In this document: in pieces, positions 1 to 64,000 of the stretch | Numbering within the stretch: the first letter of the stretch is position 1 | How the letters are laid out: every line of letters starts with the position of its first letter | NCBI RefSeq assembly: GCF_026410255.1 | Contig: NZ_JAPMLL010000011.1 | Coordinates: 1 to 64,000, forward strand | Direction: 5' to 3' | DNA: 64,000 nucleotides | Origin: Xanthomarina sp. F1114 | Lineage (GTDB): Bacteria > Bacteroidota > Bacteroidia > Flavobacteriales > Flavobacteriaceae | Position numbers and translations under genes: made by a program | Notes under the pieces: generated by a model | Told to the model about the DNA's origin: nothing | The model's input: only the letters and a program-made list of their open reading frames with translations | Databases searched by the model: none

Positions 1-18
1 TACGTTGTTATCTACCAA

Positions 19-191
19 TATGTCGTGCCTAAAGGCACAATATGTGTGCTCTATGTTTTATTGTTACCGTTATGTTGTACCTAACGGCACGGTTTGTATG
101 CTATGTTTTATTGTTACCGATATGTTGTACCTGACGGCACAGTTTGTATACTATGCTTTATTGTTACCGATATATCGTACCTAACGGCACG
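19..191. repeat. 50-bp tandem repeat with palindromic cores (REP-like)
   Basis: About three and a half copies of a 50-bp unit lie head to tail (19-70, 71-120, 121-170, and a partial copy from 171). Each unit starts TATGTYGTRCCT and ends TTTATTGTTACCGA. Each has an imperfect palindrome at its centre, such as GTGCCTAAAGGCAC at 25-40, which becomes GTACCTAACGGCAC in later copies. Similar short palindromes are scattered through Bacteroidetes genomes and are often linked to REP-associated (Y1-type) transposases. No such transposase is visible here, so the link is an inference. Confidence 0.7.
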
Positions 192-510
192 GTAAGGCTA
201 GCCTAAAGATACCGAATAGATTTTTATTATTGTATTATTTTTAGGTATTAGCATGGGAATGTTGAAATCTAGTAAGGGGCAGGCAGGCAGACATAGATGT
301 TTTTATTGTTCGATTCGGCATAATATATAGGTAATTAAATTATGGTTATTTGTTTTTCTGTCCGTTTAGGGATAAGATTTTGGCAGGTATGTACATATTC
401 ATGATTTCATTGCCTCATTAAAGGCAACCTATGGGTGCCATTAACGTTTAAGGTTCCAATTGATATGGATCAATTTAATTTTGGTTAGGGAATAAACGAA
501 GCCAAATGCC
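192..510. other. gene-free stretch
   Basis: I see no convincing gene here. The stretch is AT-rich. A short imperfect repeat around 408-455 (TTAAAGGCAACC, then TGGGTGCCATTAACG) may be a decayed relative of the palindromes at 19-191. Nothing else could be supported. Confidence 0.5.
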
Positions 511-545
511 CAAAAAAAAAGCGACCTCTAAGGATCGCTTTTTTC
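511..545 (-). terminator. Rho-independent terminator of the adhesin gene
   Basis: An A-run followed by GCGACC, TCTAA, GGATCGC and a T-run forms a hairpin with U-tracts on both sides. It lies about 20 bp past the stop codon of the large minus-strand adhesin gene, which it should terminate. Its symmetry would let it work on both strands. Confidence 0.8.
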
Positions 546-565
546 TAAAATATATTTAAGAGTTT

Positions 566-3500
566 TTAATCTTGTTTCACAACAATTTTCTTATTAATAA
601 GTGCATTATCTGAAGTCCTTACCTTAACAACATAAGTTCCTTCCGAAATGTTTTTAACTGGAAGCCTACTTTCATGAGATAGAGGCGCATTGGTTTCATT
701 CCAAGATCTTACGGTTTGTCCTAACATATTTACCAAATACACTTGTTTGATGTCCATATATGTTGGTATCTGGATATAAATTTCATTGCTTGCGCTTAAA
801 TAATTAACCAAGACATCAGAGAATTGCTCATCTACAACATCTAAGGTGGCATCTTCCTTAAAGGCTATAAAATATCTGTTGGCATGACTTCCAGCGTCTA
901 ATGTAATTTGATATGGCACCGTATTGATACGAGAATAAGTCCCTAATAAGGCATCGTATACATACACATCAATTTCCTCATCGAAGTTTTCCAATTCATC
1001 TAATTCGATTTGGATGTTTCCTTCAATTCCTAAATCTAGGGTTACTGGATACATATTATCTACATCGAATTGGCCGACTCCCTGGATGACATATTTTTCA
1101 TTTTCAATGATGAAGGACATGTCGCTAGGGTAATAATCTAGATTTTTAGCATCGTAGCCATAGTCAACATCTTCTGTTGCTTCATTATTAGGTGTAAAAC
1201 CTAAAGCTAAATGTCTAATTGCACCTTCTGGTGAAGTAAAATCTAAACGGATAAGTTTAATCAAATCTTCTGTTTGCTCATCTCTGTTTGCATCTTCTTC
1301 AGAACCAGTTCTGAAAAATATTGATGAACCTCCAGATTCAGTTCTAAACGCACGTTGATTATTATTAAATAAAACATTAGCGTTACTTGATTCTGCATGA
1401 ACATAAAATCCTTGGGCTACGGCGATATAAGGTTGTGGAATTTTTACACCAGCTGCACCTATACCATTAATTCCTGGAGGACTAGTAGCAGCTATCCCCG
1501 TTGTTCTATTTCTTACAGCATAACCACCTTGGTAATCCACTAGAATATGTGTTTGATTTGTTATTGAGTGTTCCCAGAAATATAGAGAGCCTGTAATATT
1601 TCCAACATTATCATCTATAAATTGATCAACATCAATGGCAGAAGGATATGGGTTTCCTACAAGAGCTTCATAATTAGCGGTAATAGGAACCGATACAGGT
1701 CCGTTATTTGGCTTGCCTACAAAAGTATAGTTTTGGTCATCGTTTATATAGTGTCCAACACCACTACCTTTCATAGTATATCCAAGTCCTACAGGAACGT
1801 TGTCTGCTGGGCTAATTCTGTACCAATCGTTATAAGTATTTGCCGGGTTATTTCTATATAAATATAACCATCTACTACTTAGAGTAACAGGGTTGTTACT
1901 TCCAGTAGCGTTGTGATCTGGAGTCCAATTAACAGGATCGGGACCGTCATATAATACAGAACCAACTTGGTATTCTACTCCATTTGAACTTACTGGAGGA
2001 CTCCAATAATTATAGTTATATAAGTTTGAGGTTCCTTGTTGGTCCCGATGTAAAGCTCCATTTCCAGCATAATCTACAATACTTCCTGTAGGTTGCAATA
2101 ATTGTGACTCGCCATCTAGATCTAAAACACCACCCGCATCAATTCTTAAATAGTTATTTACGTGTAATTCTTGATTGTTGTTAATGGTGTATCTGTTATT
2201 ATCCACTATTAAACCAAGTAGGGTTGTAGCTCTGTTGCCAGAAGTTACGTTGTGTTGGGTTCTTACAATATTCCAATCAACACCATTGGTATTTGGTAAC
2301 ATTTGTACAGCCCCATTTTCCCATGTTGTAGAAGTCTCCCAAAGTCCATTTTGCGCACTTACATAAGGTAAAGGTGCAGATTCTCCTTGATCTGAAGTCA
2401 TATTTCTTAGAACTCCTGGTACACCTACACTCGAGTTTAAATTACCTCCAGCAATATCTGTACCCTGGTTCATTTGGTAATATGCAATTAAATTACCCCA
2501 TGTTAAACCTGAAATATCTAGCGGAACTTCTGAACCACGAACTAGACCACCATTGTTTTCTATTTCTTGATTCATCATTTGACGAACTTGAGTTGTAGTT
2601 AAATTGGTATTCCAAATTCGAACTTCGTCTATCCATCCATTAAAATAATTTGTGGGTGTATTATTTGTACGAGACATGGCTCCAAGCAACATATTAAAGG
2701 TATTGGATGTTGGTCTTGGTCCTGTAGTATTATTTCTTTGAACACCATCAACATATAAGGTGTAGTTTGTTCCATTATAAGTTACCGCAATATGATACCA
2801 TCTATTAGAAGTTATCCCATTGGCAGAAATTGCTGAACCATTTGCACGGAAGGAGATGGTATTATTAACCAATCTCAAATCGTAACCGGTTGCAAAATTA
2901 GTGGCATTTCGCTTAGATAAAATCGTTTGAATACTACCATTAATAGCATTTGGTTTAATCCATGCTTCAATACTAAAATTAGTAGGAAGATTATAGTTGT
3001 TAGCAAAATTAACGCTATCGTCTGCACCGTCAAAATCTATTTGATTGCCACAATCAGTGAATACCACATTTGTAGTCGCAGAATTATCGCCACAAGGAGC
3101 CAAATTATCTACTTCCCAAGTAATATTATATTCCGTACCACTTTCTCCAGTGAAAGTTGCATTGGGATCTGTTGTACTTGAGAAAGTAAAAGGGCTTCCG
3201 GCAGGTACGGACACAGCAGTCCAAGTTCCTGTACCATCTGCATTCAAGTTGATAACAGTATCTGAACAATCTCCATTATTTGTAGCAAACGTATAGGTTG
3301 GATTTGCAGTAATATAAGGAATGATGCTAACTACAAAACTATCATTAGCTGCAATACATGGTCCTGTAGGATTGTTAGTAGTATAAGTTAAGGTTACTGA
3401 ACCATTCGTTATATCATTAGCTCCAAATGTATATACAGCATTTGGATTATCGTTGTTAAAACTACCATCGCCAGATGTTGACCAAGTACCTGAACTTGCT

Positions 3501-6500
3501 CCACCTCCTAAAGTGGCGTTCATATTAATAGTGTTACTAGTAGAACAAACAGATTGATTGGTACCAACTGATACCGTTGGTGCAGGATTAATTGTTACTA
3601 ACATAGAATCTGATGCAGCATTACATATGCCTGTAGGATTGTTAGTTGTATAAGTTAGTAATACTGAACCATTATTTATATCAGCAACACTAGGTGTATA
3701 GATGTTTCCTGCAAAAGTACCAGTACCACTTGTATTCCATGAAGCAGATGTGGCAGAACCACCAAAAGTTGCCAATGCTAAATTGACAGTATCTCCTTCG
3801 CAGATTGTTTGATCTGTTCCAGCATCAACTGTTGCTCCTTGATCGATTGTAATTTCTACAGTATCTATAGCTAAATTACAAGGGCCAGCAGGATCGTTAC
3901 TGGTATAAGTTAAAATAACTGTTCCTGTTTCTCCAACACCTGGGGTATAGGTAGCATTTGGCGCATTGCCGCTAAATGTTCCAGTACCACCAGACCAAGT
4001 TCCAGAAGTTGCAGAACCACCAAAACTAGCTGTCATGGTAACCGTATCGCTACTACAAATTGTTTGATCGACTCCAGCGTCAACAGTTGGAGCCTGATTG
4101 ATTGTCACAACCATGGTATCGCTTACCGCTGGACATATTCCATCACTAGGTGTGTTTGTGTATGTCAAAGTTACCGAACCATTAAAAATATCTACTGAAC
4201 TTGGCGTATAAATGCCGCCAGAAATTGTTCCAGAACTTCCAGATGAAGACCATGAGCCAGAAGGATTAGTACCACCAAGTACAGCTCCAACTGTAGTTAA
4301 GTTTAAGTCATCTCCTTCACAAATTGTAGCATCTAAACCAGCATCTACTGTAGGAGGTTCATTAATGGTCACCGATTCTCCAGTTATCGTAGTTGTACAA
4401 CCAACACTATCTGGATGTAAAGTAATACCTGTATATTCAACGGAGGTTAGAGTATAAGTTCCTGCTGGTAAACCAGAAAAAGTAGCAGTACCACTTGCGT
4501 CCAAAGGAAAGGTTGCTGAATTTGTTCCGTCTGTATAGGAAACGGTAGTATTTGGTGTCCCTGTAACAACTACATCATCACCTTGGCAAACAACACTTGG
4601 ACTTGATATAATAGCTTCAGGTGTTTCTAATATGTGGATTTCAAGGTTGCTAATTATGGGAGCACATAAATCTAAATCTCCAATCATGGAAATGGTTATT
4701 ATTTGACCTCCATGGGCATCATCGGGAAGTGTATATTCACTATTAACAGTATAATCTGTAATATCTTCACATACTGTTTCCCAGCTTCCAAACCAACAGC
4801 CTCCAAACATTTCTACACCAGTGCACACATCTTCACATATTTCACCCACATCTTCTAATGAAAATTCTCCACCAGCACCGTTATCATCCCAAGTCCATTC
4901 ACTGTAATTTAAGCCTCCAGAATCTCCAGACATGGTAATAGATTCTGTATCTTCACAAACATAAATAACATGAGTATCGTCTGGAGCATAAGCATCAATT
5001 TCTCCTGAATTTAATTCAAGTAAAACAATCCATTCTGAAGCAGTATCTGTACCACATGGATTATGAGCCGTTACAGTGACAGAGTGATCAATAGTCCAGT
5101 TTGTTTCTGTAATATATACATCTATACTGTTTGAGTTTGAATCCGTTGAGACAATTTGAAAATTAGCACTTGAAAAACTCCAATCATAATATTCAATATT
5201 AGAGTTAAAAGGTAATGAAAATGTTACCGTTTGGGGTGTGCCACATATATTTGTTGGTAACCATCCTGTATTATTTATACTTCCATTAATTACTGGTGGT
5301 CCATCAAAAACTCTAATAACTCCATCTATAGTATCCTCTGGGCCACAACCGGTTGTTGTTATTGTATAGTTATATGTACCAACTTGTGTAGTTGAACCAT
5401 TTATAGTAATGACACCTGTTCCTGCATTATAAGTGTCTGTTATTCCTGCAGGTAATGGAGGTGTGCTTGTTAAAGTGTATCCTGTTGCACCAGGACCTAA
5501 CTGGAATTCTATAGGGGTCATGGGGTTTGAATGGGGGGTTCCATTACATAAACCTTCATAAGCATCAGGTGAAATCAAGTCAATAGTAGCATCAGGTCCT
5601 ACTGAAATCGTACCTGTTGCAGTTACATTTCCACAACCTACTGCATTAATGGTATAATTAAAAACACCTACTTGAGTTGGTGTACCACTTATGGTAAACG
5701 TTCCCGCATTATAAGTTCCAGTTACTCCAGTAGGGATTCCAGTAATGGTTGCGTTGGTAGCATTTGTTATGTTATAAACAATATCTGTCATTGCAGTTCC
5801 ATTACATACTGTTTGTACATCATTAGCTGATGTCAAATTAGTAGTTACGTCGGGATTCACAGTCATTGTAATACTTTGCGAAGCTGGAACTGGATTTGCG
5901 CAAGTTAGGCTTGAGCTTACATCTACAGAAACAACATCATTATTATTAATAGCTGTAGAATTATAGGAGTTTGTATTTCCTCCAACAGGCGTTCCATTTA
6001 CATACCACTGGTAGCTTGGTGTGGCACCTCCATTTGTTAAACCTGTTACAAAGAAAGTAACATTTTCACCAGTACAAGCTGGATTTGATGAGCTATTTAA
6101 TGTGAATGCGACAGGTAATAACGGGTTCACTGTCATTACAATGGTATTACTTGTAGTAACTGTATTACAAGGACCCGAGGTGATTTCCACATAAACATTT
6201 TCACCATTTGTTAAACTTGTTGTTGTATAAGTTGCGCTATTTGTACCAACTGCTGTACCACCTTGGTACCATTGGTAAGAAAGATTAGCACCTAAATTAG
6301 CACCAGTAGCCGTAAATGTTACCGGAGTCCCACTACATATTGGTGAAGTTGGAGATGATGTAATTGTTGCCGTTGCCCCTTGAACATTATCTAAAACAGT
6401 TACTGTGGTATTACAGGTAGCTGAATTCCCATTAATATCTGTAACTGTAAGTATCACGTTATTAACGCCTATATTAGAACAATCAAAATCTGTGATATTT

Positions 6501-9500
6501 GTATCAAATAATAAACCACCACAAGCATCGGTTGAGCCATTATTGACGGCATCTTCTACTATAGTTGCATTTCCAGTTGCATCCAAAGTAATTGTTATTG
6601 GTTGACAAACAACTGTTGGTGCTTCATTATCTTGAACAACAACGTCAAAATCGCAGTTAGAAGTAAGTCCGTTACCATCATCAGCAATCACATCTACTGT
6701 TGTTGTTCCTACAGGGAAATTGTAAGGGAAAGTTATTGGAGTTCCTGTAATTTCATAGGAAATAAGTGGAGATCCATTACAGTTATCTGTTGCCGTTGCA
6801 TTAAAAGTTAAAGTAGCTTCACATTGTCCAGCATCTGTATTATAAAAGGCATTAGGTGTTGGACAAGTAATTACAGGAGGTGTATTATCAACAACCGTTA
6901 CTTGTTGGGTACAAGTTGCTGTTAATCCAGCTGTATCTGTCACTGTCCAAGTGATGGTATGTGTTCCAACAGGTAAAGGTAATTGGCTCGCCAAGTTGTT
7001 CGTTACGGTTGATACACCACAATTATCATTAGTCGTTGGCGTTCCTAAAGTTACAGCGGTAGCTTCACAATCAGCATCTGCGTTTACGGTTACAGGAGCA
7101 GGACAAACAATGGTTGGAACTTCTGAATCTGTAACTGTTATGGAAAATGTACAAACAGTACTGTTTCCTTCAGTATCAGTAGCGGTATATTCTAAAATAG
7201 TTGTTCCAATTGGGAATTCGTCTCCAGTAGTTAATCCTGTTGTATCTGTTTGTGTTACAGCAGCTGTTCCACAGTTATCTGTTGCTGTAGGGATGGTGAA
7301 ATTTACTATAGCTCCACAGGCTCCAGAGTCGTTGTTTCTTGAAACGCTTGAAGGGCAGGAGTTAAAGGTTGGAGCTGTACTATCGATAATTACAACATTT
7401 TGTGTTTGCGTAGATGTATTTCCGTTTACATCCTCGTAAGTCCAGGTTACTACGGTTGTACCTTGGGTAGTTATAGGAAGCGTAGCATTGTTAGTAACTG
7501 TTACCGTTCCACCACAATTATCGGTAGCAGTAGGAGGTGTAAGCGCAGTAACTGCACATTGATCAGTTACATCAGCCAAAGTAGCAAGATCAGCTATAGG
7601 AGCTGTTATATCTGTAATAACCACATTTTGCGTTTGTGTGGATGTGTTTCCAGCAGCATCTTCGTAAGTCCAAGTTACTACTGTTGTACCTTGGGTAGTA
7701 ATAGGAAGAGTAGCATCGTTAGTAACAGTCACCGTTCCACCACAATTATCAGTAGCAGTTGGTGCTGTTAAGGCAGTAACTTCGCATTGAGCAGGAACAT
7801 CAGGTAAAGTAGCCACGTCAGGAGTAGGAGCCGTGACATCTTCTATGATTACGTCTTGTGTTTGCGTAGATGTATTTCCAGCAGCATCTTCGTAAGTCCA
7901 AGTTACTACTGTTGTTCCTTGAGTTGTTATAGGCAGAGTTGCATTATTTGTAACAGTCACCGTTCCACCACAATTATCGGTAGCAGTAGGAGGTATAAGC
8001 GCAGTAACTTCACATTGGGCAGGAACATCAGGTAAAGTAGCAAGATCAGCTACAGGAGCTGTTGTATCTGTAATAACCAGATTTTGCGTTTGCGTAGATG
8101 TATTTCCAGCAGCATCTTCGTAAGTCCAAGTCACGACAGTTGTACCTTGGGTAGTTATAGGAAGGGTAGCATCGTTAGTAACAGTCACCGTTCCACCACA
8201 ATTATCAGTAGCAGTTGGAGGTATTAAGGCAATTACTTCACATTGAGCAGGAACATCAGGTAAAGTAGCCACGTCAGGAGTAGGAGCCGTGACATCTTCT
8301 ATGATTACGTTTTGCGTTTGTGTGGATGTATTTCCAGCAGCATCTTCGTAAGTCCAAGTTACTACTGTTGTACCTTGGGTAGTAATAGGAAGCATAGCAT
8401 CGTTAGTAACTGTTACCGTTCCACCACAATTATCGGTAGCAGTTGGAGGAGTAAGCGCAGTAACTTCACATTGAGCAGGAACATCAGGTAAAGTAGCCAC
8501 GTCAGGAGTAGGAGCCGTAATATCATCTACAATCACTGTTTGCGTTTGCGTAGATGTATTTACGTTACCATCATCATAGGTCCAAGTAATAGTATAAGTT
8601 CCTTGAGTGTTGTATGTAAGAGGATCAGAAGTTGTTCCAGTAATAGAACCAGAGCAATTGTCTGTAGCCGTTGGAGCCGTTGCTGTAGCAGAACATTCCC
8701 CAGTAACATCTGGTAAATTTGCTACATCCGGAGTAGGAGCCGTAATATCATCTACAATCACTGTTTGCGTTTGCGTGGATACATTTCCATTGCCATCATC
8801 AAAAGTCCAGGTAATGGTATGTGGTCCTTGAGTGTTGTATGTAAGAGGATCCAAAGTTGTTCCAGTAATGAATCCAGCACAAGCATCTCTTGTGGTTGGT
8901 GCCGTTGCTGTAGCAGAACATTCGCCTCTAATCACCCCTAATAATGCAGGCATTGGAGGGGTTGTATCGTCATAATTATAAGTTTGAGGCACAGAGATTG
9001 AGTTTCCGTTCCCATCATCGAAAGTCCAGTTTATAATTGTACTTCCACCTTCCACAAAAGCCAATGAATCTGTAGTAGCACCTGTAATGGTTCCAGCACA
9101 GTTATCGGTAGTTGTTGGAGTAATTAGTGTTCCGGTACAATCTACAGTAACTGGGTTCAGGGTTGGTGTAATAGGAGGTAAATTATCTAAAACAGTAACG
9201 ATTGCAGTACATGTATCTGTATCACCACCATCTCCATTATCAGTAACGGTTAGAGTAACAGTAACTGGAGATCCAACATTAGAGCAGTCGAAATTTGTAA
9301 TATCTGTATCGAAATCTAATGGTCCAATACCCGTACTACCATTATTGACAGCATCTTCGCTAATACTGATATTTCCAGTGGCATCTAAATATACTGTAAT
9401 GGGTTGACAGTTAGCATCTGCCGCACGATATGAATCCCTGTAATCCGGTCTCAAAGAGACATACTTACTTAAGGACTGATAGTCGTTAAAAAATGTGGAA

Positions 9501-9646
9501 GTCTGATTAAATAAGGGATTGGGACTATTAATTTCTCGTGAGTGACTATTAAAACCACTAATAAAAACAGTTAAAATAAGCGAATAAATAGCTAGTCTTT
9601 TCATCATAAGGGTTGGTTTAAAGTGTATCTCATATTTTTTAAACAT
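566..9646 (-). CDS. Giant multidomain T9SS-exported adhesin (HYR, Ig-like and LamG domains)
   Basis: This 3026-residue secreted protein is probably a cell-surface or released adhesin. A hydrophobic signal peptide follows the MMKRLAIYS stretch at residues 14-35, so translation may really start at residue 14 (position 9607). Residues of about 60-1130 are HYR-type repeats marked by TATDNCGG and WTYEDAAGNTS. Residues of about 1130-2150 are Ig/PKD-like modules, including several starting with PTVDAG and ICEGD. Residues of about 1550-1640 are unusually cysteine-rich. A LamG/concanavalin-like domain (FSIEAWIKPN) spans about 2200-2375. The last 80 residues form a T9SS type A sorting domain (NMLGQTVRSW, then GTYVVKVRT), so export would use the Por system, of which PorQ is encoded at 33862. 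It is transcribed alone, with a promoter at 9711-9739 and a terminator at 511-545. The ligand is unknown. Confidence 0.9.
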   Translation of the reverse strand: MFKKYEIHFKPTLMMKRLAIYSLILTVFISGFNSHSREINSPNPLFNQTSTFFNDYQSLSKYVSLRPDYRDSYRAADANCQPITVYLDATGNISISEDAVNNGSTGIGPLDFDTDITNFDCSNVGSPVTVTLTVTDNGDGGDTDTCTAIVTVLDNLPPITPTLNPVTVDCTGTLITPTTTDNCAGTITGATTDSLAFVEGGSTIINWTFDDGNGNSISVPQTYNYDDTTPPMPALLGVIRGECSATATAPTTRDACAGFITGTTLDPLTYNTQGPHTITWTFDDGNGNVSTQTQTVIVDDITAPTPDVANLPDVTGECSATATAPTATDNCSGSITGTTSDPLTYNTQGTYTITWTYDDGNVNTSTQTQTVIVDDITAPTPDVATLPDVPAQCEVTALTPPTATDNCGGTVTVTNDAMLPITTQGTTVVTWTYEDAAGNTSTQTQNVIIEDVTAPTPDVATLPDVPAQCEVIALIPPTATDNCGGTVTVTNDATLPITTQGTTVVTWTYEDAAGNTSTQTQNLVITDTTAPVADLATLPDVPAQCEVTALIPPTATDNCGGTVTVTNNATLPITTQGTTVVTWTYEDAAGNTSTQTQDVIIEDVTAPTPDVATLPDVPAQCEVTALTAPTATDNCGGTVTVTNDATLPITTQGTTVVTWTYEDAAGNTSTQTQNVVITDITAPIADLATLADVTDQCAVTALTPPTATDNCGGTVTVTNNATLPITTQGTTVVTWTYEDVNGNTSTQTQNVVIIDSTAPTFNSCPSSVSRNNDSGACGAIVNFTIPTATDNCGTAAVTQTDTTGLTTGDEFPIGTTILEYTATDTEGNSTVCTFSITVTDSEVPTIVCPAPVTVNADADCEATAVTLGTPTTNDNCGVSTVTNNLASQLPLPVGTHTITWTVTDTAGLTATCTQQVTVVDNTPPVITCPTPNAFYNTDAGQCEATLTFNATATDNCNGSPLISYEITGTPITFPYNFPVGTTTVDVIADDGNGLTSNCDFDVVVQDNEAPTVVCQPITITLDATGNATIVEDAVNNGSTDACGGLLFDTNITDFDCSNIGVNNVILTVTDINGNSATCNTTVTVLDNVQGATATITSSPTSPICSGTPVTFTATGANLGANLSYQWYQGGTAVGTNSATYTTTSLTNGENVYVEITSGPCNTVTTSNTIVMTVNPLLPVAFTLNSSSNPACTGENVTFFVTGLTNGGATPSYQWYVNGTPVGGNTNSYNSTAINNNDVVSVDVSSSLTCANPVPASQSITMTVNPDVTTNLTSANDVQTVCNGTAMTDIVYNITNATNATITGIPTGVTGTYNAGTFTISGTPTQVGVFNYTINAVGCGNVTATGTISVGPDATIDLISPDAYEGLCNGTPHSNPMTPIEFQLGPGATGYTLTSTPPLPAGITDTYNAGTGVITINGSTTQVGTYNYTITTTGCGPEDTIDGVIRVFDGPPVINGSINNTGWLPTNICGTPQTVTFSLPFNSNIEYYDWSFSSANFQIVSTDSNSNSIDVYITETNWTIDHSVTVTAHNPCGTDTASEWIVLLELNSGEIDAYAPDDTHVIYVCEDTESITMSGDSGGLNYSEWTWDDNGAGGEFSLEDVGEICEDVCTGVEMFGGCWFGSWETVCEDITDYTVNSEYTLPDDAHGGQIITISMIGDLDLCAPIISNLEIHILETPEAIISSPSVVCQGDDVVVTGTPNTTVSYTDGTNSATFPLDASGTATFSGLPAGTYTLTSVEYTGITLHPDSVGCTTTITGESVTINEPPTVDAGLDATICEGDDLNLTTVGAVLGGTNPSGSWSSSGSSGTISGGIYTPSSVDIFNGSVTLTYTNTPSDGICPAVSDTMVVTINQAPTVDAGVDQTICSSDTVTMTASFGGSATSGTWSGGTGTFSGNAPNATYTPGVGETGTVILTYTSNDPAGPCNLAIDTVEITIDQGATVDAGTDQTICEGDTVNLALATFGGSATSASWNTSGTGTFAGNIYTPSVADINNGSVLLTYTTNNPTGICNAASDSMLVTINPAPTVSVGTNQSVCSTSNTINMNATLGGGASSGTWSTSGDGSFNNDNPNAVYTFGANDITNGSVTLTYTTNNPTGPCIAANDSFVVSIIPYITANPTYTFATNNGDCSDTVINLNADGTGTWTAVSVPAGSPFTFSSTTDPNATFTGESGTEYNITWEVDNLAPCGDNSATTNVVFTDCGNQIDFDGADDSVNFANNYNLPTNFSIEAWIKPNAINGSIQTILSKRNATNFATGYDLRLVNNTISFRANGSAISANGITSNRWYHIAVTYNGTNYTLYVDGVQRNNTTGPRPTSNTFNMLLGAMSRTNNTPTNYFNGWIDEVRIWNTNLTTTQVRQMMNQEIENNGGLVRGSEVPLDISGLTWGNLIAYYQMNQGTDIAGGNLNSSVGVPGVLRNMTSDQGESAPLPYVSAQNGLWETSTTWENGAVQMLPNTNGVDWNIVRTQHNVTSGNRATTLLGLIVDNNRYTINNNQELHVNNYLRIDAGGVLDLDGESQLLQPTGSIVDYAGNGALHRDQQGTSNLYNYNYWSPPVSSNGVEYQVGSVLYDGPDPVNWTPDHNATGSNNPVTLSSRWLYLYRNNPANTYNDWYRISPADNVPVGLGYTMKGSGVGHYINDDQNYTFVGKPNNGPVSVPITANYEALVGNPYPSAIDVDQFIDDNVGNITGSLYFWEHSITNQTHILVDYQGGYAVRNRTTGIAATSPPGINGIGAAGVKIPQPYIAVAQGFYVHAESSNANVLFNNNQRAFRTESGGSSIFFRTGSEEDANRDEQTEDLIKLIRLDFTSPEGAIRHLALGFTPNNEATEDVDYGYDAKNLDYYPSDMSFIIENEKYVIQGVGQFDVDNMYPVTLDLGIEGNIQIELDELENFDEEIDVYVYDALLGTYSRINTVPYQITLDAGSHANRYFIAFKEDATLDVVDEQFSDVLVNYLSASNEIYIQIPTYMDIKQVYLVNMLGQTVRSWNETNAPLSHESRLPVKNISEGTYVVKVRTSDNALINKKIVVKQD
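7385..8535 (-). repeat. Five near-identical 228-bp HYR repeats inside the adhesin gene
   Basis: A 76-residue unit recurs about five times with few differences. Each unit runs from APTPDVATLPDVPAQCEV through TATDNCGGTVTVTN to TWTYEDAAGNTSTQTQ. At DNA level the conserved block GTAACAGTCACCGTTCCACC recurs near 7493, 7721, 7949, 8176 and 8405, a spacing of about 228 bp. The flanking HYR modules are more diverged, so this block was amplified or homogenised recently and may vary in copy number between strains. Confidence 0.85.
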
Positions 9647-9710
9647 AAGATAGGCCTGATACTAATAATTCTATTAAATGATTTTTGCTATTAACTATAG
9701 GAGGGAATAA

Positions 9711-9739
9711 CAAAAATACGAAAATAATTTAAGTAGCAA
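9711..9739 (-). promoter_or_regulatory. Flavobacterial promoter of the adhesin gene
   Basis: Read on the minus strand, TTG (9739-9737) is followed by an 18-nt spacer and TATTTTTG (9718-9711). This matches the flavobacterial consensus TTG-N17-20-TANNTTTG exactly. It lies 65 bp upstream of the first possible start codon of the adhesin, in the right orientation. Confidence 0.75.
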
Positions 9740-10235
9740 ATTAAAAAGAATAAAATCGGTGAAACACTTAATTAAACTTTGAATATCATATAAAGTGAAT
9801 GCCTTGAAAAAGATGTTAGTATTTTAGAGTTAAATATTCTATGCTTATGTAGAAGAATGCTTGTATAGCCAGGTTTTACTAACAGTCTGATTGCTAGACG
9901 ATATCTAAAACACTTGGTTTTTTTGTTGAATCAGGCTCTTTTTGATAGAAATAATATGAACTAAGATAAATAATCCTGATTTGCTTGTGTTTCTGCAATT
10001 AGATGGTAATACTCAGAGTTCTCGTAGAAAGCTAAGTATGGTGTATAGACAATACATGTTGAACAAAAGAAAGGCTCAGTTTTAGTCTTATGTAGAAACA
10101 AAAACTCCTTTCCTTAGAATTAGTTTCTTTTTATATCTCTGTTTTCACTTAGTAAAACTCAAGTTCCTTTTTTGTTGTTATTATTTTATTTACAACACAT
10201 ATTTCCTTAATTTTATAAGCTTAAACAATCATGTT
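9740..10235. other. gene-free stretch between adhesin and trans-sulfuration enzyme
   Basis: Apart from the adhesin promoter, I find no gene, RNA or clear repeat in this roughly 500-bp AT-rich divergent region. It must hold the promoter of the plus-strand gene at 10236, but I found no convincing TANNTTTG box there. Confidence 0.5.
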
Positions 10236-11387
10236 ATGGCTTCTAAATCTTTAGGAATAAATACTATTTGTACACATACTGGCGAAATTATCGATACGCA
10301 GTTTAAAGGTGCTGTTTCGCCAATATTTATGTCCACTTCTTACCAATTTGAAGATGTGGATGTTAAAAGATATCCGCGTTATTTTAACACGCCAAATCAA
10401 GAATATTTATCTAAGAAAATAGCAGCTTTAGAACATGCAGAAGCTGCCCTGATTTTTGGTTCAGGAATGGCGGCTGTAAGTACCACTTTTCTTGCGTTTT
10501 TAAAGGCTGGAGATCATCTTGTGGTACAGAATCCGCTTTATGGAGGAACCAGTAATTTTATTAGAGAAGAACTTCCTAAATATGGTATAGAATTCACTTT
10601 TACAGAAGGTTATCAGCTTGCAGATATTGAAAAAGCCATTCAGCCTAATACAAAATTGATTCATATTGAAACCCCTTCTAACCCGTTGTTAACTATTACC
10701 GATATTGGAGCGGTTGCCAAATTGGCAAAATCGAAGCAAATTGTTACTAGTATAGATAATACCTTTGCGAGTCCTATTATTCAGAATCCCATTGATTTTG
10801 GAATTGATATTGTAATCCATTCGGCCACCAAATATATGGGAGGACACAGCGATATTTTAGCAGGAGCAGTGGCAGCCAATCAAGAGCATATAGATAGGAT
10901 ATGGAATGTAGCAAAAAATCTAGGTGGCAGTTTGAGCGATTTTATGGTTTGGATGTTAGAAAGAAGCATGAAAACTCTAGCCTTACGCGTAAAAGCTCAA
11001 AATAAAAATGCTAAGAAATTAGCGAAGTTTCTGGATAAAAATACAGATATAAAACGTGTGTATTATCCTGGTTTAAAATCTCATCCAGAACACCAATTAG
11101 CTAAAGCGCAAATGACAGGTTATGGAGCCATGATTTCCTTTGAGTTAGCCGATAGCTTAAACGCTTCTAAATTCTTAAAAGCACTAACATTAATTAAACC
11201 TTCTATGAGTTTGGCAGGGGTAGAGAGTACTATGCTTTTACCTGCTGTAACTTCGCATGGTTTATTAAGTCCGGAAGAGCGAAATACATTAGGAATTGGA
11301 GATGGTTTGATACGTTTTTCTGTAGGAATAGAATCGAAAAAGGATTTGATACACGATATTGAACAAGCTATAAAACAAATTAAATAA
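10236..11387 (+). CDS. PLP-dependent trans-sulfuration enzyme (cystathionine gamma-synthase/lyase type)
   Basis: This 383-residue Cys/Met-metabolism PLP enzyme makes or cleaves C-S bonds in cystathionine, homocysteine or related thiols. The Schiff-base lysine is K199 in SATKYMGGHSD. The phosphate-binding stretch GSGMAA lies near residues 75-80, and the family block SLAGVEST lies near the C-terminus. Length is normal for the family. At the place where methionine gamma-lyases carry a cysteine (YGCT) this protein has YGGT (102-105), which argues for a cystathionine enzyme rather than a classical methionine gamma-lyase. Sequence alone does not decide between synthase and lyase. The next gene, 92 bp downstream on the same strand, is bshB1 (bacillithiol synthesis), so a shared thiol-metabolism role is plausible. 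Confidence 0.85.
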   Translation: MASKSLGINTICTHTGEIIDTQFKGAVSPIFMSTSYQFEDVDVKRYPRYFNTPNQEYLSKKIAALEHAEAALIFGSGMAAVSTTFLAFLKAGDHLVVQNPLYGGTSNFIREELPKYGIEFTFTEGYQLADIEKAIQPNTKLIHIETPSNPLLTITDIGAVAKLAKSKQIVTSIDNTFASPIIQNPIDFGIDIVIHSATKYMGGHSDILAGAVAANQEHIDRIWNVAKNLGGSLSDFMVWMLERSMKTLALRVKAQNKNAKKLAKFLDKNTDIKRVYYPGLKSHPEHQLAKAQMTGYGAMISFELADSLNASKFLKALTLIKPSMSLAGVESTMLLPAVTSHGLLSPEERNTLGIGDGLIRFSVGIESKKDLIHDIEQAIKQIK

Positions 11388-11479
11388 ATCTTTTTTACTG
11401 TATTTAGAATAAGCACTATTATTAGACCGATTCTGGTTGTGAACGTTGAAAAGAAAATTATAAAAGAAAAATTAGATAA

Positions 11480-12205
11480 ATGAAATTAGATATATTGGCG
11501 TTTGGAGCACATCCAGATGATGTAGAATTGGGTTGTGGAGGTACATTAGCCAAAGAAATAGCAGCTGGTAAAAAAGTTGGGATTATCGACTTAACACGAG
11601 GAGAATTAGGAACTCGTGGAACAGCAGAAACCAGAGATTCTGAAGCTACTGCTGCTTCAAAAATTTTAGGAGCTAGTATTCGAGTGAATTTAGAATTTGC
11701 CGATGGGTTTTTTATTAATGATAGGAGTCACCAACTAGAAATTATTAAAATTCTGAGAAAATATCAGCCAGATATCGTTTTGTGTAATGCTATTAAAGAT
11801 AGACATATAGATCATGGAAAGGGGAGTACATTAGTAAGTCAGGCCTGTTTTTTAAGTGGTTTATTAAAAATAGATACCAAGTTTGATGAAGATGATGAAA
11901 CTTGGCAAAAACCATGGCGACCAAAACAAGTATATCATTATATTCAATGGCAACCTATAGAACCAGATTTTGTGGTAGACATTTCTGAAGTTATGCCTAA
12001 AAAGCTAGAATCTGTTATGGCTTATAAAACACAATTTTATAATCCGGAAAACAAAGGACCAGAAACGCCTATTTCGAACAAGAATTTTACAGACAGTGTT
12101 ACTTATAGAGCTCAAGACCTTGGAAGATTAGTAGGAGTTGATTTTGCCGAAGGCTTTACAGTAGAACGTTATCCGGTGATTAACAGCTTGTTTGATTTAA
12201 AATAA
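11480..12205 (+). CDS. bshB1: Bacillithiol biosynthesis deacetylase BshB1
   Basis: This 241-residue PIG-L/LmbE-family zinc deacetylase removes the acetyl group from GlcNAc-malate, the second step of bacillithiol synthesis. The zinc motif AHPDD is at residues 10-14. The typical TRGELGTRGTAETR segment follows (39-52), as does the later HIDHG motif (about 110-114). Length and the strong N-terminal match fit BshB1 rather than the mycothiol enzymes or other PIG-L proteins. It lies behind the trans-sulfuration gene on the same strand, which would link low-molecular-weight thiol production to sulfur amino-acid metabolism. The cytoplasmic location is inferred from the lack of a signal peptide. Confidence 0.9.
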   Translation: MKLDILAFGAHPDDVELGCGGTLAKEIAAGKKVGIIDLTRGELGTRGTAETRDSEATAASKILGASIRVNLEFADGFFINDRSHQLEIIKILRKYQPDIVLCNAIKDRHIDHGKGSTLVSQACFLSGLLKIDTKFDEDDETWQKPWRPKQVYHYIQWQPIEPDFVVDISEVMPKKLESVMAYKTQFYNPENKGPETPISNKNFTDSVTYRAQDLGRLVGVDFAEGFTVERYPVINSLFDLK

Positions 12206-12236
12206 AAAATATTAAAAATAATATTGCAAAAAGGCT

Positions 12237-12266
12237 TTGTTAAAAAGGGGAAATCTATTACATTTG
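12237..12266 (+). promoter_or_regulatory. Promoter of tRNA-His
   Basis: TTG at 12237-12239, a 19-nt spacer and TACATTTG at 12259-12266 match the flavobacterial promoter consensus exactly. The tRNA starts 16 nt after the -7 box, which leaves a short 5' leader for RNase P to remove. Confidence 0.8.
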
Positions 12267-12282
12267 CAGACCAATTAAAATG

Positions 12283-12356
12283 GTGGTTGTAGCTCAGTTG
12301 GTTAGAGCATTGGTTTGTGGTACCAAGGGTCGCGGGTTCGAATCCCGTCTTCCACC
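12283..12356 (+). tRNA. tRNA-His (GTG)
   Basis: The cloverleaf folds with D-stem GCTC/GAGC, anticodon stem TTGGT/ACCAA and loop TTGTGGT with anticodon GTG at 12317-12319. The T-arm is GCGGG-TTCGAAT-CCCGT. The base just upstream (G at 12282) can pair with the discriminator C73, the hallmark of tRNA-His. In the acceptor stem, pairs 5:68 and 6:67 read as T-T mismatches. CCA is not encoded. It is followed by its own terminator. Confidence 0.95.
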
Positions 12357-12364
12357 CAAAAAAT

Positions 12365-12397
12365 AAAAGCTTCGCAGAAATGTGAAGCTTTTTTTGT
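12365..12397 (+). terminator. Terminator of tRNA-His
   Basis: AAAAGCTTC, a 10-nt loop and GAAGCTTTTTTT form a strong hairpin with a U-tract a few bases past the tRNA 3' end. Because the stem is symmetrical it could also act on minus-strand transcription from the redoxin gene. Confidence 0.8.
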
Positions 12398-12417
12398 TTC
12401 TATATATTCTTATTGGA

Positions 12418-12456
12418 ACAGGTCGCGTTTACGGACAGGTCAGGACCTGTCCGTAC
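12418..12456. repeat. Palindromic REP-like repeat, copy 1
   Basis: A perfect 11-bp palindrome with a 2-bp centre (ACGGACAGGTC, AG, GACCTGTCCGT at 12431-12454) is preceded by the half-site ACAGGTCGCG at 12418-12427. A close relative lies at 12909-12932, on the other side of the redoxin gene. Confidence 0.75.
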
Positions 12457-12463
12457 AGAATGT

Positions 12464-12898
12464 TTATTTATTTAAAAGCTCTTCAATAGCATAATACAAT
12501 CTGTTTTGTGAGTTTTCTTGAGAGCCATAAAAAGAGCGAAAAACTTCAGCTTTATTATTTAATAAGATCCAATGAGGTGTGCCTTCGCATTTAAAAAAGT
12601 CGAACCATTTGTGATGTTTATCAAAATAAATAGGAAAAGGAAGTGTTTTGGAAGTAAAGATGTCTAACACATCTTCCTTTGTAAATTTTTGATTTCCGAA
12701 GGAACTGTGAATTCCCACAACGGAAAGATCTGGATAGGCTTGTAATAATTCGTATGCCAATGGAATAGCGCGCCCGGTACAACCTAAACACTGGTTATTG
12801 TAAAAGAGAATTAATAACGGTTTCTTGGCGTAAGTGTCTATTAAATTAATAGGTTCTTCGTCTAAAGTGATTAGGTCGATATTTTCTATTTGTGTCAT
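12464..12898 (-). CDS. Redoxin / thioredoxin-fold protein
   Basis: This 144-residue AhpC/TSA-like protein has the redox motif CLGC in the segment FYNNQCLGCTGRAIPL, followed by a strand SVVGIHSSFG that is typical of peroxiredoxin/TlpA folds. It probably reduces disulfides or peroxides. No signal peptide is seen, so it is likely cytoplasmic. The reading frame is open back to 12955, but those 19 extra codons would be translated from a REP-like palindrome. I therefore place the start at MTQIENI (12898). The stop codon nearly touches the other REP copy, so the whole gene is bracketed by two copies of one repeat. A cation antiporter gene lies just upstream on the same strand. The physiological partner is unknown. 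Confidence 0.7.
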   Translation of the reverse strand: MTQIENIDLITLDEEPINLIDTYAKKPLLILFYNNQCLGCTGRAIPLAYELLQAYPDLSVVGIHSSFGNQKFTKEDVLDIFTSKTLPFPIYFDKHHKWFDFFKCEGTPHWILLNNKAEVFRSFYGSQENSQNRLYYAIEELLNK

Positions 12899-12908
12899 GT
12901 TTTTGAAG

Positions 12909-12932
12909 GGACAGGTCGCGACCTGTCCGTAC
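12909..12932. repeat. Palindromic REP-like repeat, copy 2
   Basis: GGACAGGTC, GC, GACCTGTCC at 12909-12928 is a perfect palindrome followed by GTAC. It shares its core with the copy at 12418-12456. It sits in the 72-bp gap between the redoxin and antiporter genes. Confidence 0.75.
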
Positions 12933-12970
12933 CTTTGATCGGTCCATACCCGCAATCTGTCATTAATTTT

Positions 12971-14956
12971 TTAATTTAAGGCCCGATGAAATTCTTCAAT
13001 AGCTTCTTGTCTACCACTAACATATAATTTGTCGTTTTGATAGAGTTTTTCGTTAGGCTGAATATGATCTATAACATCATCTTTACGTTCTATAGCCAAG
13101 ATATTGATGCCGTAGTTTTTGCGAATATTCATTTCTTTAAGAGTTCTTCCAATAATTTTTCCGCTATCCACATTCACACGTAAACAGGTAATATTTACAT
13201 TAGGTATTTTAGTGGATTTAAAGGTTTTAGGCAGCTTTTTCTTCGAATTAAAGATTTCATAATTATCGGCTCTAATTAAATCAATATACTCAGAAATATC
13301 ATTTTCCGGGATTAGGAAATCGTGAAGTACTCTTGAAAATATCTCTATGGACGTTTCAAATTCCTCCGGAATTACATCGTCGGCACCCAAAGCAATAAGT
13401 TCTGGAATTTCTTTTACATACCGTGTTCTTACTACTAAATACACAGATTGACTAATTTCTCGTACACTTCTAATAATATTTCTGGTAGCTTCAGCATCGG
13501 AAATAGCAATTACAACAGAACGTGCTTTAGACAGATTAACAGTATCTAGAATATGAGGTTCGGAAGCATCGCCAAAAAGTATGGGAATTCCATTTTCTTT
13601 TTCACGTTTTACAGTCTTGGCATTTAACTCTATTACCACGAAAGGAATATTACTATGCATGGAAGCTTTGGCTAAATTAGTTCCATTAATACCATATCCA
13701 ATAATAATAAGATGGTTACTTAATTCTGATTCAAAATCGTCGTTCAACGCACTAAACGGATCTTTTGGAGTAGAAGACATAGCTTTTACAATTCGGGTAT
13801 TTAAGAACTTTTCCGCAAAGTTTTCAGAAAAAATAATAACAAAAGGAGTTAATAGCATGGAAACAATAGACACAGCTAAAAAGTACTGGTTTGTTTCGGC
13901 CGACAGTAAATTATATTCAATTCCTACTTTAGAGAGTATAAAAGCAAATTCCCCAATTTGGAATAAGGATAATCCGGTAATTAAAACTGTTTTCGACGGA
14001 TATTTTAACACGGCGATAGCTAAAGCCGTAACAGAAGATTTAACAACTAAAACAGCTAAAACCAATAACATAATAACACCTACATGATTGAAGAAAAAGC
14101 TTAAATCTAATAACATGCCTACCGAGATAAAGAAAAAGCTAATAAACAGCTCTCTAAACGGTAAAATAATGCTTGTTGCTTGGTGACTGTATTCAGATTC
14201 CGAAATAATTAGGCCAGCCATAAAAGCACCTAAAGCCAGAGATAATCCTGCCTGAGAAGTTAAAAAAGCAACGGCAAAACAAATGGTAATAGTAGTTAAT
14301 AGAAACAGCTCTTTATTATTAGTTTTTGCAATGGCATACATTAGTTTTGGAACCACATATCTGGCACTAATAATAGTAATAATTATTACCACAGCAGATT
14401 TAATCAATAAGGTTAAAATGCTAGCTGTTACATTCGTACTTTCGCCGGCCATAATGGGTGTAAACAGCATCATTGGAACAACAATAATATCTTGAAAAAT
14501 AAGAATTCCTAAGGCATTTTTTCCATGTAATGTGTTCATTTCGTTTCTATCTTGAAACACTTTTAAAACAATAGCTGTACTTGATAAAGAGAATAAGAAA
14601 CCTATAAAAATAGATTCGTTCCAACTATTTCCCATTAAATAATAGCAGCCAGCCGCAATTAGAACTGTAAGACCTACTTGAATGGAGCCTCCAATAAAAA
14701 CGGTTTTCTTGATAGCTGCCAGTTTTTTTAGAGAAAGTTCCATTCCAATTACAAAAAGCAAGAGAATGACACCAATTTCTGAAATAACTTCTACTTGTTC
14801 TACGGCTTTTACTAAACTTAAACCATAAGGACCAATAATAACACCTGTAATTAGAAAACCAAGAATAGAAGGAATTTTGGCACGTTGTAGTAAAAAAACA
14901 ATGATAACCGAAAACCCTAGTAGAATTAAAATGTCTTGTAATAAAGGTATATGCAT
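12971..14956 (-). CDS. CPA2-family monovalent cation:proton antiporter with TrkA domains
   Basis: This 661-residue inner-membrane protein is of the Kef/CPA2 type and probably exchanges K+ or Na+ for H+. Residues 1-390 form about twelve hydrophobic segments, starting LLQDILILLGFSVIIVFLL and including GLSLALGAFMAGL in the conserved core. A cytoplasmic TrkA-N (RCK) nucleotide-binding domain follows, with GYGINGTNLAKA near 417-428 and a FGDASEP segment. A TrkA-C domain ends the protein (about 575-658). Length and order match YbaL/KefB-like family members. It likely helps control pH and ion balance, gated by NAD(H) or a related ligand. It is followed by the redoxin gene on the same strand, which is loosely reminiscent of glutathione-gated Kef systems, but I see no direct evidence of coupling. 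Confidence 0.9.
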   Translation of the reverse strand: MHIPLLQDILILLGFSVIIVFLLQRAKIPSILGFLITGVIIGPYGLSLVKAVEQVEVISEIGVILLLFVIGMELSLKKLAAIKKTVFIGGSIQVGLTVLIAAGCYYLMGNSWNESIFIGFLFSLSSTAIVLKVFQDRNEMNTLHGKNALGILIFQDIIVVPMMLFTPIMAGESTNVTASILTLLIKSAVVIIITIISARYVVPKLMYAIAKTNNKELFLLTTITICFAVAFLTSQAGLSLALGAFMAGLIISESEYSHQATSIILPFRELFISFFFISVGMLLDLSFFFNHVGVIMLLVLAVLVVKSSVTALAIAVLKYPSKTVLITGLSLFQIGEFAFILSKVGIEYNLLSAETNQYFLAVSIVSMLLTPFVIIFSENFAEKFLNTRIVKAMSSTPKDPFSALNDDFESELSNHLIIIGYGINGTNLAKASMHSNIPFVVIELNAKTVKREKENGIPILFGDASEPHILDTVNLSKARSVVIAISDAEATRNIIRSVREISQSVYLVVRTRYVKEIPELIALGADDVIPEEFETSIEIFSRVLHDFLIPENDISEYIDLIRADNYEIFNSKKKLPKTFKSTKIPNVNITCLRVNVDSGKIIGRTLKEMNIRKNYGINILAIERKDDVIDHIQPNEKLYQNDKLYVSGRQEAIEEFHRALN

Positions 14957-15182
14957 TCTGTAATTTAAATTAAAAGCTTAAATGAGGGATAAAAATAAGT
15001 CATTTAATTTTTAAGAGATATTTTTTTTGAAGGTTATTTGTAAAAATTGAAGATTGAGGTTAGAAAGACCTTATTTCTGTAAGTATTTGAGCTGTTATTT
15101 GATACAAACATTGAAATTGCTTATCTAAAAAAAGAAGTTTTTATAACCAATACGGGTCTAATTAAATAAGCGTATTAAAAAA

Positions 15183-15220
15183 AGAATTCCCCAATCTTTG
15201 AAAAACCGGGGAATTATTAT
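15183..15220 (-). terminator. Terminator of the TlpA gene
   Basis: AATTCCCC (15185-15192) pairs with GGGGAATT (15208-15215) across a 15-nt loop. A-rich sequence lies to the left, giving a U-tract on the minus strand. It sits just past the stop codon at 15230. Confidence 0.7.
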
Positions 15221-15229
15221 AAACATGTT

Positions 15230-15817
15230 TTACATTAAAGATTTCAGGAATTCTCGAAATTCATCCGTGTCATAGTCGCCAATTCCAATATGAGTTAGGG
15301 CTAATTCGCCACGTGCATCAATAACATAGGTGGCAGGAATTCCTCTAGAAGTAAACATATCGGGTAAAGGACTTTGTAAACTGTGGACATCGAAATTAAA
15401 ACCTTTGTTTTCCTTATACTTTTTAGCTGTTTCAAATTTTTTATCATAAGAAAGCATAATAAAGGCTACGTTTTCATTTTCCATAGATTTGGACAAGTTG
15501 TTAATTCCAGGCATTTCTGCAACGCAAGGAGGACACCAGGTAGCCCAAACATTCATAAAAATAACTTTTCCTTTTAAGTCTTGCATATGGATGGTTTCGC
15601 CTTTAGAGTTTACTAACTTAAAGTTTAAATCGGCTTTAGTATTTGAATTCAAGGCTAAGGTGTTTTCCGATAAATCTGGTTTCATTATTCCTGTAGCCAG
15701 CATGCCACGTTGTGCAAACCCAATAACCTCTGTGTGCAGGCCAGTAAGGTATAAAGTGAGTGCTATAGCAGCAAAAATGGCATATTGAATCAGGCTTTTT
15801 TTAGTTTCAGTTTTCAT
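15230..15817 (-). CDS. TlpA-like membrane-anchored thioredoxin
   Basis: This protein of about 195 residues has an N-terminal membrane anchor (LIQYAIFAAIALTLYLTGL) and a periplasmic thioredoxin fold. The active site is WCPPC in NVWATWCPPCVAEMPG, and the cis-proline region is RGIPATYVID. It should keep periplasmic thiols reduced or receive electrons for a partner enzyme. The frame is open to 15877, but starts at 15841 or earlier would overlap the stop of the upstream gene. The start at MKTETKKS (15817) leaves a 10-bp gap and gives a clean anchor, so I chose it. It is the last gene of the DsrE, SoxB/UshA-like, TlpA set and has a terminator behind it. Sox systems use a similar thioredoxin (SoxW). 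Confidence 0.85.
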   Translation of the reverse strand: MKTETKKSLIQYAIFAAIALTLYLTGLHTEVIGFAQRGMLATGIMKPDLSENTLALNSNTKADLNFKLVNSKGETIHMQDLKGKVIFMNVWATWCPPCVAEMPGINNLSKSMENENVAFIMLSYDKKFETAKKYKENKGFNFDVHSLQSPLPDMFTSRGIPATYVIDARGELALTHIGIGDYDTDEFREFLKSLM

Positions 15818-15827
15818 ATGTTTATTA

Positions 15828-17480
15828 TTAGTTGAATTCATAATTGGTTCCAGGAACAGTAGAAAAGGAATTTTCACCTAAGAAATCGCAGTAAGCTCTT
15901 TTATCCAAAGTAGGAGATACTGGCGAATGAACTTTAAGATATTCTTCTACCGCTTCATGAATGGTATAATCTTTTACTTCCACATCGTTTACATTGGCAA
16001 TTCTGCATAAATTATCGATTGGATCTCCTGGTCTTACACAAGCTGAAATGGTATAATACTGTTGGTCGTTAATAGGTTCTCCATTAACTTCAATAGATTT
16101 AATACGTTCCCCTTTCGGGTTCTGGCTATTAAAATCGACCGTCATTCCACTAAATCGAACAAGCCAACCTCCAAAACGTTCAGTTGGATTTTGGGCAAAG
16201 GCATTATGCATTTCCTTTTCAAGCCAATTTTTAATTTGTAAACCGGTAACTTTTCCAGTTTTCACTTTCTCGTTAATTGGGATAAGATTCCATAAATTAG
16301 CTCGTGTAATAGCTGCAGGTTCTCCATTTTCAGGTACAATAGGGTTTCCAAATCTAAACCCGTTAGAAATTGCAATATCTACTCCAGTTTTCCATCTTGC
16401 AGCATCTGTAATCATATTATCCATAGGGTTTTCTACCGTTAAATAACGATATAAAGGCGTGGTTGTATAACCAATAATGGTTTCCAAGTTTTTTTGATAT
16501 GGTTCTTTTGCTTTGTCTACCAAAGATTGAATGTATGGATCTGCAGGATATATTTCAGGGTCAACATCTATTAGTTCATAATCGTCTTTAACTAATTTAT
16601 TATCCACAAAATGTAAGGTTAATTTACCAACAAAAGACCCAAAAGCACCAGGTTCTGTAACTTTTGCATATTTTCCCTGAATAAGTTCTCTCACGCGTTC
16701 GTGGGTATCATTTCCAAGAATATAATCTACATTTTTAGCAATGTCGTTACTAGCTAAATCCACTTGTTTAAAAATGCCTAAATGAGTTACTAAGAAAAGC
16801 AAATCTAACTCTTCGTCGGTTTTTAGATTATTTATAAGTAGTTCTAAATTGTCGTCAATATCGCTAAAAGTCAATCCTTCGCTAAAAATTGGATTTTGTC
16901 TCACGGGAACATCTGGATCGTTAATTCCAATAAAGCCCATTTTAATACCATCTATTTCCTTAATCCAATGCGTTGGAAAAATAGGATCTTTCGATACTTC
17001 GTCAAACATATTTTGAACAATAATTTGGGTGTCATAGCCTTTCATTACCTCGAGCATAATGTCTTTTCCGTAGACCACTTCCCAGTTTCCAGGAATTAAA
17101 AGATCGTAATCCATAGCTTTAATAATGTCTGTCATTACAGCACCTTCAGAGAGTTGTGCATAGCCACTGCCTTGAATTAAATCGCCTCCATCTACCACAA
17201 GAACTCTTCCTGGGTTATTTTTGCGTTCCTGGTCGAAAATGGTTTTAATATGTGCCATTCCACCTCGTTCTTTAAATGCTATTTGATTGTTTTCCCAGAA
17301 TAATTCTGGATGACTATCTAATTGTCCGTGGATGTCTGCTGTTTGTAAAATGGTAATGGACAATGTGTCTTTGGCTTGAATGTTTTGAGCTATTTTTTTA
17401 TCCGATTTGTTTTCGCAATTGAATAAACTGAAAACAGCCAAGACCAATGTTAATTTTATAATATTATTTATTTTTTTCAT
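15828..17480 (-). CDS. SoxB/UshA-like metallophosphoesterase lipoprotein
   Basis: This 550-residue lipoprotein (lipobox LFNC) has an N-terminal calcineurin-like metallophosphoesterase domain (residues about 40-290) and a C-terminal 5'-nucleotidase domain (about 320-530, with ITDAARWKTGVDIAISNG). Metal-site motifs are TADIHG, DGGDLIQGSG, a GNWEVVYG where 5'-nucleotidases have GNHE, THLG, and a GNDTH where they have GH(T/S)H. The tryptophan in the third motif recalls SoxB thiosulfohydrolases (from memory). With a DsrE protein 4 bp upstream and a TlpA thioredoxin 10 bp downstream, a sulfur-related hydrolase is my preferred reading. A nucleotide or other phosphoester hydrolase remains possible. 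It acts in the periplasm or on the outer membrane. Confidence 0.75.
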   Translation of the reverse strand: MKKINNIIKLTLVLAVFSLFNCENKSDKKIAQNIQAKDTLSITILQTADIHGQLDSHPELFWENNQIAFKERGGMAHIKTIFDQERKNNPGRVLVVDGGDLIQGSGYAQLSEGAVMTDIIKAMDYDLLIPGNWEVVYGKDIMLEVMKGYDTQIIVQNMFDEVSKDPIFPTHWIKEIDGIKMGFIGINDPDVPVRQNPIFSEGLTFSDIDDNLELLINNLKTDEELDLLFLVTHLGIFKQVDLASNDIAKNVDYILGNDTHERVRELIQGKYAKVTEPGAFGSFVGKLTLHFVDNKLVKDDYELIDVDPEIYPADPYIQSLVDKAKEPYQKNLETIIGYTTTPLYRYLTVENPMDNMITDAARWKTGVDIAISNGFRFGNPIVPENGEPAAITRANLWNLIPINEKVKTGKVTGLQIKNWLEKEMHNAFAQNPTERFGGWLVRFSGMTVDFNSQNPKGERIKSIEVNGEPINDQQYYTISACVRPGDPIDNLCRIANVNDVEVKDYTIHEAVEEYLKVHSPVSPTLDKRAYCDFLGENSFSTVPGTNYEFN

Positions 17481-17484
17481 CTGT

Positions 17485-17898
17485 TTATAAGCTTAAGTTT
17501 AAATATCCTTTTTTCTGAAGTTGTAAAAAATGTAAAATGCCGTTTTCCACTATTGGAATGCTTTCCGGTAAGCTAGAACGCTCTACCTTAAATTTGTTTA
17601 ACGAGAAGCCACAGGCGTTTATGGTAACTCCCATAGTTTTGGCTGTTGCTATAAATTCATTCATTTTTGATGCATCTGTAACATCAGCTACATTTTTTCC
17701 ACAAATAATAATTTGAAAATCGCCAAAGTGCTTTCCGTCTTCTAGTTTCAACGCTTCAGCAGCTATTAAAATGGGTTTAATCTGCTGCACTTTTGTGGTC
17801 ATAACTACATAGCTACGAGTTTTGTTTTGAGCTTGCATATTTGTCAATCCGAAGATAGATAAGGCAATTATTAAGGTTTTAATGAGATATGATTTCAT
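17485..17898 (-). CDS. Secreted DsrE-family protein
   Basis: This 137-residue protein has a signal peptide (MKSYLIKTLIIALSIFGLTNMQAQ) and a DsrE/DsrF-like fold. The family carries sulfur atoms on conserved cysteines. Two candidates are visible: IIICGKNVADV near residue 73 and INACGFSLNKF near 98. The second matches the ACGxSL stretch common in exported DsrE-like proteins. It lies 4 bp upstream of the SoxB/UshA-like gene and is almost certainly co-transcribed with it and with TlpA. A periplasmic sulfane-sulfur carrier is the natural guess from family and context, but no substrate is known. Confidence 0.75.
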   Translation of the reverse strand: MKSYLIKTLIIALSIFGLTNMQAQNKTRSYVVMTTKVQQIKPILIAAEALKLEDGKHFGDFQIIICGKNVADVTDASKMNEFIATAKTMGVTINACGFSLNKFKVERSSLPESIPIVENGILHFLQLQKKGYLNLSL

Positions 17899-18010
17899 GT
17901 ATTTAGTTTTTATTAGGACAACCAGATATAGAAAAAAGTGATTTGTCTATAAAAGTCATCTTGAGTTAATATGTATAAAACAAGCTCGATTTAGAGCCGG
18001 TTTTAGTTAG

Positions 18011-18403
18011 TTATTTTTTTTGAGTTTGGTTTAAAATGAAAAATGAGAGACCACCAAAAATGGCAATGTTTTTAAATAAAGGTCCCATAGTGGTTAGTTG
18101 TCCTATTTGCACAGTAATTGTTATTGGAATAAGTACTAATAGTAAGATTAGAGCACTCCATTTGGTTTTAAACCCGATGGCAAAGCTAATACCGGCAATA
18201 AGCATGACTATTCCAGAAAGGATAACCAAGGTTGTGGGATTGCCAAAGAAGTGAGCAAACTGACTAAAACTAGCCATTTCTATACGTTGCGCAGTTTTAT
18301 CTGGTTTTAATAAATGACTGGCTCCAGCGATAATAAAAATACCGCTAAGCATAATTCTAAGGAGTTTAATAGAGTTTAAACTCACAGGGATATGTGTGTT
18401 CAT
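18011..18403 (-). CDS. DoxX-family membrane protein
   Basis: This 130-residue protein has four predicted membrane helices and the DoxX-type start LRIMLSGIFIIAGASHLLKP. The second half (MLIAGISFAIGFKTKWSALILL) is also typical. DoxX/DoxD proteins were first found in a thiosulfate:quinone oxidoreductase, but many homologues have no proven function. It lies 112 bp upstream of the DsrE gene on the same strand, so it may be the first gene of a sulfur-related operon. A general redox or oxidative-stress role is the alternative. Confidence 0.8.
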   Translation of the reverse strand: MNTHIPVSLNSIKLLRIMLSGIFIIAGASHLLKPDKTAQRIEMASFSQFAHFFGNPTTLVILSGIVMLIAGISFAIGFKTKWSALILLLVLIPITITVQIGQLTTMGPLFKNIAIFGGLSFFILNQTQKK

Positions 18404-18505
18404 GACGTTTAATTTAAAAATAGTTTAGGCATAATGTTTTAGCCAAAGACATATAAAGTTGCGAAGTCTTTGTGAAAACAAGAAAAATGTAAAACCGATA
18501 AAAAA

Positions 18506-18859
18506 TTAAACTTTTGGAGGAGGGAAATTAGGTTCTTTAAAAACCTGGTAAGTTTTTGGGGATATGAAATTAGTATCCGGATAAAATTGATTTTTAAACG
18601 GAATATCTGTTATTAGTGTTTCAAAGTGAAACTGAGGGGTGCAAAAAGTAGAAAATGGAATTACAGTTGTTTGAGAGTCTTGTGAAACAAAATGTTGATT
18701 TTCAGAATTTTTTGCTTGTGTTTTTTTGCAAAACGGATTTACAAAAGTAATGTCGTTGCTAGACATGAAGGACACCAATAGCTTTGCATCAACCAAAGTA
18801 TTCTTTGTTAAGAATACGGTTAAAAGAATTAGGGCTATATATGGCTTTATGTTTTGCAT
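18506..18859 (-). CDS. Small secreted protein of unknown function
   Basis: I do not recognise this 117-residue protein. It begins with a hydrophobic stretch (IKPYIALILLTVFL) that may be a signal peptide or anchor. It has two cysteines (NPFCKK, TFCTPQ) and ends in a proline-rich tail (EPNFPPPKV). The open frame begins three codons earlier with TTG, but the ATG at 18859 is the better start. It lies on the same strand as the DoxX gene, 102 bp upstream, and could be part of the same unit. Small Bacteroidetes proteins with such proline-rich tails are common near metal or redox genes, which is only a weak hint. Confidence 0.5.
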   Translation of the reverse strand: MQNIKPYIALILLTVFLTKNTLVDAKLLVSFMSSNDITFVNPFCKKTQAKNSENQHFVSQDSQTTVIPFSTFCTPQFHFETLITDIPFKNQFYPDTNFISPKTYQVFKEPNFPPPKV

Positions 18860-18982
18860 TAAGAACAAATATAGAAGTCTTTGTAGTATTAGTTTGTAAC
18901 AAGAGTTACATAAAATGCTTTTTATGAAGCTTTAACATTTCTTTATCTATTTAAGGTCAAAAAAATATTAGAAGCAGGATAT

Positions 18983-19015
18983 AAAAAAAGCTTTCCAAGT
19001 GTGGAAAGCTTTTTT
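18983..19015 (-). terminator. Terminator of the first M28 peptidase gene
   Basis: AAAAAGCTTTCCA and TGGAAAGCTTTTTT form a long perfect stem with a short loop and T-runs on both sides. It lies 20 bp past the stop codon at 19036. Confidence 0.85.
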
Positions 19016-19035
19016 AAATTTAATTTTTATATTAG

Positions 19036-20604
19036 TTATTCATTGGCTTTATCAACCACAATTCTTTGGTCTCTATTAGCTAATTCCCAGGCAGTATAAA
19101 ATATAAGTCTGGTTCTGTTTTCTAACAAATCGTATCTAATTTTATCCGGCGTATCTGATGGTTTATGGTAATCTGCATGCGTACCATTAAAATAAAAGAT
19201 AACTGGAATATTGTTTTTAGCAAAGTTATAGTGATCACTTCTATAATAGAAACGGTTTGGGTCGTTATCATCGTTATAGGTGTAATCAAATTCAATGTTT
19301 GTGTATTTCTTATTTGCAGCTTCAGAAATTTCGTGTAATTCTGTACTCAGTTTATCGGCTCCAATTAGATATAAGTAATTATTGTTTTTATCTTCATGTT
19401 TAGGATCTACACGTCCAATCATGTCAATATTTAAATTTGCCACTGTATTTTCTAATGGAAAAATTGGGTCAAAATCTGTATAATAACGCGAACCTAAAAG
19501 TCCTTTTTCTTCACCAGTAACATGTAAAAACAGGATAGAACGTTTTGGGCCATGCCCGTCTTTTTGTGCAGCTTTAAAAGCTTTGGCTATTTGAATAAGC
19601 GCAACAGATCCAGAACCATCGTCGTCTGCACCATTATAAATTTCACCATTTTTAACACCTTCGTGATCTAAATGAGCAGAAATAACAATAATTTCCTCTG
19701 GTTTTTCAGAACCTTTTATAATAGCAGCTACATTTTCCCCTACTATTTGAGTAGAATTACTTTTATAAGTCATTTGAATTGGCATATCAATTACTTGACT
19801 ATCTACGGTAGTTTCAATATTAGGCAATAAGGTTTTTGCTAAATCTGTATTGATTAGAAAGTAATACATGTCTTCGTTGTTTTCTCTTAAAGAAAAAGAC
19901 CCACTAGAACCGCCAAATCTTGCAGCAGCCATCGTATAAATTTCTGGATAGTAAAAGAATACAGCCTTAGCACCAAGTTCTTTGGCAGCATCGCGTTTTG
20001 CTCTATATGCTTGAGAAGCGTTAGACCATTTTGACGCATTGCTTGTACCTGTAATTAAAAAATTACCATCTGTATTTTTTGGTTCGCCAGAGCGGATTAG
20101 AACCACTTTTCCTTTTACGTCTAAATTTTCATAACTCGAGTAAGCTTCGTCTTCAATTCCGTAACCAGCATATACCACTTCAGACGTATTTAAAGTTCCG
20201 TCTTGTACAGAGGTAACAGATACAAAATCTTCAATTGAAGTAAACGATTTGTTATTTACATTAAGAGTAACATTTGGTGCAGCTGATTTTTCTAAAGGAA
20301 CTTCTTGAAAATAGTTATTATTAGGAAGAGCAGAAGGAACATCTAAGGCTACATAATGATCTTTTAAGAATTTAACAGCTTTCTTCTCTCCTTCCTCACC
20401 AGTTCCTCTTCCGGCAAATTCGTCTGAAGCAAAAATGTATAAATCTTCTTTTAATTCGGCAGAAGTGATTGTTGCTCCATATTTGCTAACGTCCAATGGA
20501 GTGGTGGTTTGTACTGTAGAAGTTGGGTTTGTAGTTTCGGCTTTTTGACTACCACAGGAAAATAATAATCCCACGCAGCAAACCATTAAAAACACTTTTT
20601 TCAT
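19036..20604 (-). CDS. M28-family zinc peptidase lipoprotein with PA domain
   Basis: This 522-residue lipoprotein (lipobox LFSC, residue 17) is an M28 aminopeptidase-type enzyme. The co-catalytic zinc ligands are visible in HLDHEG, GADDDGSG, GEEKG, NIDMIGR and DYHKPSDT. Between the N-terminal segment and the catalytic core lies an inserted PA domain (about 140-290, including YAGYGIEDEAYSSYENLDV), which often shapes substrate access. It should trim peptides at the cell surface or in the periplasm. The next gene upstream (20697-21734) is a paralogue on the same strand that lacks the PA insert. The two share long near-identical stretches, so they arose by tandem duplication. Confidence 0.9.
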   Translation of the reverse strand: MKKVFLMVCCVGLLFSCGSQKAETTNPTSTVQTTTPLDVSKYGATITSAELKEDLYIFASDEFAGRGTGEEGEKKAVKFLKDHYVALDVPSALPNNNYFQEVPLEKSAAPNVTLNVNNKSFTSIEDFVSVTSVQDGTLNTSEVVYAGYGIEDEAYSSYENLDVKGKVVLIRSGEPKNTDGNFLITGTSNASKWSNASQAYRAKRDAAKELGAKAVFFYYPEIYTMAAARFGGSSGSFSLRENNEDMYYFLINTDLAKTLLPNIETTVDSQVIDMPIQMTYKSNSTQIVGENVAAIIKGSEKPEEIIVISAHLDHEGVKNGEIYNGADDDGSGSVALIQIAKAFKAAQKDGHGPKRSILFLHVTGEEKGLLGSRYYTDFDPIFPLENTVANLNIDMIGRVDPKHEDKNNNYLYLIGADKLSTELHEISEAANKKYTNIEFDYTYNDDNDPNRFYYRSDHYNFAKNNIPVIFYFNGTHADYHKPSDTPDKIRYDLLENRTRLIFYTAWELANRDQRIVVDKANE

Positions 20605-20696
20605 AGATGTAAGTTTTAGTTATAAAAACAAAAATAGCCAAACAAAGTTCGTTGTTAGGCTCATTTTAAGAAATTTTAACAGCTGCAGACTTGATT

Positions 20697-21734
20697 TTAC
20701 ATGCTTTCGTTTAAAAAAAGTCTATTTTGTCTGTTGGCTAGCTGCCAAGCTGTAGCAAATATTAATTTGGCTCTTTTTTCTAATAATTCATAATTTATTT
20801 TTTCTGCTGTATCCGTTGATTTATGATAGTCTTCGTGCACTCCATTAAAGTAAAAAATAACTGGAATATTGTGTTTAGCAAAATTAAAATGATCGCTTCT
20901 GGAGTAATATTTATTGACATCGTCTTCGTCATTATACTTATAATCTAAAGTAAGATTATAGAAAGTTTCATTTACTTTTTCAGATAAAAGATGTAGCTCC
21001 TTACTCAATCTATCTGCTCCAATTAAATACAGATAATTGGGATTGTCTTTATGAGTTTTATCAACTCTTCCAACCATGTCTATATTTAAATTGGCAATAG
21101 TTTCATTTAGAGGAAAAACAGGGTTTTCTGTATAGAAACGGGAACCTTCAAGGCCAATTTCTTCGGCAGTAAGATGCATAAACAGAACAGAGCGTTTTGG
21201 GGAAAAGCCTTCTGTTTCTGCTTGTTTAAAAGCTTGAGCAATTTCTAATAGGGCAGCAGTTCCTGAACCATTATCGTCTGCTCCAAAATAAACCAGACTG
21301 TCTTTTACTCCAAGATGATCGTAATGAGCAGAAATAATTAGCACCTCTTCTGGTTTTTCTACTCCTTTAATAAAGGCTAAAACATTTTCTGTGGCATTTA
21401 TATCTTTAGAAAAGTAAGTTTCTGGAATGCATTGGTAGTACACAGAATCGTTAATAGGAGAGGAGATGTCTTCCTTTTGATAATAGGTTTTTAAGAAATT
21501 AGCAGCATCTTTTTGTCCTTTTTCACCTGTGCCACGGCCTTCGAATTCTGGCCCAGCAAAGGCGTATAATAAGTCTTTTAACTCTGAAGCTTTTATAGTG
21601 TTAGCATATTGAATAATAGTGGTGCTATCGGTTATTTTTATATTGTCTTTAAGGGTTTGAATTTTTGTACTGTACTTAGTTGTAGCGCAGGAGCCAACCA
21701 TAGTGAAGATAGAGGCAATTAGGAATAATTTCAT
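20697..21734 (-). CDS. M28-family zinc peptidase lipoprotein, short paralogue
   Basis: This 345-residue lipoprotein (lipobox VGSC) carries the same M28 catalytic core as its neighbour. The zinc motifs HYDHLG, GADDNGSG, AEEIGLEG, NIDMVGR and DYHKSTDT are all intact, so it should be an active aminopeptidase. The N-terminal ELKDLLYAFAGPEFEGRGTG segment and the NYLYLIGADRLSKELH stretch are almost the same as in the 522-residue paralogue 92 bp downstream, but the PA domain of about 150 residues is absent. The join is clean, with no frameshift. The loss or gain of the PA domain may mean the pair split their substrate range. Confidence 0.88.
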   Translation of the reverse strand: MKLFLIASIFTMVGSCATTKYSTKIQTLKDNIKITDSTTIIQYANTIKASELKDLLYAFAGPEFEGRGTGEKGQKDAANFLKTYYQKEDISSPINDSVYYQCIPETYFSKDINATENVLAFIKGVEKPEEVLIISAHYDHLGVKDSLVYFGADDNGSGTAALLEIAQAFKQAETEGFSPKRSVLFMHLTAEEIGLEGSRFYTENPVFPLNETIANLNIDMVGRVDKTHKDNPNYLYLIGADRLSKELHLLSEKVNETFYNLTLDYKYNDEDDVNKYYSRSDHFNFAKHNIPVIFYFNGVHEDYHKSTDTAEKINYELLEKRAKLIFATAWQLANRQNRLFLNESM

Positions 21735-21858
21735 AAATAGGTAGCTTATATATCAAATAAAAGAAAAAAAGTTGATAAAAGGAAGTGCTTATCTTGTTTT
21801 TGTAGCATGTGAGCGCTTTTTTACTATCTTTACTTAAATCCAAAATCTAGAATTACAG

Positions 21859-22284
21859 ATGAAAAAAATCATCATTATTAACGGGCCAAATCTAAATTTA
21901 TTAGGAAAGCGTGAGCCTCAAATTTATGGAAGTCAGACCTTTAATGAGTTTTTTGAAACTATTAAAGCAAGCTATCCACAAATAGAATTAGAACATTTTC
22001 AATCGAATATTGAAGGTGAAATTATCGATAAACTTCAAGAGGTTGGTTATTCTTATTATGGGATTATTTTAAATGCGGCCGCTTATACACATACTTCTGT
22101 GGGAATAGGTGATACAGTGGCAGCCATTGAAACAGCTGTGGTTGAAGTGCATATTTCCAACACATTTGAACGCGAGGAATTTAGACATCAGTCTTATGTT
22201 GCTCCGTATGCCAAAGGTGTTATTGTTGGTTTTGGCCTACAGAGTTATGAATTGGCTTTACAGAGTTTTTTAAGTCCGTTGTAA
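21859..22284 (+). CDS. aroQ: Type II 3-dehydroquinate dehydratase
   Basis: This 141-residue cytoplasmic enzyme converts 3-dehydroquinate to 3-dehydroshikimate in the shikimate pathway. The N-terminal INGPNLNLLGKREPQIYG holds the catalytic lid arginine R18 and tyrosine Y23. The motifs NAAAYTHTSVGI and HISNTFEREEFRHQS are typical of AroQ and carry substrate-binding residues and the catalytic histidine. Length is normal. It is transcribed alone, divergently from the M28 pair, and shares a bidirectional terminator with lpdA. Confidence 0.95.
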   Translation: MKKIIIINGPNLNLLGKREPQIYGSQTFNEFFETIKASYPQIELEHFQSNIEGEIIDKLQEVGYSYYGIILNAAAYTHTSVGIGDTVAAIETAVVEVHISNTFEREEFRHQSYVAPYAKGVIVGFGLQSYELALQSFLSPL

Positions 22285-22322
22285 GTCTTTAAATAAGAAA
22301 ATAGATTTCATTATAGTCCATA

Positions 22323-22352
22323 AAAAAAGTTCCGAAAATTTCGGAACTTTTT
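22323..22352. terminator. Bidirectional terminator between aroQ and lpdA
   Basis: AAAAAGTTCCGAAA and TTTCGGAACTTTTT form a 14-bp perfect stem between two converging genes, with T-runs on both strands. Confidence 0.9.
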
Positions 22353-22380
22353 AATTATATACTTACTCAATTTTGTTTTT

Positions 22381-23757
22381 CTATAGGTGAATTACTTCGC
22401 CGTAAGCATCTGCAACAGCTTCCATAACAGCTTCACTCATGGTTGGATGTGGATGGACAGCTTTTAAAACTTCGTGTCCGGTAGTTTCTAATTTTCTACC
22501 TAAAACAGCTTCGGCAATCATATCTGTAACTCCAGCACCAATCATGTGGCAGCCTAACCATTCGCCATATTTAGCATCGAAAATAACTTTTACAAATCCA
22601 TCTTTTGCGCCAGAAGCACTTGCTTTTCCAGAAGCCGAGAATGGGAATTTTCCAACTTTAATTTCGTATCCTTTTTCTTTCGCCTGTTTTTCGGTTAAAC
22701 CAACACTGGCAATTTCAGGAGAAGCGTAAGTACAACCAGGAATGTTTCCGTAGTCTAAGGCTTCAACATGTTGTCCAGCAATTTTTTCAACACATAAAAT
22801 TCCTTCAGCAGAAGCTACGTGAGCTAATGCTTGTCCAGGAGCAACATCTCCAATGGCATAATATCCAGGAATATTAGTTTGGTAGTAATTGTTTACTAAG
22901 ATTTTATCTCTATCTACAGCAATTCCCACATCTTCTAAACCAATATTTTCAATGTTCGATTTAATTCCAACGGCAGATAAAATAATATCAGCTTCAAGAA
23001 CTTCTTCTCCTTTAGAGGTTTTAACTGTTGCTTTTACTCCGTTTCCAGAAGTATCTACTTTAGTTACTTCGGCAGAAGTCATAATTTTTATTCCACTTTT
23101 CTTAAAGCTTTTTTCTAATTGCTTAGAAACGTCAATATCTTCAACAGGAACTATATTTGGTAAATATTCTACTATAGTTACATCCGTTCCCATAGAATTG
23201 TAGAAATAAGCAAATTCCACACCAATGGCTCCAGAACCTACTACTATCATTTTCTTTGGTTGTTCAGACAAAGTCATAGCTTCTCTGTAACCAATTACCT
23301 TTTTTCCATCTTGAGGTAAGCTTGGTAATTCTCTAGAACGCGCACCAGTAGCTATTATAATATGGTCTGCACTGTATTCTTTACCGTCCACATCAACTTT
23401 CTTTCCAGGTTTTAGTTTACCAAACCCTTCAATTACGTCAATTTTGTTCTTTTTCATTAAAAACTGAACGCCTTTACTCATGCCTCCAGCAACATTACGA
23501 CTGCGTTTTACGACTGCATCAAAATCTTTATCAAATTCTTTTACAGACAGGCCATAATCGTCAGCATGTTTTAAATATTCAAAAACTTGAGCAGATTTTA
23601 AAAGTGCTTTTGTTGGAATACATCCCCAATTTAAACACACTCCACCAAGACTTTCTTTTTCAATTACAGCTGTTTTAAAACCTAGCTGAGATGCTCTAAT
23701 AGCAGTCACGTAGCCACCAGGACCACTTCCAAGAACAATAATATCGTATTTACTCAT
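22381..23757 (-). CDS. lpdA: Dihydrolipoyl dehydrogenase (E3)
   Basis: This 458-residue flavoprotein reoxidises dihydrolipoamide for 2-oxoacid dehydrogenase complexes or the glycine cleavage system. The FAD motif GSGPGG is at residues 10-15. The redox disulfide is C41/C46 in GGVCLNWGCIPTKA. A second dinucleotide motif for NAD (VVGSGAIGVEFA) lies near 175, and the C-terminal HPHPTMSEA holds the catalytic histidine-glutamate pair. No lipoyl domain is fused on, and the partner E1/E2 genes are not in this window. Confidence 0.95.
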   Translation of the reverse strand: MSKYDIIVLGSGPGGYVTAIRASQLGFKTAVIEKESLGGVCLNWGCIPTKALLKSAQVFEYLKHADDYGLSVKEFDKDFDAVVKRSRNVAGGMSKGVQFLMKKNKIDVIEGFGKLKPGKKVDVDGKEYSADHIIIATGARSRELPSLPQDGKKVIGYREAMTLSEQPKKMIVVGSGAIGVEFAYFYNSMGTDVTIVEYLPNIVPVEDIDVSKQLEKSFKKSGIKIMTSAEVTKVDTSGNGVKATVKTSKGEEVLEADIILSAVGIKSNIENIGLEDVGIAVDRDKILVNNYYQTNIPGYYAIGDVAPGQALAHVASAEGILCVEKIAGQHVEALDYGNIPGCTYASPEIASVGLTEKQAKEKGYEIKVGKFPFSASGKASASGAKDGFVKVIFDAKYGEWLGCHMIGAGVTDMIAEAVLGRKLETTGHEVLKAVHPHPTMSEAVMEAVADAYGEVIHL

Positions 23758-24058
23758 CGTATATTTTTTAGTCGTTTTTTGAAGTTACGAAGGTACAAAA
23801 AGTATATTTCATATAACAAATGATGTTTTCTAAAAATTTTAAAAAGATGTTTGGCTCTTTAATTATTGGAATTTAGCCGGATTTAATGAAGAAACAAGTA
23901 GGATTCGATTTGGTTTTGTATCAATTTGCAACTTAAAAGTAAATCTGTAGAAAAGCACTCTCTTAAATATTCACTGAGTTTTTGTCTTTTTTGAAGTATT
24001 TCTAGACTATAACTATATTTAAAAAGTTAGTCCTAGTTTAGGGATAATTAATTTCGGG
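23758..24058. other. gene-free stretch between lpdA and msrB
   Basis: About 300 AT-rich bases with no convincing open frame, RNA or repeat. The region should contain the lpdA promoter and the end of the msrB transcript, but I could not place either with confidence. Confidence 0.4.
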
Positions 24059-24535
24059 TTAAGATTTAGGAATAAACTCTAATGCCACCCCATTTATACA
24101 ATGTCTTTTTCCCGTAGTTTCTTTAGGACCATCGTTAAACACATGACCTAAATGTCCGCCACAAGTGGCGCAATGCTCTTCAATACCCATATAACCGTTT
24201 CCTTCTTTCGAGAAAGCCACATTTCCAGAGATAACTCTATCAAAACTTGGCCATCCGGTTCCAGAATCGAATTTGTTTTCACTTTTATACAAAGGAGTTT
24301 TGCAGGCAGCACATACGTAAACACCTTCATCATAGTTTTTATCTAAAGGACTAGAAAATGCTCTTTCAGTACCAGATTCTCGTAAAACATAATAGGCTTG
24401 AGGACTTAATTCCTGTTTCCATTCGGCTTTTGTTTTAGTCACTTTAAATGAGTTTTTAGTGGTCGTTTTTTTATTTTCTTGACCCATACAACTTTGCATG
24501 CTTATTACTAAAAGGAAACTTATAAATATTTTCAT
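24059..24535 (-). CDS. msrB: Peptide-methionine (R)-S-oxide reductase, lipoprotein form
   Basis: This 158-residue enzyme repairs methionine-R-sulfoxide in proteins. The zinc-binding CxxC pairs are CAACKT and CATCGG. The core GTGWPSFDR and the catalytic RHCINGVALEF are intact. The frame opens at 24565, but MKIFISFLLVISMQSC (start at 24535) gives a proper lipoprotein signal with cysteine at the cleavage site. This copy should therefore work on oxidised envelope proteins. It is divergent from the M48 protease at 24688, another envelope quality-control lipoprotein. No MsrA is fused on or adjacent. Confidence 0.92.
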   Translation of the reverse strand: MKIFISFLLVISMQSCMGQENKKTTTKNSFKVTKTKAEWKQELSPQAYYVLRESGTERAFSSPLDKNYDEGVYVCAACKTPLYKSENKFDSGTGWPSFDRVISGNVAFSKEGNGYMGIEEHCATCGGHLGHVFNDGPKETTGKRHCINGVALEFIPKS

Positions 24536-24687
24536 TTGGATTAAATTTATTATGGATTGATACACTTTCAGTCGTGAAACTATTCTTAACTTTACAATCT
24601 AAATAGTAAAATTGTTTAAACAAAATTATCCCTGTTTTTTATAAAGGAATGATTTTTGTAATTTTAAATTCAGTTAAAAAATTAAAA

Positions 24688-25518
24688 ATGAGATTAAAAA
24701 AGATGTTAGGTATCTTGGTTTTGTTGTTAGTCGTTTCGGCTTGTTCCACAAATCCATTTACTGGAAAACAAACTATGGCATTGGTGCCAAATTCGCAATT
24801 ATTTCCAACAGCTTTTCAGCAGTACGATCAAGTGCTTAAGGAAAGCAAAGTAGTGACTGGGACTTCCCAATCTGAAATGATTACCAGAGTTGGGCAACGT
24901 ATATCTATAGCAGCTGAACGTTGGTTGAATGCAAATGGTTATTCGGGGTATTTAAAAGATTACCAATGGGAATATAAACTTATAGACGATAAAACGGTGA
25001 ATGCTTGGTGTATGCCAGGAGGTAAAATTGTTTTTTACACAGGCATTCTTCCAATTGCAGAAAGCGAAACTGGAGTAGCTGCCATTATGGGACACGAGGT
25101 AGCACATGCTTTGGCAAACCATGGACAACAACGTATGAGTGCAGATTATATTCAGCAAGGTGTGGCCTTGGCTGGAAATATTGCCATTCAAAATGATAAT
25201 GATAGAGCAGCTTTTAATCAGTATTATGGAATTGGAGCTCAAGTAGGAGTGATGTTACCTTTTAGTAGGAGTCATGAAACCGAAGCTGATAAAATAGGCC
25301 TGGTTTTGATGGCTATTGCAGGTTATAACCCAAGTGAGGCTGCCGAATTATGGAAGCGAATGAAAGCAAATAGTGGAGGTGGAGCTCCTCCAGAAATTCT
25401 AAGTACACACCCATCTAACGATACTAGGATTCAGGAAATTACTTCTTTAGTACCCATGGCAGTAGCTGAAGCCAAAAAGTTTGGAATAACAAGTTTTAGA
25501 CCAATTACTAAATTTTAA
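24688..25518 (+). CDS. M48-family metalloprotease lipoprotein
   Basis: This 276-residue lipoprotein (lipobox VSAC, then STNPFTGKQ) has the zinc motif HEVAHALANH and the third ligand glutamate in SRSHETEADKIGL. That pattern is typical of LoiP/YcaL/Oma1-like M48 peptidases, which degrade damaged or misfolded envelope proteins. The frame opens 39 bp earlier, but MRLKKMLGILVLLLV gives a normal signal peptide. It has its own terminator and is divergent from msrB. Confidence 0.9.
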   Translation: MRLKKMLGILVLLLVVSACSTNPFTGKQTMALVPNSQLFPTAFQQYDQVLKESKVVTGTSQSEMITRVGQRISIAAERWLNANGYSGYLKDYQWEYKLIDDKTVNAWCMPGGKIVFYTGILPIAESETGVAAIMGHEVAHALANHGQQRMSADYIQQGVALAGNIAIQNDNDRAAFNQYYGIGAQVGVMLPFSRSHETEADKIGLVLMAIAGYNPSEAAELWKRMKANSGGGAPPEILSTHPSNDTRIQEITSLVPMAVAEAKKFGITSFRPITKF

Positions 25519-25549
25519 AAAGGAATATTTTAAAATATTTACTTATTTT

Positions 25550-25583
25550 CGAAGCTGTTCTAATTTGTGAACAGCTTTTTTTA
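25550..25583 (+). terminator. Terminator of the M48 protease gene
   Basis: AAGCTGTTC and GAACAGCTT form a 9-bp stem around a TAATTTGT loop, followed by a run of T. It lies in the 79-bp gap before the MFS gene. Confidence 0.8.
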
Positions 25584-25597
25584 TTTAAAAATACTCT

Positions 25598-26896
25598 ATG
25601 GCAGAACTTCAAAAAGGAAGTAAAAAACTACTGAATGCTTGGGCTTTTTACGATTGGGCAAACTCAGTATACACATTAACTATTGCGTCTTCTATTTTTC
25701 CTATCTTCTATTCAGCGCTTTTTTTAAGTGAGATTAAGCATATAAATGCTTTTGGTTTTGAGTTTAAAAGTACAGCCTTAATAACCTTTGTCACTGCTTT
25801 TACCTTTCTTGTGGTTTCATTTATGTCACCTTTATTATCTGGAATTGCCGATTATGTTGGGAATAAGAAAAGTTTTATGAAATTTTTCTGTTATGTGGGA
25901 GGTCTTGGATGCATTGGTCTATACTGGTTTAGCTTAGAACATATTTATATGAGCCTTCTGTTTTACTTTATGGGATTGATTGGTTATTGGGGAAGTTTGG
26001 TTTTCTATAATTCGTATTTACCTGATATTGCATTTCCAGAGCAACAAGATAGAATTAGTGCTAGAGGGTTTTCTCTGGGGTATATAGGAAGTGTTATTTT
26101 ACTGCTTATTAATTTAGCTATGGTAATGAGTCAGGAAACCGGAGAAGCAAAAATGGAAATGATGCGTTGGTCTTTTGTTATGGTTGGTGTTTGGTGGATC
26201 TTATTTGCACAATACACCTTCTATATATTACCAAAAGGAGTTTCTAATGGCGAAAAGGTAACCAGAAATGTTGTGCTTAATGGCTTTAAAGAATTGCGTC
26301 AAGTTTGGAATCAGTTAAAAGAAGATCTCAGATTAAAACGATATTTAGGAGCTTTCTTTGTTTTTAGTATGGCTGTGCAAACCATTATGTTGGTGGCTGT
26401 TTATTTTGGTGAAGAAGAAATTGCCTGGGCCGATGCCGACGAAAAGACAATGGGTTTAATTGTGAGTATTTTAGTCATTCAGATAGTGGCTATCCTTGGA
26501 GCAATTTTAACTTCTAGAGCTTCTGAAAGATTCGGAAATATTAGAACGCTTATTAGTGTAAATATTATATGGATGACTTTATGTTTTGCAGCATATTTTG
26601 TGGAGACTCCTTTTCAATTTTATATAACAGCCGGGGTAGTAGGTTTGGTAATGGGAGGAATTCAAGCCTTAGCCAGATCAACTTATTCTAAGTTTTTACC
26701 AGATACAAAGGATACAACCTCTTATTTTAGTTTTTATGATGTTGCAGAAAAAATAGGAATCGTTATTGGAATGATCATTTTTGCAACCATAGACCAGGTA
26801 ACAGGAAGTATGCGAAACGCCATCCTATTTTTGTTTGTCTTCTTTTTAGTGGGCATTATTTTATTATTCCGAGTGCCAGAAAAACGACAGAATTAA
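25598..26896 (+). CDS. MFS transporter, UMF1/Atg22-like
   Basis: This 432-residue inner-membrane protein has about twelve hydrophobic helices. The N-terminal NAWAFYDWANSVYTLTI is the signature of the UMF1 (Atg22-like) branch of the major facilitator superfamily. The later QALARSTYSKFLPDTKDTT block is also characteristic of that branch. Yeast Atg22 exports amino acids from the vacuole, but bacterial substrates are unknown. The lipoprotein gene at 26927 follows after 30 bp and may be co-transcribed. Confidence 0.85.
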   Translation: MAELQKGSKKLLNAWAFYDWANSVYTLTIASSIFPIFYSALFLSEIKHINAFGFEFKSTALITFVTAFTFLVVSFMSPLLSGIADYVGNKKSFMKFFCYVGGLGCIGLYWFSLEHIYMSLLFYFMGLIGYWGSLVFYNSYLPDIAFPEQQDRISARGFSLGYIGSVILLLINLAMVMSQETGEAKMEMMRWSFVMVGVWWILFAQYTFYILPKGVSNGEKVTRNVVLNGFKELRQVWNQLKEDLRLKRYLGAFFVFSMAVQTIMLVAVYFGEEEIAWADADEKTMGLIVSILVIQIVAILGAILTSRASERFGNIRTLISVNIIWMTLCFAAYFVETPFQFYITAGVVGLVMGGIQALARSTYSKFLPDTKDTTSYFSFYDVAEKIGIVIGMIIFATIDQVTGSMRNAILFLFVFFLVGIILLFRVPEKRQN

Positions 26897-26926
26897 ATAA
26901 TTAAATACTAATTTAAATTTTTTATT

Positions 26927-27934
26927 ATGAATAAACACCTCAAATCAGCTCTTTATTTATCATTTTCATTATTCTTAGTTGTGTTTTCGGCTTGTGATAA
27001 CGAACCTATTGATCCAGGAATTATTGATAATGGAGGAGGAGTAGGATCTTGCGAAGAAGCTACTGAAGTTTTAATAACTGCGACTACCAATTATAACAAT
27101 GCCTCTCCAGAAGATGTAGGTTTTGAAGCTATATGTGTGGCTTATGCAAATGCTTTGCAAGGTGTTATTATTGCTTGTGGGGATACAGATGGAGCCTTAC
27201 AAGGAACACTAGACACTTTAGATTGCGAGCCTTCAGATTCAGCTTGTCAAGATGCGCAATTAGTAACACTTTCTGCCGAGGCCCAATACCAAGCAGATCC
27301 AGATAATACAGCTCTATGTAATGCATATAAAACAGCCCTAGTCAATGAAATCAATGCTTGTGGAGATATGGATGGAAGTTTACAAACTCTAATAGATACT
27401 TTAAATTGTACAACTGGAGGAACTACAGATGGAGAAGCTTTAATGACAGCAAACCTTGATGGAGAGCAATTTGACAACTTAAAACCAAACGGATATAATA
27501 TGTTTCAAAAAGCCATATCCATGGAAACTTATAGTTATGCTAACGATGATGATTATATTAAAATTCAAGGTAATAGTACCTATGCTGAAATTGTTCCTAA
27601 TGAATATACAAAAGAAATAAACCTACATATTCCTCAATCTAATTGGGCAGTTGGGACTTATCCTTTACAGACATCTGTAGCTCATGCTAGTTCTGGCGAT
27701 GTTAATACACATTATAATGTTATTTATAATAATGGAGATGGAAACAGTCAGGCCTACGAATTAGAGGGAGGAACAATTACTATTACAGAGTTTAATTTAA
27801 CAACTCGCGTAATTCGTGGTACTTTCGAATTTCAATATACCAGATACTTTGTAGATACTAATGAAGAAACAGGACCATTTGACTGTATTAATGGAACATT
27901 CGACTATTCATTAGACGATTCATATTTTGATTAA
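26927..27934 (+). CDS. Lipoprotein with two Cys-bounded repeats
   Basis: This 335-residue lipoprotein (lipobox FSAC) is of unknown function. After a glycine-rich linker it has two related segments of about 58 residues, CEEATEVLITATTNY to LDTLDC and CQDAQLVTLSAEAQY to IDTLNC. Each contains an ACGD(T/M)DG motif and four cysteines at matching places, which suggests a disulfide-stabilised helical repeat. The C-terminal half (from LMTANLDGEQFDNL) looks like the beta-rich DUF6252-type domain seen in many flavobacterial lipoproteins. It follows the MFS gene by 30 bp and ends at a strong bidirectional terminator. Confidence 0.75.
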   Translation: MNKHLKSALYLSFSLFLVVFSACDNEPIDPGIIDNGGGVGSCEEATEVLITATTNYNNASPEDVGFEAICVAYANALQGVIIACGDTDGALQGTLDTLDCEPSDSACQDAQLVTLSAEAQYQADPDNTALCNAYKTALVNEINACGDMDGSLQTLIDTLNCTTGGTTDGEALMTANLDGEQFDNLKPNGYNMFQKAISMETYSYANDDDYIKIQGNSTYAEIVPNEYTKEINLHIPQSNWAVGTYPLQTSVAHASSGDVNTHYNVIYNNGDGNSQAYELEGGTITITEFNLTTRVIRGTFEFQYTRYFVDTNEETGPFDCINGTFDYSLDDSYFD

Positions 27935-27952
27935 ATAATTTTAGAATAAAAT

Positions 27953-27984
27953 AAAACCCGAAGCATTTGCTTCGGGTTTTTTAT
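27953..27984. terminator. Bidirectional terminator
   Basis: AAAACCCGAAGCA and TGCTTCGGGTTTT form a 13-bp stem with a 2-nt centre and U-tracts both ways. It separates the plus-strand lipoprotein gene from the minus-strand sigma-factor operon. Confidence 0.9.
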
Positions 27985-28002
27985 TAAAACACAATTCTTA
28001 TC

Positions 28003-28716
28003 TTAATCATCTTTACTTATACTTCCAGAACCACTAACTCTAGTGTCTTCTTGTGTTGGATTTCCTTTATATTCAATGTCTCCAGAGCCAGAAACTCTTG
28101 CTTTTAAAGATATGTTGCTTACTACTTCTGCATCTCCGGATCCTGACAGAGATACATCCGTATGATTGGATGCTAATTTAGACCCTTCAAAATCTCCCGA
28201 ACCAGAAACATTAACTTTTAAACTATCAGTTTGTCCTTTTAATGTTAAGTCTCCAGAACCAGATAAACTACTTTTTACTGTGTTTGCAGCAAGGGTTAAA
28301 CTAAGATCTCCCGAACCGTTTAAATGAGCCTCAAAGTTAGTTGCAGAAATGGTATGAGTATTCCATAAATCTCCAGAACCAGATAAAGATACAGTACTTA
28401 TATCTTTAAAAGGAATCGTTATTTTTATGGTTCTATTCATGCTTGGTCTTAGATTTACTCTGTCTTTTTGTTTAACAATTAAATCATTTCCATTTACTTC
28501 AGTAATTATATAATCTAAAAGGTTTTCTTCACCTTCCAGGGTAATAGTTCCTTCGTTTCCTGCTACTAAAATATAGTCGAAAGAGCCATAACACTTAATA
28601 CCGTCGTAATTTCCTGTAGTTCTTGTTTGGGTTGTCAGGTTTCCGTTGCCTTTAATTTTTTGCGCGTAACTATAAGTTGATAGAAGCACAGCTGCGATAA
28701 GAATTATTTTTTTCAT
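28003..28716 (-). CDS. Secreted head-GIN/DUF2807 beta-helix protein
   Basis: This 237-residue protein has a signal peptide (LIAAVLLSTYSYAQ) and a DUF2807-type right-handed beta-helix domain. Its body is built of repeats ending in SGSGD, about seven in all (LSGSGDLWNT, LNGSGDLSLT, VSGSGDFEGS and others). Such proteins are annotated as putative autotransporter adhesins in Bacteroidetes, but no function is proven. It is the last gene of the sigma, anti-sigma, DUF4097-like, DUF2807 operon, so it is probably made when that ECF sigma is active. Confidence 0.8.
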   Translation of the reverse strand: MKKIILIAAVLLSTYSYAQKIKGNGNLTTQTRTTGNYDGIKCYGSFDYILVAGNEGTITLEGEENLLDYIITEVNGNDLIVKQKDRVNLRPSMNRTIKITIPFKDISTVSLSGSGDLWNTHTISATNFEAHLNGSGDLSLTLAANTVKSSLSGSGDLTLKGQTDSLKVNVSGSGDFEGSKLASNHTDVSLSGSGDAEVVSNISLKARVSGSGDIEYKGNPTQEDTRVSGSGSISKDD

Positions 28717-28761
28717 AATTTTTGATTTATTATTAGAGTCTTGAGTAATTATCTATTGGAA

Positions 28762-29868
28762 TTAGTTCTTATAAAAACTAACACTTCCGTATTCGGATTC
28801 TATTTTTATTGAATTGCCAGAATTTGAAGAGCCATAATATCCCGAATAGTATTTTTCTCCAGATTCTTCGCGTTTTTTGTTGAAATGAAAGTCGCCACTA
28901 TCACTCAAAGAGGCATATTCCAGCTCGATATCGAAATTGAAATGATAGTCTGATGCATGACCGATTTTTATTCCCGTATAATCCGAATCAATATTAATAT
29001 TTCCGGCATTGGAAGTCATCTTTCCAATTTTTATAGAGCCATAATCGGCATCTAGACTTACGTTTTTATAAACATCGCCAATAACAACGGTTAAATAATC
29101 GCCATTTCCTTGAATATTATTGGCTCTATTTATCTTAACAGATCCATAATCGCATACATAATTAATGTTTTCAACGGTTTCAATAATTGAAGATGTATAA
29201 TCGGCATTTAGTTTAATATTTTTTGCTTTTGCTAAAGTAAACCCACTATAATCGGCATTTATTTCACCACTTTTAATGTATTCAAAATAACAGTTGGAAG
29301 TATAGTCAAAACTAATTCTGTTGTTATCTGCCATAAGTTCTTTGGTTGTAATTTTTCCATAATCGCACTTTATTATTGCTTGTCCTTCCAGTTTCCCTAC
29401 ATTAATGCTGCCGTAATCGTTACTTAAATCAATAGAATTGGTAATAGGTAGTTTTACGACATAATTAATACTCATATTGACATTATTGCTTCCTCCCCAG
29501 CTCCACCAAGAATTCGATCTACTTTTATTAAAAATGGTTTTTGCAGAAACCAGATTGCTAGAGCCATAGAAGTCTACATAAATATCATCTAATTTACGTT
29601 GTACCTTTTCCTCATCATTTCCTTTTGTGGTAATGGTAACCACAATTTCAATTCTGTCTTCATTCCAAGAAACAATATCTAAATTCCCATAACTATTATC
29701 TATCTTTAATGTGGCGTTTGAAGCTACGTTAAACGATTTTTTAATAACCTTCTCCTTGGTATGTTTTTCTCTCAAGAATGAAGGACCCACAGAATCTGTT
29801 ATCGCAAAATTGAGAATTGGGATTAGAAAAAAAAGCGAGAAAAATTTATATGTTTGAATTGCTTTCAT
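28762..29868 (-). CDS. Secreted DUF4097-like beta-helix protein
   Basis: This 368-residue protein has a short N-terminal hydrophobic region (FFSLFFLIPILNFAIT) and a long repetitive beta-rich body. Repeats contain DYGS or DYTS turns (SNDYGSINVGKL, CDYGKITTKEL, DADYGSIKIGKM, DSDYTGIKIGHA), much like DUF4097/DUF4098 adhesin-like domains. The start codon lies inside the end of the anti-sigma gene (23-bp overlap), so translation is probably coupled. Function is unknown. An envelope or surface role tied to the sigma factor is likely. Confidence 0.75.
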   Translation of the reverse strand: MKAIQTYKFFSLFFLIPILNFAITDSVGPSFLREKHTKEKVIKKSFNVASNATLKIDNSYGNLDIVSWNEDRIEIVVTITTKGNDEEKVQRKLDDIYVDFYGSSNLVSAKTIFNKSRSNSWWSWGGSNNVNMSINYVVKLPITNSIDLSNDYGSINVGKLEGQAIIKCDYGKITTKELMADNNRISFDYTSNCYFEYIKSGEINADYSGFTLAKAKNIKLNADYTSSIIETVENINYVCDYGSVKINRANNIQGNGDYLTVVIGDVYKNVSLDADYGSIKIGKMTSNAGNINIDSDYTGIKIGHASDYHFNFDIELEYASLSDSGDFHFNKKREESGEKYYSGYYGSSNSGNSIKIESEYGSVSFYKN

Positions 29869-30409
29869 TACTTATACGGTTTAAGTTTTTAATATTTTCT
29901 ATATGTTCTAAAGTGTTTTGTAAAATATCTATTCGGTTTTGAAAGTTTTTTATCATGGCAAAAATTACACGACTATCATCTCCGCTTTTAGTTAAATCTA
30001 TCTTTAGATTTTCATAATTTATTTCTAGTTTTTTAATTTGAATTAATGCATCATTAATTAGCACCTTAGTTTCTGGATTCGATTTACTTTCTAGTTTTTT
30101 TAACTCTTCAGAAATTGTACTTGTAAAGAAACTTTGGGTTTTTTCCATTTCTGGAGACACACTTGCCAGGTCTCGAACTTTGTTTTGAGGCTTGTTAGCA
30201 AGAACCAAAGTTAAAACTAAAAGTAGTGTTGCTGCAATTCCAGCCATAGGTTTCCAAAGCTGAATGCGTTTAGAAACTTTTGAAACTTTGGAGGTTTTCT
30301 GGGCGTTCAGTTTATCTAAAAAACGTTTACTATGTCCAGAATTTGGTTCTTCAACATCAAATCCGTCTTTTAAATCATCAAACAGTTTGTCAATTTTATC
30401 CTTGTTCAT
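29846..30409 (-). CDS. Putative membrane anti-sigma factor
   Basis: This 187-residue protein has an N-terminal cytoplasmic part (MNKDKIDKLFDDLKDGFDVEEP), one membrane helix (PMAGIAATLLLVLTLVLA, about residues 51-68) and a C-terminal periplasmic part rich in predicted coiled coil (LKKLESKSNPETKVLINDAL, then KNFQNRIDILQNTLEHI). Its topology and its place right behind an ECF sigma gene suggest an anti-sigma factor, although I see no ZAS zinc motif. Its start codon is preceded by an (AAT)8 microsatellite that fills nearly the whole gap to the sigma gene. Its 3' end overlaps the next gene. Confidence 0.7.
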   Translation of the reverse strand: MNKDKIDKLFDDLKDGFDVEEPNSGHSKRFLDKLNAQKTSKVSKVSKRIQLWKPMAGIAATLLLVLTLVLANKPQNKVRDLASVSPEMEKTQSFFTSTISEELKKLESKSNPETKVLINDALIQIKKLEINYENLKIDLTKSGDDSRVIFAMIKNFQNRIDILQNTLEHIENIKNLNRISNESNSNI

Positions 30410-30410
30410 A

Positions 30411-30434
30411 ATTATTATTATTATTATTATTATT
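30411..30434. repeat. (ATT)8 trinucleotide microsatellite
   Basis: Eight perfect ATT units ((AAT)8 on the coding strand) lie one base upstream of the anti-sigma start codon and fill the 29-bp gap to the sigma-factor stop codon. Such an array can change length by slippage and alter the translation-initiation region. Confidence 0.9.
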
Positions 30435-30438
30435 TTAA

Positions 30439-30999
30439 CTAAATGTTAAGCGCCACTAATTTTTGTCTTAAACTTTCTTTAGCTCTCGATATTGTGGTTC
30501 TACAATTGGCATAACTTATGTTTAAAATAGCTCCTATTTCTTCATAATCATATCCTTCAATTAAGTGTAATGTTAGCGTAATTCTGTAATTTTCCTTTAA
30601 AGAATTTAAGGTTTCAAGTACTTGTTTTGCTTTCAAATTAGTAAACTCGTAGTCTGTTGAAACTCCTTGATCTTCACTTTCAATTTTATATTTCACATCA
30701 TCAAAAGAGCTGATTTCATATTTGTTGTTTTTTTTATAATGATGTAGGCTATTATTAATAACAATTCGTTTTAACCATGCCCCAAAAGTGGCTTCATCTT
30801 TTAAACTTTCAAGTTTTGTAAAAGCTAGGAGAAAAGCTTCTTGCATAACGTCTTCTGCTTCAAAACGATCTTTTACAATTCTGTAAGCCGCATTAAACAT
30901 GGCTTTGTAATACCTGTTATAAATCTCCAACTGCGCAAGCTGGTTTCCAGATTTGCACAGCGCAATGAGCTGTTCTATATTTTGATGGGTTAGAGACAA
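30439..30999 (-). CDS. ECF-type RNA polymerase sigma factor
   Basis: This 186-residue sigma-70 family protein has region 2 at about residues 20-90 (EIYNRYYKAMFNAAYRIVKD, then EDVMQEAFLLAF) and region 4 at about 125-180 (LKENYRITLTLHLIEGYDY, then ISYANCRTTISRAKESLR). Length is normal for an ECF factor. No ATG lies upstream in frame before a stop. The first in-frame ATG is in region 2, so the likely start is the TTG at 30997-30999. It heads a four-gene operon with an anti-sigma and two secreted beta-helix proteins, and so probably responds to an envelope signal. Confidence 0.88.
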   Translation of the reverse strand: MSLTHQNIEQLIALCKSGNQLAQLEIYNRYYKAMFNAAYRIVKDRFEAEDVMQEAFLLAFTKLESLKDEATFGAWLKRIVINNSLHHYKKNNKYEISSFDDVKYKIESEDQGVSTDYEFTNLKAKQVLETLNSLKENYRITLTLHLIEGYDYEEIGAILNISYANCRTTISRAKESLRQKLVALNI

Positions 31000-31221
31000 A
31001 TAATACAGTTTGTTATTATAAAGAGGATGTTAAAGTAAAACTGTTACAGTTTTTATAAAAATATTTTAATTTTTTTTAAAAATGATAAGTTTTGTAGATT
31101 AACTTGGAATGTTAAAAGTTTTAAAGGCCATTTAGAGTATGGCATATTAATTGGACTTTTAGAAGTAGATAAAATCCTTTTTAATAGCCAAAAGGCTAAT
31201 GATAAGTGTTTTAGCGTGAAA

Positions 31222-31252
31222 TTGAAAAATATAAAATAAGATATACATTTTG
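31222..31252 (+). promoter_or_regulatory. Possible lon promoter
   Basis: TTG at 31222-31224, a 19-nt spacer and TACATTTTG at 31244-31252. The -7 box has one extra base compared with TANNTTTG, so the match is imperfect. It lies 40 bp upstream of lon. I see no other better candidate in this divergent gap of about 290 bp. Confidence 0.4.
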
Positions 31253-31292
31253 TTTTTAAGTTGATTAATGACAGAATGACCTAATAAAAAAT

Positions 31293-33743
31293 ATGAAGAA
31301 AAGAGATTTATTTAACCTTGACAGTTTGTCATTTCAGGAGTTTGATGAAAATTCAGAATTAATTCCTTTAATGACTCCCGAGGACGAAGAAGAAATATCA
31401 AACGAAAAGTTACCAGAAACACTCCCTATTTTATCTTTAAGAAATACGGTTTTATTTCCTGGAGTAGTTATTCCTATTACTGCTGGCAGAGACAAATCTA
31501 TTAAATTGATAGACGATGCTAACAAAGGCAGTAAAGTTATTGGTGTTGTAGCTCAAAAGGACGAGCAAGTTGAAGATCCTACAGCCAAAGACATCAATGA
31601 AACAGGAACAGTTGCACGAATTTTACGAGTTTTAAAAATGCCTGATGGTAATACTACCGTAATTATTCAAGGAAAGAAAAGATTTAAAATAGCCGAAGTT
31701 ATTACAGAAGAACCATACATGAATGCAACTATTCGTGAGGTTCCTGAGGCAAGACCAGCAAAAAACAATAAGGAGTTCGACGCTATTATTGAATCTATTA
31801 AAGATTTAGCACTTCGAATTATTAAAGACAGTCCAAATATTCCAAGTGAGGCTTCTTTTGCAATTAAAAACATTGAAAGCAACTCGTTTTTAATAAATTT
31901 TGTGTCTTCTAATATGAATCTTTCTGTAAAAGAAAAGCAATCATTATTAGAGATAAACGATTTAAAAGAAAGAGCTTTAGCTACTTTAAAATATATGAAT
32001 GTTGAGTTTCAGAAATTGGAACTTAAAAACGATATTCAGTTAAAGGTTCAAAGCGACATGAACCAGCAACAACGTGAGTATTTTCTTCACCAACAAATGA
32101 AAACTATTCAGGAAGAATTAGGTGGAGTAAGTCATGATGAGGAATTGGATGAAATGAAAGTTCGTGCCAAATCTAAGAAATGGAGTAAAAAAGTTGCAGA
32201 ACATTTTGATAAAGAAGCTGCAAAGATGCAACGTATGAATCCTCAGGTTGCAGAATATTCTATCCAGCGTAATTATTTGGACTTATTTTTAGACTTACCA
32301 TGGAATGAATACAGTAAAGATAAATTCGATTTAAAACGTGCTAAACGTATATTAGATAGAGATCATTACGGATTGGACGATGTAAAACAAAGAATTATTG
32401 AGCATTTAGCTGTCGTTAAATTACGGAACGATATGAAATCGCCAATTATCTGTCTTTACGGACCTCCAGGAGTTGGAAAAACTTCTTTAGGGAAGTCTGT
32501 TGCCGAAGCTTTAGGGAGAGAATATGTACGTATGTCCTTGGGAGGTTTAAGAGATGAAGCTGAAATTAGAGGTCATAGAAAGACTTATATTGGTGCTATG
32601 CCGGGACGTATTATTCAAAACTTAAAAAAAGCAGGAACTTCTAATCCGGTTTTTGTTTTAGACGAGATAGATAAGCTTTCAAGCTCTCATCAAGGAGATC
32701 CATCTTCAGCCATGCTGGAGGTTTTAGATCCAGAGCAAAATAGCGAATTTCATGATAACTTCTTAGAAATGGGTTACGACTTGTCTAAAGTTATGTTTAT
32801 TGCCACTTGTAATAGTCTTTCAACTATTCAACCTGCTTTGTTGGATAGAATGGAAATAATTAATGTTACAGGATATACCATTGAAGAGAAAGTAGAAATT
32901 GCAAAACGTCATTTACTTCCAAAACAATTAGTAGAGCACGGATTATCTGATAAAGATTTAAAAATAGCAAAACCTCAATTAGAGAAAATAGTTGAAGGTT
33001 ATACCAGAGAATCTGGAGTTCGTGGTTTAGAAAAGCAAATAGCTAAAATGGTACGTTATGCGGCTAAAAATATAGCTATGGAAGAAACATATAATATTAA
33101 AATTTCTAATGAAGATATTATAGAGGTTCTGGGTGGTCCAAAATTAGAACGCGATAAATACGAAAACAATAATGTAGCTGGAGTAGTTACAGGTCTGGCC
33201 TGGACTAGAGTAGGAGGAGATATCTTATTTATAGAATCGATATTATCTAAAGGGAAAGGTAATTTAACAGTTACTGGAAACCTTGGAAAGGTTATGAAAG
33301 AGTCTGCTACTATTGCCATGGAATATATAAAAGCCAATGCTTCAGAATTGGATTTAGATCCAGATGTGTTTGAGAAATACAATGTGCATATTCACGTGCC
33401 AGAAGGTGCAACACCAAAAGATGGTCCAAGTGCCGGTGTTACTATGCTCACGTCTTTAGTATCTTTATTTACACAAAAGAAAGTAAAAAAGAGCCTCGCC
33501 ATGACTGGAGAAATTACTTTAAGAGGAAAAGTACTTCCTGTTGGAGGAATTAAAGAAAAAATATTGGCAGCTAAGCGTGCTAGAATTAAAGAGATTCTAC
33601 TTTGCGAAGACAATAGAAGAGATATAGAAGAAATTAAACCGGAATATTTAAAAGGCTTAACGTTTCATTATGTTTCGGATATGAGTGATGTCATAAAAAT
33701 TGCCATTACCAATCAAAAAGTGGTTAATGCGAAGAAACTTTAA
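31293..33743 (+). CDS. lon: ATP-dependent protease Lon
   Basis: This 816-residue cytoplasmic protease degrades misfolded and regulatory proteins. The N-terminal substrate-binding LON domain spans about residues 40-240 ([19 protein letters not shown]). The AAA+ module follows, with Walker [10 protein letters not shown] near 390 and Walker [10 protein letters not shown] near 455. The proteolytic domain carries the serine in DGPSAGVTM (near 712) and the lysine in [13 protein letters not shown] (near 755). Length and domain order are those of bacterial LonA. It is transcribed alone and divergently from the ECF sigma operon, with a terminator behind it. Confidence 0.97.
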
Positions 33744-33766
33744 GTCGGTTGCCCTTAAAAAGAAAC

Positions 33767-33799
33767 AAAACCTCGAAATTATATTCGAGGTTTTTTTTA
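33767..33799 (+). terminator. Terminator of lon
   Basis: AAACCTCGAA and TTCGAGGTTT flank a short AT loop and are followed by a T-run, 25 bp past the lon stop codon. Confidence 0.85.
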
Positions 33800-33861
33800 T
33801 CATTTAAAAATAAATTATACTTGCAACCGTTTTAGGATAGACCTTCTTACGAAACACATGT

Positions 33862-34881
33862 ATGTTTAAGAAAATTACGATAATTTTTATTATGCTCGCC
33901 AGCACTTTTGTTTCTGCTCAAGTTGGAGGCGAAACCACTTATCAATTTCTTAACTTAGTGTCGTCTCCTCGTCAAGCTGCTTTAGGGGGTAAAGTATTTA
34001 CTAATATCGATTACGATGTTACTCAAGGTCTAACCAATCCTGCTACTATAAATGTAGAAATGGACAATCAATTAGCTTTAAATTACACCAGTTATTTAGG
34101 AGGTATTAGTTATGGTACAGCAGCCTATGCCTATACTTTGGACAGAAGAACACAGACTTTCCATATGGGTGTAAATTATATTAACTATGGAAGTTTTGAT
34201 GGGTACGATGAAAATGGGAATTCTACAGGTTCGTTTACAGGAAACGAAGCAGCATTATCCTTTGGTTATGCCACACAATTGGGGTATTCTAATTTTTATG
34301 TAGGAGGAAATATTAAATTAATAACTTCTAAATTAGAACAGTATAATTCTTTTGGAGCAGCTTTAGATGCTGGATTTATTTATATAAATGAGGATTTAGA
34401 ATTTCAAGCAACTTTAGTTGTAAGAAATGCGGGAATGCAAATTACTACCTATGCTGGATTAAACGAGCCCTTACCTTTAGAAATAGCTTTCGGAATGTCG
34501 CAAACCTTAGAACATGTTCCCATCCGTTGGCACTTAACTTTTGAAAATTTACAGAAATGGCCTATTGCCGTATCCAATCCTGCACGAGCAGAAACAGATT
34601 TAGAAGGTAATCAAACTCAAGAAGAAGTTGGCTTTTTTACAAATGTATTAAACCATACCATTGTTGGAGCCGAAATTTTTCCAGACGGCATTTTTAATAT
34701 TAGATTAGGTTATAACTTTAGAAGAGGACAGGAGCTTAAAATATTGGATCAAAGAAATTTTTCGGGAATTTCGGCAGGATTTGGACTAAGACTAAATAAG
34801 CTGCGTTTTAGCTTTACACATGCCAGATATACCAGTGCTGGAAATGCTAACTTTTTTGGTTTGCAATTAGATTTAAGATAG
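33862..34881 (+). CDS. porQ: Type IX secretion system protein PorQ
   Basis: This 339-residue outer-membrane beta-barrel protein has a signal peptide (ITIIFIMLASTFVSAQ). The start VGGETTYQFLNLVSSPRQ and the AALGGKVF stretch are typical of the PorQ branch of the PorV/FadL-like family. In Bacteroidetes PorQ forms part of the T9SS attachment complex (with PorU, PorV, PorZ) that removes C-terminal sorting domains from cargo and anchors the cargo. The giant adhesin at 566-9646 carries such a sorting domain and would be a client. The next gene is cmk, a porQ-cmk order often seen in Bacteroidetes. Confidence 0.88.
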   Translation: MFKKITIIFIMLASTFVSAQVGGETTYQFLNLVSSPRQAALGGKVFTNIDYDVTQGLTNPATINVEMDNQLALNYTSYLGGISYGTAAYAYTLDRRTQTFHMGVNYINYGSFDGYDENGNSTGSFTGNEAALSFGYATQLGYSNFYVGGNIKLITSKLEQYNSFGAALDAGFIYINEDLEFQATLVVRNAGMQITTYAGLNEPLPLEIAFGMSQTLEHVPIRWHLTFENLQKWPIAVSNPARAETDLEGNQTQEEVGFFTNVLNHTIVGAEIFPDGIFNIRLGYNFRRGQELKILDQRNFSGISAGFGLRLNKLRFSFTHARYTSAGNANFFGLQLDLR

Positions 34882-34990
34882 ATAAAAGCTAATAGTTAAG
34901 AGAGCTTTACGTTAAATAAGAATTCACATAAAATATTTCTTTTCTTAGCTTAGCTATTTTTCAGTAATTTCGCCACTTCAAACATGACAC

Positions 34991-35695
34991 ATGAATAAAA
35001 TTACTATTGCAATCGACGGGTTTTCTTCAACCGGAAAAAGTACGGTCGCTAAACAATTAGCAAAACATTTAGGATATGTTTATGTGGACTCTGGTGCCAT
35101 GTATCGTGCAGTTACTTGGTTTGCAATGCAAAAAGGTTATATAAATGAAGATCAGTTTGATAAAATGGCCTTAATAAATCAATTAGATAGGCTTGAAATC
35201 AGCTTTAAATTCAATCCAGAAGTTGGTTTTTCTGAAGTTTACTTAAATGGAGTTAATGTTGAAAAAGAAATTAGAACCCTTGAAGTTTCTAGTTTCGTTA
35301 GTCAGGTTGCCAAAGTTTCAGAAGTGAGAAGACTGTTGGTTAAACAACAGCATGAATTAGGAAAAAACAAAGGAATTGTTATGGATGGAAGAGACATTGG
35401 AACCGTTGTTTTTCCAGATGCTGAACTAAAGATTTTTATGACTGCTTCGGCAGAAACACGAGCCAATAGAAGATACCAAGAACTTATAGAAAAAGGAGAG
35501 GATGTTACTTTAGAAGATGTTTTAAAAAATGTAGAAGAACGCGACTATGTTGACTCACATAGAAAAGATTCTCCTTTAGTAAAAGCAAAAGATGCTATTG
35601 AGATTGATAATTCAGATTTAACTATTGAAGGACAGTTAGAAACCCTAATAGCTTTATCGGTGGAAAAAATTGAAAAATCAACTACAGATAATTAA
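34991..35695 (+). CDS. cmk: Cytidylate kinase
   Basis: This 234-residue enzyme phosphorylates CMP and dCMP. The P-loop is DGFSSTGKSTVAKQLA near the N-terminus, with DSGAMYRAVTW after it. The lid and base-recognition segments MDGRDIGTVVFPDA and EERDYVDSHRKDSPLVKA are intact. Length is normal. Its usual neighbour rpsA is 1.1 kb downstream, separated by a minus-strand lipoprotein gene and a decayed copy of the cmk 3' end (36433-36588). Confidence 0.95.
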   Translation: MNKITIAIDGFSSTGKSTVAKQLAKHLGYVYVDSGAMYRAVTWFAMQKGYINEDQFDKMALINQLDRLEISFKFNPEVGFSEVYLNGVNVEKEIRTLEVSSFVSQVAKVSEVRRLLVKQQHELGKNKGIVMDGRDIGTVVFPDAELKIFMTASAETRANRRYQELIEKGEDVTLEDVLKNVEERDYVDSHRKDSPLVKAKDAIEIDNSDLTIEGQLETLIALSVEKIEKSTTDN

Positions 35696-35736
35696 CTATG
35701 TACTACCTGTAGGTTGAATGTTCTGTAAACTATATC

Positions 35737-36336
35737 TTATTGTCGTTCAGCTAAGTCATCTGAGTCCTTAAATAGCCTTCCTTGTGTGTTTTCAATTACA
35801 CCATCAACACCATTATCATCTAGCATAATTAGTGCTTCTTGTGCGTTGGTAATTCCATTTTCCATAATGGTGCCTGAAAACGCATATAATATTGTAATAA
35901 CTCCTCCTTCAGTAGATACATCTAGTTTTGCATAAGCTGAGAATTTATTACCAATTCCAGAGTAGAACGTGTTGGTAACAGCTTCAGACTGGCTATTTGT
36001 ACCTTCCTTTGTTTTCAAGGTAAATTGCCGTTGTTCTGGTTTTAGTTCAGAAAATTCAACTTCTAAGCTTATAAAAACTGACCCAATAGGGTTATCATTT
36101 GGTACATTACTAGCTGCTAATTCGTTGGGATCGTAATAAAATCTACCTTCAATATTGGGTGTGTCTTCTCCGTCATTAAAATTAAAGCCTAATTCTTGTA
36201 GTGTTTGGATTAACTCTGGAGTTACAAAGTTTTCAACTTGTTGTTTTATGTCGTCTTCGTTAGAGTCATCGTCTTTACTGCAGGAACAAATAGATAAAAA
36301 TAATAGGCATACTACAAATAATTTTAAAGTTTTCAT
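35737..36336 (-). CDS. Lipoprotein of unknown function between cmk and rpsA
   Basis: I do not recognise this 199-residue lipoprotein (lipobox SICSC, then SKDDDSNEDD). After an acidic linker it has a short helical segment (VENFVTPELIQTLQELG) and a mostly beta-rich body with an EGRFYYDPNELAASN stretch and the repeated theme NGITNAQEALIMLDDNG. It is convergent with cmk and divergent from rpsA. A fragment homologous to the cmk 3' end lies just behind its promoter region, so the gene probably arrived by the event that duplicated this fragment. Confidence 0.7.
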   Translation of the reverse strand: MKTLKLFVVCLLFLSICSCSKDDDSNEDDIKQQVENFVTPELIQTLQELGFNFNDGEDTPNIEGRFYYDPNELAASNVPNDNPIGSVFISLEVEFSELKPEQRQFTLKTKEGTNSQSEAVTNTFYSGIGNKFSAYAKLDVSTEGGVITILYAFSGTIMENGITNAQEALIMLDDNGVDGVIENTQGRLFKDSDDLAERQ

Positions 36337-36432
36337 ATAGTTTAATTATATTGGTTATAAACCTATATCGAAAACAATAAAAAATGTCATCAAAATAAAA
36401 AGTAATAAACATAAAGCTTATAGTCTTAATAG

Positions 36433-36588
36433 ATAGAAGAACGCGATTTTATATATTCTAATAGAAAAGATTCTCCATTAAAGAAAGCAGAAGATGCCAT
36501 AGAAATAGATAATTCCAGTTTATATTTAGACCAACAATTCAACAAAATACTACAACTAGTTGAAACAAAGCAGAAAGAAATAGACTAA
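36433..36588 (+). pseudogene. Decayed fragment of the cmk 3' end
   Basis: These 52 codons, on the same strand as cmk, read EERDFIYSNRKDSPLKKAED and on to AIEIDNSSLYLD, ending at TAA. Intact cmk ends EERDYVDSHRKDSPLVKAKD, then AIEIDNSDLTIE. The match begins abruptly just after an in-frame TAG and has no start codon. The fragment is diverged at DNA level, so it is not a recent copy. It lies where the true cmk 3' end would be expected, upstream of rpsA, and may be the tail of the ancestral cmk. Confidence 0.85.
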
Positions 36589-36636
36589 AGCTTTAATTTT
36601 TAGAAAAATACATTAGGTTATTTTAATCAAAATCGT

Positions 36637-36644
36637 TAATTTTG
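36637..36644 (+). promoter_or_regulatory. Possible -7 box of the rpsA promoter
   Basis: TAATTTTG matches TANNTTTG. Upstream there is only TTA (21-nt spacer) instead of TTG, so the -33 element is weak. If used, it gives rpsA a leader of roughly 165 nt, which contains the hairpin at 36688-36728. Confidence 0.4.
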
Positions 36645-36687
36645 CACTCCTTTTAGCGAAGAGACAGAAATTAGAAGGGAACGAAAC

Positions 36688-36728
36688 AAATTTAAATTAA
36701 CACTTCTGTGTGTTATTTGCTTAAATTT
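36688..36728 (+). promoter_or_regulatory. Hairpin in the rpsA leader
   Basis: AAATTTAA pairs with TTAAATTT and, further in, AACAC pairs with GTGTT around a TTCTGT-type loop. The A/U-rich stem-loop lies about 90 nt upstream of the rpsA start codon. In gamma-proteobacteria S1 regulates its own translation through leader hairpins. A similar role here is inference. Confidence 0.4.
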
Positions 36729-36815
36729 TCTGTAAACATCACAGAATACAAAACATAATGTCTTTACAATATCTATAAAGAGCAAAGTTTGTAAAAGCAT
36801 TATTAATTTACTTAA

Positions 36816-38672
36816 ATGGCTGAAAAAGCAAAAAAAGCAGAGGTTGAAGCAACTGAAGCAAAAGCAGTTGAAGCAACTGAAACTCAAACAGTAGAAGCTC
36901 CAGAAGTATCTGAAGCTCAAAAAAACCCAGAAAAATTCTTAGAAGATTTTAACTGGCACAATTACCAAGAAGGTATTGATGAAGTTGAAGATTCTCAATT
37001 AAAAGAATTTGAAAAATTAGTAGCTGAAAATTTCGTTGACACTTTAGATGATGAAGTTGTTGAAGGAGAAGTTATTCATATTACAGATCGTGATGCAATT
37101 ATTGACATCAACGCAAAATCTGAAGGAGTTATTTCTTTAAACGAATTTCGTTACAATCCAAACTTAAAAGTAGGAGATAAAGTAGAAGTATTAATTGATG
37201 TTCGTGAAGACGCAACAGGACAATTAATATTATCTCACAGAAAAGCTCGTGTAATTAAAGCTTGGGATCGTGTTAACGCTGCACATGATAATGGTGAAAT
37301 CGTTAATGGTTTTGTTAAGTGTAGAACTAAAGGAGGTATGATTGTAGATGTTTTCGGAATTGAAGCATTCTTACCAGGTTCTCAAATTGACGTGAAGCCA
37401 ATTAGAGATTACGATCAGTACGTTAACAAAACAATGGAATTTAAAGTGGTTAAAATTAACCATGAATTTAAAAACGTTGTTGTTTCTCATAAAGCTCTTA
37501 TCGAAGCTGATATCGAAGAACAAAAGAAAGAAATTATTGGTCAGTTAGAAAAAGGACAAGTTTTAGAAGGTGTTGTTAAAAACATTACTTCTTACGGTGT
37601 GTTTATTGATCTTGGAGGTGTAGATGGATTAATCCATATTACAGATCTTTCTTGGTCTAGAATTAACCATCCAAACGAGATTGTTGAGTTAGATCAAAAA
37701 TTAAACGTAGTTATTCTTGATTTTGATGAAGATAAATCTAGAATCCAATTAGGTCTAAAACAATTAAGCAAACATCCTTGGGATGCTCTTGGCGAAGACA
37801 TTAAAGTTGGAGACAAAGTAAAAGGAAAAGTTGTTGTAATTGCAGATTACGGTGCATTTATTGAAGTAGCTGATGGTGTTGAAGGTTTAATTCACGTATC
37901 AGAAATGTCATGGTCTACACATTTACGTTCAGCTCAAGATTTCGTATCTGTAGGAGACGAAGTTGAAGCTCAAATCTTAACTTTAGATAGAGAAGATCGT
38001 AAAATGTCTCTTGGAATTAAGCAATTAACTCAAGATCCATGGACAGACATTACTTCTAAATATCCTGTAGGTTCTAAACATTCAGGAATTGTACGTAACT
38101 TCACAAACTTTGGTGTTTTTGTTGAATTAGAAGAAGGTATCGACGGATTAATTTATATCTCTGATTTATCTTGGACTAAGAAAATTAAGCATCCAAGTGA
38201 GTTCTGTAATGTAGGAGATACATTAGACGTAGTAGTTCTAGAATTAGATGTAGAAGGACGTAAATTAAGTTTAGGTCACAAACAAACTACAGAAAATCCT
38301 TGGGATAAATACGAAACTGAGTTCGCTTTAAATACAGTTCACACTGCAGAAATTGCTGATGTTGTAGATAAAGGTGCAACTATTGAATTTAACGAAGATA
38401 TCGTTGCTTTTGTTCCTTCTCGTCACCTTGAAAAAGAAGATGGAAAGAAACTTGGTAAAGGAGATACTGCAGAATTCAAAATCATTGAATTTAATAAAGA
38501 GTTTAAACGTGTAGTTGCTTCTCATACTGCTATTTTTAGAGAAGAAGAAGCTGCTAATGTAAAAGCCGCTGTTAAGAAACAAGAGTCTCAGGCAGCCGAA
38601 GCAAAACCTACATTAGGTGACGCTAACGATGCTTTACAAGCTCTTAAAGATAAAATGGACGGGAAGAAATAA
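36816..38672 (+). CDS. rpsA: 30S ribosomal protein S1
   Basis: This 618-residue protein binds mRNA on the 30S subunit. It has an acidic Ala/Glu-rich N-terminal tail (VEATEAKAVEATETQTVEA) and six S1 (OB-fold) domains, recognisable by repeats such as GVVKNITSYGVFIDLGGVDG, GKVVVIADYGAFIEVADG and GIVRNFTNFGVFVELEEG. The first two domains (from about residue 85) are more diverged, as usual. In Bacteroidetes, which largely lack Shine-Dalgarno sites, S1 is thought to matter greatly for initiation. It has a long leader and a strong terminator. Confidence 0.97.
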   Translation: MAEKAKKAEVEATEAKAVEATETQTVEAPEVSEAQKNPEKFLEDFNWHNYQEGIDEVEDSQLKEFEKLVAENFVDTLDDEVVEGEVIHITDRDAIIDINAKSEGVISLNEFRYNPNLKVGDKVEVLIDVREDATGQLILSHRKARVIKAWDRVNAAHDNGEIVNGFVKCRTKGGMIVDVFGIEAFLPGSQIDVKPIRDYDQYVNKTMEFKVVKINHEFKNVVVSHKALIEADIEEQKKEIIGQLEKGQVLEGVVKNITSYGVFIDLGGVDGLIHITDLSWSRINHPNEIVELDQKLNVVILDFDEDKSRIQLGLKQLSKHPWDALGEDIKVGDKVKGKVVVIADYGAFIEVADGVEGLIHVSEMSWSTHLRSAQDFVSVGDEVEAQILTLDREDRKMSLGIKQLTQDPWTDITSKYPVGSKHSGIVRNFTNFGVFVELEEGIDGLIYISDLSWTKKIKHPSEFCNVGDTLDVVVLELDVEGRKLSLGHKQTTENPWDKYETEFALNTVHTAEIADVVDKGATIEFNEDIVAFVPSRHLEKEDGKKLGKGDTAEFKIIEFNKEFKRVVASHTAIFREEEAANVKAAVKKQESQAAEAKPTLGDANDALQALKDKMDGKK

Positions 38673-38695
38673 TCTCTCATTCATATTATAATACT

Positions 38696-38729
38696 AAAGC
38701 CTTCATTTAACTATGAAGGCTTTTTTTAT
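38696..38729 (+). terminator. Terminator of rpsA
   Basis: AAAGCCTTCAT and ATGAAGGCTTT form an 11-bp stem around TTAACT and are followed by a T-run, about 25 bp past the stop codon. Confidence 0.9.
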
Positions 38730-39050
38730 AGCAAAACTCTATAAGTTATGTGCGTTTTAAATCTTCTTTTTAATCAATTAAAAGGTTCGTTTTTTATAAA
38801 TTCAAACATATATAAAACGTGGAAGATTATTATCTAAATGCTTTTTAAGAGATTTTAAATGTCTTAGAACCCAATTTTAACTTAAGAAATTGAATAAAAG
38901 TTAGAGAGACGTACAGAATAGGTTGAGAATATGAAGATATATATTTATGCTTGAGACGTTATTACCAGTGTTATTATTTATTGAAGATATTATTTCGTTT
39001 AAATTTTGCGAGGCATAAAAACAGAGTACTAAACTTTAAATTTAGATATA
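38730..39050. other. gene-free stretch after rpsA
   Basis: About 320 AT-rich bases with nothing I can support. A 23-codon open frame from ATG at 38948 has no features and is probably chance. Confidence 0.4.
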
Positions 39051-39090
39051 AAAAATGCCTTGAAGGTAAATCTCTCAAGGCATTTTTTAT
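39051..39090 (-). terminator. Terminator of the beta-barrel protein gene
   Basis: AAAAATGCCTTGA and TCAAGGCATTTTTT form a long stem around a GGTAAATCTC-type loop, 16 bp past the stop codon at 39106. Confidence 0.85.
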
Positions 39091-39105
39091 AAAACAGAAT
39101 TAGTA

Positions 39106-39540
39106 TTATAGTTTCATTGTAACACCAATAGCTGGCATAACGGTATTTATACCTCCTGAAAATTCAGCATAAAGTCCCCATTTATCATTCCAGAACCAAC
39201 GTCCTCCAACTTGAAGTCCTATATCAATACCACTATCATGGTCCCAATCATGGTCTCCTGTATAAATAGCATAACCAGCGTTAGCACCTCCATAAACATC
39301 CCAAGCAGCATTGGTAATTCCAAAAAGGTTATCAAAATAGTAATTAGCTTTAACCCCTAAAGTTACCCAATCAAAATCAAAATTTGTTCCTACGCCTGGT
39401 GCAATTGTAACATCCTTGTGGACCGGTATCTCATAGTTAACACCTACCAAACCAAAGTTTAGTTCTTTTCTAGCTTGCCCAAAAACACTTGCGACGCTTA
39501 TCATTAGTGCCATAGTAAATAAAAATGTGATTTTTTTCAT
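39106..39540 (-). CDS. Small outer-membrane beta-barrel protein
   Basis: This 144-residue protein has a signal peptide (ITFLFTMALMISVASVFGQ) and alternating hydrophobic strands with aromatic ends (VGVNYEIPV, LGVKANYYF, IDIGLQVGGRWFW, WGLYAEFSGG). That pattern is typical of small OmpW/OmpA-like eight-stranded barrels. There is no periplasmic domain and function is unknown. It is transcribed alone. Confidence 0.7.
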   Translation of the reverse strand: MKKITFLFTMALMISVASVFGQARKELNFGLVGVNYEIPVHKDVTIAPGVGTNFDFDWVTLGVKANYYFDNLFGITNAAWDVYGGANAGYAIYTGDHDWDHDSGIDIGLQVGGRWFWNDKWGLYAEFSGGINTVMPAIGVTMKL

Positions 39541-39953
39541 AATTGTTTATTTTAAAAATTTTATAGATGTGAATTTAATTATTTTTTCAGCTATTAAGGC
39601 AATAAACTAATAAATTATTGTAGAATTTAAAAGTCTATTTGCATTCCTTATAGACATGTATAAAGTAGAAGTTGCTAATTTAAAAACTACATCAGAAGCA
39701 ATATCAAGACTTAATGGTACTATTGATGCAGGATAAATTCCTAAAAATAAAAAGCAAGGAAACTATTCCTAATATTACATCACTACTATCATAAGTAAAC
39801 ACAACTATTAGTAAATTATCAGTTTACTTAAATATGCAATTTCATATTCTTGTATAGAAATGTATTTTTATTATTTTAAAGCAATTTTTAACAGGTAAAA
39901 TAAGCGAATTTAGCTTCTAGTAATTTTATAAAAAGCTTTGTATTATAAAAGCA
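39541..39953. other. mostly gene-free stretch before pyrR
   Basis: About 410 AT-rich bases. One 26-codon frame at 39656-39736 (MYKVEVANLKTTSEAISRLN and six more residues) has a protein-like composition, but no relative I recognise and no ribosome-binding or promoter signal. It may be a small peptide gene or a remnant. Confidence 0.35.
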
Positions 39954-39984
39954 TTGTACAAGCAATATTTTTACCGTAACTTTG
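39954..39984 (+). promoter_or_regulatory. Promoter of the pyrR-pyrB operon
   Basis: TTG at 39954-39956, a 20-nt spacer and TAACTTTG at 39977-39984 match the flavobacterial consensus. The box lies 25 bp upstream of the pyrR start, so the leader is very short and leaves little room for a PyrR-controlled attenuator. Confidence 0.7.
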
Positions 39985-40009
39985 TTTATCAAATACGTCT
40001 ACACAGTAT

Positions 40010-40555
40010 ATGAGTCAAAAAGTGTTACTTAACGCCAAAGAGGTAAACATCATTCTTCATCGATTGGCATGCCAACTTATTGAAAATCATAAAGACTTTT
40101 CGAATACCGTTTTAATAGGTATTCAGCCCCGTGGAAAATTTTTAGCTAAACGTTTAGCAGTCATGTTAGAGAACGAGTATAAAGTAAAAAATGTACGATT
40201 AGGACATTTGGATATTACGTTTTTTCGTGACGACTTTAGACGTGGAGATAAGCCATTGGAGGCCAATACAACAGAAATAAACTTTTTAGTTGAAGATAAA
40301 AAAATTGTTTTTATTGATGATGTTTTATATACGGGAAGAAGTATTCGTGCAGCACTTACAGCTATTCAATCGTTTGGTCGACCTCACGAAATAGAACTAT
40401 TAACCCTAATAGACAGACGTTTTAGCAGGCACTTGCCCATTCAGCCTAATTATCGAGGCCGACAGGTAGATGCTATAAATGATGAAAGAGTAAAGGTGAA
40501 TTGGGTAGAAAATGATGGAGAAGATGCGGTTTATTTAGTAGAAAATTATGAATAG
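40010..40555 (+). CDS. pyrR: Bifunctional pyr operon regulator / uracil phosphoribosyltransferase PyrR
   Basis: This 181-residue type I phosphoribosyltransferase has the PRPP-binding loop VFIDDVLYTGRSIRAAL near residue 105 and the PyrR-typical GIQPRGKFLAKRL and LIDRRFSRHLPIQPNYRG stretches. In Firmicutes PyrR binds pyr mRNA in response to UMP. Here it lies at the head of an operon with pyrB two genes on. It overlaps the next small gene by 8 bp. The short leader has no visible terminator/antiterminator, so regulation may differ or the enzyme may act mainly in uracil salvage. Confidence 0.9.
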   Translation: MSQKVLLNAKEVNIILHRLACQLIENHKDFSNTVLIGIQPRGKFLAKRLAVMLENEYKVKNVRLGHLDITFFRDDFRRGDKPLEANTTEINFLVEDKKIVFIDDVLYTGRSIRAALTAIQSFGRPHEIELLTLIDRRFSRHLPIQPNYRGRQVDAINDERVKVNWVENDGEDAVYLVENYE

Positions 40556-40898
40556 CGAAGAGTTATTTTTGTTTGATAAGAAAATCTCTGAAAACAGAGA
40601 TGAAGTTATTGTTTCTTTTGGACCCTTTAAGAGTTTAAAGAACATTCATGAAGTAGATATGATGCTTTTTGAAAAGATTCCAGAAGATATTGGAAGTTAT
40701 GATGGACATGAAGTGAATGACAATAATACCGATGGACGACTTTTTGCCTTTGGAAAGAATGCGGAAGACTTGTTTAAGATTATGAAACCCATGCTTTTAA
40801 AATTTGATTTTTTACAAAATGCCAACGTGTATTTGCGTTTTAATAAAGAAGACGGATCTTATAGCGAACTTGAACTAAAGTTAAAAGATTTGGAATAG
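40548..40898 (+). CDS. Small conserved-type protein between pyrR and pyrB
   Basis: I do not recognise this 116-residue soluble protein. It has a mixed alpha/beta pattern with the segments VIVSFGPFKSLKNIHEVDMM and DGRLFAFGKNAEDLFKIMKP, and ends in a charged helix (ELELKLKDLE). It overlaps pyrR by 8 bp and is followed by pyrB after 79 bp, so it is translated with the pyr genes and might act in pyrimidine metabolism or regulation. That is inference from position only. Confidence 0.75.
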   Translation: MNSEELFLFDKKISENRDEVIVSFGPFKSLKNIHEVDMMLFEKIPEDIGSYDGHEVNDNNTDGRLFAFGKNAEDLFKIMKPMLLKFDFLQNANVYLRFNKEDGSYSELELKLKDLE

Positions 40899-40977
40899 AT
40901 GGTTTTATCTTGCTAAGAAAAATAATATTTATCCAATTTAGAATAAGTAATAGGAACAGAAAATAAACACGAGTAAA

Positions 40978-41907
40978 ATGAGTGAATTAAGTGTCAACCA
41001 CTTATTGGGAATAAAATATCTTAAGGAAAAAGATATCGAACTTATTTTTGAAACTGCCGATCATTTTAAAGAAGTGATTAATAGACCCATAAAAAAAGTA
41101 CCTTCACTTAGAGATATTACCATTGCAAATTTATTTTTTGAAAACTCCACAAGAACCAAACTGTCATTTGAATTAGCGGAGAAAAGACTGTCGGCAGATG
41201 TAATTAATTTTTCAGCTTCGCAATCTTCAGTAAAAAAAGGAGAAACTTTAATAGATACAGTAGACAACATACTTGCCATGAAAGTAGATATGGTTGTTAT
41301 GCGTCACCCCAATCCTGGTGCAAGTGTGTTTTTGTCTCAACATGTTGGAGCAAGTATTATAAACGCCGGAGATGGAGCCCACGAGCATCCAACTCAAGCT
41401 TTATTGGATTCTTATTCTATAAGAGAACGTTTGGGAGGAGTAACTGGTAAAAATATTGTAATTGTTGGAGATATTTTACATAGTCGGGTAGCACTTTCGA
41501 ATATTTATGCCTTAAAATTACAAGGCGCGAATGTCATGGTTTGCGGCCCTAAAACATTACTTCCAAAACATATTGAAAAGCTAGGTGTAAAAGTTGAAAC
41601 TAATTTGCGTAAAGCGCTCAATTGGTGCGATGTTGCAAATATGCTTCGGGTGCAAAATGAACGTATGGAAATTAGTTATTTCCCTTCTACCAGAGAATAT
41701 ACGCAACAGTTTGGAGTCAACAAAGCAATGTTAGATTCTTTAGATAAGGAAATTACAATTATGCATCCAGGACCAATAAATCGTGGGGTTGAAATTACAA
41801 GTGATGTGGCCGATTCTAAACAGGCTATTATTTTAGATCAAGTCCAAAATGGAGTTGCTGTTAGGATGGCTGTAATTTATTTATTAGCTTCAAAGATTAA
41901 ACAATAA
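40978..41907 (+). CDS. pyrB: Aspartate carbamoyltransferase catalytic subunit
   Basis: This 309-residue enzyme joins carbamoyl phosphate and aspartate in the first committed step of pyrimidine synthesis. The carbamoyl-phosphate site FFENSTRTKLSFELA, the 80s-loop region SASQSSVKKGETL, the DGAHEHPTQALLDS motif and HPGPINRGVEI are all intact. Length is normal for PyrB. No pyrI regulatory subunit is adjacent. It is in the pyrR operon and is followed by the 110-residue protein after 12 bp. Confidence 0.96.
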   Translation: MSELSVNHLLGIKYLKEKDIELIFETADHFKEVINRPIKKVPSLRDITIANLFFENSTRTKLSFELAEKRLSADVINFSASQSSVKKGETLIDTVDNILAMKVDMVVMRHPNPGASVFLSQHVGASIINAGDGAHEHPTQALLDSYSIRERLGGVTGKNIVIVGDILHSRVALSNIYALKLQGANVMVCGPKTLLPKHIEKLGVKVETNLRKALNWCDVANMLRVQNERMEISYFPSTREYTQQFGVNKAMLDSLDKEITIMHPGPINRGVEITSDVADSKQAIILDQVQNGVAVRMAVIYLLASKIKQ

Positions 41908-41919
41908 AACCATAAAACT

Positions 41920-42252
41920 ATGATTATAGATAAAGAAGGTAATATTACCATTATTACTCAGGAAAAAGCCTCAGTTATAGAGTTAGTAAAAAAACTAGAT
42001 GTGGTTTATAAACGTTATAAAAATGATAATATCATTGTTGCATTAACAAGTTTAAAACCGCTTTCCGTACAAGATATTGTGGAGTTTTTACAACTATCTA
42101 ACACACATAGAAACTCTAAAAATTCTTTTGTAGTAGTTTCAGATAAAGTAAACCTAGATGAAATGCCAGACGAGATTGTAGTAGTTCCAACCCTGCAAGA
42201 AGCATACGATGTTATTGAGATGGAAGAGATGGAGCGCGATTTAGGCTTCTAA
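41920..42252 (+). CDS. Small STAS-like protein next to RNase Z
   Basis: This 110-residue protein has an alternating beta/alpha pattern (NITIITQEKASVIELVKKL, IIVALTSLKPLSVQDIVEFL, SFVVVSDKVNLDEM) that resembles a small STAS/SpoIIAA-like fold. Proteins of this kind next to rnz in flavobacteria are sometimes carried along in the ribonuclease Z annotation, but this one has no metallo-beta-lactamase motif. It lies 12 bp after pyrB and 64 bp before rnz. It may modulate RNase Z, which is inference from position. Confidence 0.7.
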   Translation: MIIDKEGNITIITQEKASVIELVKKLDVVYKRYKNDNIIVALTSLKPLSVQDIVEFLQLSNTHRNSKNSFVVVSDKVNLDEMPDEIVVVPTLQEAYDVIEMEEMERDLGF

Positions 42253-42316
42253 TTGTTTTCTGTTTAGCTATTATTACAAGAACTAACCAAGAAACAAATC
42301 TATAACAAAGGCTATA

Positions 42317-43225
42317 ATGAAACTCACTATATTAGGCTGTCATAGTGCAATCCCTCGTGTTAATACCAATCCAACCTCTCAAGTATTAGAAATAAACAAC
42401 CATATTTTTTTAATAGATTGCGGCGAAGGAACTCAGGTTGAATTACGCAGAAACAGAGTGAAATTTAACCGAATCAAGCATATTTTTATCTCGCATTTAC
42501 ATGGAGATCATTATTTTGGCTTGGTTGGACTTATCTCTACTTTTAGGTTGCTTACCAGAGAAACTGAACTTCATATATATTCACCAAAAGGGTTAAAGGA
42601 AGTTATAACACTTCAAATGAAATTAGCTGGTTCCTGGACCAATTATCCGCTTATTTTTCATGAATTAACTTCGAACGAGTCTGAATTAATTTTTGAAGAC
42701 GATCGCGTAGAAGTTCACACTATTCCTTTAGTTCATAGAGTTTATACCAACGGGTTTCTCTTTAAGGAAAAACCAGGACAAAGAAAATTAGATATAAATG
42801 CTACATTGAATGCAAATATCGATAAGGCCTATTATAATAAGTTGAAACAAGGTTTTGATGTGTTTAATAATAATGAAGAATTAATCAAGAATGAAACCGT
42901 AACTAAAGATCCTCAAAAACCTAAAAGTTATGCTTTTTGTAGCGATACGGCTTATAATGAAAAGATAATTGATATCATAAAAGGAACAACCGTATTATAT
43001 CATGAATCTACATTTTTAGAAAAACATAAAAAATTAACTATCCCCACCAAACATAGTACGGCTAAACAAGCGGCTACTATTGCAGAAAAAGCAGGAGTAG
43101 AGACCTTAATATTAGGACATTTTTCCACTAGGTATGATGATTTAAACGATTTTAAATTGGAAGCTCAAACTATTTTTAAACAAGTAGAATTGGCAAAAGA
43201 TGGGAAAGAATTTGATTTTAGTTAG
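42317..43225 (+). CDS. rnz: Ribonuclease Z
   Basis: This 302-residue metallo-beta-lactamase-fold enzyme cuts the 3' trailer from tRNA precursors. The zinc motif is HLHGDHYFGL, preceded by IDCGEGTQVELRR. Further ligands are in YAFCSDTAYNE and in TKHSTAKQAA, then LILGHFSTRYDD. Length fits the short bacterial form. The tRNA-His in this window lacks an encoded CCA, so such trimming is needed. Its 3' end overlaps the convergent gene by 8 bp. Confidence 0.93.
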   Translation: MKLTILGCHSAIPRVNTNPTSQVLEINNHIFLIDCGEGTQVELRRNRVKFNRIKHIFISHLHGDHYFGLVGLISTFRLLTRETELHIYSPKGLKEVITLQMKLAGSWTNYPLIFHELTSNESELIFEDDRVEVHTIPLVHRVYTNGFLFKEKPGQRKLDINATLNANIDKAYYNKLKQGFDVFNNNEELIKNETVTKDPQKPKSYAFCSDTAYNEKIIDIIKGTTVLYHESTFLEKHKKLTIPTKHSTAKQAATIAEKAGVETLILGHFSTRYDDLNDFKLEAQTIFKQVELAKDGKEFDFS

Positions 43226-43646
43226 ACTCCTGTAATTTAAATTCTTCCAGACCTAATATCCAATCAACAGCTTCTTCTAAGCTTTTACAGCGTTTAAGAC
43301 TTTTTTCGGAAAAATGCTTCTCTAGAGTGGCATTTTTATACCCAAAAGGATTATAAGTTACCATGGCACTAGCAAGAACAAAATCATATTCTTTATAAAA
43401 TCTTACCCAAAGATGTGGTTCAATAGAATAAGAATTAACTTTGTTAGAAATAAAACCAACTTTAAAATTATCGCCGTAATGTTCGGCAATTGCAGATATA
43501 ACTATTTCAATTTTATCCCAATTAAAATGGATTCCTTCATTTAATTCAGAGATAATAAATTTATCTAAAAAGAAAAAGGTCCCAAAAGAAAACTCTATTT
43601 TTGAGTTTCTAAGAAGTTTAGAATATTTACTGTTTTCAAATTTCAT
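43218..43646 (-). CDS. Hypothetical soluble protein, SpoIIAA/STAS-like
   Basis: This 142-residue protein has no signal peptide. Its pattern of strands and helices (FGTFFFLDKFIISEL, IEIVISAIAEHYGD, VGFISNKVNSYSI, then LASAMVTYNPFGYKNAT and SLEEAVDWILG) resembles the SpoIIAA-like/STAS group seen in many marine Bacteroidetes. No function is known. It converges on rnz with an 8-bp overlap of coding ends, so there is no terminator between them. Confidence 0.65.
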   Translation of the reverse strand: MKFENSKYSKLLRNSKIEFSFGTFFFLDKFIISELNEGIHFNWDKIEIVISAIAEHYGDNFKVGFISNKVNSYSIEPHLWVRFYKEYDFVLASAMVTYNPFGYKNATLEKHFSEKSLKRCKSLEEAVDWILGLEEFKLQESN

Positions 43647-43731
43647 TGGGGACTAAAACAAAGCTGTAATTTAGTGGAAATTGTTTATTTAAAAAAGTAT
43701 TTACAGAAGAAAACCTAACAAAATTAAAAGA

Positions 43732-44379
43732 ATGGACGGAGATTTAGGCAATTATAGAAAATCCTACGAGAAATACGAGTTGTTATTAGAAGACACTCCA
43801 GAAAACCCTATGGAATTATTTCAAAAATGGTTTTTTGAAGTAGATAAGTTTTTTCCAGAAATAGAGACTAATACCATGACTATTTCAACTATGGGGCTCG
43901 ATGGTTTTCCAAAAGGAAGAATTGTACTGCTAAAAAAATATACGTATGAAGGGTTTATCTTTTTTACCAACTATAATAGTGAAAAAGGCAAGGCAATCTT
44001 AAAAAACCCAAACGTGTGTTTATCGTTTTTTTGGCATGGGGCAGAACGACAAATAATTATTAAAGGAAAAACTAAAAAAATTGCAAAAAACTTAAGTGAT
44101 GGTTATTTTGAATCCAGACCTCGAGGCAGTCAGTTGGGGGCTCTAGCATCCAACCAAAGTGATGTTGTTGCAAATCGTGAGGTGTTAGAAAAGAAATTAA
44201 TTGCATTAGAGCAGGAGTATGAAGGCAAAGAAATACCTAGACCAGATTTTTGGGGAGGTTTTATTGTAGAGCCTGTAGAGATTGAGTTTTGGCAAGGAAG
44301 ACCTAATAGATTGCACGATAGAATTCGATATATTTTGGATTCTGAATACAATTGGGTAAAAAACCGACTATCTCCATGA
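43732..44379 (+). CDS. pdxH: Pyridoxamine 5'-phosphate oxidase
   Basis: This 215-residue FMN enzyme makes pyridoxal phosphate from PNP or PMP. The FMN-binding segments GRIVLLKKYTYEGFIFFTNY and SRPRGSQLGALASNQS are present. The C-terminal EFWQGRPNRLHDRI holds the conserved RLHDR that binds substrate. Length is normal. PLP made here would supply enzymes such as the trans-sulfuration enzyme at 10236. Confidence 0.95.
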   Translation: MDGDLGNYRKSYEKYELLLEDTPENPMELFQKWFFEVDKFFPEIETNTMTISTMGLDGFPKGRIVLLKKYTYEGFIFFTNYNSEKGKAILKNPNVCLSFFWHGAERQIIIKGKTKKIAKNLSDGYFESRPRGSQLGALASNQSDVVANREVLEKKLIALEQEYEGKEIPRPDFWGGFIVEPVEIEFWQGRPNRLHDRIRYILDSEYNWVKNRLSP

Positions 44380-44385
44380 TTTTTA

Positions 44386-44470
44386 CGATGAAATGCTGAA
44401 ATTCACTTCTTAAACCTGTATTTCATCGATTAAATGTTTAAAAAACCGATAAAATACATGCGTTTTATCG
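44386..44470. other. Two consecutive hairpins downstream of pdxH
   Basis: CGATGAAAT (44386-44394) pairs with ATTTCATCG (44420-44428), and CGATAAAA (44447-44454) pairs with TTTTATCG (44463-44470), followed by ATTTTAACATTTTG. The second could be a weak terminator of pdxH. The shared ATCG ends could also be protein-binding sites. Confidence 0.45.
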
Positions 44471-44545
44471 ATTTTAACATTTTGTTAACAGTTTTTTCTA
44501 TTTAGGAATTTATATTAGCTAAACCAAATCTAAATTACCTACATA

Positions 44546-45040
44546 ATGAAAAAGCCTACTATTCTACCAGTTATGGTATTATTTGCCATGCTCATGTTTT
44601 CCTGTTCGACAGATAGTCTTGATGAAACCGAAAGTAATGTTCACACTAACGTTGAAGTTCCTGAAACCAAACTAATAGAAATTGAAATCCTTGATTTAAT
44701 CAACGATTACAGATTAAGTTTAGGTTTAAACACCCTTAATAATATGGCAGTAATTAAGTCGCAAGCATACGGGCATACCGACTATATGATTGCAACCGAC
44801 AACGTTTCTCACGATAATTTTTACCAACGAAAAAGCTATTTAGTAAATAACGCAGGAGCTCATAAAGTATCAGAAAATGTGGCATATGGTTTTACAAGAG
44901 CGGAGTCTGTTGTAAATGCTTGGATAAATAGTCCTGGACATAAAGAAGTTATTGTAGGAGATTTTACAGATTTTGATATTTCAGCAGAACAAAATAGTGA
45001 AGGTAAATGGTATTATACAAATATCTTTGTCAAAAAATAA
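44546..45040 (+). CDS. CAP-domain (SCP-like) lipoprotein
   Basis: This 164-residue lipoprotein (lipobox MFSC) has a CAP/SCP domain over about residues 45-160. The conserved histidine in AYGHTDYM, the glutamate in VSENVAYGF and the motif NAWINSPGHKEVI are visible. Bacterial CAP proteins sit in the envelope. Some act on lipids or proteins, but most have unknown roles. It is transcribed alone and followed by a terminator. Confidence 0.88.
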   Translation: MKKPTILPVMVLFAMLMFSCSTDSLDETESNVHTNVEVPETKLIEIEILDLINDYRLSLGLNTLNNMAVIKSQAYGHTDYMIATDNVSHDNFYQRKSYLVNNAGAHKVSENVAYGFTRAESVVNAWINSPGHKEVIVGDFTDFDISAEQNSEGKWYYTNIFVKK

Positions 45041-45121
45041 ATCCCATTGAATAGTTAAATTTAATATGTAAGCTATATTATTTTTTTATTAATAGATCCC
45101 TCAATCTAATTAATAGCAATT

Positions 45122-45178
45122 AAAAAACCACTTGTACTATAATTTCTTGAGTGAAGGGATAGAAAGTGGTTTTTTTTC
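45122..45178 (+). terminator. Terminator of the CAP lipoprotein gene
   Basis: AAAAAACCACTT pairs with AAGTGGTTTTTTTT across a loop of about 33 nt that may contain further pairing. It lies about 80 bp past the stop codon. Confidence 0.65.
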
Positions 45179-45277
45179 TTTCAATAGACATAGGGTCTAT
45201 GTAAATTGATTGATAGAGATATTCTTCTTAGAAGCGGATATTATGGCAAATAAAGAAGCTTATAGTCAAATGGGCTA

Positions 45278-46156
45278 TCACTTCTTAACTATTAATCTTT
45301 TATTTGGAATATCAATGGTAATTTTTTTGCCAATCCAATCTATCCCCATAATGCCTTCATAGATAAGACCGTCAATAAATGTTACTTTAGAATCTAATAT
45401 TTTTGCATTATTATTTTCGTCGCTAATTTTAGATAATAATGTATAATAAAATGTGTTTCCTTCTTTTGGTTTGAAATAGCTGTTTTTGTATTCGCTTTTT
45501 AATTGAGTGGGATCGATTTTTAAATTAGTCATATATCTAGAATTGAATCTATAAACACCAAAACCAGCGCCGCTATCTAAGTTTACTAATAAAGTAAGTT
45601 TATCGTCTATCATTATATAAGTAGCTATATCTATTGTAATATCCTTGTTATTTTTAATTAAAATAGGCATTTCAAAATCTTTATTTTTAATTAAGTCATC
45701 CAGGGATTTATCAGACTCGATATTCAACATTTTATTCTCAAAATCTATAGTAATTTGTTTGTCTTTAAAAGGAACTAAAGAGATGAGCCCGTCTAATGGA
45801 AACTCGAAATCATAGACAGCAAACACTTGTTTGTGTATTGTGAAATCTGCTATTTTTAAGGTTTTAGAATTCCATAAATCAGATTGAATTTCTTCACCGG
45901 TTGCCCGATGTCCTGTCGTAAAATGTGATGTTTTCTCTAAATCCACTACTTTATCAGCAAACTTTTTAGTTAGCAGGTTCATTCCTGCTCCAGTATCAAA
46001 AACAAAATTCCCTTGAACTCCATTAACTTCACATAAAATAATTATATGTCCGTTATTGGTTAATGTGAACGGAATTGATATCTGTTTGTTTAGTTTATTT
46101 TGCGAAAAACTCAGGCCTGTAATAAGAAATAGAAAAATGGTAATTAATCTGTTCAT
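45278..46156 (-). CDS. Secreted aspartic protease, retropepsin-like, with two Asp motifs
   Basis: This 292-residue protein has a signal peptide (LITIFLFLITGLSFSQ) and two retropepsin-type lobes. The first has the motif FDTGAGMNLL (near residue 53), the second LDSGAGFGVYRF (near 190). A closing GIMGIDWIGKK stretch resembles the second hydrophobic-glycine motif of aspartic proteases. It would act in the periplasm or outside the cell. Both aspartates are present, so a single-chain, pepsin-like active site is possible. Substrate is unknown. Confidence 0.8.
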   Translation of the reverse strand: MNRLITIFLFLITGLSFSQNKLNKQISIPFTLTNNGHIIILCEVNGVQGNFVFDTGAGMNLLTKKFADKVVDLEKTSHFTTGHRATGEEIQSDLWNSKTLKIADFTIHKQVFAVYDFEFPLDGLISLVPFKDKQITIDFENKMLNIESDKSLDDLIKNKDFEMPILIKNNKDITIDIATYIMIDDKLTLLVNLDSGAGFGVYRFNSRYMTNLKIDPTQLKSEYKNSYFKPKEGNTFYYTLLSKISDENNNAKILDSKVTFIDGLIYEGIMGIDWIGKKITIDIPNKRLIVKK

Positions 46157-46281
46157 AATTGCGTTTAGAATGGTTTGTATATATCTAAGACGAATTATGT
46201 CAACTTTTGTAACATAGATTTACAATTGTCTTCTTTTTGAATAAAGTCCTTTTTTCTGATAAACCCTTCCAAAAAGTTTAA

Positions 46282-46842
46282 TTAGGAGGATAAAGGAATG
46301 GATAATCCAAATGCAAATGCGCCAGCAAACTGTTGCATGCTTGGATGATAATAGTAGGTGAAAGCAACATCAAAATTATGCTTTTTACCTAATTCCAAAC
46401 CAAGAGAAAAGGGAATATGCACAATTAGGCCATTATCTTCTAAATTCGTGTATGGTGTATAAGTTTCAAAAGAACCCATAGAGGCGCCAACACCAAATTC
46501 AATATACGGAGCAACCCAAGGAATGGGAGCTTTAATTCTTGTTTTTCCACCTATTAAAAAGGCTTTTGTAGTAGCTTTATAATCTGGTCCATATTCTTGG
46601 TTATCATCAGATTGTGGTTTTGTTAAAATTAAACCTGCATAAGGTCTAACATCCACCCAACTGGCTAATTTAAGTACATATTCACCTTGAAGATAAAACC
46701 CTGTTCCAGTTATATCCACATCGTCATAAGGGGAAGTTAATCCAAAACCAATAGAGGCGTCAATAGATTTTTCTTTTATTATTTGAGCTTTAACTTGAAA
46801 AGAAGTTAAAATAATGGTAATTATTACAAGAATATTTTTCAT
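46282..46842 (-). CDS. Outer-membrane beta-barrel protein
   Basis: This 186-residue protein has a signal peptide (ILVIITIILTSFQVKAQ) and alternating strands ending in aromatic residues (IDASIGFGLTSPY, GFYLQGEYVLKL, VDVRPYAGLILTKP, PYIEFGVGASMG, FDVAFTYYYHPSM, AFAFGLSIPL). It looks like an OmpW-like or porin-family small barrel. It is minus-strand, upstream of the aspartic protease gene by 125 bp. Function is unknown. Confidence 0.7.
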   Translation of the reverse strand: MKNILVIITIILTSFQVKAQIIKEKSIDASIGFGLTSPYDDVDITGTGFYLQGEYVLKLASWVDVRPYAGLILTKPQSDDNQEYGPDYKATTKAFLIGGKTRIKAPIPWVAPYIEFGVGASMGSFETYTPYTNLEDNGLIVHIPFSLGLELGKKHNFDVAFTYYYHPSMQQFAGAFAFGLSIPLSS

Positions 46843-47096
46843 AAGTAGGTTGTAGATAGTTCTATTCAGGCATCTAAAATAGGAGTTTTTTTTGGATTAA
46901 AAACTAAACAAATAATTAGTTTTTACTGTTATACAATTCAGGGTTTTTCATCTATAATGGAATAAGCCTGCTTGTAATAAAAAGGCTAAAAAGGGAAGCC
47001 TTAGTTTAAAATCAGTTAAAAAAGTATTAAACATCTTTCTTCTTTTTCAAATACAACCGACTTTCCGTAACTTTCGATTTCTAAAAATTATCATTT

Positions 47097-48866
47097 ATGA
47101 CAGCCAAAGAAAAAGTAGCTTCCCTAAGAACTGAAATGAAGAAAAACAACATCGATGCTTTTATCGTTTATTCTGCCGATCCGCATATGGGCGAATATCT
47201 GCCAGCCGAATGGCAGGAAAGGACCTGGCTTTCTGGGTTTACTGGCTCAGCTGGATTTGTAGTTATTACTTTAGATAAAGCCGGACTTTGGACAGATGGA
47301 CGTTATTTTACTCAAGCTCCAAAAGAGTTAGAAGGTTCAGGTATCGATCTATTTAAAGATGGAGTGGAAGGTACACCAGAATATATTGATTGGATTATTT
47401 CGGAAACCACTGAAGGTGCAACAATAGCTGTAAATGGCATAGCCACTTCACATGCTAATTGGAAAGCTTTAGAAAGTAAATTATCTAAAAAGAAACGCAA
47501 TCTTAAAGATTTGCCTTTACTAAAAAATGTATGGACTAATCGTCCAGCACCAAGTAAAAACATTGTTTTTGTTCAACCTATGGAACGTGCAGGACAATCA
47601 GTAACCGATAAAATTACTGCAATTCGTAAAAAAATGAAGGCTGAAGGAGCTACAGCACATGTAATTTCCAGTTTAGATGATGTAGCGTGGACCCTTAATT
47701 TAAGAGGGAGCGATGTGAAATGTAATCCTGTATTTTTAGCTTATGTTTTACTTACAATGGAAACTTGTTACCTATTTGTCGATTTAGATAAATTGGATGA
47801 TGAAGCTAAGAATCTCATGAAGAAAGTGGGGGTGGAATTGAAACCTTATCACAGTTTCTTAGATTATCTGGGGGAATTAAATAAAGAATCCATTCTTATA
47901 GCTCCAAATTGTAATCAGTCAGTTTTTGAAGCAGTTAAAAATGAAAATAATATTGTTGTAAAACCGGTTCCTGGACATTTAATGAAAGCCATTAAAAATG
48001 AAACAGAACAAAATGGTTTTAGAACTGTAATGGTCCGTGATGGGGTTGCCATGGTGAAGTTTCTTCATTGGTTAACCCATACAGTAGGGCAAGAAGATTT
48101 AGATGAATATGGCATTGGTAAAAAACTACATGAATTTCGTGCCGAAGGAAAGAACTTTATAGGCCCTAGTTTTGACAGTATTGTAGGTTATAAAGGTAAT
48201 GGCGCCATTATTCATTATTCAGCCAAAGCAGAAGGAAGTGCTAAAGTTACAAATAATGGCAGTATTTTAGTTGATTCAGGAGGACAGTACTTAGAAGGTA
48301 CAACAGATATTACACGAACATTTCCATTGGGTGAAGTTTCAGATGAATTTAAAAAGGATGCGACCTTGGCACTTAAAGGGATGATTCAATTATCATTAGT
48401 TAAATTTCCTAAAGGAACCAGAGGAGTTCAATTTGACTCTTTAGCAAGGATGCCTTTATGGAAGGAAGGAAAAGATTATAACCATGGAACAGGACATGGT
48501 GTTGGTAGCTTTTTAAACGTACATGAAGGTCCCATGAGTATTCGTAAAGACCTTAATCCGGTAGAATTACAAGCGGGAATGGTATTATCTAACGAACCAG
48601 GCTATTATGTAGAAGGAAAATATGGGATTCGCCATGAAAATCTAATCCTAATTAATACCTGGAAGACAACGGAATGGAATACATTTTACGAATTTGAAAC
48701 ATTAACCTTATGTCCTTTCTTTAAAAGTATAATTGTAAAAAATCTGCTTTCTCAAGAAGAAATAGATTGGTTGAATACTTACCACAAGTTAGTTCAGGAA
48801 AAGTTAATGCCTCATTTAGAAGGAGATGTAAAAACATGGTTTAAGGACCTAGTTTCGCCATTGTAA
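47097..48866 (+). CDS. Xaa-Pro aminopeptidase (aminopeptidase P, M24 family)
   Basis: This 589-residue cytoplasmic metallopeptidase removes N-terminal residues before proline. It has two creatinase-type N-terminal domains (from MTAKEKVASLRTEMKKNNID, with the ERTWLSGFTGSAGF segment), the pita-bread M24 catalytic domain (about 310-520) and a C-terminal extension as in the large APP type. Metal ligands are in LVDSGGQYLEGTTDITRTF, GTGHGVG, NEPGYY and RHENL. Length matches the eukaryote-like long form. It is transcribed alone with a terminator behind it. Confidence 0.94.
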   Translation: MTAKEKVASLRTEMKKNNIDAFIVYSADPHMGEYLPAEWQERTWLSGFTGSAGFVVITLDKAGLWTDGRYFTQAPKELEGSGIDLFKDGVEGTPEYIDWIISETTEGATIAVNGIATSHANWKALESKLSKKKRNLKDLPLLKNVWTNRPAPSKNIVFVQPMERAGQSVTDKITAIRKKMKAEGATAHVISSLDDVAWTLNLRGSDVKCNPVFLAYVLLTMETCYLFVDLDKLDDEAKNLMKKVGVELKPYHSFLDYLGELNKESILIAPNCNQSVFEAVKNENNIVVKPVPGHLMKAIKNETEQNGFRTVMVRDGVAMVKFLHWLTHTVGQEDLDEYGIGKKLHEFRAEGKNFIGPSFDSIVGYKGNGAIIHYSAKAEGSAKVTNNGSILVDSGGQYLEGTTDITRTFPLGEVSDEFKKDATLALKGMIQLSLVKFPKGTRGVQFDSLARMPLWKEGKDYNHGTGHGVGSFLNVHEGPMSIRKDLNPVELQAGMVLSNEPGYYVEGKYGIRHENLILINTWKTTEWNTFYEFETLTLCPFFKSIIVKNLLSQEEIDWLNTYHKLVQEKLMPHLEGDVKTWFKDLVSPL

Positions 48867-48897
48867 TAAGAAACTCTTTTCTTAAGATTAAATATAT

Positions 48898-48927
48898 ACC
48901 CTGAGATAGTTTCTCAGGGTTTTTTAT
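48898..48927 (+). terminator. Terminator of the aminopeptidase P gene
   Basis: ACCCTGAGA and TCTCAGGGT flank a short loop and are followed by a T-run, 30 bp past the stop codon. Confidence 0.85.
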
Positions 48928-48995
48928 TGAGTAATTGTTCTATCTTATTTCTGAAGGCTTAATCAGAAATTTAAATATAAATAACAAGTTTTATT

Positions 48996-49628
48996 TTATA
49001 TTCTATTCTGTAGTTTTTTTAGTACCCGATCTAGAATAATCTTATAAAGTGGAAGAAAAAATAAGGCATTGATAATCACTTTAAAAATAAAGTCAACTGT
49101 TGCAATTTCAAATAAATTCTCTGCAAGATACCTGTCTGATGTTTTGTAAAAAGCAATAGTAAAAAAGGTAAGAGTATCCATAAAGTTTCCAAAAATACCT
49201 GAAGCCAAAGGTGCATGCCACCATTGTTTATGCTGCCTAAGTTTATTAAAAACAAAAATATCTAATACTTGACCAACCACATAAGCAGAAAAACTAGCAA
49301 TGGCAATACGCGCTACAAAAAGGTTAAAAGTGGTATAAGCACTAAACCCAAGCCAAATACCATTTCTAAAGCCAACCGTAATTAAATAAGAAACAATTAA
49401 AGCAGGAAACATGGCGTAAAAAATTATTTTACGTCCTAATTGCGCTCCAAAAAGCCTCACCGTGAGATCTGTTGCCAAGAAAATAAACGGAAAGGTAAAA
49501 GCACCCCAAGTAGCTTTAAATCCTAATATAGATATAGGGAACTGGACCAAATAGTTGCTTGATGCAATAATAAGAATATGAAATCCGACCAGTAATAATA
49601 CCAATCGTTGGTTTTTTATAGAATGCAT
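48996..49628 (-). CDS. Queuosine precursor transporter (YhhQ/VUT family)
   Basis: This 210-residue inner-membrane protein has about six helices and the family pattern ASSNYLVQFPISILGFKATW, FPFIFLATDLTVRLFG and ASGIFGNFMDTLTFF. YhhQ-type transporters take up preQ0/preQ1, precursors of the queuosine base in tRNA (established for the E. coli family member). The 5' leader carries a preQ1-I-like 34-nt element ending 10 nt before the start codon, which supports this role. It is transcribed alone. Confidence 0.88.
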   Translation of the reverse strand: MHSIKNQRLVLLLVGFHILIIASSNYLVQFPISILGFKATWGAFTFPFIFLATDLTVRLFGAQLGRKIIFYAMFPALIVSYLITVGFRNGIWLGFSAYTTFNLFVARIAIASFSAYVVGQVLDIFVFNKLRQHKQWWHAPLASGIFGNFMDTLTFFTIAFYKTSDRYLAENLFEIATVDFIFKVIINALFFLPLYKIILDRVLKKLQNRI

Positions 49629-49638
49629 AAAGAGTTTC

Positions 49639-49672
49639 TTAGTTTTTTAACGTGGGAGAATTTCGAACCACA
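49639..49672 (-). promoter_or_regulatory. Candidate preQ1-I riboswitch
   Basis: On the minus strand a 34-nt element reads TGTGG, TTCGAAATTCTC (12-nt loop), CCACG, then TTAAAAAACTAA. Stem length, loop length, the TTC after the stem, the CCC-containing 3' arm and the AAAAAACTAA tail line up base for base with the B. subtilis queC preQ1-I aptamer as I remember it. The canonical P2 pairing (UAG with CUA) is not conserved, because the loop has GAA there. An alternative pairing of UUCU with AGAA just after the tail is possible. It lies directly upstream of a preQ1-transporter gene. Confidence 0.45.
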
Positions 49673-49675
49673 TAC

Positions 49676-49703
49676 CCAATTTATTGCAAATTTGGGGTTG
49701 CAA
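49676..49703 (-). promoter_or_regulatory. Candidate promoter of the queuosine transporter
   Basis: On the minus strand TTG, a 17-nt spacer and TAAATTGG (one mismatch to TANNTTTG). Transcription would start close to the first base of the preQ1-like aptamer at 49672, as expected for a compact riboswitch leader. Confidence 0.45.
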
Positions 49704-50035
49704 GGTAGCTACTTTTTAATTGCTTTTATACTGTTGAAGAAAAAAAGCAGTAGAATTATAGTTTTCATCAAAATATGAAATGCTTTGTCTTAATATATTT
49801 TAAAAACGAAAAATATAGAGACCTTTTTAAAAGGTGTGATGTATAAAATAACTACACTTATAGATACAGATAATACTCTAGACCCCTCAAGAGATGATTG
49901 AGTTTCGATGGAGTTTTAGGTTTTTTCTTGACAGCTTTTTTAAAAAAAATCTAAGTTAACTACTCTATTAGAAGATTTAATAATTTTATAGATTCAGGTA
50001 TAGGTTTCAGAATCATTTTTAATGGATAAATATTT
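49704..50035. other. gene-free stretch
   Basis: About 330 AT-rich bases between two minus-strand genes. I see no open frame, RNA or repeat worth naming. Confidence 0.45.
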
Positions 50036-50650
50036 TTATTCTACCCTAAAATAGTATTCCCTATCAGATTCGTTTGCATATCTCCAGGAAACATCCCCAC
50101 ACTTGTCAAACCCTAATTGATCAGGGTGAGATTCTAATGGGTATTCATTGAGTATATACGCATGTCGGTTTTCATTAGATACTGAACTATGGTCCCAACT
50201 TAATACATAATCTCCACTAGTTAACGCTCTTAAACCAATCTTATAACTATAAAACGAGTTATCGGCACCAAGCTCTGAGTTTACAACGATTTCTCCATTT
50301 TCGCAATTTGCTAAAAAATTCAATTCGCCTAATTCGGTTATTAATTCAAAATTATCAATTCCGTCTCTACAGTTTGATGATTGTGTTGGTTGAATAAATT
50401 TCATAACAGAAATTCTATTGTTTTGTACCGATTCAGTAAAAACAGAATCATTAATTGCAGTATCAAAAACCCTAGAGGAAACTTTTCCTTCTAACCAAAT
50501 TGTATCGTTAATAGAAATAGTTTCTTCCTGTGGACTAACACTAACTTTATGGGTATTGGAAATATAAGTGCTTTGAACATCATCTTCATTACATTGGGTA
50601 GACATTAAAAGAGGTAATATGACTACAATTTTAAACAGTTTCTTCAACAT
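50036..50650 (-). CDS. Lipoprotein of unknown function
   Basis: I do not recognise this 204-residue lipoprotein (lipobox STQC, then NEDDVQSTYISN). It is mostly beta-rich (HKVSVSPQEETISINDTIWL, YSYKIGLRALTSGDYVLSW) with four more cysteines after the lipid anchor, three of them in SSNCRDGID, LANCENGE and FDKCGDVSW. It ends with an aromatic strand (REYYFRVE). It lies just outside the presumed left end of the integrative element, so it probably belongs to the chromosome. Confidence 0.7.
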   Translation of the reverse strand: MLKKLFKIVVILPLLMSTQCNEDDVQSTYISNTHKVSVSPQEETISINDTIWLEGKVSSRVFDTAINDSVFTESVQNNRISVMKFIQPTQSSNCRDGIDNFELITELGELNFLANCENGEIVVNSELGADNSFYSYKIGLRALTSGDYVLSWDHSSVSNENRHAYILNEYPLESHPDQLGFDKCGDVSWRYANESDREYYFRVE

Positions 50651-50752
50651 ATCTTTTTATTATAGATGTGTAAATGTTAGATTGGTTGCGTTAATTATTG
50701 GATTAACATCTAACTGATTAATAAACAGTTGATTGTGTTTTATTGGTTTGTA

Positions 50753-50776
50753 AATAGTGAACCGAATAGTGAACCG
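50753..50776. repeat. 12-bp direct repeat
   Basis: AATAGTGAACCG occurs twice in perfect tandem. It lies just outside the tRNA-like fragment and terminator at the presumed left boundary of the integrative element. Confidence 0.7.
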
Positions 50777-50811
50777 ATGCTAATGGTTTTAGATGGTAAA
50801 GTGGAAAAAGT

Positions 50812-50845
50812 AAAAAGCCGATAAACATAGTGTTTATCGGCTTTT
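50812..50845 (-). terminator. Terminator hairpin at the element boundary
   Basis: AAAAGCCGATAAACA and TGTTTATCGGCTTTT form a 15-bp perfect stem around a TAG loop. On the minus strand it lies right after the tRNA-like 3' fragment at 50868-50888, as if it had ended a tRNA transcript. Confidence 0.8.
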
Positions 50846-50867
50846 GGTGAGATTTGTTAATCTCTAA

Positions 50868-50888
50868 GCGGAGAAAGAGGAACCCACC
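50868..50888 (-). other. tRNA-Ser-like 3' fragment, candidate attL
   Basis: On the minus strand this reads GGTGGGTTC followed by CTCTTTCTCCGC. A complete flavobacterial tRNA-Ser 3' end would read GGGTTCGAATCC then CTCTTTCTCCGC, so part of the T-loop is missing but the acceptor arm is typical. A small hairpin (GAGATT, AATCTC at 50849-50864) and a terminator follow on the same strand. A displaced tRNA 3' end beside a tyrosine integrase is what tRNA-targeted integration leaves at one boundary. Confidence 0.45.
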
Positions 50889-50930
50889 AGCCCTTTTTCT
50901 ATATATCACATACTTGCCTAAAACCTCTGA

Positions 50931-50952
50931 AAACCCTTGTAAATAAAGGTTT
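50931..50952. repeat. Inverted repeat upstream of the integrase
   Basis: AAACC (50931-50935) and GGTTT (50948-50952) flank CTTGTAAATAAA. A third AAACC lies at 50921-50925. Short inverted arms like these, near a tRNA fragment and an integrase, could be core or arm-type integrase sites. Confidence 0.4.
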
Positions 50953-51006
50953 GTAGTGTTTTTTCAATCAAAATTTCATTAAGTAAATAATGTGTAAATA
51001 TGCTTA

Positions 51007-51034
51007 TTGTGGGGATAATGTGGGGATATTTTTG
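51007..51034 (+). promoter_or_regulatory. Integrase promoter overlapped by an 11-bp direct repeat
   Basis: TTG (51007-51009), a 17-nt spacer and TATTTTTG (51027-51034) match the consensus exactly. TGTGGGGATAA (51008-51018) and TGTGGGGATAT (51019-51029) are tandem repeats that span from -33 to -7, one helical turn apart. They look like sites for a repressor or for the recombinase itself. Confidence 0.75.
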
Positions 51035-51072
51035 TATCTTTATGTTGCTCACTTTTAAGATATTACTACATT

Positions 51073-52371
51073 ATGGCGACTATTAATTACCTCGTAAAAG
51101 GCACGAAAGGATATTCCAATATTTTATTGCGATTCAAAAACGGCAGAAAGTTCGACTACACAGCTTCAACAGATTTAAAGGTCCTTCCAAATCATTGGAG
51201 TAAAGCAAAGCAAAAAGTTAAAAATATAAACGATGCTACATACAAAGACGAAGTAAACCTACATCTATTTGAACTCGAAAACTTTATTATAACGGAGTTT
51301 AATTCAGATAATTCTAAAGGAGTTTATATTGATAGGGATTGGCTAAAAACTAAAATTGCTAATCATTTCAATAGACCTGTAAATGATGATGCAATAGACC
51401 AGGTATTTTTTCTACCATTTGTAGAGCGATTTATTGAATTAGCACCCTCAAGAATTATTAAAGGTAAAAACAAGCCTGTAAGTTCTGGTACGATTACAAA
51501 ATACACAACTACCAAGAATAAGATTATAGAGTATGAAAAGAAGTTTAAAACAAAACTAAAATTCACAGATTTAAACCTAACGTTTTATGATAGGTTTGTC
51601 AACTATTTAACCCAAGACCAAAAAATCAATTTAGGAACCGTAGGTAATTATATAGGAACAATTAAAACAATGGCGAGAGACGCCAAACTTCAAGGCTTAC
51701 CGGTTCACGAGCATATCAATCACCCTAAATTCTTTGCGCCTAAAGTAAAAGCAGATAGTATTTATTTAAGAGACGAGCAAATCAATAAAATATACAATCA
51801 CGACTACAAAGGTGTTGAGCGTTTAGAAAATGCAAGGGACTTGTTTATTATAGGTTTAAGAACGGGTTTAAGAGTTTCAGACTTTTTAAGATTAAAAGCC
51901 ACTAATATAAAAGAAGGTTTTATTGAAATAGAAACACAAAAAACACAACAAGTCGTTATTATTCCAATGCACCCACAAGTAAAGGAAATATTAAAAAAGC
52001 ATAATGGTTTCCCAAGAAGAATATCAGACCAAAAATTCAATTTACATATTAAGGATGTCTGTGAAGAAGCAGGGTTTAAACAAAAAATAGAAGGCAGTAT
52101 GATAAACCCTAAAACCAAAAGAAAAGAAAAAGGAATTTACCCAATGTATAAGCTTGTAACCTCTCATATATGTCGTAGAAGCTTCGCTTCTAACTTATAT
52201 GGTAAACTGCCTAATATGGTTATAATGGCTATTACAGGTCATCAAACAGAAGCACAATTCTTAAAGTATATTAAAATAACGCCTAAAGAAAACGCAAAAA
52301 CACTTCAGGAGTTTTGGTTAAAACAAAACAAAAAAAATAAAGTAGAACAACTTAAAATGAAAAAGGTTTAA
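51073..52371 (+). CDS. Tyrosine site-specific recombinase (integrase)
   Basis: This 432-residue phage-type integrase has an N-terminal arm-binding domain (about 1-100), a SAM-like core-binding domain (about 110-215) and a catalytic domain (about 225-410). Active-site residues are visible: R267 in RTGLRVSDF, H365 and R368 in TSHICRRSFA, H390 in ITGHQT, and the nucleophile Y399 in FLKYIK. All are intact, so it should be active. It is the first gene inside the presumed left boundary and would integrate and, with a partner, excise the element. Its promoter carries a tandem repeat that suggests tight control. Confidence 0.95.
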   Translation: MATINYLVKGTKGYSNILLRFKNGRKFDYTASTDLKVLPNHWSKAKQKVKNINDATYKDEVNLHLFELENFIITEFNSDNSKGVYIDRDWLKTKIANHFNRPVNDDAIDQVFFLPFVERFIELAPSRIIKGKNKPVSSGTITKYTTTKNKIIEYEKKFKTKLKFTDLNLTFYDRFVNYLTQDQKINLGTVGNYIGTIKTMARDAKLQGLPVHEHINHPKFFAPKVKADSIYLRDEQINKIYNHDYKGVERLENARDLFIIGLRTGLRVSDFLRLKATNIKEGFIEIETQKTQQVVIIPMHPQVKEILKKHNGFPRRISDQKFNLHIKDVCEEAGFKQKIEGSMINPKTKRKEKGIYPMYKLVTSHICRRSFASNLYGKLPNMVIMAITGHQTEAQFLKYIKITPKENAKTLQEFWLKQNKKNKVEQLKMKKV

Positions 52372-52399
52372 TAAATTTAGGATTCTATATTAGAATTGT

Positions 52400-53749
52400 A
52401 TGAGTGAAAATTATTATGGTTTTGAGAAGTTTTGCAAACTTATAGGGGATACTAACATTTTAAAAAAGCATTCAGTAATGGGTGTTGTAAGAATGTTACA
52501 GATTTGTATAGTTGAAATTAAAAAAGAGGTCCTTAAAGATTTATTAGAAATAGATGAAAAGAAAAAGGATGTCTATTTAGATTTAAAAATACATGAAATT
52601 AAAAGTCAAGACTATTTAAAAGAATATGGTTTAGGTAAAATTTACCACATCCTAAAAAACTTAAATATTTCGATAGAACAATTAATCACCTCCGATTATC
52701 CACATGAACTTAATAGTACTATTGATGTTGTGCTTTCTTATGACGAATATTATGATAATTATGATTATTTGAGAGGAACTCAAGAAAACTTACTTTATTA
52801 TTTTTTAAACTATTATGCTAACGAATTAATTTCATTTCTGGAATCTAAAAAGAGTAATTTTGATGATGAAAATATAAAAAAGGAAAGTTTAGTTTCAGAG
52901 GCGATTGCAGAAGCAATAATTCAAAGCTTTGAAGATTTAAAAGAGTTAAATTATAAAATGTCAAAAGAGATTGAAGCAATTTTTGGCAATGATATTTTTG
53001 CTGACCACACACCAATAGAGCTAAAATTTGAATATGAAATTGATTTTACAAAAGATAAAATAAAGGAACTTATTTCTGATTTATATAATCAATCAAGAGA
53101 AGATGATTATTTTTATTTTGATTGCCCTTCTGAAGTCTATATCAACCATTTTGAAACTAGAAAAGAACTTTATTTGATGGAAGTTCCTGAAGCAAATGAA
53201 TTTGAGTTTTTATTGTCAGAAGTGAAATATTTTTCAGAACCTTATGATAACAGAGTAATTATTGGTAAATCTGGATATAACTACAATGAATATGTAGATT
53301 ATAGCGATCGATATCGAATTACCCTAAAAAGAAAAATAGAGTTTTTATCTAAAAAGCTTGAACATTTTGGTTATATATTAATAACTAATGAAGAAACATC
53401 TCTAATAGATGAGAGCACGGGTAATTACAAAGGTTGGGGCACAGAAATTATTTTAGGAAAAACAGAAAATAAAAGTGAAGATATACCAGAGGTTGAATAT
53501 AAAAGCGAAAAGCAATTAACCACTAATCAAATTGTTTTACTTCTTCAAGAAACAGGTTTCTTTTCACATCCAAAAATTGAAAATGCATCCAAAGTAAGAC
53601 AGTCTGAACTGATAAGCAGAATATGTGGATTAAACTCTAAAAATATAAAAATTAAAATTCAAAACCTTGACAAAAGCCCAAAAGAATTAGGCAAAACCCA
53701 CCAAAAAGATATCGATAAAATAGATGATATTTTGAACAACTTGGAGTAA
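52400..53749 (+). CDS. Unknown element protein, 449 residues
   Basis: I do not recognise this protein. It is acidic, with no signal peptide or membrane segment. The N-terminal half is helical and tyrosine-rich (VVLSYDEYYDNYDYLRGTQ). The middle has coiled-coil potential (SFEDLKELNYKMSKEIEAI). The C-terminal 80 residues (TTNQIVLLLQETGFFSHPKI, then SKVRQSELISRICG) look like a small helical domain that recurs in Bacteroidetes mobile-element proteins. It lies 28 bp after the integrase on the same strand and before the HTH pair, so a role in regulating or carrying out transfer is likely but unproven. Confidence 0.7.
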   Translation: MSENYYGFEKFCKLIGDTNILKKHSVMGVVRMLQICIVEIKKEVLKDLLEIDEKKKDVYLDLKIHEIKSQDYLKEYGLGKIYHILKNLNISIEQLITSDYPHELNSTIDVVLSYDEYYDNYDYLRGTQENLLYYFLNYYANELISFLESKKSNFDDENIKKESLVSEAIAEAIIQSFEDLKELNYKMSKEIEAIFGNDIFADHTPIELKFEYEIDFTKDKIKELISDLYNQSREDDYFYFDCPSEVYINHFETRKELYLMEVPEANEFEFLLSEVKYFSEPYDNRVIIGKSGYNYNEYVDYSDRYRITLKRKIEFLSKKLEHFGYILITNEETSLIDESTGNYKGWGTEIILGKTENKSEDIPEVEYKSEKQLTTNQIVLLLQETGFFSHPKIENASKVRQSELISRICGLNSKNIKIKIQNLDKSPKELGKTHQKDIDKIDDILNNLE

Positions 53750-53800
53750 CCATGGAGTACCTTTTGGAGTCACTCCAATAACCCGAAACAGTTAGTTTCA
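53743..53800. promoter_or_regulatory. GGAGT array and two palindromes before the HTH genes
   Basis: GGAGT occurs at 53743, 53754 and 53766, spaced 11 and 12 bp. The last forms the palindrome TTGGAGT-C-ACTCCAA (53764-53778). A second palindrome, GAAAC-AGTTA-GTTTC, lies at 53785-53799. The spacing of about one helical turn and the position upstream of two HTH genes suggest operators. Confidence 0.5.
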
Positions 53801-53838
53801 CTATAGTTTAGCATCGTAGAACAACAAAACGTATCACG

Positions 53839-54141
53839 ATGGAACAAAGTAAAATTACACAAGTTTTCGGTATCACACCTTCCGAATTAAAAGAAGACAT
53901 CATTAACGATGTTAGAGCAGAATTAAAAGTCATTGCTCAAAATTTCCAACCCATTAAACCTCCCGAATATCTCACCCGACAGGAAGTAGCAAAAATCCTT
54001 AAAGTATCATTAGTTACCCTTACCGATTGGAATAAAAAAGGAATACTAAAACCTTACCGATTAGGAAATCTCATTAGGTACAAAACCGATGAAATAGACC
54101 AGGCGTTAATTGCTATTAATAATGTAAAAAATAAGCTATAA
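53839..54141 (+). CDS. HTH (MerR/excisionase-type) DNA-binding protein 1
   Basis: This 100-residue protein has a helical N-terminal part (SELKEDIINDVRAELKVIAQ) and a MerR-like winged HTH (LTRQEVAKILKVSLVTLTDW, then GILKPYRLGNLIRYKTDEID). The pattern is that of the helix_turn_helix_17 proteins that serve as excisionase or copy-control factors in Bacteroidetes elements. Its TAA stop overlaps the ATG of the next HTH gene by one base, so the two are translationally coupled. The GGAGT array and palindromes just upstream may be its operators. Confidence 0.85.
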   Translation: MEQSKITQVFGITPSELKEDIINDVRAELKVIAQNFQPIKPPEYLTRQEVAKILKVSLVTLTDWNKKGILKPYRLGNLIRYKTDEIDQALIAINNVKNKL

Positions 54142-54425
54142 TGGATCCATTTCAAGACGTCTCCATTCAAGAATGGAATAAGTTATATGAACGTTTTCAA
54201 TCGCTTGTAAACAAGCTTGAAAACAACATAACACAAGACCCAGAGCTTATTTTGCTAGACAATGCCGATTTGTTACAGCTATTCAAAATAAGCCATAAAA
54301 CAGCACAAAATTGGAGAGACAATAACGTCATAGCCTTTTCGCAAATAGGTAATAAAATTTATTACCGTTTAAGCGATATCAATAAGCTATTAGACGATAA
54401 TTATAAGCCAATTACCACTAAATAA
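54141..54425 (+). CDS. HTH (MerR/excisionase-type) DNA-binding protein 2
   Basis: This 94-residue protein has an N-terminal helix (WNKLYERFQSLVNKLENN) and a MerR-like HTH (LDNADLLQLFKISHKTAQNW, then NVIAFSQIGNKIYYRLSDI). It is coupled to the preceding HTH gene by a one-base overlap and may form heterodimers with it. The DUF3987 replication gene follows after 25 bp. A role in excision or replication control is inferred from the family and the neighbours. Confidence 0.83.
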   Translation: MDPFQDVSIQEWNKLYERFQSLVNKLENNITQDPELILLDNADLLQLFKISHKTAQNWRDNNVIAFSQIGNKIYYRLSDINKLLDDNYKPITTK

Positions 54426-54450
54426 TTCACTCACTTTTAAGCTACATAAG

Positions 54451-56703
54451 ATGCCAAATATTTCAATATTTAAAAATTTCATTCATAAGGTTGAGGATAT
54501 ACCTTTAGAACAAATCCTTAAGGATATTAAGCAAGGGACTTACAAAGCTGAAATAACAGCTATAAGAACTAAAATTAATAACGATCAAAAAGAAGATGCA
54601 GACCAACTAAAAAAGCAATTATTGGCATTTACAGTGTCCGGGACATTTACTAATGGAAGAAGTATAGATAAAGTCGAGACCTATAGCCAATATGTTATCC
54701 TGGATATAGATAAACTTTCCGATTCACAACTAGAGGGAATTATAAATCTCTCCCGATTAGCACCATATACCTATGCGTCATTTATTAGTCCAAGTGGTAA
54801 AGGCTTAAAAATCATAGTCAAAGTAAATTCTAAAAAAGAGCATCATAAAGAAGCCTACAATCAAGTTGTAGCCTACTACGAAAGAGCATTAAATATTGAT
54901 ATTGATACTTCTGGAAAAGATATTTGCAGATTGTGTTTTGTGTCTTACGATGAAGATTGTTTTATTAAAAATGATGCAGACGTATTTGCAGTATCGATGA
55001 TTGCTAAAGAAGCTCCTATAAAAGACAAAAGCACTATCCCAAACAGTAACAATACACAATTAACCACTTTTGATTTATTAGAACGCTGCCTAAAATTTAC
55101 AGAACAAAAAGAACAATATATTGAAGGTAATAGGAATAATTTCATCTATCTTTTTGCTTCTAATGCTAATCGATTTGGTATTATAGAAGCAGATGCTTTA
55201 GATTTTTGTTTGACTAATTTCGACCTAAATGAAGATGAAATAAAGAGTTCTATAAAAAGTGCCTATAAAAACAACTTTCAAGACTTCGCAAAGTTTGCAA
55301 AGTTTGCAAATACTGTAAGTAATAAAGAATTTAAAAAAGAAGAACAACAAAGTATTGATAACCTTTCATTATTGGCATCCACACCAAATATCCCAGAAAG
55401 TGTATTTAATAGCTTACCAGTCTTATTAAAAGAAGGGATAAAAGTCTTAAAAGACAACAGAGAAAAAGATGTTTTTCTTACCGGTGCACTTTCAATTATT
55501 TCGGGATGCCTACCAAATGTTACAGGATTATATGGTGGAAAGGTGGTTTATCCTAATCTGTTTTCATTTCTATTAGCACCACCAGCATCAGGTAAAGGCG
55601 CATTAACCTTTGCTAAAATGTTAGCCGATAAATATCATCAAGCGGTAATATCGGGTTCAAGAGAAGCTGAAAAGGAGTTTAATAAGGAAATGGATGTTCA
55701 TAAACATGCTAAAAAATACCTTAAAAAAGGAGAACAGCCACCCGATCCACCAGAAGAACCGCCTTTTAAAGTAGTTTATATTCCTGCCAATACAAGCAAT
55801 GCAAAAATCATTAAGCATTTAGAGGACAATGAAGGCTTCGGTATTATATGCGAAACCGAAGCAGATACATTAGGTCAGACCTTTAAAAACGATTGGGGTT
55901 CGTATTCAGATTTATTAAGAAAAGCTTACCATCATGAGAAAATATCAATATCAAGGAAAACCAATAATGAGTATTTCGAAATTGATAACCCGAGATTATC
56001 GGTAGTTCTATCAGGAACACCAAATCAAATTTTAAACATCGTACAATCGGCAGAAGATGGTTTGTTCAGTAGATTTATATTTTATGTCTTTGCATCAAAT
56101 CCCGTATGGCTGGACCCATCACCAAAATCCAATCCGGTTAATTTAACGGAGCATTTTAATAACCTTTCAGATTACGTGTACAGAATGGTTAGGTTTTTAG
56201 AAACGTCACCAACAACCATTCATTTATCTGATGAACAATGGGATAAATTCAATCCGCTATTTGATGAGTATTTGTTTAGAATCTACAATTTAGTAAGTCA
56301 AGATGCAACGAGTGTAGTAAAGCGTTTAGGTTTAATTGTTTATCGATTATGCATGATTTTTACAGCAATGCGAAAGTTTGAATGTCAAATACAAGATGTA
56401 GATTTACAATGTACTGATGAAGATTTCAATAATGCATTAATTTTAGCAGACATATACCTGCAACACAGTTTATTGGTTTATAAAAACTTACCTAATCAAG
56501 AAGGTAGTATAGAATTTAAACCCAATGATCCAAAAATGAATTTTTACAAACATTTACCAAAAGAGTTTGAAAGAAAACAAGCCATAACACTTGGAGGTAC
56601 ATTAAACATTCAAGCAAGAACTGTAGATTACCACCTTGCCAAATTAGAAAAGGCTGGTTATCTAACAAAGCCTAAATCAGGTTACTACATAAAACAAAAA
56701 TAA
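54451..56703 (+). CDS. VirE-N / DUF3987 primase-helicase-like replication protein
   Basis: This 750-residue protein begins with a VirE-N/BT4734-like domain (about 1-175, with YSQYVILDIDKLSDSQ and TYASFISPSGKGLKIIVK), typical of primase-polymerase-like folds. A middle primase-C-terminal-like part and a DUF3987 ATPase domain (about 315-700) follow, with Walker A LLAPPASGKGALTF near 375. Such proteins start or unwind replication of mobile elements in Bacteroidetes. Inside the gene, FAKFAKFAN is encoded by a 9-bp tandem repeat of GCAAAGTTT (55288-55310). TTGCAA repeats follow the stop codon. It is likely the element's own replication initiator. Confidence 0.85.
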   Translation: MPNISIFKNFIHKVEDIPLEQILKDIKQGTYKAEITAIRTKINNDQKEDADQLKKQLLAFTVSGTFTNGRSIDKVETYSQYVILDIDKLSDSQLEGIINLSRLAPYTYASFISPSGKGLKIIVKVNSKKEHHKEAYNQVVAYYERALNIDIDTSGKDICRLCFVSYDEDCFIKNDADVFAVSMIAKEAPIKDKSTIPNSNNTQLTTFDLLERCLKFTEQKEQYIEGNRNNFIYLFASNANRFGIIEADALDFCLTNFDLNEDEIKSSIKSAYKNNFQDFAKFAKFANTVSNKEFKKEEQQSIDNLSLLASTPNIPESVFNSLPVLLKEGIKVLKDNREKDVFLTGALSIISGCLPNVTGLYGGKVVYPNLFSFLLAPPASGKGALTFAKMLADKYHQAVISGSREAEKEFNKEMDVHKHAKKYLKKGEQPPDPPEEPPFKVVYIPANTSNAKIIKHLEDNEGFGIICETEADTLGQTFKNDWGSYSDLLRKAYHHEKISISRKTNNEYFEIDNPRLSVVLSGTPNQILNIVQSAEDGLFSRFIFYVFASNPVWLDPSPKSNPVNLTEHFNNLSDYVYRMVRFLETSPTTIHLSDEQWDKFNPLFDEYLFRIYNLVSQDATSVVKRLGLIVYRLCMIFTAMRKFECQIQDVDLQCTDEDFNNALILADIYLQHSLLVYKNLPNQEGSIEFKPNDPKMNFYKHLPKEFERKQAITLGGTLNIQARTVDYHLAKLEKAGYLTKPKSGYYIKQK

Positions 56704-56704
56704 T

Positions 56705-56735
56705 TTGCAAACCTTGCAATCATTGCAATCTGCAA
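56705..56735. repeat. Iteron-like TTGCAA repeats
   Basis: TTGCAA occurs at 56705, 56714 and 56723 with a 9-bp period, and a fourth TGCAA lies at 56731. They begin two bases after the stop codon of the DUF3987 gene. The same TTTGCAAA word also occurs in the 9-bp tandem repeat inside that gene. The layout resembles an iteron cluster at a replication origin, next to its putative initiator. Confidence 0.45.
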
Positions 56736-56832
56736 ACCAACACATTTAAATTATGGTTTTCAGTTAGGTTAAAGTCAATTAGATTTATATTTTTAACAAT
56801 TAGAATGACTTAAAAACCACAAAAATTAAATC

Positions 56833-56849
56833 AGTTCCGTACTTTGGAA
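56833..56849. promoter_or_regulatory. Palindrome upstream of hsdM
   Basis: GTTCC, a 7-nt spacer (GTACTTT) and GGAAC form a perfect inverted repeat 22 bp before the hsdM start. TACTTTGG inside it is one base off the TANNTTTG box, so an operator overlapping the promoter is possible. Confidence 0.4.
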
Positions 56850-56871
56850 CAAAACATCATAAAATCAATAA

Positions 56872-59031
56872 ATGACAAGCACAGCACAAAGAGCCGAATT
56901 ACAAAATCAAATATGGAAAATAGCCAACGATGTACGTGGTTCAGTAGATGGATGGGATTTCAAACACTTTGTGTTAGGAACTCTTTTTTACCGTTTTATT
57001 AGTGAGAATTTTACCGATTATATTGAAGCTGGTGATGAAAGTGTAAATTATGCTAACCTCCCAGACGATGTAATTACACCAGAAATAAAAGACGACGCCA
57101 TAAAAACCAAAGGGTATTTTATTTATCCAAGTCAACTTTTTGTAAATGTTGTAAAAAATGCAAACGATAACGATAATCTAAATACAGATTTAGCAGCTAT
57201 ATTTAATGCAATAGAAAGTTCTGCAAATGGGTATCCATCAGAAGAGGATATAAAAGGCCTATTTGCCGATTTTGATACCACAAGTAACCGACTAGGTAAT
57301 ACCGTTGAAAACAAAAATAGCAGATTAGCCGATGTTTTAAAAGGTGTGGCAGGCTTAAAACTAGACGGCGATTTTAAAGATAGCAAAATAGATTTTTTTG
57401 GTGACGCCTATGAATTTCTTATTCATAAATATGCGGCCAATGCAGGTAAGTCTGGTGGTGAATTTTTCACACCAACAAACGTATCGCAACTCATTGCTCA
57501 ATTAGCAATGCACAAGCAAGATAAAATCAATAAAATTTACGACCCTGCTGCAGGTTCTGGTTCGTTACTCTTACAAGCTAAAAAACACTTCGACAACCAT
57601 ATTATAGAAGAAGGTTTCTTTGGGCAAGAAATAAACCACACTACCTATAACTTGGCACGTATGAACATGTTTTTACATAACGTTAACTACGATAAGTTTC
57701 ATATTGTGTTGGGTGATACCTTAATGAACCCACAATTAGGAGACGATAAACCGTTTGATGCCATCGTGTCTAATCCACCATATTCTATAAAATGGAAAGG
57801 TAGTGCCGACCCTACGTTAATTAACGACGACCGTTTCGCTCCTGCAGGAGTGTTAGCGCCAAAATCTAAAGCTGATTTTGCGTTTGTATTACACTCATTA
57901 AGCTATTTATCAAGCAAAGGTAGAGCAGCTTTGGTGTGTTTCCCTGGTATCTTTTATCGTGGTGGCGCAGAACAGAAAATTAGAAAGTATTTGGTCGATA
58001 ATAACTATGTAGAAACCATTATCAATTTACCACCTAATTTATTTTATGGTACTACAATAGCGGTTACACTTTTAGTTTTATCTAAACATAAAACCGATAC
58101 AAAAACACAGTTTATAGATGCTACAGGCGAAGAGTTCTTTAAAAAAGAAACAAATAATAATGTATTGTATGATAATCATATTGAAAAGGTTATCCAACTA
58201 TTCGATACGAAAGAAGAAGTTGCACATGTAACCACAACTATAGACAATTCTAAAATAGCAGAAAAGAATTACAATCTTTCAGTAAGTACTTATGTTAAAG
58301 CAAAAAAAACAGAAAAAGACATTGATGTTAATGAGCTGAATAACAAAGTGTCAGATACTGTAAAAAATATAAATAAGCTACGTGAAAATATTGAGATATT
58401 AGTTAAAGATATAGACTCCGATAATAGCGCAAACTTTATGGAAAAGTTAGTTGATGGTGTTGATTTTGAATGGATGCCACTTGGAGATGTTACTAATTAT
58501 GAGCAGCCTGGTAATTATAGAGTTAGTTCAACTGATTATAGTGATAAATATAAGACCCCAGTTTTAACAGCAGGTAAAACTTTTATTCTTGGCTACACAG
58601 ATGAAACTAATGGTATTTACAAAGGTTCAGAAAATCCAGTAATCATATTTGATGATTTTACTACTGCTAATAAATGGGTTGATTTTGATTTTAAAGTGAA
58701 ATCATCTGCAATGAAAATGATAACTTCTAAAGATGATACTAAAATATCATTAAGGTATATTTACTTTTGGCTCAACACGCTACCAAGTGGTTTAGTGGAA
58801 GGTGACCATAAGAGACAGTGGATTAGTAAATATAGCCAAAAAAAAATCCCAATACCTTGCCCCAATAAACCAGAAAAATCATTAAATATTCAAAATAAAA
58901 TAGTTGATGCCTTAAATAAATTTACAGAGCTTTCAGCAGAGCTTTCAGCAGAGCTTTCAGCAAGGCAAATACAATATGAATATTATAGAAATAAACTGCT
59001 AACATTCTCAAAAGATGGTTTAGAAGTATAA
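56872..59031 (+). CDS. Type I DNA methyltransferase fused to a half-size specificity subunit (HsdM-HsdS)
   Basis: This 719-residue protein joins two subunits that are normally separate. Residues 1-490 are a complete HsdM, with N-terminal domain [23 protein letters not shown] motif [11 protein letters not shown] (near 223) and catalytic NPPY (near 302). From [20 protein letters not shown] (about 523) it continues as an HsdS with only one target-recognition domain and one conserved helix, which contains three ELSA repeats (686-697). A dimer would give a symmetrical, bipartite recognition site. The PrrC-like gene starts 4 bp downstream and hsdR follows. It methylates adenine in host DNA and guides HsdR. 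Confidence 0.88.
58927..58962 (+). repeat. Three perfect 12-bp repeats in the HsdS helix (ELSA x3)
   Basis: GAGCTTTCAGCA occurs three times in tandem without a change, coding for [12 protein letters not shown] in the conserved helix after the recognition domain. A change of one unit keeps the frame and lengthens or shortens the helix by four residues. In EcoR124 the analogous TAEL repeats (two or three copies) set the length of the spacer in the target site. Confidence 0.9.
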
Positions 59032-59035
59032 GTAT

Positions 59036-60148
59036 ATGAGGCAGTCATTAACAGAAATAGCACAATCACTAAAAGACAGTCAAAAAAAAGTACAGTTAAT
59101 CTACGCTTTTAATGGTACGGGTAAAACACGTTTATCACGGGAGTTTAAAAATTTAATATCCCCAAAAGAGGTTGATTCGGAAGAAGAGTATCAATCTAAA
59201 GTTTTATATTATAATGCTTTTACAGAAGATTTATTTTATTGGGATAATGATTTGGATAATGATTTAGATAGGAAATTAATAATACAGCCTAATGGATATA
59301 CAAATTGGGTGCTCCAAGACCAAGGTCAAGAACCAAATATAACAGCTCATTTCCAGCGTTATACAAATGATAAATTAACACCTAATTTTAATAGTGAATT
59401 TTCTGAAGTTCGTTTTTCTTTTGAGCGCGGTGATGATTCTGATTCAAATTATGTGAAAATTTCTAAAGGAGAAGAAAGTTGTTTTATATGGAGTATATTT
59501 TATAGCCTGTTAGAGCAAGCTATAAGTACTTTGAATATTTCGGAAGAAAATGAACGTGATACGGAACAATTTAATCATTTAGAGTATGTATTTATTGATG
59601 ATCCAGTGAGTTCATTAGATGATGATCATTTAATAGAACTTGCTGTAAATATTGCAGAATTAATAAAATCAAGTGATTCTGGCTTAAAGTTCATAATAAC
59701 AACACATAATCCTTTGTTTTATAACGTGCTATTTAATGAAATAGGGAATAAGACATGTTATATGTTAAATAAATTTGAAGATGGGTCATATAATATTCCT
59801 GTAAAACGAGGAGATTCCAATAAAAGTTTTTCATATCATATTCATTTAAAAAATACGATTGAAGATGCCATTGTAAATAATAGTATTCAGAAATATCATT
59901 TTACACTATTAAGAAACCTATATGAGAAAACTGCAAATTTTTTAGGCTATCCACGTTGGTCAGAATTATTACCTGATGATAAACAAACATACTATAATCG
60001 TGTAATTCAGTTTACAAGTCATTCAACGTTGTCAAACGAAGCAATACCAGAGCCTACAGAACCAGAGAAACAAACGGTAAGTTTTTTATTAAATCACCTC
60101 ACAACTAATTATAATTACTGGAAAGCAGAACAAAATGAAACAATATAA
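59036..60148 (+). CDS. PrrC-like anticodon nuclease (ABC ATPase with HEPN-type nuclease end)
   Basis: This 370-residue protein has an ABC-type ATPase core: Walker A FNGTGKT (25-31), a signature-like SKGEE (143-147), Walker B with D-loop [13 protein letters not shown] (186-198) and the switch histidine H224 in TTHNP. No long coiled coil is present, so it is not Rad50- or RloC-like in size. The C-terminal part carries R293, E297 and H329, with the same spacing (R, +4, +36) as the R320-E324-H356 catalytic triad of E. coli PrrC. PrrC cuts tRNA-Lys when phage disables the linked type I enzyme. The gene sits between hsdM/S and hsdR, as prrC does, and overlaps hsdR by 14 bp. Confidence 0.75.
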
Positions 60149-63100
60149 AACCATAGCAGAATCAAACAATTTTATTGTTTTAGATAAATACAAAAAGTTT
60201 TCAGAACTAAATGAAGCACCTGCAAGCTATCAAACAGAGGCAGATTTAGAAAAGGAATTAATTAAAGATTTAGTAAATCAAGGTTACGAATTTATCCCTC
60301 AAATAACCAATCAGGAGCGTATGTTGGATAATGTGCGTGTGCATTTGCAAGATCTTAATGATATGCAATTTACAGATAAAGAATGGAAACGTTTTGTAAT
60401 AGAATATTTAGATAAACCAAGTGATAACCTCGTCGATAAAACAAGGAAATTACACGATAATTATATCCACGATTTTGTGTTTGATGATGGGCATATCCAA
60501 AACATCTATCTGGTAGATAAAAAAAACATAGCTCGCAATAAAGTACAAGTCATTTCGCAATTCAAACAAAAAGGCACAGATGCAAACCGTTATGATGTTA
60601 CTATATTAGTAAATGGCTTACCATTAGTACAAATAGAATTAAAAAAGAGAGGTGTAGCTATTCGTGAGGCATTTAACCAAGTACATCGCTATACCAAAGA
60701 GAGCTTTAATACAGATAACTCACTATTTAAGTACCTACAGATGTTTATAATTTCCAATGGTACAGACAGTCGTTATTTTGCTAACACAGTACAACGTGAT
60801 AAAAATAGTTACGATTTTACTATGAATTGGGCAAAAGCGGACAATACACTTATCAAAGATTTAAAAGATTTCACAGCAACATTTTTTCAAAAACACACAT
60901 TATTAAATATACTACTTAACTATTCAGTTTTTGATGTAAGTGATACGCTTTTAATAATGAGACCTTATCAAATTGCTGCCACTGAACGCATGTTATGGAA
61001 AATTGCGAGTTCTTTTCAAGCAAAAAACTGGGCTACAACAGAAAGTGGTGGATATATATGGCATACTACCGGCTCTGGTAAAACGCTTACAAGTTTTAAA
61101 GCAGCAAGACTAGCAACCAAACTAGACTTTATTGATAAAGTGTTTTTTGTTGTAGATAGAAAAGACCTTGATTTTCAAACCATGAAAGAGTATCAACGTT
61201 TCTCACCAGATAGTGTGAATGGGTCTGATAGTACAGCGGGTTTAAAAAGAAATATTGAAAAGGATGATAATAAGATTATAGTCACAACCATTCAGAAACT
61301 AAATAACCTTATAAAAAGTGAAAGTGACTTGTCTATATATCAAAAACAAGTCGTGTTTATATTTGACGAAGCACATCGCTCTCAATTTGGTGAGGCACAA
61401 AAAAATCTACAAAAGAAATTTAAAAAGTATTATCAATTCGGGTTTACGGGTACGCCTATATTCCCTCAAAATGCTTTAGGTTCTGAAACTACAGCAAGTG
61501 TATTTGGTCGCGAATTACATTCCTATGTTATTACAGATGCTATTAGAGACGAGAAAGTATTAAAATTTAAGGTTGATTATAACGATGTAAGGCCGAAATT
61601 TAGAAAAATAGAAACAGAGATAGACGAAAAAAAATTAAGTGCAGCAGAAAATAAAAAAGCTTTACTTCATCCAACAAGAATAAAGGAAGTTTCTAAATAC
61701 ATCTTAAAACATTATAGGCAAAAAACACACCGTACACAAGGTGGTAATAGTGGTTTTAATGCCATGTTTGCAGTGAGCAGTGTTGATGCAGCTAAATGTT
61801 ATTACGAAGAATTAAACAAGCTTCAAAAGGGTAGTGATAAACCATTAAAAATAGCTACTATATTTTCTTTTGCAGCCAATGAAGAACAAAGTGCTATTGG
61901 TGAAATAGTAGATGAATCTTTTGAGCCAGCAGCAATGGATTTGAGCGCAAAAGAGTTTTTAACAGCAGCTATTGATGACTATAACAACATGTTTAAAACA
62001 AGTTATGGTGTTGATAGTAAAGAATTTCAGAATTATTATCGCGACCTAGCCAAACGCGTTAAGGCAAAAGAAGTAGATTTACTTATTGTGGTAGGTATGT
62101 TCTTAACAGGTTTTGATGCGCCAACATTAAATACATTGTTTGTAGATAAAAACTTGCGTTATCACGGTTTAATGCAAGCGTTTTCACGTACTAACCGTAT
62201 ATACAATGCTACAAAGACTTTTGGTAATATTGTAACCTTTAGAGATTTAGAACAAGCCACTATAGATTCAATTACACTTTTTGGGGATAGTAGTACAAGA
62301 AATGTAGTATTAGAGAAAAGCTATAAAGAATATCTAGAAGGGTTTACAGATATTGCAACAGGAAAAGCACGACGTGGTTATGTTGAGGTGGTAAAAGAAC
62401 TGAACGAAAAGTTTCCCAACCCAGATGAAATTGTAACAGAAAAAGATAAGAAGGCTTTTTCTAAACTTTTTGGTGAATATTTACGTGTAGAAAACATACT
62501 TCAAAACTACGATGAATTTGCCAATCTAAAAGAATTACAAAGTATAGACATAAACGACCCAGAAGCTGTTGAAGCATTTAAAGAAACACACTTTGTAACA
62601 GATGAAGATATAGCTGTTATGCAACAAATAGAGCTACTTGCCGAACGTACCATTCAGGATTATCGTTCTACTTATAATGATATTCGCGATTGGTTAAGAC
62701 GTGAGAAAGAAGGTAAAGGAGCAGAAGAATCGGACATCGATTGGGATGATGTAGTTTTTGAAGTCGATTTATTAAAATCGCAAGAAATAAATTTAGATTA
62801 TATACTTGAGTTAATTTTTGAGAATAATAAGAAATCTAAAAACAAGGAAGAGCTAGTAGAAGAAATAAGACGTGTAATTCGAGCAAGTATCGGTAATAGG
62901 GCAAAAGAAGGCTTAATAGTAGATTTTATTAATGATACAAATTTGGATGATATAAAAGAAAAAGCAACTATTATAGATGCGTTCTTTACTTATGCACAAG
63001 GAAAACAGAAAACAGAAGCTTCAGCATTAATAACAAATGAGAATTTAAATGAAGAAGCTGCAAAACGATATATCTTAACATCATTAAAGCGTGAATATGC

Positions 63101-63242
63101 TAGTGAAAATGGCACAGAACTGAATGGTATTTTACCTAAAATGAGTCCTTTAAACCCGCAATACCTAAAAATAAAGCAAAGTGTATTTCAAAAAATATCG
63201 GCTTTTATTGATAAGTATAAAGGTGTAGGAGGGCAATTATAA
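60135..63242 (+). CDS. hsdR: Type I restriction endonuclease, HsdR subunit
   Basis: This 1035-residue motor and nuclease subunit cuts unmodified DNA after translocation. The N-terminal PD-(D/E)xK nuclease has D in [10 protein letters not shown] and ExK in [10 protein letters not shown] (about 150-172). The superfamily 2 helicase motor follows, with Walker A TTGSGKT (near 312), DEAH in [10 protein letters not shown] (near 408), FTGTPIF and the later [14 protein letters not shown]. The C-terminal helical domain (from about 800) contacts HsdM. All motifs are intact. It overlaps the PrrC-like gene by 14 bp, so the two are translationally coupled. Confidence 0.95.
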
Positions 63243-63300
63243 TGATTAAGCACATTTATAAACGGTATTTCTAGACCTTAATATTAAATTAAATAGAAAA

Positions 63301-64000
63301 ATGGAATTATATAATGTAAAGAATAACAAATTAGAAAGTATTACTTCAAAACCTTTTAAGTTAGAAAAAGATATACAAGACTTAATTGAAACTAATACAC
63401 AGGAATTGTTTAACCTTGAATTTGTTAAAACAGAATTTACTGTAGATAAATACCGTATAGACTCATTATGCTATGATTCTGATAATAATTCCTTTGTTAT
63501 TATAGAGTACAAGAAAGGAAGCAGCTACTCTGTGATAGATCAAGGTTATACCTATTTACAGTTATTGTTGAATAACAAATCTGATTTTTTATTAGAACTA
63601 TCGCAGCATTTTAATAAAGTGTTACGGGTTGAAGATGTAGATTGGAGCCAGTCAAAGATTATTTTTGTGTCGCCATCTTTTAATTCCTACCAAAAGGATA
63701 GTGTTAATTTTAAAAACCTTCCTTTTGAACTCTATGAAATAAAAAGATTTACTAATGGCGTAATTATTCTTAATAAGCATCAATCAACCTCTAAAGAAAG
63801 TATAGATTCTTTATCCAATCAAAAAACACAAAATGTTATTAGTAGTGTAAATAAGGAAGTGAAAGTTTTTGATGAAGAATATCATCTAAATAAAACTAAT
63901 AGCGAAATGGGAGCAATGTGGGATGAATTAAAACAACGATTGACTGCTTTAGACAATATTGAAATAAACCCCAAAAAGCACTATATAAGTTTAACAGCTA
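63301..64000 (+). CDS. NucS-like/DUF5655 nuclease-fold protein (partial, runs off window)
   Basis: This open frame starts at 63301 and continues without a stop to the window end, 233 codons so far. The N-terminal domain looks like a PD-(D/E)xK nuclease of the DUF91/NucS kind, with D54 in KYRIDSLCYD and E69/K71 in FVIIEYKKGSS. The following SVIDQGYTYLQLLLNNKSDF and the SKIIFVSPSFNSYQ stretch are typical of proteins that end in a DUF5655 domain, which would lie past the window edge. It begins 58 bp after hsdR on the same strand and probably belongs to the defence module. Function is not proven. Confidence 0.75.
   Translation, partial: MELYNVKNNKLESITSKPFKLEKDIQDLIETNTQELFNLEFVKTEFTVDKYRIDSLCYDSDNNSFVIIEYKKGSSYSVIDQGYTYLQLLLNNKSDFLLELSQHFNKVLRVEDVDWSQSKIIFVSPSFNSYQKDSVNFKNLPFELYEIKRFTNGVIILNKHQSTSKESIDSLSNQKTQNVISSVNKEVKVFDEEYHLNKTNSEMGAMWDELKQRLTALDNIEINPKKHYISLTA

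Follow-up and report, generated by a model that had tools for sequence, protein, structure and literature searches.

The open reading frame at positions 59036–60148 (+ strand) of a 64,000-nucleotide stretch of the Xanthomarina sp. F1114 genome (contig NZ_JAPMLL010000011.1, positions 1 to 64,000; hereafter the window) very probably encodes a functional-looking orthologue of PrrC, a latent tRNA-Lys anticodon nuclease. The nuclease is one more PrrC; the less ordinary part of the locus is its fused half-specificity partner, in which HsdM and half an HsdS form a single protein.

PrrC and its restriction operon

The gene, prrC, has an ATG start and specifies 370 amino acids, with an ABC ATPase and a C-terminal HEPN-type anticodon nuclease as the predicted parts. 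This length lies within the range given for PrrC proteins (341–416 amino acids; PMC2610378). The PADLOC PrrC model matches residues 3–368 with 488.9 bits (E 2e-147); with this model, an E. coli PrrC obtains 490.5 bits. NCBIfam gave no PrrC match, either for the window protein or for E. coli PrrC. By tblastn, E. coli plasmid copies annotated as ‘anticodon nuclease’ reach at most 61.8% identity over 99% of the query; DNA-level matches are partial only, occurring in 21 of 5426 E. coli genomes, and none covers 80% of the query. A scan of species-representative genomes yielded 461 relatives among 495 candidate stretches. The genome loci used downstream are the best 80 of these 461 relatives, and together with the window and three E. 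coli loci they form an 84-row alignment, from which the own copies (L001 and L085) were dropped.

All of the motif residues named in the preliminary description lie at their given positions in the translation of the open reading frame. They comprise the P-loop at residues 25–31 (FNGTGKT; Walker A, by sequence and alignment, spans residues 24–31, AFNGTGKT, at 59105–59128, + strand), FIDDP at 186–190 (Walker B/D-loop), the linchpin histidine H224 within ITTHNP, and the nuclease triad of R293 and E297 (59912–59926, + strand) with H329 (60020–60022, + strand). The triad spacing (0, +4, +36) equals that of R320, E324 and H356, the published catalytic triad of E. coli PrrC (PMC2610378), and the residues occupy the same alignment columns: R293, E297, H329, H224 and D260 correspond to positions 320, 324, 356, 251 and 287 of the 396-amino-acid E. 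coli protein (L082). Because the two proteins align end to end with the triad in these columns, the match goes far beyond chance.

These five residues are identical in 84 of 84 rows, as are N26, G29, K30, T31, D188, D189, P190 and D195 of the ABC head; residues 58–72 form a further, strongly conserved block, a candidate for the 15-residue PrrC box of the N-domain. Triad loss in close homologues, which had been set beforehand as a sign against the assignment, was not seen. Each of 116 relatives, down to approximately 30% identity, retains the arginine, glutamate and histidine (80 genome loci and 36 of 50 viral-contig loci, the last 14, L219–L232, being left out as they match part of the ATPase only). 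Aspartate aligns with D260 in 99 of the same 116, so that the catalytic residues are under tighter constraint than the recognition peptide. The alignment used to model the C-terminal domain (72 of 117 sequences) has six invariant columns, three of which are the triad.

Identity to E. coli PrrC is 65% over residues 1–237 (154/237) and 67% over residues 238–366 (87/129), and the idea that the N terminus is clearly unlike that of E. coli PrrC does not hold. Most of the difference there comes from 16 residues that E. coli PrrC has after window residue 17, with shorter gaps of eight residues in all around 45–53 and of three near 93.

Predicted folds are consistent with this assignment. Residues 3–262 of the window protein model as a Rad50-type ABC head: they match Rad50 and SMC heads, the best Rad50 entry being 3qku_B (Z 9.7, r.m.s.d. 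3.5, 186 residues aligned). The full-length model is of moderate confidence (pLDDT 70.5), with a low-confidence stretch at 325–335 that includes H329. The separate C-domain model (137 residues, pLDDT 74.9) is mostly a helical bundle, again with H329 beside a low-confidence stretch, and Foldseek gave no matches to it at E ≤ 0.001. Csm6 has a HEPN domain, and entry 7bxo holds a HEPN protein. In VIA-align, HEPN or Csm6 entries fill six of the seven best rows for the C domain with modest scores, in a range of Z values where, as the program warns, a match can reflect an arrangement that many helical bundles share. The best of them for this moderate-confidence model is 5yep_C (Z 8.2, r.m.s.d. 3.0, 94 residues aligned), a HEPN toxin–antitoxin entry (the HEPN label of SO_3166 is taken from an abstract). 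As PrrC has been assigned to HEPN in print (PMC3710099), such matches of the modelled domain are expected, and we regard them as supportive and not decisive. Searching the PDB by sequence found no PrrC chain.

The gene is tightly embedded among restriction genes. It starts 4 nucleotides after the stop codon of the hsdM–hsdS frame and overlaps by 14 nucleotides with hsdR (60135–63242, + strand; 1,035 amino acids), the product of which has an EcoR124-type C terminus (PF12008). This domain and the hsdM model TIGR00497 link the system to type IC, with the S part half-size and fused to M. The order hsdM/S–nuclease–hsdR was described correctly, except that a single fused frame of 719 amino acids stands in place of separate hsdM and hsdS genes. 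Of 83 loci, several of which are cut by contig ends, 82 have HsdS upstream of prrC and on its strand, 81 of them no more than 100 bp away; HsdR follows downstream, again on the prrC strand, in 80 loci, 65 of them with a distance of at most 100 bp. Fifteen of the 80 loci with a downstream hsdR, including L005, L019, L027, L031, L060, L061, L066, L067 and L080, have a prrC–hsdR gap of 179–1362 bp, into which an extra gene may fit. Among the loci fetched, the closest relatives of the cassette come from the flavobacteria Polaribacter, Algibacter and Winogradskyella. Family models, alignment, the invariant triad, gene linkage and predicted folds together bear out the earlier identification of the protein as an anticodon nuclease of the PrrC type, encoded in a type I operon; judged by its sequence, the protein is a straightforward PrrC orthologue in the usual PrrC place.

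Some relatives of the protein form a second C-terminal class, in which the recognition peptide is shorter by two or three alignment positions and the triad spacing is mostly +40 rather than +36. L084, L125, L126 and L127 and the viral contigs L192, L195, L198–L200 and L204 are of this class; they lack two residues of the peptide and have +40 spacing in the loci measured. Klebsiella plasmid copies match the C domain of this class at approximately 59%. The window PrrC does not belong to it. The PrrC of a Polaribacter locus (L018, 6001–7104) shares 86% identity with the window protein in residues 1–237 (204/237) and 41% in 238–366 (50/122); its recognition peptide differs, and its triad spacing is +40. 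This pattern resembles the exchange of a nuclease domain within a cassette that is otherwise close. Further away, diverged PrrC-like proteins (approximately 32–35% identical) lie directly before hsdM genes in L179, L180 and L181, and in the last two of these hsdM is split into two open reading frames.

The fused HsdM–HsdS partner

Upstream of prrC, positions 56872–59031 (+ strand) encode an HsdM fused in frame to half an HsdS: residues 1–516 are the M part, and residues 517–719 hold one target recognition domain (TRD) and a dimerisation helix. The M part aligns with the 516-amino-acid HsdM of the Polaribacter locus L018 at 85.7% identity, and directly after it begins a match (69%) to residues 5–202 of the 381-residue, two-TRD HsdS of L048. 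Pfam Methylase_S falls below threshold on the half S, and the assignment comes instead from the PADLOC specificity models (E 1.5e-52, residues 519–716) together with these alignments with HsdS proteins. The S helix contains three perfect 12-bp repeats (58927–58962, + strand) encoding Glu-Leu-Ser-Ala (ELSA), the counterpart of the TAEL repeats that set spacer length in type IC HsdS (PMC3874165).

Published work offers two precedents for an enzyme of this kind. Truncated type IC HsdS proteins form dimers that recognise interrupted palindromes (PMC3874165). In the Staphylococcus aureus CC398-1 system, a fusion of M to half S made by engineering is active with HsdR in both restriction and modification (PMC6158711). 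We infer that the M-half-S protein of the window forms a functional homodimeric enzyme. On balance we lean slightly towards the view that this PrrC guards a natural type IC-like enzyme, in which the specificity subunit would be a homodimer of HsdM-fused, one-TRD halves with an interrupted palindrome as its predicted target.

Fusions of this type are rare, as none of the 79 loci with an HsdM in the initial set carries one. A search for the fusion junction matched 19 of 395 genomes of the phylum, and the 12 regions fetched from these matches contained one further fusion that is followed by PrrC and HsdR (L171, 1749–3893). It comes from another bacterial family, is 714 amino acids long and is 80% identical to the window fusion in M and 36% in S. 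The finding of this second fusion of the same kind weakens the reading of the fused frame as a sequencing error. Apparent M-half-S fusions that belong to a more distant kind of type I system also occur in L178, in which there is no PrrC within the 9 kb fetched, and in L238; in L240, M is fused to an apparent two-TRD S.

If the homodimer reading is true then, together with L171, it would mean that an (M-half-S)2R2 core is enough to silence PrrC and that no two-TRD HsdS is required. The mechanism by which PrrC is restrained could then be studied in a simpler complex, and a PrrC homologue with a two-gene enzyme (M-half-S and R) could ease structural work and reconstitution. The window fusion is the natural counterpart of an enzyme that we met in the open-access literature only as an engineered construct (PMC6158711), and we found no description of a natural M-half-S fusion beside PrrC in the open-access literature searched.

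Target tRNA, mechanism and alternative readings

Homology, motifs, gene linkage, a modelled ABC head, an intact frame and host genes for the target tRNA are established here; latency, trigger and cleavage we infer by analogy with E. coli. In the mechanism that we propose, the N-terminal two thirds of PrrC would act as a Rad50/SMC-type ABC NTPase head and the C-terminal third as a HEPN-type RNase with R293, E297 and H329 as its catalytic residues. As in E. coli, the protein may bind the restriction complex of the adjacent genes and be silenced in this bound state. A phage factor that disturbs this complex would then set off an NTP-driven rearrangement that exposes the nuclease, and the freed PrrC would cut tRNA-Lys(UUU) 5' of the wobble base and bring translation to a stop. 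The same analogy supports the suggested role of PrrC as a latent back-up defence of its type I (IC-like) operon. Coupling to the fused enzyme in particular is assumed, because half the HsdS is fused to HsdM here, unlike in the E. coli loci.

The preliminary description had raised the possibility that the protein is a diverged subtype directed at a different tRNA, a suggestion that finds no support in a protein 62% identical to E. coli PrrC. In E. coli PrrC, the peptide 284–294 binds the tRNA-Lys anticodon stem-loop and Asp287 is thought to contact the wobble base (PMC3014915). The counterpart in the window, residues 257–267 (59804–59836, + strand), is identical at 10 of 11 positions and keeps the aspartate as D260. 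A subtype that cuts some other tRNA would fit a review statement that recognition sequences vary among PrrC proteins (PMC3014915), as well as the one exception in the peptide, position 258, which is arginine here and tyrosine in E. coli; that column, however, varies widely in the family. Furthermore, a PrrC with 35% identity to the E. coli protein was shown to act on tRNA-Lys (PMC11555353), and the host genome has at least two tRNA-Lys genes, both UUU with the loop CTTTTAA (30 loci scanned of 35 tRNA matches). Given the near-identical peptide, the activity of that distant PrrC and these host genes, tRNA-Lys is the expected substrate, and a different target seems improbable.

Two further readings would take the protein out of the PrrC system altogether or deprive it of its activity, and both appear extremely unlikely. 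An RloC-type or other ABC–HEPN nuclease without a tie to restriction would account for the above-cut-off match to Pfam AAA_13 (E 3.8e-14), and RloC has the same combination of an ABC ATPase with a C-terminal Arg-x3-Glu ... His triad that it has in common with PrrC (PMC2610378). At 370 amino acids, however, the window protein is approximately half the size of RloC proteins (658–897 amino acids; PMC2610378). It has no CxxC and no zinc-hook coiled coil, its gene is linked to restriction genes inside an hsd operon, and its tRNA-binding peptide resembles that of E. coli PrrC; on size and the missing zinc hook, we reject RloC and a generic AAA_13 ATPase alike. The half-size HsdS partner could instead point to a decayed PrrC whose only remaining role is structural, as a passenger in the restriction complex. 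Against such decay stand the intact frame with its invariant residues, the overlap of prrC with hsdR, and the retention of the same arrangement, with a different TRD, in another family (L171).

A putative integrative element, and comparison with known systems

The restriction cassette likely resides on an integrative element of approximately 18.8 kb. A 19-bp att-like direct repeat has its left copy at 51011–51029 (+ strand) and its right copy outside the window, at contig positions 69803–69821; these are the only two copies in the host genome at up to two mismatches, and none was expected by shuffling of a 20-kb stretch. A gene for a tyrosine integrase (51073–52371, + strand) of the element that apparently carries the cassette lies just inside the left repeat; at the other end, a tRNA-Ser gene is located past the right repeat. 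Between the repeats are encoded this integrase, HTH proteins, a BT4734/DUF3987 protein, the restriction cassette and an Mrr-like endonuclease. Also inside the putative element is an open reading frame of 449 amino acids (52400–53749) with no Pfam match above the cut-off and no PADLOC match. Searches of seven genomes of the same genus (one of them 75% complete) gave no PrrC at E ≤ 0.001, and 23 of the 395 genomes sampled from the phylum, the host genome included, have a relative at E ≤ 1e-20.

The nearest known system is E. coli PrrC with EcoprrI (prrABCD, type IC), with which the window has in common full-length homology (62% identity), the ABC head, the triad, the tRNA-Lys peptide and the position of prrC between the S and R genes, with a short overlap with hsdR. 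The window protein differs in lacking the 16-residue N-terminal stretch and some shorter ones, and whereas EcoprrI has a separate M and a two-TRD S, the partner here is an HsdM-half-HsdS fusion. That partner resembles the truncated type IC HsdS proteins EcoR124I delta-50, EcoDXXI delta-C and NgoAV, in which one TRD is likewise combined with one dimerisation helix and four-residue repeats (PMC3874165), and also the engineered M-half-S of CC398-1, in which half S is likewise fused to HsdM (PMC6158711). Unlike these truncated or engineered proteins, the window fusion is natural and has a PrrC encoded in the same operon.
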